Source of the DNA: an uncultured Geobacteraceae bacterium
Lineage (GTDB): Bacteria; Desulfobacterota; Desulfuromonadia; Geobacterales; Pseudopelobacteraceae
NCBI GenBank assembly: GCA_903958085.1
Contig: CAJBRY010000695.1
Location: 1-42,362, forward strand
Length of the DNA stretch: 42,362 nucleotides
Direction of reading: 5' to 3'
Each line of letters opens with the position of its first letter. The first letter of the stretch is position 1. Below the pieces are notes generated by a model. It saw only the letters and a list, made by a program, of their open reading frames with translations, searched no databases and was not told the DNA's origin. Below are positions 1 to 42,362 of the stretch, in pieces. The position numbers were made by a program, and so were the translations under genes.

Positions 1-93
1 CAGTGGATCTCCACCGTACTGCATTATTTTAGCCTTGCCTACCAACTGTTTTTTTGCTTCGGCCTTTATATCTACTACTGGTATCTTGCTCAT
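1..93 (-). CDS. Small late protein of 31 residues, running off the window end
   Basis: The gene starts with ATG at 93 behind a strong ribosome site (AGGAGG, 7 bases upstream) and is read leftward for 31 codons to position 1 without a stop. If the window is circular, the next codon is bases 42360-42362, which reads TAA on this strand, so the complete product would be a 31-residue basic, lysine-rich peptide (begins MSKIPVVDIKAEAKKQ). It lies 11 bases after the GroES-like gene in the late operon and before the scaffold gene across the join. I do not recognise the family. If the molecule is not circular, this is only the N-terminus of a longer protein. Confidence 0.6.
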   Translation of the reverse strand, partial: MSKIPVVDIKAEAKKQLVGKAKIMQYGGDPL

Positions 94-104
94 AATGTAC
101 CCTC

Positions 105-395
105 CTACAAAACCGCCAATATATCTGTATCGTTTACGAGCCGGTATGATTCGCCCGAATCTCTGTCTTTTACACAAATACCTGGAAACTCTTTAGTCAG
201 TACCGTATCTCCTACTTTATACCATTGCCCGGGATAGTCCTGAAAAGAAAACTCTCCAATCGCTACTACCGTGCTGATCTGTTGGCGGAATTGGTCTTTA
301 TCTCTTATGGCTTCCGGTATTACTATCCCGCCTTTCGTTTTCTCTTCGACTTCTTCCGGTTTCAAAAGAACTCTATAACCACATGGTTTAATCAT
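105..395 (-). CDS. GroES-like co-chaperonin
   Basis: The 96-residue product matches the GroES/Cpn10 plan. The N-terminal strand GYRVLLKPEEVEEKTKGGI corresponds to the GroES start (DRVLVKRxExExKTxGGIV in cellular forms), followed by the mobile-loop position, VGDTVLTKE, and a C-terminal strand NDTDILAVL that closely mirrors the cellular DILA ending. The length is normal for the family. Such proteins cap host GroEL and, in phages such as T4 (gp31), help fold the capsid protein. No GroEL gene is present, so the host chaperonin would be the partner. The ribosome site AAGGAAG precedes the ATG. It sits directly after the portal gene in the late operon, which fits a role in head assembly. Confidence 0.85.
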   Translation of the reverse strand: MIKPCGYRVLLKPEEVEEKTKGGIVIPEAIRDKDQFRQQISTVVAIGEFSFQDYPGQWYKVGDTVLTKEFPGICVKDRDSGESYRLVNDTDILAVL

Positions 396-433
396 CTAAT
401 GATCTTCCTTTCTTATTTGCGCATATCGGTTAG

Positions 434-2632
434 TTACATCATGTCTCCAGGGTTTGATTCTGCTTCAGCGAGGTCTCTAGCATTAGTATAAGGTCTAGCC
501 CCTGCACTAGCCCCGTCTGGTTGTAGATCGTTAAGGCTGTTGCCTCCGCCGATTCCATCAGGTATCGCCCCGCTGCCATGTCCTGGGCTATTTCCAATCG
601 GACCGCTTTCAGGAAGTCCAATATTTTGCGGGTTCTCTTGTCCTTCTTCCACGCTGACAGTTCCTCCGAAGACAGATCCAGTTCCAGTATCTCCACTTGA
701 GCCCCTTTCTAGTTGACTTTGTAGCAGCGCTAGTTGTTGGTCGAAATTCTGCTGCATAGAGTTTAGTTGCGTGTTGAAAATTTCCAGGTTAGTCATTATC
801 TGCTTAGACTGTGCCTCAGATAAGGCTTTTTCAGCATCAGCCTTAGTTTTGAGTGCTTGTTGTTCCATAAGAAGCATCTTATGTGGCACCAACGCCTGTT
901 CGATCTTAACTCTTTCAGTGTCGTTATCAACACGAGTATGCTCGATTTTAAGTTTCTCGCCTTGTTCTGTAATATCAGCTTGAACTTTGATCATATTTAT
1001 ATCAGGCGGTGGATTTTTCGGGTCTACAGGTGGAATCATTTCGTCTATATCTTTTTGTTTTACCCCTATAGACTTCAAATAATACCGTAATGCCATCGGA
1101 TTAGACGGTAAAGCAGTATGAATAGCATTGGCAATAGCAAGCCTGATTGCTTCACTGGCTGCGGTTGGGTCTGCTACCGGCTGCACGTCGCAGTCATCAG
1201 GCGAGAAGTCTCTTAATACGGAAGCCTCTGGATCGTCCAATACTTTCTGGTAATCCGCATCAGAAAGATTCTCGTAAATCAGTTCATACAACTTCTTGTA
1301 TTCTTCCTTAGAAGCTCTGTATAGCCTCCTGAGAATAGAAGTAAACACTTTCAAGCCCTGATCCAACAGAGCTAGAACAGTTGTTGCCGGCGTATTACCT
1401 TGTGGCATATCCCCGGTCATAGAATCGGAAATACTAGCCAGCTTCATACCTTTTTGGTCGAGCATACTTAATAAGTTGAACAAAACCGCACTAGGTTCTT
1501 TAGCAGGGTTAGGGAAAAAAGCATCTCTTAACTGCTGGCCTGTACTCTCAACCGGTTTCCATTCGTTCAACGAGAATTTTAACTTTCCGCCTTGTATTCT
1601 GGCACCCTTCGCAATAAAACCACCGCCCATGTTGCTCATAGTTCCAGCATCATGTAACTGGTTCATTATGGCCTGTTTGGTCTCCACAAGAGGCCCCAAC
1701 AAATGAGCCCAACCCATATCGTGATAAGTAGCATCTGGAGAAGGAAGAAAGGGGAACTTGGTATAATAATGCCTGGCCTCTATGCGTTGTACTTTTCCAT
1801 TTATCTCAAAAACGCCAACATATTTATACCGCGCTGCGATTCTGCATATCTGTCTGGAATCCACATGAACCAGTATGACATACGGCTCTTTATACCCATC
1901 ACCATCCAAGTCATACCAGCAATGCTGTTCGATGAACTTTTCAGGTAACCCGTCATCGTCCTTATTCATCTTTTCTTCTATATCCAACCAAACTTCTGCC
2001 CTGATCCGTTCTACAGCGTCATTCTTGCTAAATTCAAGTTCCTCTGTGATCCTTGCAGCTTTAAGAAGGCTTTGGGTGTCGTTATGAACTACTATCTTTA
2101 AAGGAGATATTGCGTAGGAATTGAAACATTTATCTATAGGATCATAGAAAGTCTTTTTATAATAACAACCAGTAATAGATACACTGTTCAACAGTTGATC
2201 GGTGTTAGCTTCCCACTCGACTATCCCATCCAGGCATAACCACGACATATAATCAGATACACGCTTAGAACGTAAGGCTTTTAAACCGTCTGGATCAGAA
2301 CCAGTTACCTGTGCTTTGACAACATCCCTCCCTCTGATCAACTCACCACCGGCCCGAGCTGCAAACTGGTTAGCGGCTATCGCAATCAAAGGGTCTTTAG
2401 TATTAGCCATCCAGGCTTCAATCCTTGGCTCTACTTCCTGTTTGGCTATCTTCAAACCTTTTTCCGTCTGATTAAACCATGCAGTACGGCTCCCGGTGTC
2501 AATCTCATAACCGTTGACAACATCACCGGCAATAGCGTTCAATTCGACTTCTGTGAAGTCATCAGCAATATTCAGACGGATGATATTATTTCGTAGCCAC
2601 TCGATCGATCGTTTGGGCATTACAGGAAGCAT
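434..2632 (-). CDS. Portal protein, P22 gp1-like
   Basis: The 732-residue product has the size and order expected of a P22-type portal: an N-terminal helical region (RSIEWLRNN...), a central stem/wing region with segments such as FPFLPSPDATYHDMGWAHL and the MGGGFIAKGA stretch, then a long charged coiled-coil-like segment (about 560-640) and a glycine-rich, low-complexity tail. The portal forms the dodecameric ring through which DNA is packaged and ejected. The chosen ATG at 2632 has GGAG six bases upstream; a second ATG four codons later is possible. It follows the large terminase across an unusual 607-base gap. The last roughly 87 codons overlap a second gene in another frame (439-696). Confidence 0.85.
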   Translation of the reverse strand: MLPVMPKRSIEWLRNNIIRLNIADDFTEVELNAIAGDVVNGYEIDTGSRTAWFNQTEKGLKIAKQEVEPRIEAWMANTKDPLIAIAANQFAARAGGELIRGRDVVKAQVTGSDPDGLKALRSKRVSDYMSWLCLDGIVEWEANTDQLLNSVSITGCYYKKTFYDPIDKCFNSYAISPLKIVVHNDTQSLLKAARITEELEFSKNDAVERIRAEVWLDIEEKMNKDDDGLPEKFIEQHCWYDLDGDGYKEPYVILVHVDSRQICRIAARYKYVGVFEINGKVQRIEARHYYTKFPFLPSPDATYHDMGWAHLLGPLVETKQAIMNQLHDAGTMSNMGGGFIAKGARIQGGKLKFSLNEWKPVESTGQQLRDAFFPNPAKEPSAVLFNLLSMLDQKGMKLASISDSMTGDMPQGNTPATTVLALLDQGLKVFTSILRRLYRASKEEYKKLYELIYENLSDADYQKVLDDPEASVLRDFSPDDCDVQPVADPTAASEAIRLAIANAIHTALPSNPMALRYYLKSIGVKQKDIDEMIPPVDPKNPPPDINMIKVQADITEQGEKLKIEHTRVDNDTERVKIEQALVPHKMLLMEQQALKTKADAEKALSEAQSKQIMTNLEIFNTQLNSMQQNFDQQLALLQSQLERGSSGDTGTGSVFGGTVSVEEGQENPQNIGLPESGPIGNSPGHGSGAIPDGIGGGNSLNDLQPDGASAGARPYTNARDLAEAESNPGDMM
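439..696 (-). CDS. Small alpha-helical protein overprinted on the portal 3' end
   Basis: An 85-codon frame lies entirely within the end of the portal gene in a different register. Its GTG start is preceded by AAAGGGG about five bases upstream, a good ribosome site. The product is predicted helical (EELSAWKKDKRTRKILDFLK, then AAGRYLMESAEATALTIYNQ and a GLVQGLDLIL stretch). This resembles short phage proteins of the type W...L..LR......L..G......T.....GxIqGL..., found between portal and scaffold genes in other phages; that is my recollection of the pattern, not a search result. In contrast, the portal tail in the same DNA is low-complexity Gly/Ser/Asn, as expected when the other frame is the constrained one. 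It ends five bases before the portal stop. Function unknown. Confidence 0.65.
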   Translation of the reverse strand: MEILELDLSSEELSAWKKDKRTRKILDFLKAVRLEIAQDMAAGRYLMESAEATALTIYNQTGLVQGLDLILMLETSLKQNQTLET

Positions 2633-3239
2633 CTACTTCTCCATAGTTCTAATGGCACTATATATCCCATTAATCTATTCTACAAGCAATGTCAACAATT
2701 ATCGCATACAGTATCCCTTCGTGTGAGTTATCCAGTACCCATCTGCAACCCTGCCATTGTCTCTTTCTTTCTCATATTTTGGACGCAAGGAGGCAAGCCC
2801 GATGTGGATGGAGGCATCCAACACAATCTGTTTAGGGATACTGAACGAGAAGGAAACTCTTCTCAATACATCGGCAAGTAATTTATCGAGTACCCGTCAC
2901 AGTGGGTGAGTCTGGGAGGTGCTATACCACGTTGCTCGTTTATTACTTTCCATCCCGAAATTTGCCCTTTTCGAAATTAGGTTCCCCCGGCTTGCCCTAT
3001 ACATGGGGTCACTTGCCTTTGCAACTGCTATGTCCTGCCATCATGTGATATAGATGACATCACCACACTATATATTTATACTCCGTAGCTGGCCCGGATT
3101 GTTCATCATACACAATACAACTATTTACAATGAAACGCAATACTTATCTGGCCAGAATAAGCCTATCTCAATAAGGGTATAAGTACCCTTCTACGTAAAC
3201 ACCCCCTTAATTCATTGAATTTAAGGCCTTATTGGCGTC
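2633..3239 (-). other. 607-base gap with many paired segments; candidate large structured RNA
   Basis: No credible gene is visible on either strand between the large terminase and portal genes, although the rest of the operon is tightly packed. The gap is rich in complementary segments: CAGTATCCC (2709-2717) with GGGATACTG (2835-2843); TGGATG/CATCCA (2805-2820); GAGAAG/CTTCTC (2847-2864); ACCC/GGGT (2892-2907); ACTTGCC (3011-3017) with GGCAAGT (2873-2879); GGCTTGCC (2989-2996) with GGCAAGCC (2792-2799); GTTGC (2931-2935) with GCAAC (3021-3025); AAGGGTA/TACCCTT (3173-3190); CCTTAATTC/GAA-TTAAGG (3205-3226). Some cross and would form pseudoknots or alternatives. It would be transcribed within the late operon. 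Size and phage setting recall the ROOL and GOLLD classes, but I cannot assign it to either. Confidence 0.4.
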
Positions 3240-4832
3240 TCAATAATACTTCGGAACCGACTCGTTCTCCAACTCCAGATCGTCATCCTCATCAACCTCT
3301 GTCTGAAACATATAAGTGCTAGTCGGATCCGCTAAAATATCATACAAATAAGCAAGACAATCTAAATTATCAACATGCCATAACGGAAACTTACTGCATT
3401 CTTCCTGGAACGAAAATACGACCTCATCACATAAATCATCAACATAATGCAACTTCCCATTGTTTAAAGGCCAAGATAACGCCGCCTCTATGCGATAATT
3501 CTTGCCCCTGCCTTCAGGAGACAAAAGTAACAAATTGCCGCCATATTTACCCTTCTTCTTAATACTCAAATACCGGCCCCTCGCTACCAATCCCTTCCTT
3601 ATATGCTCATATGTCGTGTCATTCGCTACCTTCTCTATCCCCAGTATCTCTACCCGACCATTCCGTATATACAAACTACACGCCGCATCAATCGCGCTGG
3701 ATAACCCCATCTGCCCTACTATCCCATCCTCTATATACACATCACTATTCCCTAACTCATCCAAATATGGCCTTACACTCACACATAACATCGCCCAACT
3801 ATCATTCCCATTACCACTCTGTACTTCCTTATCCCCAGCAGGATCTATAATAATAAACTTGATCCTGTCCTTCGGTAAATCATCCCTCTTTACTACCTTA
3901 AACCTCCCAAAATCTAACTTGATATTATGACTCGGCGTGGGATTGCACAACTGCTGCGAATTAAACGACCCATCTGTCTTCATACTATCTAAATACTTCT
4001 GACTGAAAAATACCGGCTTCCCCAGGATAGTCCCATCTTCTGTAGCCGGTATCAACCGTAACTCATACATCTTATCCCCATATATATCCAACTTGTTCCC
4101 CATCTTGATCAATACCCCATTATGACTGTAATACGTCCCAATTATCTGCTCAGTACCCCCATCTACCCCTAAATTACGACTGATCTCAAACCTCTCATAA
4201 CATAACTTCAACTGCTCAGGACTCGTCGCCAAATCAGCCGTCTCACAATCATCATATATCCTGTGATCCCAATGCCCCCCAGTAGGCATCCCATCTATTA
4301 ACCCTGCCGCCTCCACTGTATGCTCCTTCCTGCTCGTAGACTTACGCTTTACCCTGATCCCTCCCTGTAAACTCCAACTGCTGCTCTGCGTGTCAGGCTT
4401 CTCATAGAGTATGTCAGGAAAACACCACCTCATTAAATCATTCTCCAATATCTTCCGTATAGCATCTAAAAACTTCTCCGCTGCCGGCTTCTTATAAGAA
4501 AATATTACTGTCGTACTCTCAGCATCATTCACTATCCGCTGTACCGTCCCTGCTATCGTTATTATCGTAGACTTGAAATGCTCCCTCGCCCAGATATCTA
4601 TCGTCCCACTCTCCCTACCTTCCTCACACATCCTGCACATCTGTACCACAAAAGGATGATTCGCCTTCGCTATCCCCATTACAAAATATACAACGAAAAA
4701 CCTGTCCGTCTTTATTAACTCCCTAAACGCTTTCCTCTTGTCCAACTCCCCCTTCGCTATATCCACAAATATCCGCGCATAATCATGCTTGTAATTATTA
4801 CAACATTCTACAAATTCATTGAATATCTCCAC
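3240..4832 (-). CDS. terL: Terminase large subunit (packaging ATPase/nuclease)
   Basis: The 530-residue product has both terminase domains. In the ATPase half, an adenine-site/Walker A-like segment WAREHFKST (81-89) is followed by a Walker B-like RIYDD (191-195). In the RNase H-fold nuclease half, the acidic residues are visible as FIIIDPAGD (D330), GIEK (E400) and HVDNLD (D488/D491). It cuts and pumps DNA into the prohead at the portal. The start is GTG with AAGGGG upstream. Codon use is striking from about 3500 to 4830: the sense strand avoids C, with ATA for Ile, AGG/CGG for Arg, GGG for Gly and GCG for Ala preferred, unlike the capsid gene. It lies between the small terminase and portal genes. 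Confidence 0.9.
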   Translation of the reverse strand: MEIFNEFVECCNNYKHDYARIFVDIAKGELDKRKAFRELIKTDRFFVVYFVMGIAKANHPFVVQMCRMCEEGRESGTIDIWAREHFKSTIITIAGTVQRIVNDAESTTVIFSYKKPAAEKFLDAIRKILENDLMRWCFPDILYEKPDTQSSSWSLQGGIRVKRKSTSRKEHTVEAAGLIDGMPTGGHWDHRIYDDCETADLATSPEQLKLCYERFEISRNLGVDGGTEQIIGTYYSHNGVLIKMGNKLDIYGDKMYELRLIPATEDGTILGKPVFFSQKYLDSMKTDGSFNSQQLCNPTPSHNIKLDFGRFKVVKRDDLPKDRIKFIIIDPAGDKEVQSGNGNDSWAMLCVSVRPYLDELGNSDVYIEDGIVGQMGLSSAIDAACSLYIRNGRVEILGIEKVANDTTYEHIRKGLVARGRYLSIKKKGKYGGNLLLLSPEGRGKNYRIEAALSWPLNNGKLHYVDDLCDEVVFSFQEECSKFPLWHVDNLDCLAYLYDILADPTSTYMFQTEVDEDDDLELENESVPKYY

Positions 4833-5219
4833 TTTTTACCCCTTCCCTAGGCATAGCCTGACTCGTTATCTCCTGCCCTGCGCCAAATGCGAGCGTTCAT
4901 ATTATGAACATACTACACTATATCCCCCCCAAAAAAAACTTTTGATGAAAATTACAGGCGTACGGAGAGGGGAACTATCAATTCAGTAGGCACGCGGGCA
5001 AAAGGGGGGGGCGGGGGTCAAAAACAGGGCGGGGGGTGTGGAAACACGGCCAGCCAGACATGGAATTTGATTTTACAGAGTTTACTGAGAACTCGTTACC
5101 GGGGGGAGGAATCACACTGATATTACAAGTGCCTATTATCACTGACTTTATTTGAGGGTTGTTTGACTACATGCCCCCATAACTGCCCCCAAAAGTTTTT
5201 GCATACCATCTCTACCACG
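4833..5219. other. 387-base terS-terL gap with G/C tracts and a skew switch
   Basis: No convincing gene is seen here. The gap holds an inverted repeat GTTCAT-ATT-ATGAAC (4895-4909), a C7-A8 tract (4924-4938), and on the plus strand a run of G tracts (G8 at 5004-5011, G5 at 5013-5017, G3 at 5027-5029, G6 at 5031-5036, another G6 near 5101). The spacing of these tracts could support a G-quadruplex. The plus strand changes abruptly from C-rich (through terL) to G-rich at about 4940. A position between the terminase genes makes a packaging signal (pac or cos) a reasonable guess, but nothing in the sequence proves it. Confidence 0.4.
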
Positions 5220-5717
5220 TTACATTTTCAAATATTTGGAGAGATCAACTGGGTCTAGCTCCGTGCTGATCGTGACGTTGAGCTGTCTGTCGCCCCACGT
5301 CGCAGGGTCCCTGCGTTTAGCGACCTCCATGTTCGCTCTGAATAGTTGATCGATTTTCCGCAAATGTGCCATAGCGAGTTTCGGATCCAACGTATCAACG
5401 TCAATTTCCTCCATTTTCCGCTGTACGTTATCGATTCTACAGGCAATTTGCTGTTTGTGCGCGAGCGCTACCGATTCAACGAATCCCGGAATAACCTGTT
5501 TCCACGCCCACAATGTTTGGACGGAAATGCCAGCGTTTTTGCACGCCTCGGCCTCAGTAGTACCGCTCTCCAGTGAATCTAGGATAATATCGACAGTTGT
5601 AGGAGTGCATCTGCTAGCAGCCCCGACGCGACGTTTTTCTCGTCTCGATTCGATACTAGACATGAGGCCTTGTTTCGTATTGTTACCATTAGTACCGTTT
5701 GAGAGAACAATATCCAT
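5220..5717 (-). CDS. terS: Terminase small subunit (DNA-binding)
   Basis: The 165-residue product has a terminase small subunit plan: an N-terminal helix-turn-helix (about 40-85) with TVDIILDSLESGTTEAEACK and GISVQTLWAWKQVIPGF, a helical oligomerisation core (ALAHKQQIACRIDNVQRK...) and a C-terminal RRDPATWGDRQ motif typical of the family. It recognises the packaging site and recruits the large subunit. The frame is open 24 codons further upstream, but the ATG at 5717 is chosen because CGGAGG sits six bases before it. It is the first gene of the leftward late operon, directly behind the divergent control region. Confidence 0.85.
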   Translation of the reverse strand: MDIVLSNGTNGNNTKQGLMSSIESRREKRRVGAASRCTPTTVDIILDSLESGTTEAEACKNAGISVQTLWAWKQVIPGFVESVALAHKQQIACRIDNVQRKMEEIDVDTLDPKLAMAHLRKIDQLFRANMEVAKRRDPATWGDRQLNVTISTELDPVDLSKYLKM

Positions 5718-5731
5718 ATTAACCTCCGAAC

Positions 5732-5780
5732 TGTTCCATAATTGAACACGTGTATCGAAACGGAACACAATTATGTAACA
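5732..5780. promoter_or_regulatory. Inverted repeat at the late promoter start site
   Basis: The arms are TGTTCCATAATTG (5732-5744) and CAATTATGTAACA (5768-5780), which match in 12 of 13 positions. They are separated by 23 bases that include the self-complementary ACACGTGT. The repeat covers the predicted transcription start of the leftward late operon and lies just upstream of the terS ribosome site. It could be an operator or a leader hairpin. I infer a regulatory role from position and symmetry only. Confidence 0.45.
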
Positions 5781-5808
5781 TTTTGGCACAACTGGGAAGG
5801 CGAGTCAA
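5780..5808 (-). promoter_or_regulatory. Candidate leftward late promoter
   Basis: Read on the minus strand, TTGACT (5803-5808) is followed by a 17-base spacer and CAAAAT (5780-5785), a good -35 with a weaker -10 (four of six). It faces terS and would drive the whole leftward operon. The weak -10 fits an activated late promoter, but that is inference. Confidence 0.45.
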
Positions 5809-5850
5809 GTGGGCAAACGTATGGAGAAGAGCCTAAGTGGCTGAAATTGT

Positions 5851-5879
5851 TAGTCACGGAATTTATTCGTGAATATAAT
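5851..5879 (+). promoter_or_regulatory. Candidate rightward early promoter with embedded operator
   Basis: A perfect -10 TATAAT (5874-5879) lies 17 bases after TAGTCA (5851-5856, four of six matches to the -35 consensus). Between and overlapping them is an imperfect palindrome, TCACG...CGTGA at 5854-5872, with an inner GAAT-TT-ATTC. A repressor bound there would block the promoter. It faces the first early gene at 5963. Confidence 0.55.
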
Positions 5880-5962
5880 CTAGTTTTGGTATAGTATTAG
5901 CAATAGATCGAGAACGAGTTAACGCAGCATATACGGGTGGCGACCACCGCCGGAGGTGATTT

Positions 5963-6169
5963 ATGACTACATCCGAACTGACCAAAGAATTTTTTGCAGC
6001 CGTGAAGGCAGGGCGGGCAGTGTGCGGGGTTTTCAGGACTGCAGCCGGAGAAGTTTTCTCGGCGTCCTGGGAATATGAGTTCCCGGGCCGTTTTATCTCC
6101 GGACAGGGCGGAACTGTTTGGAGTTTCATCGCGGCCAGCGAAAAGCTGGCAGCCGCAGCGGGGGTTTAA
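5963..6169 (+). CDS. Small hypothetical early protein
   Basis: The 68-residue product starts with ATG behind CGGAGGTG. It begins with a helical segment (MTTSELTKEFFAAVKAGRAV), continues with a beta-like part (CGVFRTAAGEVFSASWEYEF) and ends in an alanine-rich helix. I do not recognise a family. As the first gene after the early promoter it would be among the first proteins made on infection, where small host-interaction proteins are common. That role is inference. Confidence 0.65.
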   Translation: MTTSELTKEFFAAVKAGRAVCGVFRTAAGEVFSASWEYEFPGRFISGQGGTVWSFIAASEKLAAAAGV

Positions 6170-6274
6170 ATATTCGGTCAAACCCAGCTGTAATTCAGGC
6201 ATGGTGACGTCCCCTTTCAGGTAGACGTCCCCGTGCTTGACGCTTCGCCAGAGTCGGATGCACAGAAAACGTTT

Positions 6275-6310
6275 GAGAACTAACTAAAAAAAGGAGTAAA
6301 AAATGAGCAA
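6275..6310 (+). repeat. 36-base leader repeat, copy 1
   Basis: A 36-base segment beginning GAGAACTAACTAAAAAAAGG and ending in ATGAGCAA is repeated exactly at 6590-6625. It includes the ribosome site and the first codons of two successive small genes, so the two genes share the same translation-start module. Confidence 0.8.
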
Positions 6311-6557
6311 TATGACGATAGCCGAACTGACCAATTTTAACCAGATTGCCGGTGTTCTCGGCATACTCAAAAACGGGGGCGTAGAATTACCCTGGCTGGA
6401 TATAGATAATGAAATACGACTAAACTGCGCGGAGGGTACGCAGGAATCATGGGCAAAATCGAACCTCCGCAGGTATCGGCGGATGGCGATTGACGCCGGG
6501 CTGCTGGGGATCGGTGAGTTAACTAGTTGGCGTGATTGTGTTCCGCTAGTTGACTGA
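6303..6557 (+). CDS. Small hypothetical early protein
   Basis: The 84-residue product has an AAGGAG ribosome site six bases before the ATG, inside the duplicated 36-base leader. The sequence contains a basic helix (SWAKSNLRRYRRMAIDAGLL) after an acidic segment. I do not recognise the family. The preceding 133-base gap holds a short repeated GACGTCCCC and no gene that I can support. Confidence 0.65.
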   Translation: MSNMTIAELTNFNQIAGVLGILKNGGVELPWLDIDNEIRLNCAEGTQESWAKSNLRRYRRMAIDAGLLGIGELTSWRDCVPLVD

Positions 6558-6589
6558 GAGGCAATTTCTATTTAACCAAAAGGAAGATA

Positions 6590-6625
6590 GAGAACTAACT
6601 AAAAAAAGGAGTAAAAAATGAGCAA
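6590..6625 (+). repeat. 36-base leader repeat, copy 2
   Basis: Exact copy of 6275-6310, again placing the same ribosome site and the first codons (ATGAGCAA) at the start of the next small gene. A related but shorter match (AAGGAGTAAAAAATGAGC) starts the RecT-like gene at 13507. Confidence 0.8.
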
Positions 6626-6809
6626 AGAAATTAGACTGTATTCTTGCGGTTGTGTCGACTATCACAACGATAGTCTATGGTCGTCACAGTGTGTCGAACA
6701 CTGCGCCGACCACTCATTCCGGGCAGACGGAACGATCACCGAGCAGGACGAAAACCCGGCGGAGTGCGAGGGTGTGGCATACGTTGTTCGGAAAAGCGAT
6801 TATAAATAA
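6618..6809 (+). CDS. Small cysteine-rich early protein
   Basis: The 63-residue product has several cysteines and histidines in its first half (YSCGCVDYHNDSLWSSQCVE then HCADH), a pattern that could bind a metal, followed by an acidic segment. Its start is in the second copy of the 36-base leader. I do not recognise the family and infer no specific function. Confidence 0.65.
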   Translation: MSKEIRLYSCGCVDYHNDSLWSSQCVEHCADHSFRADGTITEQDENPAECEGVAYVVRKSDYK

Positions 6810-6824
6810 AAGGGGGATAAAAAA

Positions 6825-7094
6825 ATGACAACCTATTATCAAAACTCAAAAACAAATGTAATCGACGCCAATAAGTGTCAGCGCAGCCTAGTGGGGAGAT
6901 TTACCAACCATTTCCTGGTTGTGGTTAATCATATAGACACCGAAGGTAATTTTGCCCCTGAACCGCTCAAAAACAGAGGCTACGAATTTGGCGGAATAAA
7001 TATGAGCGTTGTCGGAAGAAAGTGGTTTAAAGGTTTTGATTCTGAAGCAGCGGCTGACGCTGAAATCGCAGTTCTTTGTGAGGTGGGCATATGA
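6825..7094 (+). CDS. Small hypothetical early protein
   Basis: The 89-residue product starts after an AAGGGGG ribosome site. It shows alternating hydrophobic strands (RFTNHFLVVVNHIDTEGNF) and an acidic, alanine-rich C-terminus. No family recognised. Its stop overlaps the start of the next gene (ATGA), which indicates translational coupling. Confidence 0.6.
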   Translation: MTTYYQNSKTNVIDANKCQRSLVGRFTNHFLVVVNHIDTEGNFAPEPLKNRGYEFGGINMSVVGRKWFKGFDSEAAADAEIAVLCEVGI

Positions 7095-7327
7095 AAACGA
7101 AAATTGCATCACAGATTGCCGGGAATAACGCAATTTTAGACGGGATCGAGTCAGCACTACTGACGGAGCAGCAGGAGGTGGCCATGTCAGTTTACAGGAA
7201 CACCGTTCAGGAGGAGTACAGAACTCCATGCACCCAAGATTTTCAAAGGTTTTATTCGTATTGGTGCCTTGAAGAGGGGCTCTTCAACGATATAGAACAG
7301 TCAGATATAGAACAGTCAGATAGATAG
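7091..7327 (+). CDS. Small hypothetical early protein
   Basis: The 78-residue product starts at an ATG overlapping the previous stop, with GAGGTG upstream. It is mostly helical and polar (GIESALLTEQQEVAMSVYRN). Its last codons are a duplicated 15-base unit that gives DIEQSDIEQSD at the C-terminus. No family recognised. Confidence 0.6.
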   Translation: MKTKIASQIAGNNAILDGIESALLTEQQEVAMSVYRNTVQEEYRTPCTQDFQRFYSYWCLEEGLFNDIEQSDIEQSDR

Positions 7328-7336
7328 GAGGGTAAG

Positions 7337-7525
7337 ATGAATAAAGATCTTTACGGAGCGGATAATATTGACAGTTATTTAGGAGATGGTGTGTATGTCA
7401 CTTTTGACGGATATAATATCTGGCTTCTGGCAAATAATAAAGATTACCCTACAGATCGTATATGTCTCGATCCTAGTGTAATTCAAGCATTAATTCGCTT
7501 TGCTGAACGTATGGGGGGGAAATGA
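7337..7525 (+). CDS. Small conserved-looking phage protein
   Basis: The 62-residue product starts after GGAGGG. The segment SYLGDGVYVTFDGYNIWLLA followed by an ICLDPSVIQALIRFAERM helix is a pattern I associate with a widespread small phage protein of unknown function. That is recollection, not a search. It overlaps the RadC-like gene by four bases (ATGA). Confidence 0.7.
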   Translation: MNKDLYGADNIDSYLGDGVYVTFDGYNIWLLANNKDYPTDRICLDPSVIQALIRFAERMGGK

Positions 7526-7983
7526 TGAAAACAATCAAAATGAAAACCATTAGACCTGTATTTGAAACACTCTCATTAACGTGCGATGATGAGGTAATAT
7601 ACAGGACTGGCACGCGGTACACGTCTCCCAGCCAGGTCCTGGGGTTCATGTCGTCGCTAAAAGATGAGGCAAAGGAATACTTCATCGCTCTGCATCTTGA
7701 CGGTAAAAACACTATTTCATGTCTGGAGGTCGTTTCGATTGGCTCTTTGAATCAAAGCGTTGTCCATCCCCGAGAGGTTTTTAAAACAGCTTTGCTCTCT
7801 TCGGCAGCGGGGATAATTCTGGTGCATAACCACCCCAGTGGGGACCCGAAACCCTCTGATGCGGACCGGACTACAACCCGGCGTCTCGCCGAAGCGGGGA
7901 TGATATTAGGCATCAAGATACTGGATCATATTATCATAGGAGACGGCAGTTATTTTTCCTTTGTAGAAGGGGGTATGCTATGA
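7522..7983 (+). CDS. RadC-like JAMM/MPN-domain protein
   Basis: The 153-residue product consists of the RadC JAB/MPN domain only; the N-terminal helix-hairpin-helix part of chromosomal RadC is absent. The metal site is intact: VHNHPSGDPKPSDAD gives H102, H104, S112 and D115 in the JAMM spacing HxH-x7-S-x2-D. Chromosomal RadC was once linked to repair, but its biochemical role is unsettled. Short forms are common in phages and mobile elements. It is coupled to both neighbours by ATGA overlaps. Confidence 0.85.
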   Translation: MMKTIKMKTIRPVFETLSLTCDDEVIYRTGTRYTSPSQVLGFMSSLKDEAKEYFIALHLDGKNTISCLEVVSIGSLNQSVVHPREVFKTALLSSAAGIILVHNHPSGDPKPSDADRTTTRRLAEAGMILGIKILDHIIIGDGSYFSFVEGGML

Positions 7984-8171
7984 AACTGGTGAATTTAAGA
8001 AGGATCCGGAAGTCGAGATTTATCACGAGGGAAATGCTCGCTTATATGGCGAGCTGTTCGACCAGGACTATTGATTATTGGGAGTCGGGACGTTCTACTA
8101 CAATAAATTTTGCTCGTAGGGTAGCACGGGAATTGAATGTCACTATAGACGAGCTAACAAAGGAGAAATAA
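7980..8171 (+). CDS. XRE-family helix-turn-helix regulator
   Basis: The 63-residue product is a single Cro/CI-like helix-turn-helix: FITREMLAYMASCSTRTIDY carries the two DNA-reading helices, followed by WESGRSTTINFARRVARELN and the usual C-terminal IDEL. The length is typical of Cro-type proteins. It is coupled to the RadC-like gene and is followed at once by a promoter and terminator. It is one of two visible DNA-binding regulators and a candidate to act on the operators near 5.75-5.87 kb; that pairing is inference. Confidence 0.8.
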   Translation: MKLVNLRRIRKSRFITREMLAYMASCSTRTIDYWESGRSTTINFARRVARELNVTIDELTKEK

Positions 8172-8200
8172 TTGACCATGTTCTTTTTATGTGCTAGTAT
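8172..8200 (+). promoter_or_regulatory. Strong candidate promoter
   Basis: TTGACC (8172-8177), a 17-base spacer and TAGTAT (8195-8200) give near-consensus -35 and -10 boxes at ideal spacing. It starts one base after the XRE gene stop. The only thing within 70 bases downstream is a terminator. Confidence 0.65.
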
Positions 8201-8206
8201 CTCCTT

Positions 8207-8276
8207 CAAGTCACCTCGGCTTGTTGCTCCCCTTTGATCCCGCCCCGGCCTCCCTTCCGGGTGCGGGATTTTTTTT
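8207..8276 (+). ncRNA. Predicted short RNA between promoter and terminator
   Basis: Initiation about seven bases after the -10 box at 8200 and termination at the hairpin ending near 8276 predict a transcript of roughly 70 bases with no reading frame of note. Its 5' half (near CACCTCGGCTTGTTGCTCCC) would be unpaired and could base-pair with a target. It may instead be the start of longer transcripts that read through under antitermination. Evidence is positional only. Confidence 0.35.
8237..8276 (+). terminator. Rho-independent terminator
   Basis: The stem pairs ATCCCGC-CCCGG (8237-8248) with CCGGG-T-GCGGGAT (8257-8269), with one bulged T and an 8-base loop, followed directly by a run of eight T (8269-8276). 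This is a textbook intrinsic terminator. It divides the first cluster of early genes from the next. Confidence 0.85.
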
Positions 8277-8383
8277 CTCTCTCCTTAAACATCCATACAG
8301 TATCTAAAATATCCGCTTGACTTATTCTTCTTATACTATTAAGCTGTTACTGCATGATAACTATATGCTAACAGGAGCTGGAG

Positions 8384-8545
8384 ATGGCACTCAAAAAAGA
8401 ACGGATTGTATCAATAAATGTCAGGGTCCCAATGGCGCGGTTCCGCCAGATTGTAGCGGTAACGAAAGCAAAAGGCATTCTCAACCCCACCGAGTTCAGC
8501 CGACAAGCGATTTATGCCGCTGTCGATTTAGAGATGAAACTTTAG
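8384..8545 (+). CDS. Small ribbon-helix-helix (CopG/Arc-type) regulator
   Basis: The 53-codon gene has AGGAG six bases before its ATG. The product has the ribbon-helix-helix plan: a short basic strand (ERIVSINVRVPMARFRQIV), a first helix, a turn around GILNPTEFSR, and a second helix (QAIYAAVDLEMKL). Such proteins dimerise through the strand and bind direct or inverted operator repeats. It is the first gene after the 8.25 kb terminator. Targets cannot be read from the sequence, but repeated arrays bound by this family exist in other systems. Confidence 0.75.
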   Translation: MALKKERIVSINVRVPMARFRQIVAVTKAKGILNPTEFSRQAIYAAVDLEMKL

Positions 8546-8554
8546 GGGGAGATC

Positions 8555-8872
8555 ATGCCAGCCAAGGGACGAAAGTTCGACAAGAATAAACGAGAGTGGT
8601 TTGCTATGCCGCTTGTCGTAATAGAGTTGTTAGCTGATGTTTTCAATGCGGGTGAAAAGAAGTATGAAACTTTTAATTGCCTACAAACTTTCGATGACGC
8701 TGACAGGCGCTTTTACAACGCAGCCATGAGGCACCTTGTCAAATGCCAAATGGACCCATTAGCCCGGGATGAAGAAACTGGCTGTTTCCATGGTAGTCAA
8801 GTAGCATGGAATATGCTGATGCGAGTTTATCACTGCGAAAAGCAGCCAAAGGGGGGGGAAAATGAAATGTGA
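8555..8872 (+). CDS. dATP/dGTP diphosphohydrolase-like protein (DUF5664 type)
   Basis: The 105-residue product matches the phage family formerly called DUF5664: KGRKFDKNKREWFAMPLVVI, an AGEKKYETFNC segment (family form GxxKYxxxNW), then AAMRHL and DEETGCFHGSQVAWNMLM (family form RHL...DxETGxxHxxHA). Members are all-helical dNTP pyrophosphohydrolases, and related MazZ-type enzymes work in the 2-aminoadenine genome pathway. No PurZ or DatZ homologue is visible here, so a general role in nucleotide-pool editing is more likely. The ribosome site GGGGGAG precedes the ATG. Confidence 0.7.
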   Translation: MPAKGRKFDKNKREWFAMPLVVIELLADVFNAGEKKYETFNCLQTFDDADRRFYNAAMRHLVKCQMDPLARDEETGCFHGSQVAWNMLMRVYHCEKQPKGGENEM

Positions 8873-9209
8873 ACATTGTGGTTCTGGACGAATTATCGAT
8901 GCCAGAATACAACCGTGGCATATGCCAGCCGTTAAATGTCAACATTGTGGATGGCATAAAGAGTTGCCTTTTGAGTGGCAGAAATCGACTGTACCTGCTC
9001 GGCTTGCCGAACTAGACCGGGCGATGTTCCGTTACTGCTCTACCCCAAAATGCGGCGAACGGATCGACGAAAGAAACCTATCTGGCAAGTGCAGATCTTG
9101 CCGGGGTATTGAACAGGCCGAGGCAGCACTACAGAAGAAGTTAGCGAGGAGAGTTGAGAGACGCGAACGGAGAGAGGCATCACGTCAATGTCAGCTTAGT
9201 AGGAGGTGA
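8862..9209 (+). CDS. Zinc-ribbon protein
   Basis: The 115-residue product has three possible metal sites: CEHCG (3-7) with CQHCGWH (26-32), then YCSTPKCGERI with CRSCRG. It ends in a very basic helix (KKLARRVERRERREASRQ). That combination suggests a nucleic-acid-binding protein. The start overlaps the previous gene and has AAAGGGGGGGG upstream. No specific family recognised. Confidence 0.65.
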   Translation: MKCEHCGSGRIIDARIQPWHMPAVKCQHCGWHKELPFEWQKSTVPARLAELDRAMFRYCSTPKCGERIDERNLSGKCRSCRGIEQAEAALQKKLARRVERRERREASRQCQLSRR

Positions 9210-9213
9210 CCTG

Positions 9214-9369
9214 ATGAGGCACACTAAACTGCATCTTGCACATCACTGTCCCAGGTGTCAGGCATGGACGAAAGGGAAATGTTACTGCGACATATGTCTC
9301 GGGGTATTGCGGCGTGTATATATTGTCACTGCTAAAATCCCCTATCATATGCTGAAAGAATGGAGGTAA
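9214..9369 (+). CDS. Small zinc-finger-like protein
   Basis: The 51-residue product contains HHCPRCQAWTKGKCYCDICL, two CxxC pairs typical of a zinc ribbon, followed by a hydrophobic segment. The frame is open further upstream into the preceding gene, but the ATG at 9214 is preferred because AGGAGGTGA lies directly before it. Function unknown. Confidence 0.65.
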   Translation: MRHTKLHLAHHCPRCQAWTKGKCYCDICLGVLRRVYIVTAKIPYHMLKEWR

Positions 9370-9372
9370 ACG

Positions 9373-9558
9373 ATGCAAAAGCCTAGATCAACGGCAGAAA
9401 TGGCCTGGATAACTCTCCTACTTTTTGCGGTAGTCGGGTTGGCTGGCTGGCTGGTGTGGCGCATTGAGTTCGAATCCGAGCCAAGAGGCGAGGTACAGGT
9501 CAAGTCTATGCAGGGCGTAATTCGTTATCAGGCAAGGCAAATTGAAAAGGAATTGTGA
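9373..9558 (+). CDS. Small single-pass membrane protein
   Basis: The 61-residue product has one clear membrane segment (about 11-30, WITLLLFAVVGLAGWLVWRI) and a short polar tail predicted to be cytoplasmic or periplasmic. The ribosome site TGGAGG precedes the ATG. In an early operon such a protein might act at the envelope (for example superinfection exclusion), but nothing specific is visible. Confidence 0.65.
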   Translation: MQKPRSTAEMAWITLLLFAVVGLAGWLVWRIEFESEPRGEVQVKSMQGVIRYQARQIEKEL

Positions 9559-9609
9559 GTTAACGGCTTATGTGTCCACTCTGCAACCTGCCGTGATAAG
9601 GAGGTCCCC

Positions 9610-9798
9610 GTGCAGATCACCATTGAATATTTGGACGGCACCACTGAGGTATTCCCCGAAACGTCACGCGCTGGCGGAAGCTACTGCACTTCCGGCAAGG
9701 CAGAAATGGGGTGGTACATCGTGTCGGATGCTTATGGCAATCAGACGAAAATTCCGGCAGACAGAATCAAGGCGGTGCGTACCTCTTGTGGCGGTTAG
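9610..9798 (+). CDS. Small hypothetical early protein, GTG start
   Basis: The 62-residue product starts with GTG, five bases after a perfect AAGGAGG. It is predicted mostly beta: MQITIEYLDGTTEVFPETSR, then a WYIVSDAYGNQTKIPADRI segment. I recall short phage proteins with a similar hairpin layout but cannot name a family. Another frame is open across this stretch but has no comparable start signal. Confidence 0.65.
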   Translation: MQITIEYLDGTTEVFPETSRAGGSYCTSGKAEMGWYIVSDAYGNQTKIPADRIKAVRTSCGG

Positions 9799-9809
9799 AT
9801 GGAGGTTTT

Positions 9810-9884
9810 ATGTTTCGCTGCGAAGTACCAGAAGATCAAAAGTCAATTCACTTGGCTTGTGGCGAAATAGTGAGTTTTAGTTAG
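9810..9884 (+). CDS. 24-residue mini-gene or gene remnant ahead of the first GACNN array
   Basis: An ATG with GGAGG four bases upstream opens a 24-codon frame ending EIVSFS-stop. The last 22 bases, including the stop, are identical to the end of the gene at 10591-11148, which also ends EIVSFS directly before a GACNN array. It could be a real small peptide or what remains after recombination between arrays removed a larger gene. I favour the remnant reading. Confidence 0.4.
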   Translation: MFRCEVPEDQKSIHLACGEIVSFS

Positions 9885-9897
9885 CCAGGCGCGTCGT

Positions 9898-9970
9898 GAC
9901 AGGACGGGACAGGACGCGACAGGACGCGACTAGACACGACACGACCAGACTTGACAAGACTTGACAAGAC
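9898..9970 (+). repeat. GACNN pentanucleotide array 1
   Basis: Fifteen consecutive GAC triplets sit in strict 5-base register (9898, 9903, 9908 ... 9968), with the two intervening bases varying. The array ends in GACAAGACAAGGGATTTATA and leads into AAGGGGTAG and the start of the gene at 9995. Related triplets (GGC at 9888, GTC at 9893) extend the register upstream. It begins a few bases after the mini-gene stop. Confidence 0.9.
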
Positions 9971-9994
9971 AAGGGATTTATAAGGGGTAGGTAA

Positions 9995-10474
9995 ATGGAA
10001 ATTATTCAACAAATGAGCATCGATGCACGGCTGATCTCGGATCGGATGGCCGTTCTGCCAGAAGGCGCAATAATTACATATGAAACTATCGAGTCGGTTG
10101 CTGGCCGAAATCGGGAAAAATTAAGGGGTGCAATTACTACCGCACTACGGGAACAACTGAGGCATGGTCGGGTGTTTTGTGGTATCCGCATGGTAGGGTA
10201 TCAGCGTATCGGAGACACCAAAAAAGTTGATTTGTCGTTAACCAATTTGAAACGGGTACGGAAAGTCGTTGCGAAAAGCAAACGTATTCTTGAAGCCGTG
10301 GACGATTTTAGCAGCCTACCGAATACATACAAAGTTCAACACAATGCTGCCTATTCGATGTGCGGCACTATTGAACAGTTTACGAGACAGAGTAGTGTAA
10401 AACGAATTGAAGACCAATGTCTGCGAGTAAACAGCGTATTGCCGTTTGAAGAGACATTGAAGCAGTTCAGTTAG
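9995..10474 (+). CDS. Winged-helix-like phage protein of unknown function
   Basis: The 159-residue product follows GACNN array 1 and uses AAGGGG as ribosome site. Its first 75 residues have the layout IDARLISDRMAVLPEGAIIT YETIESVAGRN, a helix with ALREQLRHGRVFCGIRMVGY and then QRI. I associate this with a small phage family of winged-helix type (AIxYexLsxxiGRd...R..L..AR..L....VFxxVRgxGxxRl). The remaining half is basic then polar. It is flanked on both sides by GACNN arrays. Confidence 0.6.
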   Translation: MEIIQQMSIDARLISDRMAVLPEGAIITYETIESVAGRNREKLRGAITTALREQLRHGRVFCGIRMVGYQRIGDTKKVDLSLTNLKRVRKVVAKSKRILEAVDDFSSLPNTYKVQHNAAYSMCGTIEQFTRQSSVKRIEDQCLRVNSVLPFEETLKQFS

Positions 10475-10477
10475 CCC

Positions 10478-10530
10478 GACGGGGCTTGGCAGGACCCGAC
10501 GCGACCTGACCTGACAAGACACGACAAGAC
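10478..10530 (+). repeat. GACNN pentanucleotide array 2
   Basis: Eleven units lie in strict 5-base register (10478 to 10528): nine GAC and two GGC (10483, 10488). The array begins a few bases after the stop of the preceding gene and ends in the same core as array 1, GACAAGACAAGGGATTTATA, followed by AGGGGTAG. The next gene starts about 50 bases further on with its own AAGGGGAG site. Confidence 0.9.
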
Positions 10531-10590
10531 AAGGGATTTATAAGGGGTAGCAACGGCGCATAGCCAACACATAACAAGGGGAGATACACT

Positions 10591-11148
10591 ATGAAAACAG
10601 CGATTGTCAAATTAACCTCCACAACGCCCTATTCACAGGGCAAGCATTACACAACGCCAAAGCTAGACAAAGAATTACACTGCGATTACGAACAACGTAC
10701 ATGGGCTGATCGTTTACATTTAGATGAGGATGGGAACGTGTTTATTCCTCCGATGGCACTCAAAAACTGTCTGTCGGAATGTGCAAAATACCTCGGGATT
10801 CAAGTTCCAGGCAAAGGGAAAGCGAATTATACAAAACATTTCGAGGCTGGCTTAATGGTGATGGATCGGATCTTGTTATCTGTTCATAAATCAGAGGTAG
10901 AGAGCGAGGAGTTTTTTGTTCCTTCTGATGGACGCAGAGGCGGTGGCTCCAGGGTTCTGAAACGCTTCCCGCTGATTCGGAAATGGGCTTCAACCGCGAC
11001 AGTATATATCCTGGATGAAACGATCACTCGTGAGGTGTTGCAGCTACACTTAGAAGGTGCCGGTTCTTTTATCGGGGTGGGTAGGTTTCGGCCTAGAAAT
11101 AATGGATTCTACGGCAGATTTTTAGCTGAAATAGTGAGTTTTAGTTAG
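10591..11148 (+). CDS. Unknown protein with RAMP/Cas7-like motif layout
   Basis: The 185-residue product lies between GACNN arrays 2 and 3. I do not recognise it with certainty. The layout DGNVFIPPMALKNCLSECAK (about residues 47-66), and near the C-terminus GAGSFIGVGRFRPRNNGFYG followed by RF, resembles RAMP-fold proteins of the Cas7 type: an xIPxxxLKxxLR-like helix and a late glycine-rich loop. A middle segment (SDGRRGGGSRVLKRFPLIRK) is basic and could bind nucleic acid. The similarity is at motif level only and may be chance. Other possibilities are an unrelated single-strand-binding or recombination accessory protein. Confidence 0.5.
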   Translation: MKTAIVKLTSTTPYSQGKHYTTPKLDKELHCDYEQRTWADRLHLDEDGNVFIPPMALKNCLSECAKYLGIQVPGKGKANYTKHFEAGLMVMDRILLSVHKSEVESEEFFVPSDGRRGGGSRVLKRFPLIRKWASTATVYILDETITREVLQLHLEGAGSFIGVGRFRPRNNGFYGRFLAEIVSFS

Positions 11149-11151
11149 CAA

Positions 11152-11234
11152 GGCATGACTGGGCGGGACGCGACTAGACACGACCGGACAAGACGGGACA
11201 GGACGAGACCGGACATGACACGACACGACAAGAC
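11152..11234 (+). repeat. GACNN pentanucleotide array 3
   Basis: Seventeen units in strict 5-base register from 11152 to 11232 (15 GAC, two GGC at 11152 and 11162). It starts directly after a stop codon whose preceding 22 bases match those before array 1, and ends with GACAAGACAAGGGATTTATA as in arrays 1 and 2. The downstream gene starts about 40 bases later after a G-rich segment. Confidence 0.9.
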
Positions 11235-11273
11235 AAGGGATTTATAAGAAAGAGGTGGGGGGGGAATTACGAG

Positions 11274-12113
11274 ATGGTTGCAGGTAGCCCACGCAAGGCC
11301 ACTGATGAACAACTGGTATCCACATATAAAGAACTCGGTAGCATTTGGGCTGTCGCTGATAAGTTCAAAATGTGTGGTCAATCAGTCCATGAACGACTGC
11401 AAAAACTCAGCGCGATACCTCAGTGGAAATGGACTGTCGAGGAAGATGTGCTACTGGTCCAGCTCTATAAAAAAGCAGGGGATAACAAAACCTTTCTTGA
11501 TGAGCTGGAAGTTATTTCCAAGCGTCACAAGTCTAATATTTGTAGGCGTGCCAGAAAACTAAACCTCACTAACAAAAACAGGAAGTACGAAGAAATACTT
11601 GTTACTGAAATGGCTGACCGAGCAGGTAGGCAGATAGAGACAAAAGGTATGGCTGGCAAGACTCATTCAGATGAGTCAAAAAAACGTAACTCAATATCCA
11701 CCAGCACTGCAAGATCAAGAACTGTTTCCGGGAAACGCAAAGACCTTAGTTGCTTTTTCAGGAGTAAGATCGAAGCGAACTACGCAAGATTTCTAAATTA
11801 CATCGGCCTGACCTGGGCATACGAACCAAAGACATTCATTTTTGAAGAGATTAAGCGCGGGACACTCAGCTATACACCCGATTTTTATTGTCCAGACAAC
11901 GGCAAATGGTACGAAGTCAAAGGGTGGTTTGATGCTACTTCTGTTACAAGGATGAAGAGGTTCAAGATTTATTATCCAGAGGAAGCAAAAAACACGGTGA
12001 TAGTTGCTCAGTCAAAGAAAACATACGAACAGGCTCTTGTTCTTGGTTATGACGTGATTCGCTATGAAGAGGTCGAGAAGCAATACAAAAATTTGCCAAA
12101 TTGGGAAAAATAA
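11274..12113 (+). CDS. PD-(D/E)XK homing-type endonuclease with HTH domains
   Basis: The 279-residue product has an N-terminal helix-turn-helix (about 10-45), a second Myb/HTH-like helical unit (50-97, KWTVEEDVLLVQLYKK...), a NUMOD3-like linker (124-143, KGMAGKTHSDESKKRN) and a C-terminal nuclease domain: SKIEANYARFL (E167), YTPDF (D203) and WYEVKG (E214, K216). This is the layout of free-standing phage nucleases related to homing endonucleases. It follows GACNN array 3. It may cut target DNA lacking this locus and so spread itself. A role in recombination or resolution is the main alternative. Confidence 0.7.
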   Translation: MVAGSPRKATDEQLVSTYKELGSIWAVADKFKMCGQSVHERLQKLSAIPQWKWTVEEDVLLVQLYKKAGDNKTFLDELEVISKRHKSNICRRARKLNLTNKNRKYEEILVTEMADRAGRQIETKGMAGKTHSDESKKRNSISTSTARSRTVSGKRKDLSCFFRSKIEANYARFLNYIGLTWAYEPKTFIFEEIKRGTLSYTPDFYCPDNGKWYEVKGWFDATSVTRMKRFKIYYPEEAKNTVIVAQSKKTYEQALVLGYDVIRYEEVEKQYKNLPNWEK

Positions 12114-12131
12114 CAGGGGAGCGAACAAACT

Positions 12132-12398
12132 ATGAGATGTGCTGAAGTAAATTATAAGGGGTTACCCTTATCCGTATATTATGAATTAGTTCCACCGTAT
12201 CGAGGTAGCAGAGACAAGTACGGAGCGCCCGAGGAACCGGACGAAGATGGGGGAATAGAGGTTGATGACGTTAGCATAACGTGTTGTCATGTGTCCTGCC
12301 AAGAAATAAGCATTATGGAATTATTGTCAGAGACGCAGATGGAAGAGATTATCAGGTTGGTTACTGAATACATAGGGGAGGAATCAGATGCTATATGA
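12132..12398 (+). CDS. Small acidic phage protein
   Basis: The 88-residue product has the pattern YYELVPPYRGSRDKYGAPEE PDEDGGIEVDDVSI, then a helix (ETQMEEIIRLVTEYIGEE). I recall a widespread phage family with a similar GxxDrYG.p.ePdep.eieI core of unknown function. The ribosome site is AGGGGAG. It overlaps the next gene by eleven bases. Confidence 0.6.
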   Translation: MRCAEVNYKGLPLSVYYELVPPYRGSRDKYGAPEEPDEDGGIEVDDVSITCCHVSCQEISIMELLSETQMEEIIRLVTEYIGEESDAI

Positions 12399-12657
12399 AT
12401 GTTCGTGCGGTAGTACCTATACAAGCCAGGAGGGGGTAGTGCTATGTACGTCTAATGAACATGGGAGTGGCAAAGACAAATATAGGTCATCGAGCAAGAA
12501 TTTCGGGCATGAATTGAACATGGGGATTGAAGCATTCTGTTGGGAGTGCGGTATTCCTCTACTCACCACGTTTGAAATTTCGACAGGAGGGACTTGTATT
12601 TCTATGAGGGTAGTTCCTCATATCTGTTCAGTGGCTGACGATGACGACAACAAATAA
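12388..12657 (+). CDS. Small cysteine-containing protein
   Basis: The 89-residue product begins MLYECSCGSTYTSQEGVVLC, a CxC...C pattern, and has a later CWECG, suggesting a metal-binding ribbon. The start has GGGGAGG upstream and overlaps the previous gene, indicating coupling. It sits directly before the recombination exonuclease. No family recognised. Confidence 0.6.
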   Translation: MLYECSCGSTYTSQEGVVLCTSNEHGSGKDKYRSSSKNFGHELNMGIEAFCWECGIPLLTTFEISTGGTCISMRVVPHICSVADDDDNK

Positions 12658-12667
12658 GGAGTATAGT

Positions 12668-13486
12668 ATGCAGCAACCCTTACCATACCAGCCGGGAGTG
12701 TATGCCGGCATAAAAGACACGGTATATCACGGACTGACACAATATTGTTCTAAATCCTATTTATGGAAACTCGGTAAAACTCCGGCAGCAGCTAGAATTA
12801 TTCAACCCGATGTACCTGTGCTACAATTTGGGAGAGCAGCACACACCCTATTATTGGAAGGGTGGACGCACTTCCAGAACTGTTATGCCGCTTTGCCTCC
12901 AGGCCTAGACCGTAGAACAAGTTTAGGCAAAGCGGCATACACTAAATGTATGGAAGAAAACGCAGGGAAAGACTTTATTTCCGGTGACGACTTTTCTAAA
13001 TTGTTGGAAATGCAGGAAGCTGTCAGGAACCATCCGTTCGCGTCGAAACTTCTTGAAGAAGGGCAATCAGAACAAACGGTCATTTGGAAAGACTTGGATT
13101 CGGGGTTATGGTGCAAATGCCGACCAGACCGGATACCAATCGGTGACAAGGGCATATTAGTAGATTTGAAGACATGCGCCAACGCTGATGAATACAATTT
13201 CAGCAGAGATGTTGTCAAATATGGGTATGCCGTCCAAGCAGCGTTTTATTTGGATGGTATGAATGCCGTTACCGCAAAGGCGTATGATGCGTTTTGTTTT
13301 GTCGCAGTCAGCAAAGAGGCCCCGTATCAGACAGAGGTATATATGCTAGATGAAGAGTTCCTAGAATACGGCAGAAACGAATATCGACGCCTGATTAATA
13401 TTGAATTAGCATGTAGACAGACTGGCATATATCCGAATTATGTTAACCCGACAATAGTAGTGCTATCCAAACCCGGCTATTTATAG
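12668..13486 (+). CDS. RecE/exonuclease VIII-like PD-(D/E)XK exonuclease
   Basis: The 272-residue product has the RecB-type nuclease layout seen in RecE C-terminal domains (PDDEXK_12 family): FGRAAHTLLLEG (H59), CKCRPDRI (D154), LVDLKTC (D166, K168) and a later YAVQAAFYLDG helix. It would resect 5' strands at DNA ends to load the annealing protein encoded immediately downstream. The ATG at 12668 is preferred over an earlier in-frame start because AAGGAG lies six bases before it. Exonuclease plus RecT pairs are the standard phage recombination module. Confidence 0.85.
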   Translation: MQQPLPYQPGVYAGIKDTVYHGLTQYCSKSYLWKLGKTPAAARIIQPDVPVLQFGRAAHTLLLEGWTHFQNCYAALPPGLDRRTSLGKAAYTKCMEENAGKDFISGDDFSKLLEMQEAVRNHPFASKLLEEGQSEQTVIWKDLDSGLWCKCRPDRIPIGDKGILVDLKTCANADEYNFSRDVVKYGYAVQAAFYLDGMNAVTAKAYDAFCFVAVSKEAPYQTEVYMLDEEFLEYGRNEYRRLINIELACRQTGIYPNYVNPTIVVLSKPGYL

Positions 13487-13506
13487 CCAAACATAAGGAG
13501 TAAAAA

Positions 13507-14400
13507 ATGAGCGAAGAAATCGCAACTTTACCGCAACTACCCGTTACTCAAAAAATAATAGTCCATGACAACAGCGAATTTTCAGCTTTGCTGGATACGG
13601 GCAAATTTGAACAGTTATGGCGCATAGCCACGATCTTTGCCGGTTCTCAACTTGTCCCTGTCCATTATCAGAAATCGAAGGAAAATTGTTTTCTCGGTCT
13701 CCAGATGGCTTTCCGTCTCGGTGTAGATCCTATGATGCTGATGCAGAACACATTTGTTATCGGGGGTAGGCCTGGTATGGAATCGAAGATGATTATTGCC
13801 CTGATTAATTCCAGTGGCCTGTTTGAAGACCCTCTCGAATATGAAATTGTTGGGGATGACCCTAAGGATGCGAAATACAAAGTCCGGGCGTTCGCTAATA
13901 GAAAAGGGACAGGGAAATCATGTCTAGGTCCCTGGATTGACTGGTCGATGGTGAGGGCCGAAGGGTGGGACAGTAAAAATGGGAGTAAGTGGAAGTCTAT
14001 TCCGTCCCAAATGTTTTGTTATCGTGCCGCAGCATTTTTCGGCCGTCTCTATTGTCCCGAACGTCTTCTAGGTATGCAGACGGCTGAAGAACTACAGGAC
14101 ATAACGCCTGTCAATGGTTTAGTTAGTGGTCCTATGGTGGCTGACGTTGTTTCCAGGTTTAACAATGGCACTGTACCCGACGAGCTAAATATTGAACCTG
14201 AAGCACCGGCCTTGGAAGATTCGCAAACCAAAAATATAAAGAAGCACAAGGAAATAATTGAAGTTTTGGAGCCGGAGCCGGAATCTGAACCGATACCGGA
14301 ATGTGAATATTGCCAGAGAAATGATGGTCAACATGATAATTCATGTCCAGACAACACTCCGACTACGGACGGTCGCAAGCCAGAGCTTCCTGGCTGGTAA
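13507..14400 (+). CDS. recT: RecT-family single-strand annealing protein
   Basis: The 297-residue product matches phage RecT-type annealing proteins: CFLGLQMAFRLGVDPMMLMQ, NTFVIGGRPGMESKMIIALI, an EGWDSKNGSKWKSIPSQMFC segment leading into YRAAAFFGRLYCPERLLGMQ. The C-terminal ~90 residues are acidic and low-complexity, ending with a small CEYCQRNDGQHDNSC ribbon-like motif that could be an interaction tail. It anneals complementary strands during recombination or concatemer formation. The ribosome site AAGGAG is shared in sequence with the duplicated early leader. A terminator follows. Confidence 0.85.
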   Translation: MSEEIATLPQLPVTQKIIVHDNSEFSALLDTGKFEQLWRIATIFAGSQLVPVHYQKSKENCFLGLQMAFRLGVDPMMLMQNTFVIGGRPGMESKMIIALINSSGLFEDPLEYEIVGDDPKDAKYKVRAFANRKGTGKSCLGPWIDWSMVRAEGWDSKNGSKWKSIPSQMFCYRAAAFFGRLYCPERLLGMQTAEELQDITPVNGLVSGPMVADVVSRFNNGTVPDELNIEPEAPALEDSQTKNIKKHKEIIEVLEPEPESEPIPECEYCQRNDGQHDNSCPDNTPTTDGRKPELPGW

Positions 14401-14415
14401 GCATATTCTCTGATC

Positions 14416-14439
14416 GCCGGGTGATAAACCCGGCTTTTT
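14416..14439 (+). terminator. Rho-independent terminator after the recombination genes
   Basis: A perfect 7-base stem GCCGGGT/ACCCGGC (14416-14422 with 14428-14434), a 5-base loop and five T. It separates the recombination genes from the replication genes and lies only 14 bases before the initiator start. Confidence 0.85.
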
Positions 14440-14452
14440 CTATGGTGTTGGT

Positions 14453-15283
14453 ATGAAATGGGTAAAACTACATCACCGCTTGATTGAATCTCTGTGTTTT
14501 GGAGACTCGGCGTTATTGCATATATGGATATATTTATTGTTAGATGCAGTCCATATGGAGACTGAAATTTTGATTGGACGTCAGGTCATAATATTACAAC
14601 CCGGTCAGATCGTTACAAACAGGATGACCATAGCAGCTAAAACAGGGATACAGGAATCAAAAGTTGAAAGAATCCTTAAAAAATTGGTAAGTGAACAACA
14701 AATTGAACAACAAAAATTTACAAAATACCGAATAATATCAATAGTTAACTGGCTTCCATACCAACAAAGTGAACAGCAAAGTGAACAACAAATACAAAAT
14801 GTGCAAAAAAGCGGTCTAAAAGGGCAAATTGAACAACAAAGTGAACAACAAAGTGAACAACAAAAATTTGCTAAAAATTCAATAATACCAATAATTAACA
14901 TTGATGCCTGTTCGCAAAGTGAACAGCAAAGTGAACAACAAAATAATGCCATGCAAACAACGAAATGTTTTGATGTTTTTTGGGCGGCTTATCCAAGGAA
15001 AACAGGTAAGGAAATAGCACGGCAGTCGTGGAAGCGTTTAGCAGATCCTGTAGCGACACTCGACCTGATTTTAAAGGCTTTGGCTTGGCAAACGGTTTCA
15101 GCAGACTGGAACAAGGACAACGGCCAGTTTATACCCATGCCGTCTACATACCTGAATCAAGGAAGATGGCAGGACGAGCCATTTCAACGACATTCGATAA
15201 CTCAACTAAACTATAATTCCAAAACATTACAACGCAACGCACTAAACGCCCAGGCAGCGTTAGAATTTGGAGAGGGGAAATGA
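14453..15283 (+). CDS. Replication initiator (O-like/replisome organiser)
   Basis: The 276-residue product starts MKWVKLHHRLIESLCFGDSA, the usual opening of phage replisome-organiser winged-helix proteins, and its N-terminal ~95 residues include RMTIAAKTGIQESKVERILK as DNA-reading helix. A glutamine-rich linker follows, made by repeated SEQQ units. A C-terminal domain (from about 175, FDVFWAAYPRKTGKEIARQS WKRL) is typical of the DnaT/O-like family. The linker DNA is a set of 12-base iterons, as in lambda O, where the origin lies inside the initiator gene. It is coupled to the helicase-loader-like gene by ATGA. Confidence 0.8.
   Translation: MKWVKLHHRLIESLCFGDSALLHIWIYLLLDAVHMETEILIGRQVIILQPGQIVTNRMTIAAKTGIQESKVERILKKLVSEQQIEQQKFTKYRIISIVNWLPYQQSEQQSEQQIQNVQKSGLKGQIEQQSEQQSEQQKFAKNSIIPIINIDACSQSEQQSEQQNNAMQTTKCFDVFWAAYPRKTGKEIARQSWKRLADPVATLDLILKALAWQTVSADWNKDNGQFIPMPSTYLNQGRWQDEPFQRHSITQLNYNSKTLQRNALNAQAALEFGEGK
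14690..14943 (+). repeat. Iteron clusters; probable replication origin
   Basis: Nine copies of a TGAACA(A/G)CAA unit lie in four clusters (about 14690-14714, 14769-14793, 14829-14865, 14919-14943), spaced 12 bases within clusters. The flanks are A+T-rich (near 14712-14750 and 14862-14900). In lambda the corresponding arrangement in gene O is the origin of replication. The same DNA encodes the SEQQ linker of the initiator. Confidence 0.65.
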
Positions 15284-15627
15284 CTGAGACAGATCGTAAA
15301 AAATTTGCTGCAATAATGAGCGCGATGGGTACGGTTTTTTCATGTGATGTTCCGAGGGCTCTCATTTCGCTATATTTCAATGCACTTGAACGCCTGACGA
15401 TTGAGCAGGTATCTTATGCAGCTCAAAAAGCTATAGCATGTTTACGTTTCTTCCCCAAACCAGTCGAATTGTTGGAATATGGCAGAATAACGCCCATACA
15501 AATTAACGGCAAAATCGAACCGGTGTTACTTCCCGAGACAATCACGCCGCCGGCAGAGGCCAGACAGAGGTTACAAAATCTGTTCGACGAACTAAACCGT
15601 TCGTTCGGAACTGAGTTGAAAGCGTGA
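15280..15627 (+). CDS. Helicase-loader-like replication protein
   Basis: The 115-residue product has the arrangement KFAAIMSAMGTVFSCDVPRA LISLYFNALERLTIEQVSYA ... RFFPKPVELLEY. This is the pattern of G39P/P-like loaders and related phage proteins (a helical domain in which xxFPxPxEL is typical). Such proteins bring the host replicative helicase to the initiator. The ATGA overlap with the initiator gene and the order O-like then P-like support the call. The C-terminus is proline-rich then helical. Confidence 0.6.
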   Translation: MTETDRKKFAAIMSAMGTVFSCDVPRALISLYFNALERLTIEQVSYAAQKAIACLRFFPKPVELLEYGRITPIQINGKIEPVLLPETITPPAEARQRLQNLFDELNRSFGTELKA

Positions 15628-15815
15628 TGTACCCCGAGTTTATACAGCTTTCCGTCGCAGATCAGCTTAGAGAAGAAACGCTGTCAATGATGACAATAGA
15701 CGGCGGGTTGTCTGAAGAAGAAGCCATCGCGATAATTGACCATCTACAACTTGAATTGATGCACGGGAATAGAAAGATTTGGTATATGGGACGAGCTAAA
15801 AACAAAAAACGATAG
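15627..15815 (+). CDS. Small acidic hypothetical protein
   Basis: A 62-residue product (63 if the GTG three bases earlier is used). The start overlaps the previous stop as TGATG. The sequence is helical: YPEFIQLSVADQLREETLSM followed by GGLSEEEAIAIIDHLQLELM and a basic tail. No family recognised. It is linked by position to the replication genes. Confidence 0.55.
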   Translation: MYPEFIQLSVADQLREETLSMMTIDGGLSEEEAIAIIDHLQLELMHGNRKIWYMGRAKNKKR

Positions 15816-15879
15816 CGGTGTGTTAGTTGAAAGAGAAATTGGCTTAGATGAGTAAGTACGGAACTTCAAGGGGGATATC

Positions 15880-16203
15880 ATGGATTACCAACATGCGCTG
15901 CGGAAATTAAGAACGATGAAAACATCATTGCAAGAACTGAATACGGCATTTGAGGTCTTGTATGATGCCGTTGGTAGTGATCCTGACAGTAGGCTAAATA
16001 CCGCAGTCGTACGGATAGTTGATCTCATGCTTTCAACACTTGCGGAAAACATAGAGGTGTCCAGCGAATCTTTGAGCTGGCTTGTGTTAGAAAATGCGTG
16101 GGGGGATAAACAGTTATCGGCTTCTATCGACGGTATTGATTTCGTTATCGACTCTCTCGAATCATTCTTAGAGTTTGAAAAGCATAAGGGGGTATTATGC
16201 TGA
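15880..16203 (+). CDS. Hypothetical helical protein
   Basis: The 107-residue product starts after AAGGGGG. It is predicted almost entirely helical (MDYQHALRKLRTMKTSLQEL, NTAVVRIVDLMLSTLAENIE) with an acidic C-terminal helix. I do not recognise the family. Its end overlaps the start of the next gene. Confidence 0.6.
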   Translation: MDYQHALRKLRTMKTSLQELNTAFEVLYDAVGSDPDSRLNTAVVRIVDLMLSTLAENIEVSSESLSWLVLENAWGDKQLSASIDGIDFVIDSLESFLEFEKHKGVLC

Positions 16204-16454
16204 AACCCTGCGAACATTGCCAGAAAGAATATATGGCTGATAAACGCCATAGTGGACCGTATTTCCGGTATTGTCCTGCTTGCAGGAAAGAAATACAGAA
16301 GCAGAGGCGATACTCGCGAGGATCGAGACAGCAAGGGCCGACAGCCAACAGCGGAGAGCTGGAATATCTTATTCATTGGGCCTGTGACGGCGTTCCAGTG
16401 ACAAACTGGCGGCCGCTGGCGGCTACGGGTGAGTGCGCCTGGCTGATGGCGTAG
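16197..16454 (+). CDS. Zinc-ribbon protein
   Basis: The 85-residue product contains CEHCQKEYMADKRHSGPYFR followed by YCPACRKE, a four-cysteine zinc ribbon, then a very basic segment (KEIQKQRRYSRGSRQQG). That suggests nucleic-acid binding. The start overlaps the previous gene by seven bases with GGGGG just upstream. Function unknown. Confidence 0.6.
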   Translation: MLKPCEHCQKEYMADKRHSGPYFRYCPACRKEIQKQRRYSRGSRQQGPTANSGELEYLIHWACDGVPVTNWRPLAATGECAWLMA

Positions 16455-16520
16455 TTTGGTTAGAATTTCAGGCACACGCTGCCGCAAGGATAGAGGAAAA
16501 CAAAATTTCGGAGGTAGGGA

Positions 16521-17609
16521 ATGGATACATCAGTCGAGAGTACCGCATCTCAACAGCCTGTCATCAAAGCTTATAAAGGCTTTGACAAAAATATGCAGTG
16601 CCGTGGTTATCAGTACAAGGTCGGTGAGTCTTACGAACACCAGGGGAAAGTGAAAGCATGCGAGGGCGGTTTTCATTCGTGCGAATATCCGCTTGATGTA
16701 TTCAAATATTATGAACCTGCTTCAGCAGAATTTGCAGAAGTAGAGGCCGCTGGTGAGATCAGCAAGCATGGAGATGATACTAAGGTCTCATCTTCAAAAC
16801 TGACGGTTAAAGCCTCCATCGGGTTACCTGGTCTCATCAGTGCCGCCATAGAATATACGATGGCCCGTATTAAAACCAATGGTACCACCAGCAACTCAGG
16901 CAGTGACGGTGCTGCTAGCAACTCAGGCAGTTACGGTGCTGCTAGCAACTCAGGCGAGTACGGTGCTGCTAGCAACTCAGGCGATAACGGTGCTGCTAGC
17001 AACTCGGGTTACAAAGGTGCTGCTAGCAACTCAGGCGAGTACGGTGCTGCTAGCAACTCAGGCGATAACGGTGCTGCTAGCAACTCGGGTTACAAAGGTG
17101 CTACTAGCAACTCAGGCGATGCCGGTGCTGCTAGCAACTCAGGCATCCAAGGTGCTGCTAGCAACTCAGGCGAGTACGGTGCTGCTAGCAACTCAGGCAG
17201 TTACGGTGCTGCTAGCAACTCAGGCACAAGAGGTGCTGCTAGCAACTCAGGCCACCAAGGCGCTGCTAGCAACTCAGGCCTCCAAGGTGCTGCTAGCAAC
17301 TCAGGCCACCGCGGCGCTGCTAGCAACTCAGGCCTCCAAGGTGCTGCTAGCAACTCAGGCAGTTACGGTGCTGCTAGCAACTCAGGATCGGACGGAATAG
17401 CTGCCGCGTTTGGTTATGAGGGTAAATCCAAATCAACAGAGAGCGGAGCAATCGTCTGTGTCTACCGAGATGACGAGGGCAAGCTTGTCCATATCAAGGC
17501 CAGCAAAGTAGGCGACAATGGTATCAAGGCTGATACCTGGTACATGCTGGATTCCGATGGCGAGTTTGTGGATTGCCGAAACACTGAAAAGTTGGAAGCA
17601 GGATTATAA
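16521..17609 (+). CDS. DUF7666-like protein with 19 nine-residue repeats
   Basis: The 362-residue product has an N-terminal domain (about 13-85) reading IKAYKGFDKNMQCRGYQYKV, CEGGFHSCEYPLDVFKYY and DDTKVSSSKLTV, which I associate with DUF7666. Residues 123-293 are 19 tandem units of consensus ASNSGxxGA, then a unique C-terminal domain (about 294-362). Only two positions per unit vary, so the array should form a regular solenoid. Proteins with this plan occur in many phages; the function is unknown. The ATG at 16521 has GGAGG seven bases upstream. Confidence 0.7.
   Translation: MDTSVESTASQQPVIKAYKGFDKNMQCRGYQYKVGESYEHQGKVKACEGGFHSCEYPLDVFKYYEPASAEFAEVEAAGEISKHGDDTKVSSSKLTVKASIGLPGLISAAIEYTMARIKTNGTTSNSGSDGAASNSGSYGAASNSGEYGAASNSGDNGAASNSGYKGAASNSGEYGAASNSGDNGAASNSGYKGATSNSGDAGAASNSGIQGAASNSGEYGAASNSGSYGAASNSGTRGAASNSGHQGAASNSGLQGAASNSGHRGAASNSGLQGAASNSGSYGAASNSGSDGIAAAFGYEGKSKSTESGAIVCVYRDDEGKLVHIKASKVGDNGIKADTWYMLDSDGEFVDCRNTEKLEAGL
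16887..17399 (+). repeat. 19 x 27-base coding tandem repeat
   Basis: Exactly 513 bases make 19 units of 27 bases. About 21 bases per unit are nearly invariant (core GGTGCTGCTAGCAACTCAGG), and six bases encode the variable residue pair. Pairs in order: SD SY EY DN YK EY DN YK DA IQ EY SY TR HQ LQ HR LQ SY SD. The run EY-DN-YK is duplicated, showing growth by 81-base block duplication. Confidence 0.9.
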
Positions 17610-17670
17610 CGGCTTGAGGGTCAGCGGGTTCTCTGCTGCACCCGATGGTTATGTCACGAAAGGATAATTT

Positions 17671-18048
17671 ATGACGAACAGAGAAGCACACGAAGAAGCG
17701 GCAGGAATGGGGCTGGAAGATGGGTTTTTCTCTCGCAATGGCATTGACCCTGACGGAGAATATTTCAAGGCATGTGAAAACTGCAACAAGGTTTACGAGC
17801 GGGAATACAGCAATGGTGGCAAACAGTGCTTCGGGTTGGTCAAGGATACATTCCGAGATTGCGACGTTATCCGCGCTTGCCAGAAATACGACAACGGCAA
17901 GATGTTTTTGCAGGACTTGTCACCGGATGAGGCAGCAGAAATGGCAACAGGATATTCCGCTGCAATCAGAACATGGTTCAGTTTCTTTTATCAGCGACCA
18001 TGCGAAACCTGCGGACAGAAGGAATCAGACTGCAATGTTGCAGAGTGA
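17671..18048 (+). CDS. Hypothetical cysteine-containing protein
   Basis: The 125-residue product starts after AAAGGA. It contains CENCNKVY near residue 35, further single cysteines and a C-terminal CETCGQKESDC, consistent with metal binding. The middle is helical (LSPDEAAEMATGYSAAIRTW). No family recognised. A second frame is open across part of the gene but has no start signal. Confidence 0.6.
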   Translation: MTNREAHEEAAGMGLEDGFFSRNGIDPDGEYFKACENCNKVYEREYSNGGKQCFGLVKDTFRDCDVIRACQKYDNGKMFLQDLSPDEAAEMATGYSAAIRTWFSFFYQRPCETCGQKESDCNVAE

Positions 18049-18146
18049 CATACCGTGTGAATCAGCCGCCCGCCACGGCTGATATCGGGACCGGCCTGCT
18101 TACTTCGGGTCGGCAGGATAAAACTCTCAGGAAAGGTGATACCAAA

Positions 18147-18359
18147 ATGAGCAGGACAGATATAAACTTGACGGATTTAATGGCTGAGAATATCCACTTA
18201 ATGCAAGAACTTACGGGTATGACTAAACGCATTGATAACTTTAACGCATGGTTAGACACGTTTCCGTTTGAGAATAGCACTCTTACCGTATGCAAAGCAC
18301 GACAGGCTATAGCGGGAAACCAACCAACAGCTCCAAGAAAACCTTGTTATGGTGTTTAA
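18147..18359 (+). CDS. Small hypothetical protein
   Basis: A 70-residue product; the ATG at 18147 is chosen because GGAAAGGTGA lies upstream, although the frame is open earlier. It is helical (LMAENIHLMQELTGMTKRID) with a proline-containing tail. The preceding 98 bases hold two hairpins, ATCAGCCG/CGGCTGAT and CCTGC/GCAGG. Function unknown. Confidence 0.55.
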   Translation: MSRTDINLTDLMAENIHLMQELTGMTKRIDNFNAWLDTFPFENSTLTVCKARQAIAGNQPTAPRKPCYGV

Positions 18360-18373
18360 TTTAGGAGGTTAGA

Positions 18374-18556
18374 ATGAGCGAGAAAGATCAAAAAAGCGCA
18401 TACATGAAAATGTTGATCGGCATGGCAACTGACGTATTGATGGGGCGAGGGCCAACCCCAAAAGCGTTGATTTCTAATCTTCGCACCACGGCGGATGCTT
18501 TGGAAAAAATGCTACCTGAAAATTGTGATGAAGAAGGTTTTATTGTTGGAACATAA
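18374..18556 (+). CDS. Small hypothetical helical protein
   Basis: The 60-residue product starts after AGGAGG. It reads as two helices (KSAYMKMLIGMATDVLMGRG and ALISNLRTTADALEKMLPEN). No family recognised. It is followed by 254 bases without a gene that contain several symmetric elements. Confidence 0.6.
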   Translation: MSEKDQKSAYMKMLIGMATDVLMGRGPTPKALISNLRTTADALEKMLPENCDEEGFIVGT

Positions 18557-18565
18557 CGGTTTGAG

Positions 18566-18678
18566 CTGCGCTGCGCTCGCAGCGCAGTCAGTCACCAGCG
18601 TTTTGTTATAAATCGTTGGTGCCACGGAGAGATTTATAACGGGAGGGCAACTGTTAGGAATTTCCGAATAGTTCGGAA
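18566..18678. promoter_or_regulatory. Three inverted repeats upstream of the kinase gene
   Basis: CTGCGCTGC/GCAGCGCAG (18566-18587, 4-base loop) is a very stable hairpin without a proper T-run, so it is not a clear terminator. GTTATAAATC/GATTTATAAC (18605-18614 with 18631-18640) is a perfect 10-base inverted repeat. TTCCGAA-TAG-TTCGGAA (18662-18678) is a perfect compact palindrome of operator type. The cluster suggests regulation of the kinase gene or a recombination site. Confidence 0.45.
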
Positions 18679-18742
18679 AGAGGGAAATCGGGAAATCGGG
18701 AGGTCTATCAGAGCAGCACACCCCGAGATGGTGGTATACGGA

Positions 18743-18797
18743 ACACACGAGAAACACACGAGAAACACACGAGAAACACACGAGAAACACACGAGAA
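18743..18797 (+). repeat. Five 11-base tandem repeats before the kinase gene
   Basis: Five exact copies of ACACACGAGAA lie head to tail, ending ten bases before the ATG of the kinase gene and running into its AAGGAG ribosome site. A period of 11 bases is about one helical turn, so bound proteins would line up on one face of the DNA. Confidence 0.9.
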
Positions 18798-18810
18798 ACA
18801 AGGAGATCAC

Positions 18811-19236
18811 ATGAAAAAATTATGGATGACAGTAGGACTCCCGAGATCAGGTAAAACAACCTCTGCCCGTGGCATGAATATGCCGATTGTAAACCCTGAC
18901 TCAATCCGTCTGGCACTCCACGGGCAGCGATTCATAGAAGAGTCAGAACCGATGGTGTGGGCGATGGCAAAGTACATGGTAGCCGCTCTTTTTGAGGCCG
19001 GTCACGATGATGTTGTACTGGATACCACAAACACCACCGTCAAGCGCCGTGATGAATGGATTGACAAGCGGTGGGTGCGTAAAATGGTTGTTATGCCAGC
19101 AACTAAAGAAACTTGCATTGAACGGGCGAATGCTCTGGATGATGCTTATATCCTGCCGATCATTGAGAAAATGGCGGCACAGTTTGAACCGTATGATTGG
19201 GCAAACGAGGACATGGAGTGGGAACGTCACATTTAG
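18811..19236 (+). CDS. P-loop nucleic-acid kinase (polynucleotide kinase-like)
   Basis: The 141-residue product has a Walker A motif GLPRSGKTT (9-17), the VNPDSIR segment (about 31-37) that in T4 polynucleotide kinase carries the catalytic Asp, and LDTTNTTVKRRDEW (family DxTN...R), followed by CIERAN. It is the 5'-kinase domain alone, without phosphatase or ligase. Likely substrates are 5'-OH ends of RNA or DNA, for example in repair of host-inflicted nicks. The stop TAG is followed in the same frame by a transposon relic, and the frame reopens after it, so the C-terminus may have been altered. Confidence 0.7.
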   Translation: MKKLWMTVGLPRSGKTTSARGMNMPIVNPDSIRLALHGQRFIEESEPMVWAMAKYMVAALFEAGHDDVVLDTTNTTVKRRDEWIDKRWVRKMVVMPATKETCIERANALDDAYILPIIEKMAAQFEPYDWANEDMEWERHI

Positions 19237-19391
19237 CATCGTAATATCTTAGCGGCAGGACATGCCGTACTAGCCTGTGGAGAGATAGTGCCGTTAGACT
19301 TCTCGATGAATCAGGAACCCGCCGAAGCGATTCAAGCATACGCCTGAACGCCGTAGGAATCCCCGTCTGTTCACGGCGGGGAGGATGTCAA
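19237..19391 (+). mobile_element. IS200/IS605-type TnpB relic: tnpB tail plus right end
   Basis: The first 35 codons read NILAAGHAVLACGE...SMNQEPAEAIQAYA-stop, which matches the C-terminus of IS200/IS605 TnpB proteins after the last RuvC aspartate. The stop is followed by CGCCGTAGGAATCCCCG, a hairpin CCCCGTC/GGCGGGG (19361-19381) and the terminal GAGGATGTCAA, the usual right end of these elements. TnpB catalytic parts and the left end are missing. In intact elements this segment is also the omega-RNA scaffold, with the guide taken from the bases just beyond the right end (from about 19392). Confidence 0.75.
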
Positions 19392-19627
19392 AAAATTCGA
19401 TGACGACAGGGTGATACCGTTTAGAGCGCCGTAAATCGTCGTCACAGACACCACAGAGACCGACCACGACATCATGATCAATGCGGAATACATGGCCCTA
19501 CCGTACCGATGTGAACGCTGCGAAAGCAGAACGGCAGACCTCAAGAGGCATGATACCAGAGACCCATAGTTCTTTGATTTCCCCATCAGAGGCAAGCGGG
19601 TTAATCTCTGCGTCGAACATCGATGCT
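19392..19627. other. Convergent region without a confident gene
   Basis: Between the transposon end and the outer spanin stop I see two weak candidates. On the minus strand 19498-19620 encodes 40 residues (starts MFDAEINPLASDGEIKELWV) and then an amber stop after which the frame stays open, but there is no ribosome site. On the plus strand 19474-19569 encodes 31 residues with a CERC pair, again without a ribosome site. In the kinase frame, 19393-19434 reads KFDDDRVIPFRAP-stop. No terminator is obvious where the operons meet. Confidence 0.4.
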
Positions 19628-19858
19628 TCAAATATCCTGGCACGCTTCGGCTAACTCTAAGAGTCTTGCAAGAGCGTCATCACTTAGGCCCCACCCCTTG
19701 AACTCCGGTGAGGTTTTGCAGTCGCCGGGCAGTATCCTGATCGCCATTGAGCTTTGCATCACAACTGGGGTTTTCGCTGCACAACTCGTCAATGCGAACA
19801 CTGACAGCATCAGTATTACCTTCAACAATATCTGTCCTGCCTTGCCGGATTTCTTCAT
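19628..19858 (-). CDS. Outer-membrane spanin lipoprotein (Rz1-like)
   Basis: The 76-residue product has a lipoprotein signal: basic start (MKKSGKAGQILLK), hydrophobic stretch (VILMLSVFA) and lipobox LTSC with the lipidated cysteine near residue 26. The mature part is short. The first 182 or so bases overlap the inner-spanin gene in another frame, the classic Rz/Rz1 arrangement. The pair spans the periplasm and fuses the two membranes at the end of lysis. The ATG at 19858 is chosen; a GTG one codon earlier is possible. Confidence 0.8.
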   Translation of the reverse strand: MKKSGKAGQILLKVILMLSVFALTSCAAKTPVVMQSSMAIRILPGDCKTSPEFKGWGLSDDALARLLELAEACQDI

Positions 19859-19964
19859 CACGCTGCGCCTTTTTCCTTTCTGGGCTGTTTTCTACCCACC
19901 ATTTCGCGTAGACAACTCCGACAGCGAGCAGACCCCCTAACACTGTTAAAATTGCTGTTATCAT
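19680..19964 (-). CDS. Inner-membrane spanin (Rz-like)
   Basis: The 94-residue product has an N-terminal membrane anchor (ITAILTVLGGLLAVGVVYAK, about 2-21) and a charged helical periplasmic part (ENSPERKKAQRDEEIRQGRT). It is short for the family, but the out-of-frame overlap with a lipoprotein gene is diagnostic. Its start overlaps the previous stop (ATGA-type). It would bridge to the outer spanin through its C-terminal helix. Confidence 0.75.
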   Translation of the reverse strand: MITAILTVLGGLLAVGVVYAKWWVENSPERKKAQRDEEIRQGRTDIVEGNTDAVSVRIDELCSENPSCDAKLNGDQDTARRLQNLTGVQGVGPK

Positions 19965-20194
19965 TTGTGGTTCTCGTTGCAGAAAATAATCAGTTGTTTC
20001 ACCGCGTTGGCAGTGTAACCCTCCGCTTTAGTGTCCTGCGTCACTTCAGCCGCGCACATGATCATGTGGTGAATTTGCAGGAGTTCCGCTTTCGCTGTAG
20101 GACCAAAGGACATTTTTGCTTCCTCCTGTCCAGCGGCAAAGGCTGTTTGTACGACTCTAACGGCTCCTATTAGGGCTTGTTCAATACTATTCAT
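19961..20194 (-). CDS. Small lysis-cassette protein of unknown function
   Basis: The 77-residue product is helical and has no clear membrane segment (GAVRVVQTAFAAGQEEAKMS, AKAELLQIHHMIMCAAEVTQ). It is coupled by overlapping stop/start codons to the holin upstream and the inner spanin downstream. It could be a regulator of lysis timing; no family recognised. Confidence 0.6.
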   Translation of the reverse strand: MNSIEQALIGAVRVVQTAFAAGQEEAKMSFGPTAKAELLQIHHMIMCAAEVTQDTKAEGYTANAVKQLIIFCNENHK

Positions 20195-20388
20195 TTCGTA
20201 GCCGATATGCCCGTGCCAGTTGTCGTTTGATCTTTAGAGAGAAAACCCAGTATGACTGGAACGATTCCCAGCGCCCACGCTTTCCAGTCCCAAATATTAC
20301 CACTCTGGATCATCGTTACTGTATATGTTACGATTCCGCCGACAATACCGGCTAATGTTGTCTGCCAGTTTGTAAGAATTGTTTCCAT
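20191..20388 (-). CDS. Holin (two membrane segments)
   Basis: The 65-residue product has two membrane segments, about 8-27 (WQTTLAGIVGGIVTYTVTMI) and 36-54 (WKAWALGIVPVILGFLSKD), with a short polar tail. Size, opening and position between endolysin and spanins fit a class II holin, which makes the inner-membrane lesions that release endolysin. The ribosome site AGGAG lies six bases before the ATG. Confidence 0.7.
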   Translation of the reverse strand: METILTNWQTTLAGIVGGIVTYTVTMIQSGNIWDWKAWALGIVPVILGFLSKDQTTTGTGISATK

Positions 20389-20401
20389 TTTGATCTCCTT
20401 T

Positions 20402-20497
20402 TTACATCATAATTATCCGCACAAGTGTCACTCCAAGTAGCACAATGCAACTAATGCCTAGTATCCATAGTAAGAAGCAGAGTAGTTCGTCCATCAT
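20402..20497 (-). CDS. 31-residue membrane peptide in the lysis cassette
   Basis: Two bases after the endolysin stop, ATGATG opens a 31-codon frame encoding a single membrane segment (LLCFLLWILGISCIVLLGVT) between an acidic N-terminus (MMDE) and an arginine, an N-out or N-in pinhole/antiholin-like layout. It fills the gap between endolysin and holin, with GGGGG upstream as possible ribosome site. It may modulate the holin; that is inference from position. Confidence 0.55.
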   Translation of the reverse strand: MMDELLCFLLWILGISCIVLLGVTLVRIIMM

Positions 20498-20498
20498 A

Positions 20499-20957
20499 TC
20501 AGGCCCCCATGAACAGCTTGATCTCGTTCTCTCTCCTGTTGACCAGGCCTTTGTTTATAACATGCTGACCGTGGATAGTGATTTTGTTCCATAACCGGAG
20601 TGCTGCCGGGACATCCTCTTTCCGGTTCTCGTTTATTGCCCGTAGAACGCTGGAACTGCAAAACCCGGCTACGCCAATGTTGAACACGAAAATTACCAGT
20701 GCATCATATTCATGTTGTTCGAGAGGCGTGGTTACGCGGGAATTGACCAGTGACTCAAAGCGGCGGAGATCAGTTTTTAACAACTCTTTTGCCTGTTGTT
20801 CTGTGATACCTCCAGCGTATTTCCCGCCGATCTTCTCCTTCTGGGTTAGCAGATGTCCTACGCCGATGGTCGGGAGACCCGCAGCATCCTTGTAAATATG
20901 CGGTACGCACCCCTCCCACTTAGTCAGTAGGTCTACCCCATGTTCACTGATTTGCAT
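20499..20957 (-). CDS. Endolysin, T4-type lysozyme (GH24)
   Basis: The 152-residue product has the GH24 catalytic triad in order: E in KWEGCVPHIYKDAAGLPTIG, with E-x8-D-x5-T spacing intact, followed by GVGHLLT. The remaining helical lobe (ALVIFVFNIGVAGFCSSSVL) is also typical (family FxFNxGxxxFxxSTLL). It cleaves peptidoglycan glycan strands. There is no signal or SAR segment, so it depends on the holin. The ATG at 20957 is preferred over the upstream in-frame start because GAGGAA lies just before it and the earlier residues do not belong to the family. Confidence 0.9.
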   Translation of the reverse strand: MQISEHGVDLLTKWEGCVPHIYKDAAGLPTIGVGHLLTQKEKIGGKYAGGITEQQAKELLKTDLRRFESLVNSRVTTPLEQHEYDALVIFVFNIGVAGFCSSSVLRAINENRKEDVPAALRLWNKITIHGQHVINKGLVNRRENEIKLFMGA

Positions 20958-21126
20958 GACTTTCCTCGCGGTACAGTGTGCGTAGTTGCGGTGCCCCTTC
21001 ACATACATTAGTTGAGTCGGACACCAGACCACGGTTAACCTCCATTCGGCATGGGCTCGAGTCTCCCAATTCTATACACTCCCTAAGATTTATTGCATGA
21101 CATTCATTGTGATGACATGGCCTCAT
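20944..21126 (-). CDS. Small cysteine-containing hypothetical protein
   Basis: The 60-residue product starts at an ATG overlapping the previous stop (TGATG), with GGAGG upstream. It has CHHNEC near the N-terminus and further cysteines (LRECIELGDSSPCRMEVNRG), which may bind a metal. Its end overlaps the endolysin start by 14 bases, so the endolysin ribosome site lies inside it. Function unknown. Confidence 0.6.
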   Translation of the reverse strand: MRPCHHNECHAINLRECIELGDSSPCRMEVNRGLVSDSTNVCEGAPQLRTLYREESHANQ

Positions 21127-21314
21127 CAAAGTCCTCCGTCGATTATATGTTCTATCCATTCATACATACAGCCTCTACAATACCCGTGCCAGTGTCGCCC
21201 TGGAATCCGTATCTGGTTAGTGATACCGCAACCCCCATCGAAGTGATAAACTAACATCCCCGACAGGTAATGGCAAGAGGGGCATCGTACCCCATAGATT
21301 GTCTGTGTACTCAT
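21126..21314 (-). CDS. Small zinc-ribbon protein
   Basis: The 62-residue product contains VRCPSCHYLSG and HGYCRGCMYEW, two CxxC pairs separated by about 33 residues, a zinc-ribbon layout somewhat like Com-type translational regulators. It is linked by ATGA/TGATG overlaps to both neighbours. No specific role can be assigned. Confidence 0.6.
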   Translation of the reverse strand: MSTQTIYGVRCPSCHYLSGMLVYHFDGGCGITNQIRIPGRHWHGYCRGCMYEWIEHIIDGGL

Positions 21315-21571
21315 TCATCGCTCGAAGGATCTCGGTCGGTGACTCTCCTGGCGTAGGGCTGACCAAACCCGTTTAATCTGCCGCCATGCAATTCACCTTG
21401 CAACTGCGCCAAGGTCATGGATAAGGTCGAGTATTTCTCGTAAAGATCATCGAGGCACTGCTTGAAGTCGTCCCGGTCGCGCTTCATTGTGTACCCGATG
21501 TACCCGCAGAGGCCGACAATGATTGATTGTACCAAGTCGATGTGTTCATACCATGCTGTCACTGGTTGCAA
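21311..21571 (-). CDS. Small membrane/coiled-coil protein, TTG start
   Basis: The 86-residue product begins with a TTG seven bases after AGGAG. A membrane segment (IDLVQSIIVGLCGYIGYTM, about 11-29) is followed by a coiled-coil-like helix (KRDRDDFKQCLDDLYEKYST LSMTLAQLQGELHG). It lies between the tailspike and the lysis genes. The layout resembles small holin or antiholin-like phage proteins, but I cannot assign it. Confidence 0.55.
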   Translation of the reverse strand: MQPVTAWYEHIDLVQSIIVGLCGYIGYTMKRDRDDFKQCLDDLYEKYSTLSMTLAQLQGELHGGRLNGFGQPYARRVTDRDPSSDE

Positions 21572-21594
21572 TGTTTTACTCCTTGGGCAAGTTA

Positions 21595-23334
21595 CTACTC
21601 CACCGTAATGTTCTCAAGAACAAACAAATCTTCGCTATTGAAAAAACTTGACGTGATACGGAGATTAAGAATGGGGTTTGTTACGCTGTGGGTTAGTGTA
21701 ATTACAATATCCATTCCAGACACTGCAATAGTTGAAACAGTACCGTACTTACCTAATTCAGTAAGATTCGTTAGTGTGCTTAGACTGCCAAAAGAAAACT
21801 GTGCGGAGAACGAATATGGCACTGCCGTATTATCTGTACCGTCCATACCTATGATTTCAACAATGTGTTTACGATTGCAATGATTTTGAGAAATTACTGG
21901 TATAACTATTTTAGTACCAGTACCAACTACGATGAGAGATGTAACATCTTTGAACGAAGTATTACTTACAGTTAATTGAGTTGCAACTAGCAGTTGCACA
22001 TTGGTTGTAGAATTCATCGTTATACCAGCATTGTACTGAGCTAACTCCCAAGTACCAACAAATATATTTGGTAACGTATCATATGATGGTAATGGGTGGC
22101 TTATTGTAACCCACGAATTACCGAACATATAGACCGAGTTCAGGCCAGTGTTCGCAGTCCATGTTATTAAATTATGCCCCCGCGCAAAGTTACACCCGGT
22201 TATCACTGCATGATACCAAGTGTCAATTTCTATCAGTGTAGATGTAACTGGTGTACTATTAGTGCCTCGTATAATAGAGTTCGTCAGTATAAAATGTGAG
22301 TTACCTCCGTTTGCGTCACCGTCGTAACCTACCCGAAATATTGGCCCAGTCCCAGTAACCGGAACTGCTTCAGTATACATACCATTTATGGTCGCGCCAC
22401 ACCCTTGATGGATATTCATGCCACCTAGAGTACAGCTTTCAATTAGGCAAGAATTAAATTCTGACCATATAGAATAACCAGAAGCACTGCCCTCTAGTAT
22501 GACCGCCCACGGAGAACCACGGAAAGTACAGGTGTTAAATGTCTGTGTAGTAGTAGTACCTTCGTCAGATATTTTTAAACCAGCTTCCTTACATGAGAGT
22601 GTATTGATATTGGTGTAAACACATCTCATCCCATGCCAAATATCAATACCAACCCCGAAATAACCATTGATGCCTATATTTTCAAAAATGCTTGATGCAG
22701 GGTTTTTCAATAATAATCCTGTTGTGCCAACTGTATCATTAAAAGCAAACATATCTAAGTTAGAAACTCTTACATTCCATGTGTACCCTGCGCCAGTTGC
22801 GGGACTATCCGGCCCGAGTGATATTAGTGGAATGGCTTCAGTCGTTACTAACATTAATTGACACCCGTAATTGACTCCTGAGTATGTTTTAGAAATCGGA
22901 TCAAATGGTACTGCATGTGACCCAATTAATTGTGTACCCTGATATATATTTAACGTATCTGTGATTTTATATGAACCGGGCGGTATACGAACGGGGAACA
23001 AACTTCCGGCTGCGTCAATGGCATGTTGAAACGCCTGAGTGCTATCAGTACCAGCACCAGTAGAGTAATCACCATCACCAACAGCACCAAACCAAAGAGG
23101 GTCCACATAGTCTACCACACCAGTTGAAAAGGTAAGAGAGCCCGCTCCTGAGTACGTTATTACACCATTATTTTCTATTTTAAATTTACGCCCTGTTACA
23201 ACTTCAGCGGAATTAATATTGACTGGGCCCGTAATTACAATAGTTTTACCAAGGGTATCCGCATCGGTTAAAGCGGCATGTAATGTTGGCTTACTTATAG
23301 TTTTGCCGTTAGTTGAAACCACCAGAATAGCCAT
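21595..23334 (-). CDS. Tailspike with right-handed beta-helix (pectate-lyase fold)
   Basis: The 579-residue product has a short N-terminal domain and then VDPLWFGAVGDGDYSTGAGT DSTQAFQHAIDAAG (about 76-110), the signature opening of the pectate-lyase-like family used by many tailspikes and depolymerases. A long series of short strands (IFENIGINGYFGVGIDIW, CTFRGSPWAVILEG, SCLIESCTLGGMNIHQ) forms the predicted beta-helix, and a separate beta-rich C-terminal domain follows from about 440. It would bind and probably degrade surface polysaccharide of the host. AAGGAG precedes the ATG. Confidence 0.8.
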   Translation of the reverse strand: MAILVVSTNGKTISKPTLHAALTDADTLGKTIVITGPVNINSAEVVTGRKFKIENNGVITYSGAGSLTFSTGVVDYVDPLWFGAVGDGDYSTGAGTDSTQAFQHAIDAAGSLFPVRIPPGSYKITDTLNIYQGTQLIGSHAVPFDPISKTYSGVNYGCQLMLVTTEAIPLISLGPDSPATGAGYTWNVRVSNLDMFAFNDTVGTTGLLLKNPASSIFENIGINGYFGVGIDIWHGMRCVYTNINTLSCKEAGLKISDEGTTTTQTFNTCTFRGSPWAVILEGSASGYSIWSEFNSCLIESCTLGGMNIHQGCGATINGMYTEAVPVTGTGPIFRVGYDGDANGGNSHFILTNSIIRGTNSTPVTSTLIEIDTWYHAVITGCNFARGHNLITWTANTGLNSVYMFGNSWVTISHPLPSYDTLPNIFVGTWELAQYNAGITMNSTTNVQLLVATQLTVSNTSFKDVTSLIVVGTGTKIVIPVISQNHCNRKHIVEIIGMDGTDNTAVPYSFSAQFSFGSLSTLTNLTELGKYGTVSTIAVSGMDIVITLTHSVTNPILNLRITSSFFNSEDLFVLENITVE

Positions 23335-23349
23335 ACAAAACTCCTTTTA

Positions 23350-25086
23350 TTATGTGTGGGTTATTTTAATGTAAGCGTATTTGAGAGAAACAGTAGAGCC
23401 ACTAATCTGTTTACCCTGTGCATACAATCCGTTAAGAGTTATGGCTCCCATGTACGTATTTGGAGCAGAAGCCACTGTTATTGAGGCGTTTGTACCCGAA
23501 CACACTATTGTAGCCGTAGCGGAGTAAGGATCGGCATTTGTATTAGCTACCGTAACTGTTACAATGTACGTTCCGCTAGTCATTAGAAACAAATCAGTAG
23601 CAGTATTGGTTAACGAGGAAACAGCACCGTTCCCGGATAAATAACTTGGCGAGGTAAACGGCAACGTTACGGTATGGGTAGTTGGCGTAATAACCATCAG
23701 GGGGTTATTATAGTCTGCTGTACCGCCAGTTAACCAATAGTGATAACCGTTACTAGAATCGTATGTTGCTGCCCCGCTCTCTGCGCTTACATCAAGAAAA
23801 GTAGTTCCGGTTGACCGAACAATATGCAATTTCCCTTTAGTGCTGAGAGTTTTAGCTGAGAAATCCTGTGTTATCAGGCCAGCCAGTTGTGCATACACAC
23901 CATCAAAATAAGTTTTCAGGACGCTCTTCACATATGCCCAGGTCATCTTATGGAGCAGTCCACCGGTATGATTCCTCATTGCGACTGTATCTGTGTCATC
24001 AGGAGCGGTGATTGCCGTTGCTGCATTTATCAGTGCACCAATGGTGGTGGCTGTTTCGGCAGGGGCGGCTGACAAGGCATCTGTGGCGAATGTCGCCAGC
24101 GATTTGTCTCCCCTCAGGTACTGTGCAGTTGTGCCGGCGGTTATAGCCGGTTCTTTACCGTAGAACGTAGACCAATCCGCGGCAGTCAAGGCACCCCTGT
24201 TTGCTGCCGAGGCACTTGGAACTTGCAGGGTTATAACTGGGGTGCTTGTTCCGGTGGCGACAGTGGAGGAGAGATCCGTTCCGGTTGTACCCAATGTGAG
24301 AGCTGCCACGGATGTGACTGTCCCGACATTGGCCGTTGCTCCGGTCGCTATGCCATCGAGCTTAGTTATCTGGGTAGCTGTGGCGTAACCATTTACACTT
24401 GCTGTAGCTGCTGCCATACTTATTACAGGAGTGGTAGTCCCTGTGGCTACAGATACTGGAGCCGTTCCAGATACAGATGTTACCGTACCTACGTTACCTG
24501 TATAAAGCGTATCAAAGTAAGTCTTCAAGAACGCCTTAACATTCGTCCACGTTATCTTCTTGAGAACCGAAGACTCAGCAGTAGCAACAAGGTCAGTGTC
24601 GTTCGGGGTAGCGGCTGTGGATCCGTTAATCAGTGCGCCTATCCGAGCGGCAGTCTCGTCCCCTGTGTTGGTTCCTGTGATACCGTCTAACTTCGTTATC
24701 TGGGTAGAGGTAGCGTAACCGTTGACGCTTGCTGTAGCTGCTGCCATACTTATGACAGGAGTGGTAGTCCCTGTGGCTACAGATACTGGAGCAGTTCCAG
24801 ATACAGATGTTACCGTGCCTACGTTACCTGTATAAAGCGTATCAAAGTAAGTCTTTAGAAAAGCCTTTAGCACAGTCCAAGTTGTACGAAGCAGTCCAGT
24901 ACCGCGCAAAGAGACAACTTCGTCAGTATTTACAGGAGTAGGATCAGAAGTCAGCAACACCCCAAGCGGAGAAACTACCGTGCCAAGACCAGTGAGAGTT
25001 GCGTCAGTCTCTATTGGTTCCAGTTCGGCTATAGAAGTAAGAACCAGGTCAGCCTTCCCGGTCTGCGAATTGTTCTTGTATTTCAT
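23350..25086 (-). CDS. Tail fiber protein with internal repeats
   Basis: The 578-residue product is Thr/Ala/Gly-rich and repetitive: the unit GTVTSVSGTAPVSVATGTTT PVISMAAATASVNGYA...QITKLDGI occurs twice, and WTxxKAFLKTYFDTLYTGN occurs three times in varied form. The C-terminal ~170 residues are unique and beta-rich, as expected of a receptor-binding tip. The start ATG at 25086 overlaps the stop of the upstream gene (ATGA); a TTG four codons earlier is less likely. It lies between an adaptor-like protein and the tailspike. Confidence 0.75.
   Translation of the reverse strand: MKYKNNSQTGKADLVLTSIAELEPIETDATLTGLGTVVSPLGVLLTSDPTPVNTDEVVSLRGTGLLRTTWTVLKAFLKTYFDTLYTGNVGTVTSVSGTAPVSVATGTTTPVISMAAATASVNGYATSTQITKLDGITGTNTGDETAARIGALINGSTAATPNDTDLVATAESSVLKKITWTNVKAFLKTYFDTLYTGNVGTVTSVSGTAPVSVATGTTTPVISMAAATASVNGYATATQITKLDGIATGATANVGTVTSVAALTLGTTGTDLSSTVATGTSTPVITLQVPSASAANRGALTAADWSTFYGKEPAITAGTTAQYLRGDKSLATFATDALSAAPAETATTIGALINAATAITAPDDTDTVAMRNHTGGLLHKMTWAYVKSVLKTYFDGVYAQLAGLITQDFSAKTLSTKGKLHIVRSTGTTFLDVSAESGAATYDSSNGYHYWLTGGTADYNNPLMVITPTTHTVTLPFTSPSYLSGNGAVSSLTNTATDLFLMTSGTYIVTVTVANTNADPYSATATIVCSGTNASITVASAPNTYMGAITLNGLYAQGKQISGSTVSLKYAYIKITHT
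24352..24873 (-). repeat. Direct duplication inside the fiber gene
   Basis: About 180 bases at 24352-24530 and 24688-24873 are closely similar, including a shared stretch reading CTTGCTGTAGCTGCTGCCAT on the plus strand. The copies differ mostly at third positions. They encode the duplicated shaft unit of the fiber. Confidence 0.75.
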
Positions 25087-25577
25087 GTGATATACCAAGT
25101 GCTGTTGGAAAGGCTAAAATTTACAGTCTCGCCCTGAACGGTAAGCGAGTAAGTAGCCAGGCCGTTAATAGTCTGACCAGCTACACCTGGAGAGATCACG
25201 ACGGCAGTAGCCGAAGCATCGGATTTGCAGACTATCACCGAACCACCATCCGGCAGAGTATAAGTCGGGTGGGTGCTGGCGTCTTGAACTATCATTGAAC
25301 CATCTTCACCTGAAGCCGTGATATTGTCCCGGGAATACCGGATCGTGCCATTAGTATTTTTTATGACTATGAGATAGTTACCTGCACCGTAAAGTTGAGC
25401 GGTAGAATTGGCATCTAAAGTATAAGGATTGGCTGCTTGTGTAGTTTTGAACTGGTCGAGGTAAACCGGTTTAAGAGTGGTAGTGCCAGCTTCGTAAAAG
25501 GTTAGAGTCCCGTTAATCAACGCTCCATCAATCGCCGTTCTGACTTGAGAAAGCAAAAAGTCAAATTGAGTCGCCAT
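25083..25577 (-). CDS. Fiber-module adaptor or virion-binding protein
   Basis: The 164-residue product has the segment NGTLTFYEAGTTTLKPVYLD followed by NPYTLDANSTAQLYGAGNYL. This is the pattern of N-terminal virion-binding domains of podovirus tailspikes and fibers (xxFxxAGTxTPxxVYxD...NPvxLDaxG). Here it is a separate small protein, coupled by ATGA to the fiber gene, and likely anchors the fiber or spike to the tail. GGAGG precedes the ATG. Confidence 0.65.
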   Translation of the reverse strand: MATQFDFLLSQVRTAIDGALINGTLTFYEAGTTTLKPVYLDQFKTTQAANPYTLDANSTAQLYGAGNYLIVIKNTNGTIRYSRDNITASGEDGSMIVQDASTHPTYTLPDGGSVIVCKSDASATAVVISPGVAGQTINGLATYSLTVQGETVNFSLSNSTWYIT

Positions 25578-25589
25578 TATCGGCCTCCG

Positions 25590-25784
25590 TTATTTCTTTT
25601 TAGTCTTTTTAATCTTAGAAGCCAACAGCTTTTTATCAGCGGCGATATCTTTTTTCATCATTGCTGGTGTCATCTTTGCATCAGCCGATTTGTCTGCCTT
25701 CATAACCTGTGATACAGTTTTGTTTTTCATACGTCCCCCTTGCAATAATTTACTTGTTTTTTTTGTTAATGGCGACTTCAACAC
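25590..25784 (-). CDS. Small lysine-rich late protein
   Basis: The 64-residue product starts with GTG seven bases after AGGAG. An internal ATG at 25730 (46 residues) also has a good site, AAGGGGG. The sequence is strongly basic with a KKDIAADKKLLASKIKKTKK tail. It might bind DNA or be a minor virion component, and I do not recognise it. It is located between the giant ejection protein and the fiber module. Confidence 0.6.
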   Translation of the reverse strand: MLKSPLTKKTSKLLQGGRMKNKTVSQVMKADKSADAKMTPAMMKKDIAADKKLLASKIKKTKKK

Positions 25785-25796
25785 ATCGGGTCTCCT

Positions 25797-28700
25797 TTAT
25801 CTTTGATTATCAGACATTAGTTCGACGATTGCAAGTTTCTCTTTTGGAGTGTTAGCTTGTTGCAAAGCATTAATATATTTCAAGTTGTTTTTCTTAGCCA
25901 ACATTTTGGCTATATTACCTCCAATATCTCCTTTATGGGTAGCTATTGCTACTTTATCGTCTTGTGTCAACACATCACCCCTTACTAATTTTTGTAATGC
26001 TTTCATACTCTCTATCCTTGCGGCAGCTGCATCTCCCCTCACTTTGTCTAGTGCTTCCTGGATACGTTCATCATCCCCCTTGTCGCTGATTCTATAAAAA
26101 GAACCAAAAGCGTTTAAGCCAAAAATTTTTAAGGCTCTTTCTTTTGTAGAAATATCTGTTTGTATTGAACCTGTCTCTGACCTGTATACGGTAGAAAGCA
26201 CTTTATTCCATGCGTATCTCCCCAATGCCGCCGCTGCATATTTACCTCCGGCACGGCGTTCATCTTCAGTTAAGATTGGCATTCCTGTATAGCTATCAAC
26301 GGAGGTATTGCCGCTGGAATAATACTCCGCTAAGGTCCCTCCAATAGTAATCAATGGATTGAAAGTATATGGGACTGCTGCGGTAACTGTCCCTGCCGCT
26401 GAATTTTTACCGGTTATTTTCCCGCTCATTGCATTCCATACTAAAGACCCCAACCATTGGCCTTCATAATCATTAGGAAAGCGCAGGTATTCAGCTTTGC
26501 CATCTTTATTAATATAAAGTGGAACGACACAATAAACTCTCTTATCATAATCTGGAATCTTATCAAAGACCTTCTGGAGGTAGTGACCAGCTAAACCAAC
26601 CGCTGCGGCTTTCATTAGTAACTTTGGAACAATGTTCAACATGAACATTTTCCACATAAAACGCCCAGGATTTTCCTTATATGCTGTTGCTGCCGACCTT
26701 AAACCTTGAACCCCTACGTTAGAGAATAAGTAGAGAGAATTTGTGATTTCATTGTAGGTGCCTTTATTCTTCCAATTTGGAGTTCCGACTTGGTTACGAA
26801 TAAGATTTGTTCGCCTAGATTGAGTCATCATCGGTCGTTCAAATAACCATTTATCCGTAGCGACTTTACCCCACACATCAGAAGTCGCCGCAGTATTCTC
26901 TATCCAGTCGTTTATTGGTTTTAATGTTTTAGTAATACGCCATTGGTTGTTACTTTGTGCTGATAACCCGTAATCCACGAACATCCGTACAACTTCGTTA
27001 TCATATGACTGTTCTATGCTTTCCCAAGTTCGTTTGACTGGCAAAGTTTTTTCTTTCATCATTCTTGTTATTTGGGGACTCCTAGCCCCTCCGTGGGTGA
27101 ACTTCCACACATCTTTAAAAACTGAATAATAAGCTCTTGTCACTGCAAAAGCGTCCCGCAATCTAATCTCACCTACTGAAACCAAGCTACGTTGAAAATC
27201 TCTAGGTATATTGTTTAAGATCCACTTAGGATTTTTAGACACGAATATTTCTTTCAGAACTTGAACTGCCTTTTGCCAATAACGGACCATTTGGACGGCA
27301 ACAACCGGTTGATATTCAAAAGCACCAACTAATTCTTTGTCCGCATAATATTCTTCCCATATACCTGAATTTTTAACTCTCAATATCGCCATATCTCTGT
27401 CTTTCGGCGGGATAGCCACCATCCTTTTTGTGTCGAGAGAGTATTTTTTATCTGCCAATTTGATAAAATCATCCCCACCTGACTTTAGTATTTGAACAAA
27501 GGAAAATTTAGCAGTGTTGATCCTTACGGCCCTGAGAAATGATAAATATTTTAACAATGTCATCGTGAAAACATTAGCTACATCTTCTAAACTTCCAAAC
27601 TTCTGATAAATCTTCGCGGTTATTCCCCCCATACCTGACGGATCTTCTTCAAAGAACTTTTGTATGAAAATTGTTGCGTAATCCTCACGTTCTTTCATCA
27701 ACTTAATCTGCGCGTCAGTAAAATACCCGCTCTTTTCAAATTCTGCGATAAATACAGTTTCATTGAAATTACGAAAATCTTTGCTTACTTTCTCTACCGC
27801 TGCAAATTTAGTATGTCCCAATTTATCTTCCAAATCGAATAAAATCCGCTGTGCTGTTACCGGAGTATGGCCCTTTGCCGCTGCCATAGTAACACCTCTA
27901 GCTCCTTCTGAAATAATCTGTTTAGCGAATTGATATATACTCACATCCGTCAATGTCAAATCCGCTTCTTCAATAGGTTTTAACACGGCATTATTCAAAT
28001 CATATAAAATTTGGTTCACTTCAGAAGAAAGGTAAGGGATATCTTCAATATGCTGCAATGCTTGAGCGGCTAGTGTATCATTACCCCTAATTTTACTTAC
28101 TTGTTTGATGATATTCTTTGCCGCCCATCGTTCGTCTACAAATCGCTTCATTAATGCTGCTTTTAATCCTTCCTCTTCCCTCATGCCTCTTTTAATCATT
28201 TCCTGTTGCTTAATATCACTTTCTCTGTGCATTTCATATAAAGCGTCTAACCGTGCTTTACCGACAGTATCGGGATTATTGAGACGTTGCTGGATCGCAT
28301 AATATATATCTCTAAGTTCGGGTTTTTTGTTTATATAAGAGAAAAATGCCTTTTCGAAAGTAGGGGCAATTCGTCTTAGCAGATCAGGGTTATTCAGCAC
28401 AACGCTTATTGCATCGGCATAAAGTTCAACAGGTGAAAAACGATATTTAGTAAATTGATTCACGCCTGGAGTAAAAGGTTTCCAGTGCAAAGACAAGTCC
28501 TGTAACTCCTGTTTTATAATTTCACGTTTGTATAGATAGCGTTTGTCAATCTCTGCTTGCACTAATTCGGCATAGCGCTTGGCAATCTGATCTGGTGTAG
28601 CCGATATGCCTGGTATCGTCCTGCTGACTTGTTCAGTAACTGTTTTTGTTCCGGTTTGTATCCGTTCGCCAAAACGCGACACTCTTTCATGTACCATACC

Positions 28701-31643
28701 CTTCATTGCGGCAATGAGAACTGATTTCTTCGCTGCTGTATCCATTTCTTGAAAAGCTCGATATAATTTAGGGTACAATTCTTTTGCATCTAAACCTAAC
28801 AAGGCTTTAATCATGTCAGGAGTTATACCCACATATTTCCATTCTGGGATTTCTCTCGTGATGGTCTCTATTATTGTTTCTTCTGGTCTCTCGTTGGCCT
28901 TTAGTTCTCTTTCTGCTTCTGCTCTAAGCCTAGCACGTTCTTGCGGGGTTAAACTGGCACCTGGCGCACCTTCATATTCAGCTAAAAGCTGTTTCATGTA
29001 TTTCTTTAAAGAGGCTATATGTCCTAAAATGTTACCACGAGCTAAAGTCCGGTCTGGAAGGTAATCGGCGAGATGACCGATTTCGTGTCCAAGAACTCGT
29101 TCTGCCAGCCCGGGAACCTTGAATAAAGCCGCCAAGACTTTGATATCTCCGTGACCACTAGCATAAAATACTCCCAATGCCCCACTATGCCGTAATTTAC
29201 GCACGACTTGCGGGAGCCTGCCATCCATTAACTCTTTAGCAATTTCTAGTATTTCAGGTAATTCTATAGCATTAACTTTCTGCTGACCAAACGGAGTGCT
29301 TTGTGGACCGGGAGGGTTGAGATTATAACCGCCTGTATCGGCATGGCTACGATTCTTCAATCGTCCTGCTTGTAACGGCGATTTCCGAGAAGTTGCTTGT
29401 AGATCTACTTGCCTACTTATTTCGATTATCCGGGTGGTATCTTTTATCGGCATTACAACAGCTACGACTTCACTATTTACTTTAGCAACTACTGGGCTCA
29501 CTGGGGTGTCGCCGATATGCCATTCGGCTTTAGGATATATCTTAGAGACATAGTTATAGTAGTCCTGGTACAGCACGGTTCTTTTATCACCAGACTGAAG
29601 GATGGTATACAACTCATCTCCACCTATGCTCCGAAGTGGTTTGTCTGAAATACCTGTATGCTCGCCTCCTGATGCAGCATTCACAAAACTAACTTTGTCA
29701 ACCTTATCAAGATTTTCAGTCGGGATTACTTTGTTGATAGTGACTTGTTGATCTTCGGGGCTGTTTTGTTCCCAATCTTTCCATTTCCCTATTACGTTAT
29801 TCGGCCCTTTCAGCGGTAATGTTGCCGGACCTTTTATCAAAGAGGGACCGTCAGTATGCCATATACCTGACGTAGCAGTGAACTGAACTCCATCATATGC
29901 ACTCGGAACAAACGGACTCCTAGGTTTAGGCAAGGTGCCATATCCAACAGTTTCTTTAGTTTTTACACCCGACGGGAATGATTTGCTTACTGCACTCTTG
30001 AACTCGTTTAATGCTTGTTTAGAGTTATAGACCTGGAATGTTCCATCATTGGGGACGTCGATAGTGACATATGCGCCTTCAGTTGCAAGTGATTGTTTAA
30101 TGTCCGATTTTTCTTTAGTCAACTTGTTATATTTGACCTTTGCTAAATCATACTTAAGTTGTAATTCTGCTATTGGCCGTTGGTCGGTTACTGGATCTAG
30201 CTCTTTTATCTTGATAAGTGCTTTTCGCATCGATTCTTCATAAGAATTTCTTTCCGCTCTTATGTTTTCTAAATTATTCTTGGCATTATTATATTCGGTT
30301 GTCAAAAGTTCCGGGGCATTGACTACCGCATCATCAATATTCTTAAGAAGAAATTTTTTCTGTTCCTTTAGCGGCGTACCGGATTGTTTTGCAGTTTTGA
30401 CGGCTTCTTGTGCAACTTGTATTGGAGTATCGGGGCTAACTCCTGGTGCCGTTGGAGTACTGATAATTTTCTGTGTTGCCGTTTCTGTGCTAAGAGATAT
30501 TGCAGCAGGCTTGACAAATGTAGATGCTGGCTGTTGGTTAAATGATGGTGGCACTTCATTACGAACTACTGTCTGGCCCAATGGTCCGACCGGCTGATCT
30601 GGTATTTCAATGTTGTTAACAGGTCCACTTGTGGTAATTTTATCGCTTGGTTTATATTCTGGGATTACGGTTGTTTCTATAGCTGCAACAGCGGGTTCTG
30701 CCTCCGCTAAAGTGTTTGTGTCTGGATAATCAGATGGTTGCTTAGGTGACGATTGGAACTTGGTCATTGGCTGCTTGGCCGGTGTAACTGTTGCAGTTTG
30801 AAACTTTTCAGTGACCGGACTGGTAGCGCGACTCCTATCCCATAAAGTTTTAAAATAATCACTATTCTCTCTTGCCGCCTGTGCCATAGTCATTTTCCCG
30901 GCTGCTACCAGATCCGCATATTTTGAAGCACCGTTCCTTAAATCAACATTGATTTTATCTTGCTCATAAGCTGAAAGACCTTTAAACCATCGCGCCATAG
31001 TCGGTATATTCATTGCGCTTGCGATAGTACCGGAAAATAATGCCCCGACGACAGAATTAGTGGCCGCATCCTGTCCCTGATTCTGTGCAAAAATTCCCGT
31101 GACAGTCCCACCTGTTATAGCCTCATTAGCAATTCGTCCTAGCTTGGACACATTTGATATGCCAGTCATAGCCGGCATAATTTTAGATGCTACGTTCCAA
31201 GGAGCTAACAAGCCCACCATTTCACCTGCTGTTTCAGCGAGTGGATCAGGACGTAGGCCTAAAGATGGCATTGCCCTGTTTGCAGCACTAGTATCCAGCA
31301 AGCCCATAGACATCCCTTTACCAACACCAATGCCTGTGCTTATAAACGACCCAGCTACATTTCCAAGCGCACTTTTCATTTGTTCTGGAGTTCTCCACGC
31401 TCCTACTTGAGAAGAAGGGATACCTAAAACACTTTGATCTACAGGCTTAATAGAAGTAATCCCTAAAATGTTCGGGTCCGCAGGTTGCGAGGCCGGCAGA
31501 GGAAGAGAATCGCTATAATCCCTTGCTGTTGATACAGCTAAATTAGTTACACCCTTTTTGGCGCGATTAAATGAAGTATCATTTATGGGGCCAGCATCAA
31601 AGAATGTACCACCTGTTTCATTCTTTGGATCGAAGAACGGCAT
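25797..31643 (-). CDS. Giant internal virion/ejection protein with zincin motif
   Basis: The 1948-residue product is the third and largest of three consecutive ejection-type proteins (position of P22 gp16). An N-terminal Gly/Ala-rich hydrophobic region (about 80-230) may insert into membranes. A long low-complexity Pro/Thr/Ser linker follows (about 280-430), then a globular part, then HEIGH at 853-857 (family HExxH, a zinc metalloprotease motif). Helical regions come next, with a C-terminal part (about 1690-1740, VPLYINKDGKAEYLRFPNDY) that resembles domains of phage large polyvalent proteins. It is probably injected with the DNA. Confidence 0.75.
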   Translation of the reverse strand: MPFFDPKNETGGTFFDAGPINDTSFNRAKKGVTNLAVSTARDYSDSLPLPASQPADPNILGITSIKPVDQSVLGIPSSQVGAWRTPEQMKSALGNVAGSFISTGIGVGKGMSMGLLDTSAANRAMPSLGLRPDPLAETAGEMVGLLAPWNVASKIMPAMTGISNVSKLGRIANEAITGGTVTGIFAQNQGQDAATNSVVGALFSGTIASAMNIPTMARWFKGLSAYEQDKINVDLRNGASKYADLVAAGKMTMAQAARENSDYFKTLWDRSRATSPVTEKFQTATVTPAKQPMTKFQSSPKQPSDYPDTNTLAEAEPAVAAIETTVIPEYKPSDKITTSGPVNNIEIPDQPVGPLGQTVVRNEVPPSFNQQPASTFVKPAAISLSTETATQKIISTPTAPGVSPDTPIQVAQEAVKTAKQSGTPLKEQKKFLLKNIDDAVVNAPELLTTEYNNAKNNLENIRAERNSYEESMRKALIKIKELDPVTDQRPIAELQLKYDLAKVKYNKLTKEKSDIKQSLATEGAYVTIDVPNDGTFQVYNSKQALNEFKSAVSKSFPSGVKTKETVGYGTLPKPRSPFVPSAYDGVQFTATSGIWHTDGPSLIKGPATLPLKGPNNVIGKWKDWEQNSPEDQQVTINKVIPTENLDKVDKVSFVNAASGGEHTGISDKPLRSIGGDELYTILQSGDKRTVLYQDYYNYVSKIYPKAEWHIGDTPVSPVVAKVNSEVVAVVMPIKDTTRIIEISRQVDLQATSRKSPLQAGRLKNRSHADTGGYNLNPPGPQSTPFGQQKVNAIELPEILEIAKELMDGRLPQVVRKLRHSGALGVFYASGHGDIKVLAALFKVPGLAERVLGHEIGHLADYLPDRTLARGNILGHIASLKKYMKQLLAEYEGAPGASLTPQERARLRAEAERELKANERPEETIIETITREIPEWKYVGITPDMIKALLGLDAKELYPKLYRAFQEMDTAAKKSVLIAAMKGMVHERVSRFGERIQTGTKTVTEQVSRTIPGISATPDQIAKRYAELVQAEIDKRYLYKREIIKQELQDLSLHWKPFTPGVNQFTKYRFSPVELYADAISVVLNNPDLLRRIAPTFEKAFFSYINKKPELRDIYYAIQQRLNNPDTVGKARLDALYEMHRESDIKQQEMIKRGMREEEGLKAALMKRFVDERWAAKNIIKQVSKIRGNDTLAAQALQHIEDIPYLSSEVNQILYDLNNAVLKPIEEADLTLTDVSIYQFAKQIISEGARGVTMAAAKGHTPVTAQRILFDLEDKLGHTKFAAVEKVSKDFRNFNETVFIAEFEKSGYFTDAQIKLMKEREDYATIFIQKFFEEDPSGMGGITAKIYQKFGSLEDVANVFTMTLLKYLSFLRAVRINTAKFSFVQILKSGGDDFIKLADKKYSLDTKRMVAIPPKDRDMAILRVKNSGIWEEYYADKELVGAFEYQPVVAVQMVRYWQKAVQVLKEIFVSKNPKWILNNIPRDFQRSLVSVGEIRLRDAFAVTRAYYSVFKDVWKFTHGGARSPQITRMMKEKTLPVKRTWESIEQSYDNEVVRMFVDYGLSAQSNNQWRITKTLKPINDWIENTAATSDVWGKVATDKWLFERPMMTQSRRTNLIRNQVGTPNWKNKGTYNEITNSLYLFSNVGVQGLRSAATAYKENPGRFMWKMFMLNIVPKLLMKAAAVGLAGHYLQKVFDKIPDYDKRVYCVVPLYINKDGKAEYLRFPNDYEGQWLGSLVWNAMSGKITGKNSAAGTVTAAVPYTFNPLITIGGTLAEYYSSGNTSVDSYTGMPILTEDERRAGGKYAAAALGRYAWNKVLSTVYRSETGSIQTDISTKERALKIFGLNAFGSFYRISDKGDDERIQEALDKVRGDAAAARIESMKALQKLVRGDVLTQDDKVAIATHKGDIGGNIAKMLAKKNNLKYINALQQANTPKEKLAIVELMSDNQR

Positions 31644-33005
31644 TTATGGCCTCCAAGCGGTTCGACCTGGGGGAGCTTTAGGGTTGACGTAATAACCTTT
31701 GGCTGCATCATAAGTGTAGCCAGGTGGGACTACAAGTGGTTCTTTGCCATTATAAATAGCCCAGTCATCAGGGAATGTTTCTTTGATATAGCGTTGTGTT
31801 CTGTTGAGTTGATCATTGATAGTGGCCTTGGCAGTAGCGATTTGTGTTTGTGGAATTACTGCTGCTGTAATAGGATCGTAGCCTTTTTCTATGGTGGCTC
31901 TTGCTTTTGCAAGATTGTCATATTTGGAGATCCAGGTGCTGAAACCTTTTTGTTCCGCAGATAGACTCGGCTTGTTACCCATGTATATTAAACGCTTTTC
32001 GCTAATATCAGCTCGTCGTTCCGCAAGATCGGCCTGTCTGTTTTGGTGATCTAGTACCTGATTCCTGTACTCTTCTCTCGTAGCTATAGATAACGGTTTT
32101 TCTAATGCTTTAAAGGGTAGATTAAATTTCACACCTACAGCCCTGATTTCATCAGTATCTTTAGCTTGGATTAGAGCCACATTCGCTTCCGGCGATCCGG
32201 CGTCGAGGCGGAAGGTGGCTTGTTTCGCCGCATCACCTGGCAGCGCTCCTGCACCTATGGCACGAGTATACACTTGCATATCCACACCAGATGTTTGCCC
32301 TGTCGTTGGATCTACGGCCCAATGAATAGTAGGTGTCTTTATTGACTGGATTTTAGTACCTGTAGAAGAGTTAATATATTCAATACCCGACTCAATATCT
32401 CCCGACATATTGACCATATCTTTGGCTTGAGCCATAACTTGCTTTTGAATAGCTTGCACAGTGGCTTGATCGCCTCTAGCTGCTGCCGCTTGCAAGACAG
32501 CTCTGTTCCGATCTGCTATCGTTGTTTCTTTGGCTGGAGTCCCCGGTGTAGTGACGGATTGAAGTTGATACTGGTCGAGCGCTGGTGCAATAGAGGGAGT
32601 CGTCTCAGCCGGTTGCAATAGGCTTAAGTTCTGGCCCAACCCGGCAACTGGAGTCGCTTCTACCGGCTGACTTTGTAATAAAGAAGATTTAAGAGGTGCA
32701 GGTGCTGCTTGTAACCTTGCTATAGCAGATTGTTGAGCTGGGGTAGTCGGCATGGTCATCGTCGTTGCTGGCGATATAGCAGGTGTACCCTGTTCTGCTG
32801 CGAACGCCCTCCGATTGGCTAATTCGTCGGCAGCAAGTTGACTTTGAGCTTGCAATTTAGAGGCGTTTTCAGCATTTATATTAGCTAGATTCTGGTTCTG
32901 TAACAGCCGGGTTTGACGTATAGCCGGTTCATCATAGATGTTTTTCATCCATTGATCTGCTACATTCGAGCCAGCCAGCAGGCCTTGTGCATATTCATTA
33001 GCCAT
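31644..33005 (-). CDS. Ejection/internal virion protein
   Basis: The 453-residue product is Ala/Gln-rich and helical in its first third (NLANINAENASKLQAQSQLA ADELANRRAF), followed by a Pro/Thr-rich linker and a helical C-terminal half (RQADLAERRADISEKRLIYM). It directly abuts the giant protein and lies in the position of P22 gp20. Proteins of this type leave the head early in infection and form a channel across the envelope. Assignment is by position and composition. Confidence 0.6.
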   Translation of the reverse strand: MANEYAQGLLAGSNVADQWMKNIYDEPAIRQTRLLQNQNLANINAENASKLQAQSQLAADELANRRAFAAEQGTPAISPATTMTMPTTPAQQSAIARLQAAPAPLKSSLLQSQPVEATPVAGLGQNLSLLQPAETTPSIAPALDQYQLQSVTTPGTPAKETTIADRNRAVLQAAAARGDQATVQAIQKQVMAQAKDMVNMSGDIESGIEYINSSTGTKIQSIKTPTIHWAVDPTTGQTSGVDMQVYTRAIGAGALPGDAAKQATFRLDAGSPEANVALIQAKDTDEIRAVGVKFNLPFKALEKPLSIATREEYRNQVLDHQNRQADLAERRADISEKRLIYMGNKPSLSAEQKGFSTWISKYDNLAKARATIEKGYDPITAAVIPQTQIATAKATINDQLNRTQRYIKETFPDDWAIYNGKEPLVVPPGYTYDAAKGYYVNPKAPPGRTAWRP

Positions 33006-33023
33006 AATAAAGGACTCCGTGAA

Positions 33024-33794
33024 TTAAGAATACATAGTAGTATAAGGGTTAGTAGGCGTGGACCACGGTGCTGTTGCGGGATACCTGGTCTCGGCATAGC
33101 CTCCAGTATCGCCACTCCAATCTGTCCAACTTGAATTATTATTATTCCAATTCCCATATATATTTGAGCCAATACTACCAAGCTGACCGGCAGCCGCACC
33201 AATTATGCCAGCTTGAGTACCACTATTTTGCATAGCAATGTTACTAAGGTTTCCAGCCGCTGCCGTATTTGCCGCAGTCAAGGCGTTAGCTCCTGATTGA
33301 AGATTAGCATTAGACGAGGCGGTAGAACTGGCCGTACCAGCTACTGCGCTTGTCCCGACGTTCAAAGCATTCAAGAGATTATTAAATCTCGTCTGGTAGT
33401 CATTCGCAGCGACCTGAGAACTTAGTTGACCAAGTTGGGCTACTGCATTACCTTCCAAGCCTTTAGTCTGTAAAGCACTATTAATCTGCTTTTGTCCTTG
33501 TTGCATGGCGTATTTGGCAGAAGGAGACTCCTGCATATTATAGCCACCGGTAAGCATTTTAGTAAACGGGTCTACTGCTGCGGTACCAATACCTCTATAA
33601 GGGGCTTCTTGTGTTTGCAAGAGATCGAAATTCTTTTGTTGTTGCGCTGCCGCTTCTCTTTGCAATCTGGCATTTTCTCTAGTTGCATTGTTTTGAGCAT
33701 TTGCGGCTGTATCTGCGGCATCACCGGCAGCACTTGAAGATATTACCGATCCTACAATACCTCCGACTGCGACTATCGCTGCTCCCCATACCAT
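33024..33794 (-). CDS. Ejection/DNA-transfer protein with hydrophobic N-terminus
   Basis: The 256-residue product begins with a glycine-rich hydrophobic segment (WGAAIVAVGGIVGSVISSSA), then an Ala/Gln/Asn-rich helical region (NARLQREAAAQQQKNFDLLQ) with APYRGIGTAAV, and a Ser/Asn/Gly-rich tail. This is the usual composition of podovirus DNA-transfer proteins (P22 gp7 position). It overlaps the radical SAM gene by one base. Confidence 0.65.
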   Translation of the reverse strand: MVWGAAIVAVGGIVGSVISSSAAGDAADTAANAQNNATRENARLQREAAAQQQKNFDLLQTQEAPYRGIGTAAVDPFTKMLTGGYNMQESPSAKYAMQQGQKQINSALQTKGLEGNAVAQLGQLSSQVAANDYQTRFNNLLNALNVGTSAVAGTASSTASSNANLQSGANALTAANTAAAGNLSNIAMQNSGTQAGIIGAAAGQLGSIGSNIYGNWNNNNSSWTDWSGDTGGYAETRYPATAPWSTPTNPYTTMYS

Positions 33795-34828
33795 TATAAA
33801 CCTCCTGTAAGACGGAATCCGTCTTTATAACCTTTTGAAATTCCTTCATTGATAATCTGGGCTAATGGTACTGGATAGCAACGACCATCCATTGCGAGCA
33901 TGTAAACAGGACGTGAAACTAGATGGTAGTCTATGTTTTCTACTGTTGGCGCGGAACTGAGGGAAACGTGCATCCCATCAGACATTTTCATATATAAACA
34001 ATACATATTCGATCTTTCCACCTCACTGTTTTGGACCGGCATTAAATCACTGAACTTGTCTATAAACGCCCTGTGAAGATCAGAAAGATATATATGGTTA
34101 CCACCATCTTTATTCGCCCAATTCCGAAACATAGTGCGTATCCTGATCATCGTATAGGTATGTCTTGTATGGTGGTAGAAATCCCGAATGTAATCTAATT
34201 CGTCTAAGGACTGGATCGAGAACATGACACACATAGCTTTCGTTCCAGACCTCTCTATCTTCTCTATTGCTTTAACTTTTTGTTCTAATATTTCTTGTGA
34301 ATAATTTTTAGGATGTTGCATACTCATAGCAAATTTTAACAAGCCGTTCTTAATAAAACTTTGATTCTGCGTTTTATTAAAAAACTCGTCATCGCCCAAC
34401 TTAATCATATTGGTTATTGTACCAGTAGGCCACCCAAGAGCCTGTAATTCATCCACAAATTCGAAGAAATCTGGTTTGATAGTCGGTTCTCCGCCTGATA
34501 ACAACAGGTTAAAGTTTCCTTTATACATTCTGAGAACATTGTCGTAATAACGTGCCTTATGAATTTTTTCGCATCCCATAGGATAATAGCACCAAGGGCA
34601 TTTCATGTTGCATTGATTATGAGCGTGAATAATTATCGTGCTGTTGTTACCTTGTGTACCCATACGGTAGAAGTTTGAAACATGGTTTATGTCTCTTTCT
34701 ACTATGGCAGAGAATGGACCATGTTCGTCACAGGTCTTGTTCATCACCACCATACCACCAGTGAAGATAATTTCTGCTTCAATCTTGCGATAACAGACAT
34801 TGCACAGCGAAAGTGTTTTTATCATCAT
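33794..34828 (-). CDS. Radical SAM enzyme inside the virion operon
   Basis: The 344-residue product carries the radical SAM cluster motif CNMKCPWC (C73, C77, C80) and the SAM-binding GGEP (112-115). An N-terminal zinc-ribbon-like unit has C9, C12, C33 and H36 (CNVCYRK ... KTCDEHG), as in the MoaA-like/tetraether-synthase-like branch that starts with C..C...C.eHG. It is coupled by ATGA to the upstream 111-residue virion-type gene and overlaps the next ejection gene, so it is made with virion proteins. The substrate is unknown; modification of a neighbouring virion protein is possible. Confidence 0.85.
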   Translation of the reverse strand: MMIKTLSLCNVCYRKIEAEIIFTGGMVVMNKTCDEHGPFSAIVERDINHVSNFYRMGTQGNNSTIIIHAHNQCNMKCPWCYYPMGCEKIHKARYYDNVLRMYKGNFNLLLSGGEPTIKPDFFEFVDELQALGWPTGTITNMIKLGDDEFFNKTQNQSFIKNGLLKFAMSMQHPKNYSQEILEQKVKAIEKIERSGTKAMCVMFSIQSLDELDYIRDFYHHTRHTYTMIRIRTMFRNWANKDGGNHIYLSDLHRAFIDKFSDLMPVQNSEVERSNMYCLYMKMSDGMHVSLSSAPTVENIDYHLVSRPVYMLAMDGRCYPVPLAQIINEGISKGYKDGFRLTGGL

Positions 34829-35160
34829 GTATACTCGATTCCTGAAACCATGATCCCGACCTTGCTAGCCGAGTCTGCATAACCAACTAAAGTATCGCCT
34901 GTTTTCAGGACTGTCGCCCTGGAATAATTCAGCGGCTCTGCGCCAACAGCCTGAACTGGCACCACGTCAAATATGATATTGCTCGCGGTAGAAACGGCCC
35001 CAACAGAAAGAGTGAATGTCCTTGTAACAGAGTCTGTATTGTTAATGCTGATTTCTCGGATGATAGTTGTTTTTATTCCTGTAGGGACAGTATATAAAAC
35101 AGTCGTATTTGTAGCTGTGAGGAAACTCGGAGCAACTAATTGTTTGACTGAACTTGGCAT
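34825..35160 (-). CDS. Small beta-rich virion protein
   Basis: The 111-residue product has the pattern VLYTVPTGIKTTIIREISIN NTDSVTRTFTLSV ... LKTGDTLVGYADSASKVGIM, a beta-sandwich-like arrangement. I associate this with small phage virion proteins of the form lYTVPxGxxxxixxixixNtxxxxxtvxl. It sits between the coiled-coil protein and the radical SAM gene and is translationally coupled to the latter. That makes it a candidate partner or substrate. Confidence 0.65.
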   Translation of the reverse strand: MPSSVKQLVAPSFLTATNTTVLYTVPTGIKTTIIREISINNTDSVTRTFTLSVGAVSTASNIIFDVVPVQAVGAEPLNYSRATVLKTGDTLVGYADSASKVGIMVSGIEYT

Positions 35161-35517
35161 TTAAGCCCCCATATCTATTTCAGTTTGAATATCCGCTATC
35201 TTTTTCTGTAAGGCCATGATTTCGTTTTGTCTGTCTGTTATCATCTGCAAAGAGTTAGATAAATCTTCGATCCTGTCGGACAATGTGTGGATGTCATGTT
35301 GCTGTACGACATCTGTATTGGATGCTATTTCAATGCCTAAATCGTCTATAGCCTGGAACAGATTTATATTAGAGTTGACGGTGTTAGGCATTCCTAGAAT
35401 TAGGTAGAGTCTTTGCAACCATCTATCCAGTTCTTTCATGTCGTAGGTAAAACCGGCGCCACTTGGCATCAACCTCGGCGGTCGTGGTAGAACTGTATTG
35501 TTTGTATATCCACTCAA
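35161..35517 (-). CDS. Small coiled-coil virion protein
   Basis: The 118-residue product has a proline-rich start (NTVLPRPPRLMPSGAGF) and a long C-terminal coiled coil (IHTLSDRIEDLSNSLQMITD RQNEIMALQKKIADIQ). Its position directly after the gp10-like gene equals that of the P22 tail needle gp26, which is also a coiled coil, but it is much shorter. It could be a minimal needle or a tail-hub accessory. It overlaps the gp10-like gene by four bases. Confidence 0.55.
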   Translation of the reverse strand: MSGYTNNTVLPRPPRLMPSGAGFTYDMKELDRWLQRLYLILGMPNTVNSNINLFQAIDDLGIEIASNTDVVQQHDIHTLSDRIEDLSNSLQMITDRQNEIMALQKKIADIQTEIDMGA

Positions 35518-36956
35518 TTTTTCAACTCCGTAAACGCTCCATAAGCCGACACAAGAATCGTATCGGTATCAGAAGGAATCCTGAACTCCCATTGTCTCGT
35601 ACGGAAAGTTCCTTGTCGGTTCATTGGCTCTACAGTATTTTTATAAAAGGCAAGCGTCTTATATTTCGACCATTCGTTATTCCCGTTGTCTCTGGACCGT
35701 ATCATCAGAGAAGGGGTATTGGTAAGTCCAGGTTTACCTTCTACATAGAATTGGTCACACCGCTTTCTTTGACTCCCAATACCGCAGTCAACCCATCCCG
35801 TCCGACGGTATGAAATCATTTCCGTTCCGGCGTCATCAAAGGCACTTCTGGACAATTCGTAAATCTTGCCATCCACCCTAGACATTATAAGATGCTTGTT
35901 CCACGGCTTGCAAAAACAGACGTGCTGTCCGATGAAACGATCCCGATAGTCTGATGTACCCACATACTGCCCCCATCTACACCAAGTATCATTCTTATGG
36001 TCATAGGCCCAAGTCTGGTTAGCAGTTGGGAAGGAAAGCAGATAAATCGACATACCGCCAACAGTGATTAAATCTCCAATCGCATCGGATACAGTCTCCA
36101 TATCTGCTAGTATCCGGGCAATCGGTTCAGAGGCTATCTGTGGGGCTCGTCCTGCCATCTTGGCGACGACGCGCTTACCATCAAGAACGCAAACTGCAAA
36201 AAGAGTGTTCTCTGTTCTGACTAGAGAGTACGGTGCTTCAATGCCTAGTTCAGAAAAGGCACTTTGTATCTGGGAAAATGGAGATGCCCCGTCATCTTGC
36301 CAGACTGTCAGCCCCTGACTACCCCAGGCATAGATTTCTTCCCAACAGGTTCTGAGCGCTAAGAGGTAATCGCCCCTTGCAGTGTTCCTGATAGGAGCGC
36401 TGGTTGAACTCCAATAATCGTTTTCCAGATTACCCGTAGCCGGGTTGGTATCGGTAAAACCCATCCTGCTAGTCCCGGCCATATTAGCTACAAAGCGCAT
36501 ATTGATATAATCGATATGGGTCGCTGCCGGAGTTAAAGTATCAGTTGGGGCCACCGTATCAGCCCCATCTATAGAGTAAATCAAGTTGCCTGAAGCTATG
36601 TATAACCAAGGTGTCCCATCTAACTGCTGTCCATCTGCAAAGACTACCGGTTGACCAATGAGGGGAGCGTCACCGGTTATATCCGTGAACGTCCCGTCAC
36701 TGGACACATCGAATACTTTACCATTGGAGACTGCAATACATTTCTGTGCGGCATCCCACCAGAAAATCCCATCACCAGGAGCATCGGTGTTTAAATCAGC
36801 AAAATCTATTAAACCCGGCCTTCTGCGTGTGATAAATGGTCCGCCTGGGACAGGTTCAAGGTAGCAGTCGAACATAGCATCAGCGGCCAAACTGTTAGCG
36901 ATCTGGTCCGTATTATAGTAAGGCGCGGTGTTGATAGGTAACTGAAACTGTGGCAT
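35514..36956 (-). CDS. Tail hub / packaged-DNA stabilisation protein, P22 gp10-like
   Basis: The 480-residue product matches the gp10 family plan: an opening QFQLPINTAPYYNTDQIANS, repeated beta-propeller blades (DGIFWWDAAQKCIAVSNGKV, EEIYAWGSQGLTVWQDDG, NQTWAYDHKNDTWCRWGQYV) and a C-terminal beta domain. The P22 protein is 472 residues. It closes the tail tube under the gp4-like ring after DNA is packaged. It is coupled to the gp4-like gene by a one-base overlap. Confidence 0.85.
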   Translation of the reverse strand: MPQFQLPINTAPYYNTDQIANSLAADAMFDCYLEPVPGGPFITRRRPGLIDFADLNTDAPGDGIFWWDAAQKCIAVSNGKVFDVSSDGTFTDITGDAPLIGQPVVFADGQQLDGTPWLYIASGNLIYSIDGADTVAPTDTLTPAATHIDYINMRFVANMAGTSRMGFTDTNPATGNLENDYWSSTSAPIRNTARGDYLLALRTCWEEIYAWGSQGLTVWQDDGASPFSQIQSAFSELGIEAPYSLVRTENTLFAVCVLDGKRVVAKMAGRAPQIASEPIARILADMETVSDAIGDLITVGGMSIYLLSFPTANQTWAYDHKNDTWCRWGQYVGTSDYRDRFIGQHVCFCKPWNKHLIMSRVDGKIYELSRSAFDDAGTEMISYRRTGWVDCGIGSQRKRCDQFYVEGKPGLTNTPSLMIRSRDNGNNEWSKYKTLAFYKNTVEPMNRQGTFRTRQWEFRIPSDTDTILVSAYGAFTELKN

Positions 36957-37690
36957 TACTGTACCCCAAGTGTCGTACTGGTGTTTTCTCGGTTATAAGA
37001 CAAGATGTTTTCTTTTGCCATTATCGCACGTTGAGCTAATAGTTGGTATTCTGCTGAATTACCTGGATATTCAAACCATAGCCTCTCTGCCAGACAAAAA
37101 GTGATCGGATCTATCCATTCTTGCGGAACATCAAAAGTATTGTCTTCCTCCAGCATGTCTTGTATCGACCTGTCGCAATCGCCCATAATACTGTCTGTTA
37201 CCCCGGCAGAAGGGCAAGGCCAGACGTAAAGCATACCATTGACCAGTTGTGGGTCATAGTAAGCCTGAACGACAGTACCAGGTGTCGTCTTATTGGGAAG
37301 TTGCATGTATTCAGACCTGGAAATTGGATCACCTGTCATGCCTAACGGGATTTCATAACCTGATGAAGTTTTCCGTCTTAGATTCCAGACCCTTGTTGGC
37401 CTTTGCACAAGAGTAGTGAGAGCCGGCCAGAATTTAGCCGTACCTGCCGGTCCGATAGCATAATAATATTGGTTTGCTACAAGAGACATTTGAAAAATGC
37501 TTTTTAACCATAAAAAACCATCAATCTGCCAGGCTTTCAACATGCAATTTAACACGTCCATAGCATCTTCGACTTGTTCTGCTGTAGGAGTGCCATCAGC
37601 ATTGTAGGCACCGACCATGCGTAATGAACGATAGATCACTTTCGTTACATTTGGATTGAAAGCAGTCGAATTACTTACATTGCTTGTCAT
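36956..37690 (-). CDS. Head-tail adaptor / DNA stabilisation protein, P22 gp4-like
   Basis: The 244-residue product has the recognisable opening VIYRSLRMVGAYNADGTPTA EQVEDAMDVLNCMLKAWQID G, then LWLKSIFQMSLVANQYYYAI G and LAERLWFEYP, as in P22 gp4-type adaptors. It binds the portal ring and starts tail assembly. P22 gp4 is shorter (166 residues); longer versions are common in other phages. It overlaps the next gene by one base and the zinc-ribbon gene upstream by four. Confidence 0.8.
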   Translation of the reverse strand: MTSNVSNSTAFNPNVTKVIYRSLRMVGAYNADGTPTAEQVEDAMDVLNCMLKAWQIDGFLWLKSIFQMSLVANQYYYAIGPAGTAKFWPALTTLVQRPTRVWNLRRKTSSGYEIPLGMTGDPISRSEYMQLPNKTTPGTVVQAYYDPQLVNGMLYVWPCPSAGVTDSIMGDCDRSIQDMLEEDNTFDVPQEWIDPITFCLAERLWFEYPGNSAEYQLLAQRAIMAKENILSYNRENTSTTLGVQ

Positions 37691-37959
37691 AATAGATTAC
37701 TTCCGTAAGGTGGAATAACAACAGGTGTTCCAATAGGATCTTGTGGGTCCCTCGGTACGGAAAACGGCACCGAAGGATTATCAGGCCGACCTTTTATCAG
37801 GTCTTGTGGTTGTCTGGTTTCGAAGCAAGTCGGGCAAACTATCAGACCATTCCACTCTTTGCGCAGTTCATTAGCCTTATACTTTGCACCGCACCGCATA
37901 CAAAGACAGTTCCAAGTCCCTAATTGTAAATAATCTCTTGAACCTTTACGCATGTTCAC
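37687..37959 (-). CDS. Virion-module zinc-ribbon protein
   Basis: The 90-residue product has CMRCGAKY and CPTCFETRQPQDLIKGRPD with EWNGLIV between, a pattern I recall from a small phage family (CxxCgfxyk...L..eWxGl.vCxxCxexrhpqd) located next to head-tail joining genes. The four cysteines should bind zinc, and the tail is proline-rich. Its exact role in head completion is unknown. Confidence 0.65.
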   Translation of the reverse strand: MNMRKGSRDYLQLGTWNCLCMRCGAKYKANELRKEWNGLIVCPTCFETRQPQDLIKGRPDNPSVPFSVPRDPQDPIGTPVVIPPYGSNLL

Positions 37960-37965
37960 ACCGAA

Positions 37966-37990
37966 AGGGGAAGGCTGTTAACCTTCCCCT
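37966..37990 (-). terminator. Strong hairpin after the capsid module
   Basis: A perfect 9-base stem AGGGGAAGG/CCTTCCCCT with a 7-base loop lies between the 126-residue gene and the zinc-ribbon gene. On the leftward strand it is followed by only a short T-run (CCCCTTTC), so it may be a leaky terminator that sets higher expression of head genes, or an RNA end-stabiliser. Confidence 0.5.
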
Positions 37991-37995
37991 CATTG

Positions 37996-38376
37996 TTAGT
38001 GGTATCCGTTTATAGTGATTGTTCCAGTATCGCCACTTGTCATCCCCAATGTTGTCAGAGTTAGTTTCCCATCAGGAGAACTCGCACCATTCAGACATGG
38101 TGCCCCTGTCTTGAAAAAATTCATCTCATCACCATAAGTAGGCATAGACAAAGCCAACGTAGGAGCAGAAGCGTTCCAACGAAGGCTACCGGAAAAACCA
38201 TCAAAAGCCCAGTTAACTCTTTTGATTTTGAAAGTTGCAGGTTTACCTGTCAAATTAGCCGGGTCTATCACCGTTGTAGCTGCAAGTTCGCCAGAACCGT
38301 CACATGAAATCTGAATTACAGCCTGGAAGACACGGCTTCCATTCACGGGGTATGTTGTCAAAACTGAGTTAGCCAT
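37996..38376 (-). CDS. Small beta-rich virion protein
   Basis: The 126-residue product is rich in Thr, Ser and Gly with alternating strands (VFQAVIQISCDGSGELAATT, FKIKRVNWAFDGFSGSLRWN) and no membrane segment. It lies in the head module between the beta-helix protein and the adaptor genes, so it is likely a structural or decoration protein. No family recognised. Confidence 0.6.
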   Translation of the reverse strand: MANSVLTTYPVNGSRVFQAVIQISCDGSGELAATTVIDPANLTGKPATFKIKRVNWAFDGFSGSLRWNASAPTLALSMPTYGDEMNFFKTGAPCLNGASSPDGKLTLTTLGMTSGDTGTITINGYH

Positions 38377-38387
38377 TGTCTACCCCC

Positions 38388-39350
38388 TTATGCCCCTTGT
38401 ACGGCAATGCCTGAAGTAGCGGCAGTTGGAACAGCGCCTGAAACAAAGACATTGGTTGTGGTCGAAAGTTTCGTATTGTTGATAGATACGCAGTCTTTGA
38501 GTAAAACCTGTCCCACTGTCAAAGTTGCGCCGAATGCGACACACTGAGCCGGCACTGCTGCGGATAATACAGAGTTGATAAAGGTACAATTTTCAAAAAC
38601 TGCAATTCGCTCTATATCCGTTGCATTTGCTCCATACACATGACGACCATTGATATGCCCTGCGTTCTTCCAGAAAGTACAATCCTTGAAAAGTATATCC
38701 CTTGCGACAAGTCCCGTACCGGCCAATCCTTGTGTAAAAGATACAGCGGGTCGGATAGTTGTCCCGGTCTGATAGTTAGCAAGGCTTCCAAAAGTACAGT
38801 TCTCATACTGGCCCGAATCGCCATTAGCGACAAACTCTGCTGCAAGAGTTGTGGCTAGATATCCTTCTTTATAAAATTCACAATCTTTAATAGAAGTATA
38901 CTCGCCACCGTCAACAAATGTATATAGACATGCTGCATTAGTCCCGACTGCGTTAGTATTAGTGATTTTAAGGTTGGTAAAGGAACATCGGATACCAGTC
39001 ACCTTGATAGTGGCAATATCCGTTGCTGCGGTTGTCAGACCCATATTGATTTTTGCAGACTGGCCGTAATGTCTTTTACCAACGCCAAGACCGACAAAGT
39101 GAACTCTGTTCTTTGCTACGGTCAGCATCGATGTCAGTGTATGAGTGCTATCACCGCAAAGACAAATAACATCGTTCTCTCCGGTAGTCGCCAGGTCGTA
39201 TGCTTTGGCAACAGTCGCTACGGCACGTTTCATCGTCAAACCGGAATTGCCGTCACTTCCACGACCACTGTCAACGAAAATAATTTTACCAAATGTTGCA
39301 GGGATTAAACCACCTATAATCGGGAATCCTGCGGTTGGAAAGGTACTCAT
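38388..39350 (-). CDS. Beta-helix structural protein in the head module
   Basis: The 320-residue product contains the opening GKIIFVDSGRGSDGNSGLTM KRAVATVAKAYDLA and repeated short coils (CSFTNLKITNTNAVGTNAAC, YTSIKDCEFYKEG, QYENCTFGSLANYQ, RDILFKDCTFWKNAGH, IAVFENCTFINSV), a right-handed parallel beta-helix. Such proteins next to capsid genes are thought to decorate or bind sugars. The ATG at 39350 is chosen because AAGGAGG lies upstream, removing 15 residues of a longer open frame. Confidence 0.7.
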   Translation of the reverse strand: MSTFPTAGFPIIGGLIPATFGKIIFVDSGRGSDGNSGLTMKRAVATVAKAYDLATTGENDVICLCGDSTHTLTSMLTVAKNRVHFVGLGVGKRHYGQSAKINMGLTTAATDIATIKVTGIRCSFTNLKITNTNAVGTNAACLYTFVDGGEYTSIKDCEFYKEGYLATTLAAEFVANGDSGQYENCTFGSLANYQTGTTIRPAVSFTQGLAGTGLVARDILFKDCTFWKNAGHINGRHVYGANATDIERIAVFENCTFINSVLSAAVPAQCVAFGATLTVGQVLLKDCVSINNTKLSTTTNVFVSGAVPTAATSGIAVQGA

Positions 39351-39433
39351 TGTTGCCTCCTTCAAAATGTGCGCTGTTGCGCTTGTTAAGTCCATATTGG
39401 CAGGGCTGATTTGTCAAATAACAATTAAAATCA

Positions 39434-40384
39434 CTATGCTCCTTGTGAACCCCAGCATGCTCTTTTATCTGAAATTCCGCATGATGCTCTGAATCGTGCT
39501 GTGTATAGTGCGTTGGTTGTCGTGAAATCGTTATCCATAGCAAACTCGGTCCGAACACGGTCGAACCAAACAAGACCTGTGCCAGTAGGAATATCTGTGC
39601 GGATAAAGAAAGCGTCAGGATCAGTGAAGTAGTGGTTAATAATTACGCCTTTAGGGAACTTGGAAAGGCTCTTCAGTGCATTGAGGTTATTGGTAGTAGA
39701 ATCGGACTGAAGAACAGACTGAAGGATACGAGCAGCTTCAAACTCAAGCTGACGGGGGATGTGTAGACTCTGACCGGACAGTGCAACCAGGTTACCACGG
39801 TCATCTGTAAACCCGGCAATGTCGATACAGGCTTGTTCAAGAGCAAGTTCGGAAAGATCTACACCAATGGCTGTACCGGCGGCATTTACTGGGCAGTTCG
39901 CAAAAGTAGCACCGGACTTTGTAGGCTGTGCGGCACCGATCATCTGATAGCCGTCACCGTAGAGAGATCCGGCCCCAGTATCGAAAGCCAGGTTGAAGCG
40001 GTTAGCACCAATGTACTCGCGGCCAAGACGCATTGCACGGCCAAGACCACGCGATTCGTTCTGACCGACGATGGTCAGGTCATATTGAGCATCTTCAATC
40101 GCTTCTTTGGTGATACCGAAACCCAATGTATAAGTTACGTTGGTGTAGCGGTAGGTGAAAGCCTGTTCGAAGCTATCAAAGAAGATTTGATTCCCCTCTC
40201 CTTTCACTTGCGGTAGGCCTAAACCCATCATAGACTGTTGTTCTTCATAGGCCTTTTTAGAACTTTTTATATCATACAGATCGGTGTATTCCGTGGGTCT
40301 GTCTGTATACTCCAGGCCGAAAACCTTGTCTAGTCCAGGCCAGAGCAGTTTGGCAATACTGCCGGTATTTACGGGTGCGCTCAT
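39434..40384 (-). CDS. Major capsid protein
   Basis: The 316-residue product has features of Mu gpT-like/HK97-fold capsid proteins that lack a cleaved prodomain: QAFTYRYTNVTYTLGFGITK EAIEDAQYDL (family ...fgxGfxiTkExxeDdqY), AMRLGREYIGANRFNLAFDT G, and GDGYQMIGAAQP where a ...LF...H is usual. Codon use is the most biased in the virion block (GGT, CGT, ACC preferred), as expected of a highly expressed protein. It lies after scaffold and decoration genes. Confidence 0.8.
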   Translation of the reverse strand: MSAPVNTGSIAKLLWPGLDKVFGLEYTDRPTEYTDLYDIKSSKKAYEEQQSMMGLGLPQVKGEGNQIFFDSFEQAFTYRYTNVTYTLGFGITKEAIEDAQYDLTIVGQNESRGLGRAMRLGREYIGANRFNLAFDTGAGSLYGDGYQMIGAAQPTKSGATFANCPVNAAGTAIGVDLSELALEQACIDIAGFTDDRGNLVALSGQSLHIPRQLEFEAARILQSVLQSDSTTNNLNALKSLSKFPKGVIINHYFTDPDAFFIRTDIPTGTGLVWFDRVRTEFAMDNDFTTTNALYTARFRASCGISDKRACWGSQGA

Positions 40385-40396
40385 TGTTGATCTCCT

Positions 40397-40981
40397 TTAA
40401 ACGCCAACACGGACAACGCCGGAGGCATACTGATGCAGGTTAAGTTTTACCAGCCATTTTGCGTAAGTAGCAGCGGCAGTATTACCAAGGACGGGCGACG
40501 GTCGGAGCAACAAGCAGTCAAGAGTTGCACTGGCAGCCGCAGAAGAAGAGTCCAGCATTGTCTTACCATTCCATGTAGTTGTGTCAACAGTACCAAGAAC
40601 AAAGTTCGCGTTTTTAGTGCCGTCTGCCAGCGCTATAGAACCCCCGACAGAATCTTCCTGAATCTCATAGATTGTATTAGGGTCGGTATCTACCAGGCAG
40701 AAAGTAGCCTGTGAAGCCTTATGACCTGTCAGTGTGAGGTCGGTCGGTACAGGCATGATACCTGTCAATACACCACATACTACAGCCGTAGAAGTGGCTC
40801 GCGTAATGATAGGTGTTTTACCGTCGGTGTGGATACCACCAGCACCGACTATGGTTACAGGATCGCCGATACCTATTGCGGTAGCATCCCCGCAATAGAA
40901 GGTTTCTATTTTTCCGTTATAAGAGCTTTGACCGATTGTTCCAACCGGTCTGAAGCCCATAGGTGAATTTTGATTTGCCAT
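40397..40981 (-). CDS. Head decoration-like protein
   Basis: The 194-residue product starts MANQNSPMGFRPVGTIGQSS YNGKIETFYC, the typical opening of small head proteins found directly before the capsid gene in many phages (MANxnxPxGxrPVg...). The rest is beta-rich (IGDPVTIVGAGGIHTDGKTP, STAVVCGVLTGIM). It is likely a capsid-stabilising or decorating protein. A good ribosome site (AAGGAGAG) precedes it. Confidence 0.7.
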   Translation of the reverse strand: MANQNSPMGFRPVGTIGQSSYNGKIETFYCGDATAIGIGDPVTIVGAGGIHTDGKTPIITRATSTAVVCGVLTGIMPVPTDLTLTGHKASQATFCLVDTDPNTIYEIQEDSVGGSIALADGTKNANFVLGTVDTTTWNGKTMLDSSSAAASATLDCLLLRPSPVLGNTAAATYAKWLVKLNLHQYASGVVRVGV

Positions 40982-40992
40982 CTGGTCTCTCC

Positions 40993-41412
40993 TTATTCGT
41001 AAGTCAAGCCTTTGTTATTGGGATTATCGCTAGTAGGTGTACGCTGCATTGATTTTTCTATATTTCTGATATTGTCGATCTTTGCCGCCTGATCTTCATC
41101 AAAGTATTCCTTGCGTATCCGCATCAGATACCCCTTGTCTCCACCACCCAAGTCTAATGACTTGCGAGTATCAAGTTGGCTTGTTTCGGCTATACCATTA
41201 TCCTGTACCCTTGTTTCGTCAGCACAAAACTCATAACCTGCTTTAATAAACATCGGTATCCTGCCCGGACGGTCATTAACAATACGGTACATATAATCGG
41301 GGTCTGTCCCTTCGAAAGCTAACTTATTCCCCGCTCCGACCGGCACTCTTTCTATACCGGTAGCGTTTCTTTCTCGTTCTCTTTCGGCTCTCTGTTCTCT
41401 AGTCCATCCCAT
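40993..41412 (-). CDS. Small head-assembly protein
   Basis: The 139-residue product has a basic helical start (WTREQRAERERERNATGIER), then YMYRIVNDRPGRIPMFIKAG YEF and KGYLMRIRKEYFDEDQAAKI. I recall a phage family with this YRwvnD.pgRi......GYe pattern between scaffold and capsid genes. The role is unknown. AAGGAGAA precedes the ATG. Confidence 0.65.
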   Translation of the reverse strand: MGWTREQRAERERERNATGIERVPVGAGNKLAFEGTDPDYMYRIVNDRPGRIPMFIKAGYEFCADETRVQDNGIAETSQLDTRKSLDLGGGDKGYLMRIRKEYFDEDQAAKIDNIRNIEKSMQRTPTSDNPNNKGLTYE

Positions 41413-41434
41413 GTTATTCTCCTTGAGAAGTCTC

Positions 41435-42244
41435 TTATTTATTATAATGTGAATATTCAGGCAGTGTAAGCAACGCTTTAAAATACTCCACTTCTGTCAT
41501 ACTTCCACCATCTATAAACTGTTTTGCCACCCGTTTTGATTCAGGATCGCTATAAATAAATGTCTTAATCTTGGAAACAGGATCTATTTTCCCGCCTATA
41601 GTTCTACTACCCGCGCCTTCGACAGGAGAGGGCTGTTGTACGACTCTTTCCCTTGGTGCGAATTTATCGGAGAACGCCTTCTTGATCTCTGTTTCGACAT
41701 ATTGCAGAGCATCTTCTAAACTACCATCTGGGTTTTCTGCAAAGTATTCGTCTTTATACACAATAGCGCGTCTTGTCATCTTCTGGTCCTTATCAAACCA
41801 GCCATTCCTCATAATGAAATCTTGAACTTCAGGTTTCATCTCTGTATCTTGAGGTTTACTCTGCTTGATGGTCTCAATATACTTGTCATGTGCTTCGACT
41901 GCTTCTACATCGCCAACCCTGATAGATTCTCTCCGTGCTTCTTCTGCTTCTTGTAGTCCTTTCTGGTATTGAGCCTCCATCGTAGACTTGAATGTTTTAG
42001 CCATCCCATCTATGGTACGCTTCATACTTTTAATTTCGTGCCGGTATCCTTCATTAAGGTTGGCTGTAGTAGCAACCCAAGTTTCGGCGTCAGTCCATCT
42101 TCCGGGATCTCCTTTGAAATCTGTCTTTGGCCTCCAGCCGACCTTACTTGCAATCTCTTCATAGGTAACCGTCTTTTGTTCTGGAGTCTCTTCCTGTGGT
42201 ACTTCTGGTGTGCTTTCTATGGTGACTTCTGCCTCTACCGTCAT
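41435..42244 (-). CDS. Scaffolding protein
   Basis: The 269-residue product is highly charged and mostly helical: an acidic N-terminus (EAEVTIESTPEVPQEETPEQ), a segment VGWRPKTDFKGDPGRWTDAE TWV, a long coiled-coil-like helix (MEAQYQKGLQEAEEARRESI) and a C-terminal helical part. The xxGWxpxxxxxGdpxxwxxAeefv segment is typical of scaffolds before capsid genes in podoviruses. It directs prohead assembly and leaves before packaging. The ATG at 42244 is preferred over an in-frame start 13 codons earlier because AAGGAGA lies upstream. Confidence 0.75.
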   Translation of the reverse strand: MTVEAEVTIESTPEVPQEETPEQKTVTYEEIASKVGWRPKTDFKGDPGRWTDAETWVATTANLNEGYRHEIKSMKRTIDGMAKTFKSTMEAQYQKGLQEAEEARRESIRVGDVEAVEAHDKYIETIKQSKPQDTEMKPEVQDFIMRNGWFDKDQKMTRRAIVYKDEYFAENPDGSLEDALQYVETEIKKAFSDKFAPRERVVQQPSPVEGAGSRTIGGKIDPVSKIKTFIYSDPESKRVAKQFIDGGSMTEVEYFKALLTLPEYSHYNK

Positions 42245-42362
42245 ATAAATGGTCTCCTTCCTCTTTGGTATGATACTTGGCAAAAAAATAGGGACGTATC
42301 CTCAAAACTTCAGATATGCCCCCACTTTTGGGTCTGCTACTTGGTATTATTTTGTGTGGTTA

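Follow-up and report, generated by a model that had tools for sequence, protein, structure and literature searches.

The stretch of DNA analysed here (the window, 42,362 nucleotides) contains, between positions 9888 and 11248, three arrays in which the triplet GAC recurs in a strict 5-base register, which raises the question of what such arrays are for and which protein reads them. The window encodes a terminase, a portal and a major head protein as well as relatives of RecT and exonuclease VIII, and thus belongs to a phage or prophage. The arrays comprise 15, 11 and 17 GACNN units and share one identical end, GACAAGACAAGGGATTTATAAG, as the initial annotation had described; 39 of the 43 units have GAC as their triplet, the other four GGC. 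The pattern of five GACs with NN spacers (up to two mismatches) has 36 matches, whereas 100 dinucleotide shuffles average 0.03, and GAC or GGC stays in register for up to 17 units, a length that never exceeds 4 in 200 first-order Markov simulations, so that chance is no explanation for these arrays.

The locus is very probably a phage VIPR system whose three arrays are guide RNA genes with GAC in place of GGC or GGT, an assignment based on the protein, the anatomy of the arrays, their tail and their neighbourhood. VIPR is described (PMC13142463, bioRxiv 2026, version 2) as a CRISPR-like, RNA-guided system of phages for use against rival genomes, made up of the RAMP protein Vipr and of vrRNAs, each of which contains 9–16 GGY/NN units and an invariable 3′ tail. 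This preprint was the sole match on VIPR in the literature searched, while a search on intergenic pentanucleotide repeats in phage genomes gave no match. The features of the locus are as follows.

9864–9884, plus strand: leader of array 1, a copy of the last vipr codons (..EIVSFS stop), from repeat D5
9888–9972, plus strand: array 1, candidate vrRNA guide region, 15 GACNN units from 9898, from the register scan
9973–9990, plus strand: constant 3′ tail of array 1, GGGATTTATAAGGGGTAG, from repeat D2, extending over the likely ribosome-binding region of the gene that follows
9995–10474, plus strand: Vipr-associated gene P0002, 159 aa, candidate vap, from an HMM match near vipr in 61/65 loci
10478–10532, plus strand: array 2, candidate vrRNA guide region, 11 units (GACNN run 10478–10530), from the register scan
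10533–10550, plus strand: constant 3′ tail of array 2, from repeat D2
10591–11148, plus strand: vipr gene P0001, 185 aa, predicted RAMP protein, from homology and predicted fold, between arrays 2 and 3
11152–11236, plus strand: array 3, candidate vrRNA guide region, 17 units (run 11152–11234), from the register scan
11237–11248, plus strand: constant 3′ tail of array 3, GGGATTTATAAG

Array 1 extends in register by two degenerate units (GGCGC and GTCGT, 9888–9897), and its NN order is (GC GT) AG GG AG GC AG GC TA AC AC CA TT AA TT AA AA. The corresponding order is GG TT AG CC GC CT CT AA AC AA AA in array 2 and AT TG GG GC TA AC CG AA GG AG GA CG AT AC AC AA AA in array 3. Arrays 1 and 3 have an NN block of three units in common, which is not unusual (12/139 same-locus pairs share three). 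The invariable 3′ tail of VIPR has its counterpart in AAGGGATTTATAAG, which is identical after all three arrays. The distances from the last GAC to the start codon of the next frame discussed here are 25, 61 and 40 nt (starts 9995, 10591 and 11274), and the earlier description of the arrays as lying just before a gene applies only loosely to array 2 with its 61 nt. The arrays had also been said to follow a stop codon; TAG (9882–9884) does precede array 1, but it closes only a short frame of 24 codons (ATG 9810) or 57 codons (GTG 9711), the end of which copies the 3′ end of gene 10591–11148 (repeat D5, 9864–9984 versus 11128–11248, 79% identity). The leader and array 1 together look like the end of vipr followed by array 3, and by this likeness the cassettes seem to duplicate as units of leader, array and tail.

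The tail of array 1, folded alone (9966–10000), gives –0.7 kcal/mol and no stable hairpin. The fold of array 1 together with its flanks is somewhat more stable than those of shuffled sequences (z –2.0; 4 of 200), while arrays 2 and 3, folded with their tails, show no such gain (z –1.0 and –0.2). No Rfam match is found within 9000–12500, and promoters and terminators are counted about as often as in shuffles. Judged by eye, none of the window's direct repeats forms a CRISPR repeat-spacer array. Several other repeats occur in the window: in a gene at 16521–17609 a 27-bp unit, which codes for a nine-residue motif of the G-A-A-S-N-S-G type, recurs about 17 times or more (D1), and a second long open frame (16879–17400) runs through these repeats; a perfect 11-bp tandem repeat, AACACACGAGA, lies at 18742–18800 (D7); repeated stretches like CAACAAAGTGAACAA at 14684–14942 form a SEQQ-rich segment in frame 14453–15283 (D4, D6); identical 36-nt stretches at 6275–6310 and 6590–6625 surround the start codons of two small genes (D8); and a direct repeat of 204 nt (24350–24553 and 24680–24883, 88% identical) is contained in the minus-strand frame 23350–25098 (D3).

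The gene between arrays 2 and 3 encodes P0001, which has no match in Pfam and a single PHROG match of unknown function. In a phmmer search of the PDB its sole match up to E 10 is 36pp, 'SUSP1 Vipr protein' (E 2.4e-7), and a profile of 49 P0001 relatives finds 36pp at E 9e-8, with unrelated chains from 0.053. The comparison of the P0001 family with SUSP1 Vipr by hhalign gives 97% (E 8.2e-11) over 168 columns, with 27% identity over the aligned columns. The single-sequence model of P0001 is poor (pLDDT 38.9), and the alignment-based AlphaFold2 model (pLDDT 92.3, pTM 0.85) was used instead. Foldseek returned 124 PDB matches to this model at E ≤ 1e-3, of which the 50 listed are all chains of CRISPR effector complexes; 36pp is absent among the fold-search matches listed. 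Structural realignment puts type VII complex chains and Csm3 on top (Z 12.3 to 11.7). The C-terminus of P0001 contains a glycine-rich segment, GSFIGVGRFRPRNNGFYGRF, in which G158, G162, G164, F166, R167, G172, Y174, G175 and F177 are invariant among 49 sequences; as it aligns with the GVGDWRPR segment of SUSP1, it may correspond to the RAMP glycine-rich loop. Published features of Vipr include, besides this loop, a thumb domain in contact with the guide. By homology and predicted fold, P0001 is thus the minimal RAMP homologue (Vipr) expected of a VIPR system.

One scan of viral contigs with P0001 yielded 64 loci with 44–71% identity. An array scanner that assumes no triplet was applied to 66 sequences (399 kb) at a score of at least 14, and it detected 131 arrays, 128 of them in 54 of the 64 viral loci and three in the window, against none in one mononucleotide shuffle of the same sequences; L001, an own copy of the window, was dropped from these counts, and L066–L084 stand outside the 64-locus counts. 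Ten of the 64 loci have no array at score 14, seven of which show weaker ones at score 10, a threshold used without a shuffle control. At score 10 the same scanner finds four GGT arrays in SUSP1 and three GGC arrays in LESphi2, near the Vipr relatives of these phages, and six of these seven also reach score 14. The triplet is GGC in 87 arrays, CGC in 24, GAC in 19 and GTC in one, and 130 of the 131 arrays read GGC, CGC or GAC in the direction of vipr. The single GTC array is ambiguous; this lone GTC/NN array (L031, 3589–3766) has the reverse complement of GAC and represents either a fourth triplet or an inverted array.

The positional entropies were calculated from 117 of the 131 arrays, without repeated sequences and without one array truncated at a contig end; the GTC array and the two final units of each array were excluded. 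In the GGC, GAC and CGC classes the triplet positions have 0.33–0.96 bit and the NN positions 1.95–2.00 bits, which bears out the unbroken register with free spacer bases claimed by the initial annotation. Its view that the arrays are no product of recent simple tandem duplication likewise agrees with a triplet that is nearly fixed and NN that are nearly random in the relatives. As a refutation it had named relatives lacking the register and having no conserved gene attached; the opposite was found, though array length varies. Of the 117 non-redundant arrays, 102 finish with AA or GA as their last NN, which makes for a constant end. Locus L050 contains seven GGC arrays at 3563–5076 and an eighth at 2853–2890; each of the seven is followed by a nearly identical GGAACTGGCAGTGGG tail, with a matching CCCACTGC in six of the seven, and as judged by eye these two elements are likely to form a hairpin tail, unlike the tail in the window. 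Very long arrays are present in L052 (2695–2962, 54 units; 3589–3806, 44 units) and L041 (3969–4206, 48 units), which exceed the 9–16 units of the SUSP1 type several times and may possibly hold overlapping guides.

The gene between arrays 1 and 2 encodes P0002, relatives of which were found in 36 of the 64 viral loci by single-sequence search. A profile of 25 sequences (that of the window and 24 from the single-sequence search) identifies a relative in 61 of 65 loci, the window included, 57 of them downstream and four upstream of vipr; three of the four loci without a relative (L012, L020 and L046) end less than 150 nt from vipr. By hhalign, P0002 matches the neighbour gene of LESphi2 (66%, E 5.7e-5), and SUSP1 Vap1 only faintly (2%, E 0.02). 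A weak match to the alkyltransferase DNA-binding region (E 0.037) hints at DNA binding, and P0002 is possibly a winged-helix DNA-binding partner. The gene adjoining array 3 (11274–12113) resembles Holliday-junction resolvases, has no counterpart within the flanks examined in any of the 64 viral loci, and is probably outside the VIPR system. The neighbours of the RAMP gene are P0002 and this resolvase-like gene, and not a cas operon with a CRISPR array.

The arrays differ in length and content between contigs with near-identical flanks (L009/L010/L011/L013 and L020/L021), in which the 500 nt upstream are 97.6–100% identical and the downstream sequence, where available, 99.2–100%. Block sharing was compared after removal of trailing AA/GA units. 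L009 and L010 have the same first array, and L007 and L008 differ by one unit; several near-identical-flank pairs share NN blocks of 4–9 units, L020 and L021 have two blocks in opposite order, and one 7-unit block is present in both arrays of L013, while L009/L013, L010/L013 and the first arrays of L009/L011 have no block of four or more units in common. Such blocks are shared by 2 of 139 same-locus pairs versus 0.2% of 2990 between-locus pairs, and with one contig per near-identical group by 1 of 135 same-locus pairs, too few for a general excess. These comparisons suggest block-wise remodelling, and part of the differences among near-identical metagenome contigs could be repeat assembly errors. 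Near-identical flanks with different arrays offer natural material on how a noncontiguous guide is renewed, a question raised by the path proposed to lead from VIPR to CRISPR.

The triplet varies as well. Among the 41 triplet-labelled rows of a Vipr tree built from 49 of the 65 sequences, 7 carry GAC, and explaining them takes 7 changes, of which well-supported (starred) branches force at least 4; the bootstrap of this tree had yet to converge. The GAC label is no more clustered on this tree than shuffled labels, while CGC is clustered; L002, the nearest relative of the window's Vipr (71%), has mostly GGC, and no Vipr residue convincingly tracks the GAC triplet. A tentative proposal, which we regard as rather doubtful, is that the fixed triplet behaves as a 'dialect' that switches freely, with the arrays of a lineage kept coherent and remade by recombination between GAC- or GGC-rich units. 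If so, Vipr would not read the middle base of the triplet strictly, and guide blocks would be shuffled without any Cas1-like adaptation machinery. The changes of GAC on the Vipr tree and the remodelled arrays on near-identical flanks are additions to VIPR as published.

According to the published work on two clades, those of SUSP1 and P. fulva, vrRNAs are expressed and form ribonucleoproteins, and their NN pair with double-stranded DNA, one target base being skipped per unit, with repression as the outcome; the predicted targets are mostly in satellite phages or prophages (PMC13142463). Cas7 is described there as assembling on RNA in repeated subunits. By analogy, the three arrays of the window would be transcribed in the sense of vipr into vrRNAs with GAC-NN units and a constant 3′ tail, on which Cas7-like Vipr copies would line up to form a ribonucleoprotein, presumably one per five-nucleotide unit. 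Vipr would hold the GAC triplet, behaving here as GGY does there, and present the two free bases; successive NN would then pair with the double-stranded DNA of a competing phage or mobile element, one base being skipped between dinucleotides, and this pairing would silence the target. The gene at 9995–10474 would provide an accessory protein. Guide function, binding by Vipr and the nature of the targets are thus extended to the phage of the window from the SUSP1 and P. fulva work. This would place a protein family of environmental phages, found in 64 viral loci with one query, among the VIPR systems described in 2026, and a repeat code not tied to GGY would make the role of each triplet base testable by swaps of GAC, GGC and CGC with matched Vipr.

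Seven exact gapped-pattern scans of viral contigs and genomes for natural targets gave no matches or matches at chance level; these scans used exact blocks of 9–10 units only, by which diverged targets would be missed. Patterns of nine units with a 1-nt skip have 0, 0, 1, 0 and 0 stretches in viral contigs, and the single match, L068, agrees at 4 of 18 bases outside the searched core and was taken as chance. In genome contigs, ten units of array 3 have no stretch, while nine units of array 1 have eight, all with 3–6 of 18 bases agreeing outside the core and likewise attributed to chance. When 106 guides were compared with the 64 viral loci and the window at skips of 0–3, with arrays masked and guides of fewer than 8 units and trailing AA units dropped, no skip stands out. 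Eight stretches around five same-genus terminase genes and the window, searched with trailing AA units removed, have best scores within the range of shuffled guides, and in these related prophage stretches skip 1 is no better than skips 0, 2 and 3. As the window's Vipr and terminase are absent from the other 38 genomes of the genus searched, suitable target material is scarce. The composition of the NN gives one indirect sign of the skip rule: over the 117 arrays, codon positions 1–2 (either strand) fit better than 2–3 and 3–1 in all 1000 bootstraps, as a skip of the wobble base would predict, although the margin over the next phase, in composition only, is small (0.024 bit per NN), and in the GAC arrays alone positions 1–2 and 2–3 tie (–3.971 versus –3.972).

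The arrays might otherwise act in cis as mRNA operators, on which a protein multimer (Vipr or a TRAP-like ring) blocks the adjacent ribosome-binding site for autoregulation, with no guiding. The TRAP site consists of 11 (G/U)AG triplets with spacers of 2–3 nt just upstream of genes and is not known to have a guiding role, and this geometry is the same as that of the arrays: the leader RNAs bound by TRAP resemble the window in having triplets two bases apart just upstream of genes, and differ from it in the triplet itself and in their protein, no TRAP-like protein having been identified in the window. It is true that each of the three arrays of the window precedes a gene and that the array 1 tail extends over the likely ribosome-binding region, but in some relatives arrays follow each other in tandem only about 20–50 nt apart with no gene between (L050, 4694–5076; L034, 4298–4684; L047, 3928–4206), the free bases are nearly maximally diverse, which an operator does not need, and the arrays are remodelled while their flanks stay near-identical. 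We therefore consider operators improbable as the sole function, though autoregulation is possible as a side role beside guiding.

A coating of the 5-bp repeats on the DNA itself by a protein for regulation, partition or recombination, as the initial annotation had suggested, is very improbable. Two units do make about one helical turn, and a ribbon-helix-helix (RHH)-like frame (8384) and an XRE-like gene (7980) are located near the arrays; no evidence was found for the RHH protein as the binder. The single orientation of 130 of 131 arrays relative to vipr is what is expected of RNA, and a gene predicted to have the RAMP fold, that of CRISPR guide-binding subunits, lies next door and travels with the arrays, which argues against protein-coated DNA and equally against segregation or recombination sites. 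Hardly credible is a functionless product of slippage, a plain unstable tandem repeat: array length does vary between close contigs, but slippage would keep the whole unit alike, while each of the three triplet classes combines three almost invariant positions with two almost random ones, and in 54 of 64 viral loci the arrays accompany a single gene family.

Among known systems, the Cas7 family of CRISPR (type VII chains and Csm3) resembles P0001 in predicted fold, with Z up to 12.3. The Cas7 guide is contiguous and interrupted at every sixth position (PMC13142463), in contrast to the 5-nt unit with its fixed triplet in the window, where no CRISPR array is found among the repeats. The Pseudomonas phage LESphi2 encodes a Vipr relative (WIL01370.1; 27.4%, E 4e-8 by tblastn with P0001) and, like the window, has three triplet/NN arrays and a neighbour gene resembling P0002; it differs in its triplet, GGC, and in the position of all three arrays upstream of its Vipr gene, and is a different phage. 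Seven types of VIPR are described, with 'GGY/NN motifs, or a related consensus' (PMC13142463), and the pentameric units of a fixed triplet and hypervariable NN in the window fall within this description, GAC relying on the phrase 'or a related consensus'. The Escherichia phage SUSP1 represents type II, with Vipr AVU07_agp039, its neighbour agp038 (taken as vap1) and four arrays. Its Vipr is distant from P0001, the arrays of the window lie between operon genes, and array 3 with 17 units is one above the 9–16 given for SUSP1-type vrRNAs. The triplet GAC, and not the GGY of type II (the SUSP1/P. fulva clade), and a tail of array 1 without a stable hairpin, unlike the SUSP1 tail, which is described as structured with a pseudoknot, count against the VIPR reading, and the locus of the window is not VIPR type II as described. 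It nevertheless shares with SUSP1 a small RAMP protein, triplet/NN arrays in the sense of vipr, a constant 3′ tail and a small adjacent gene.
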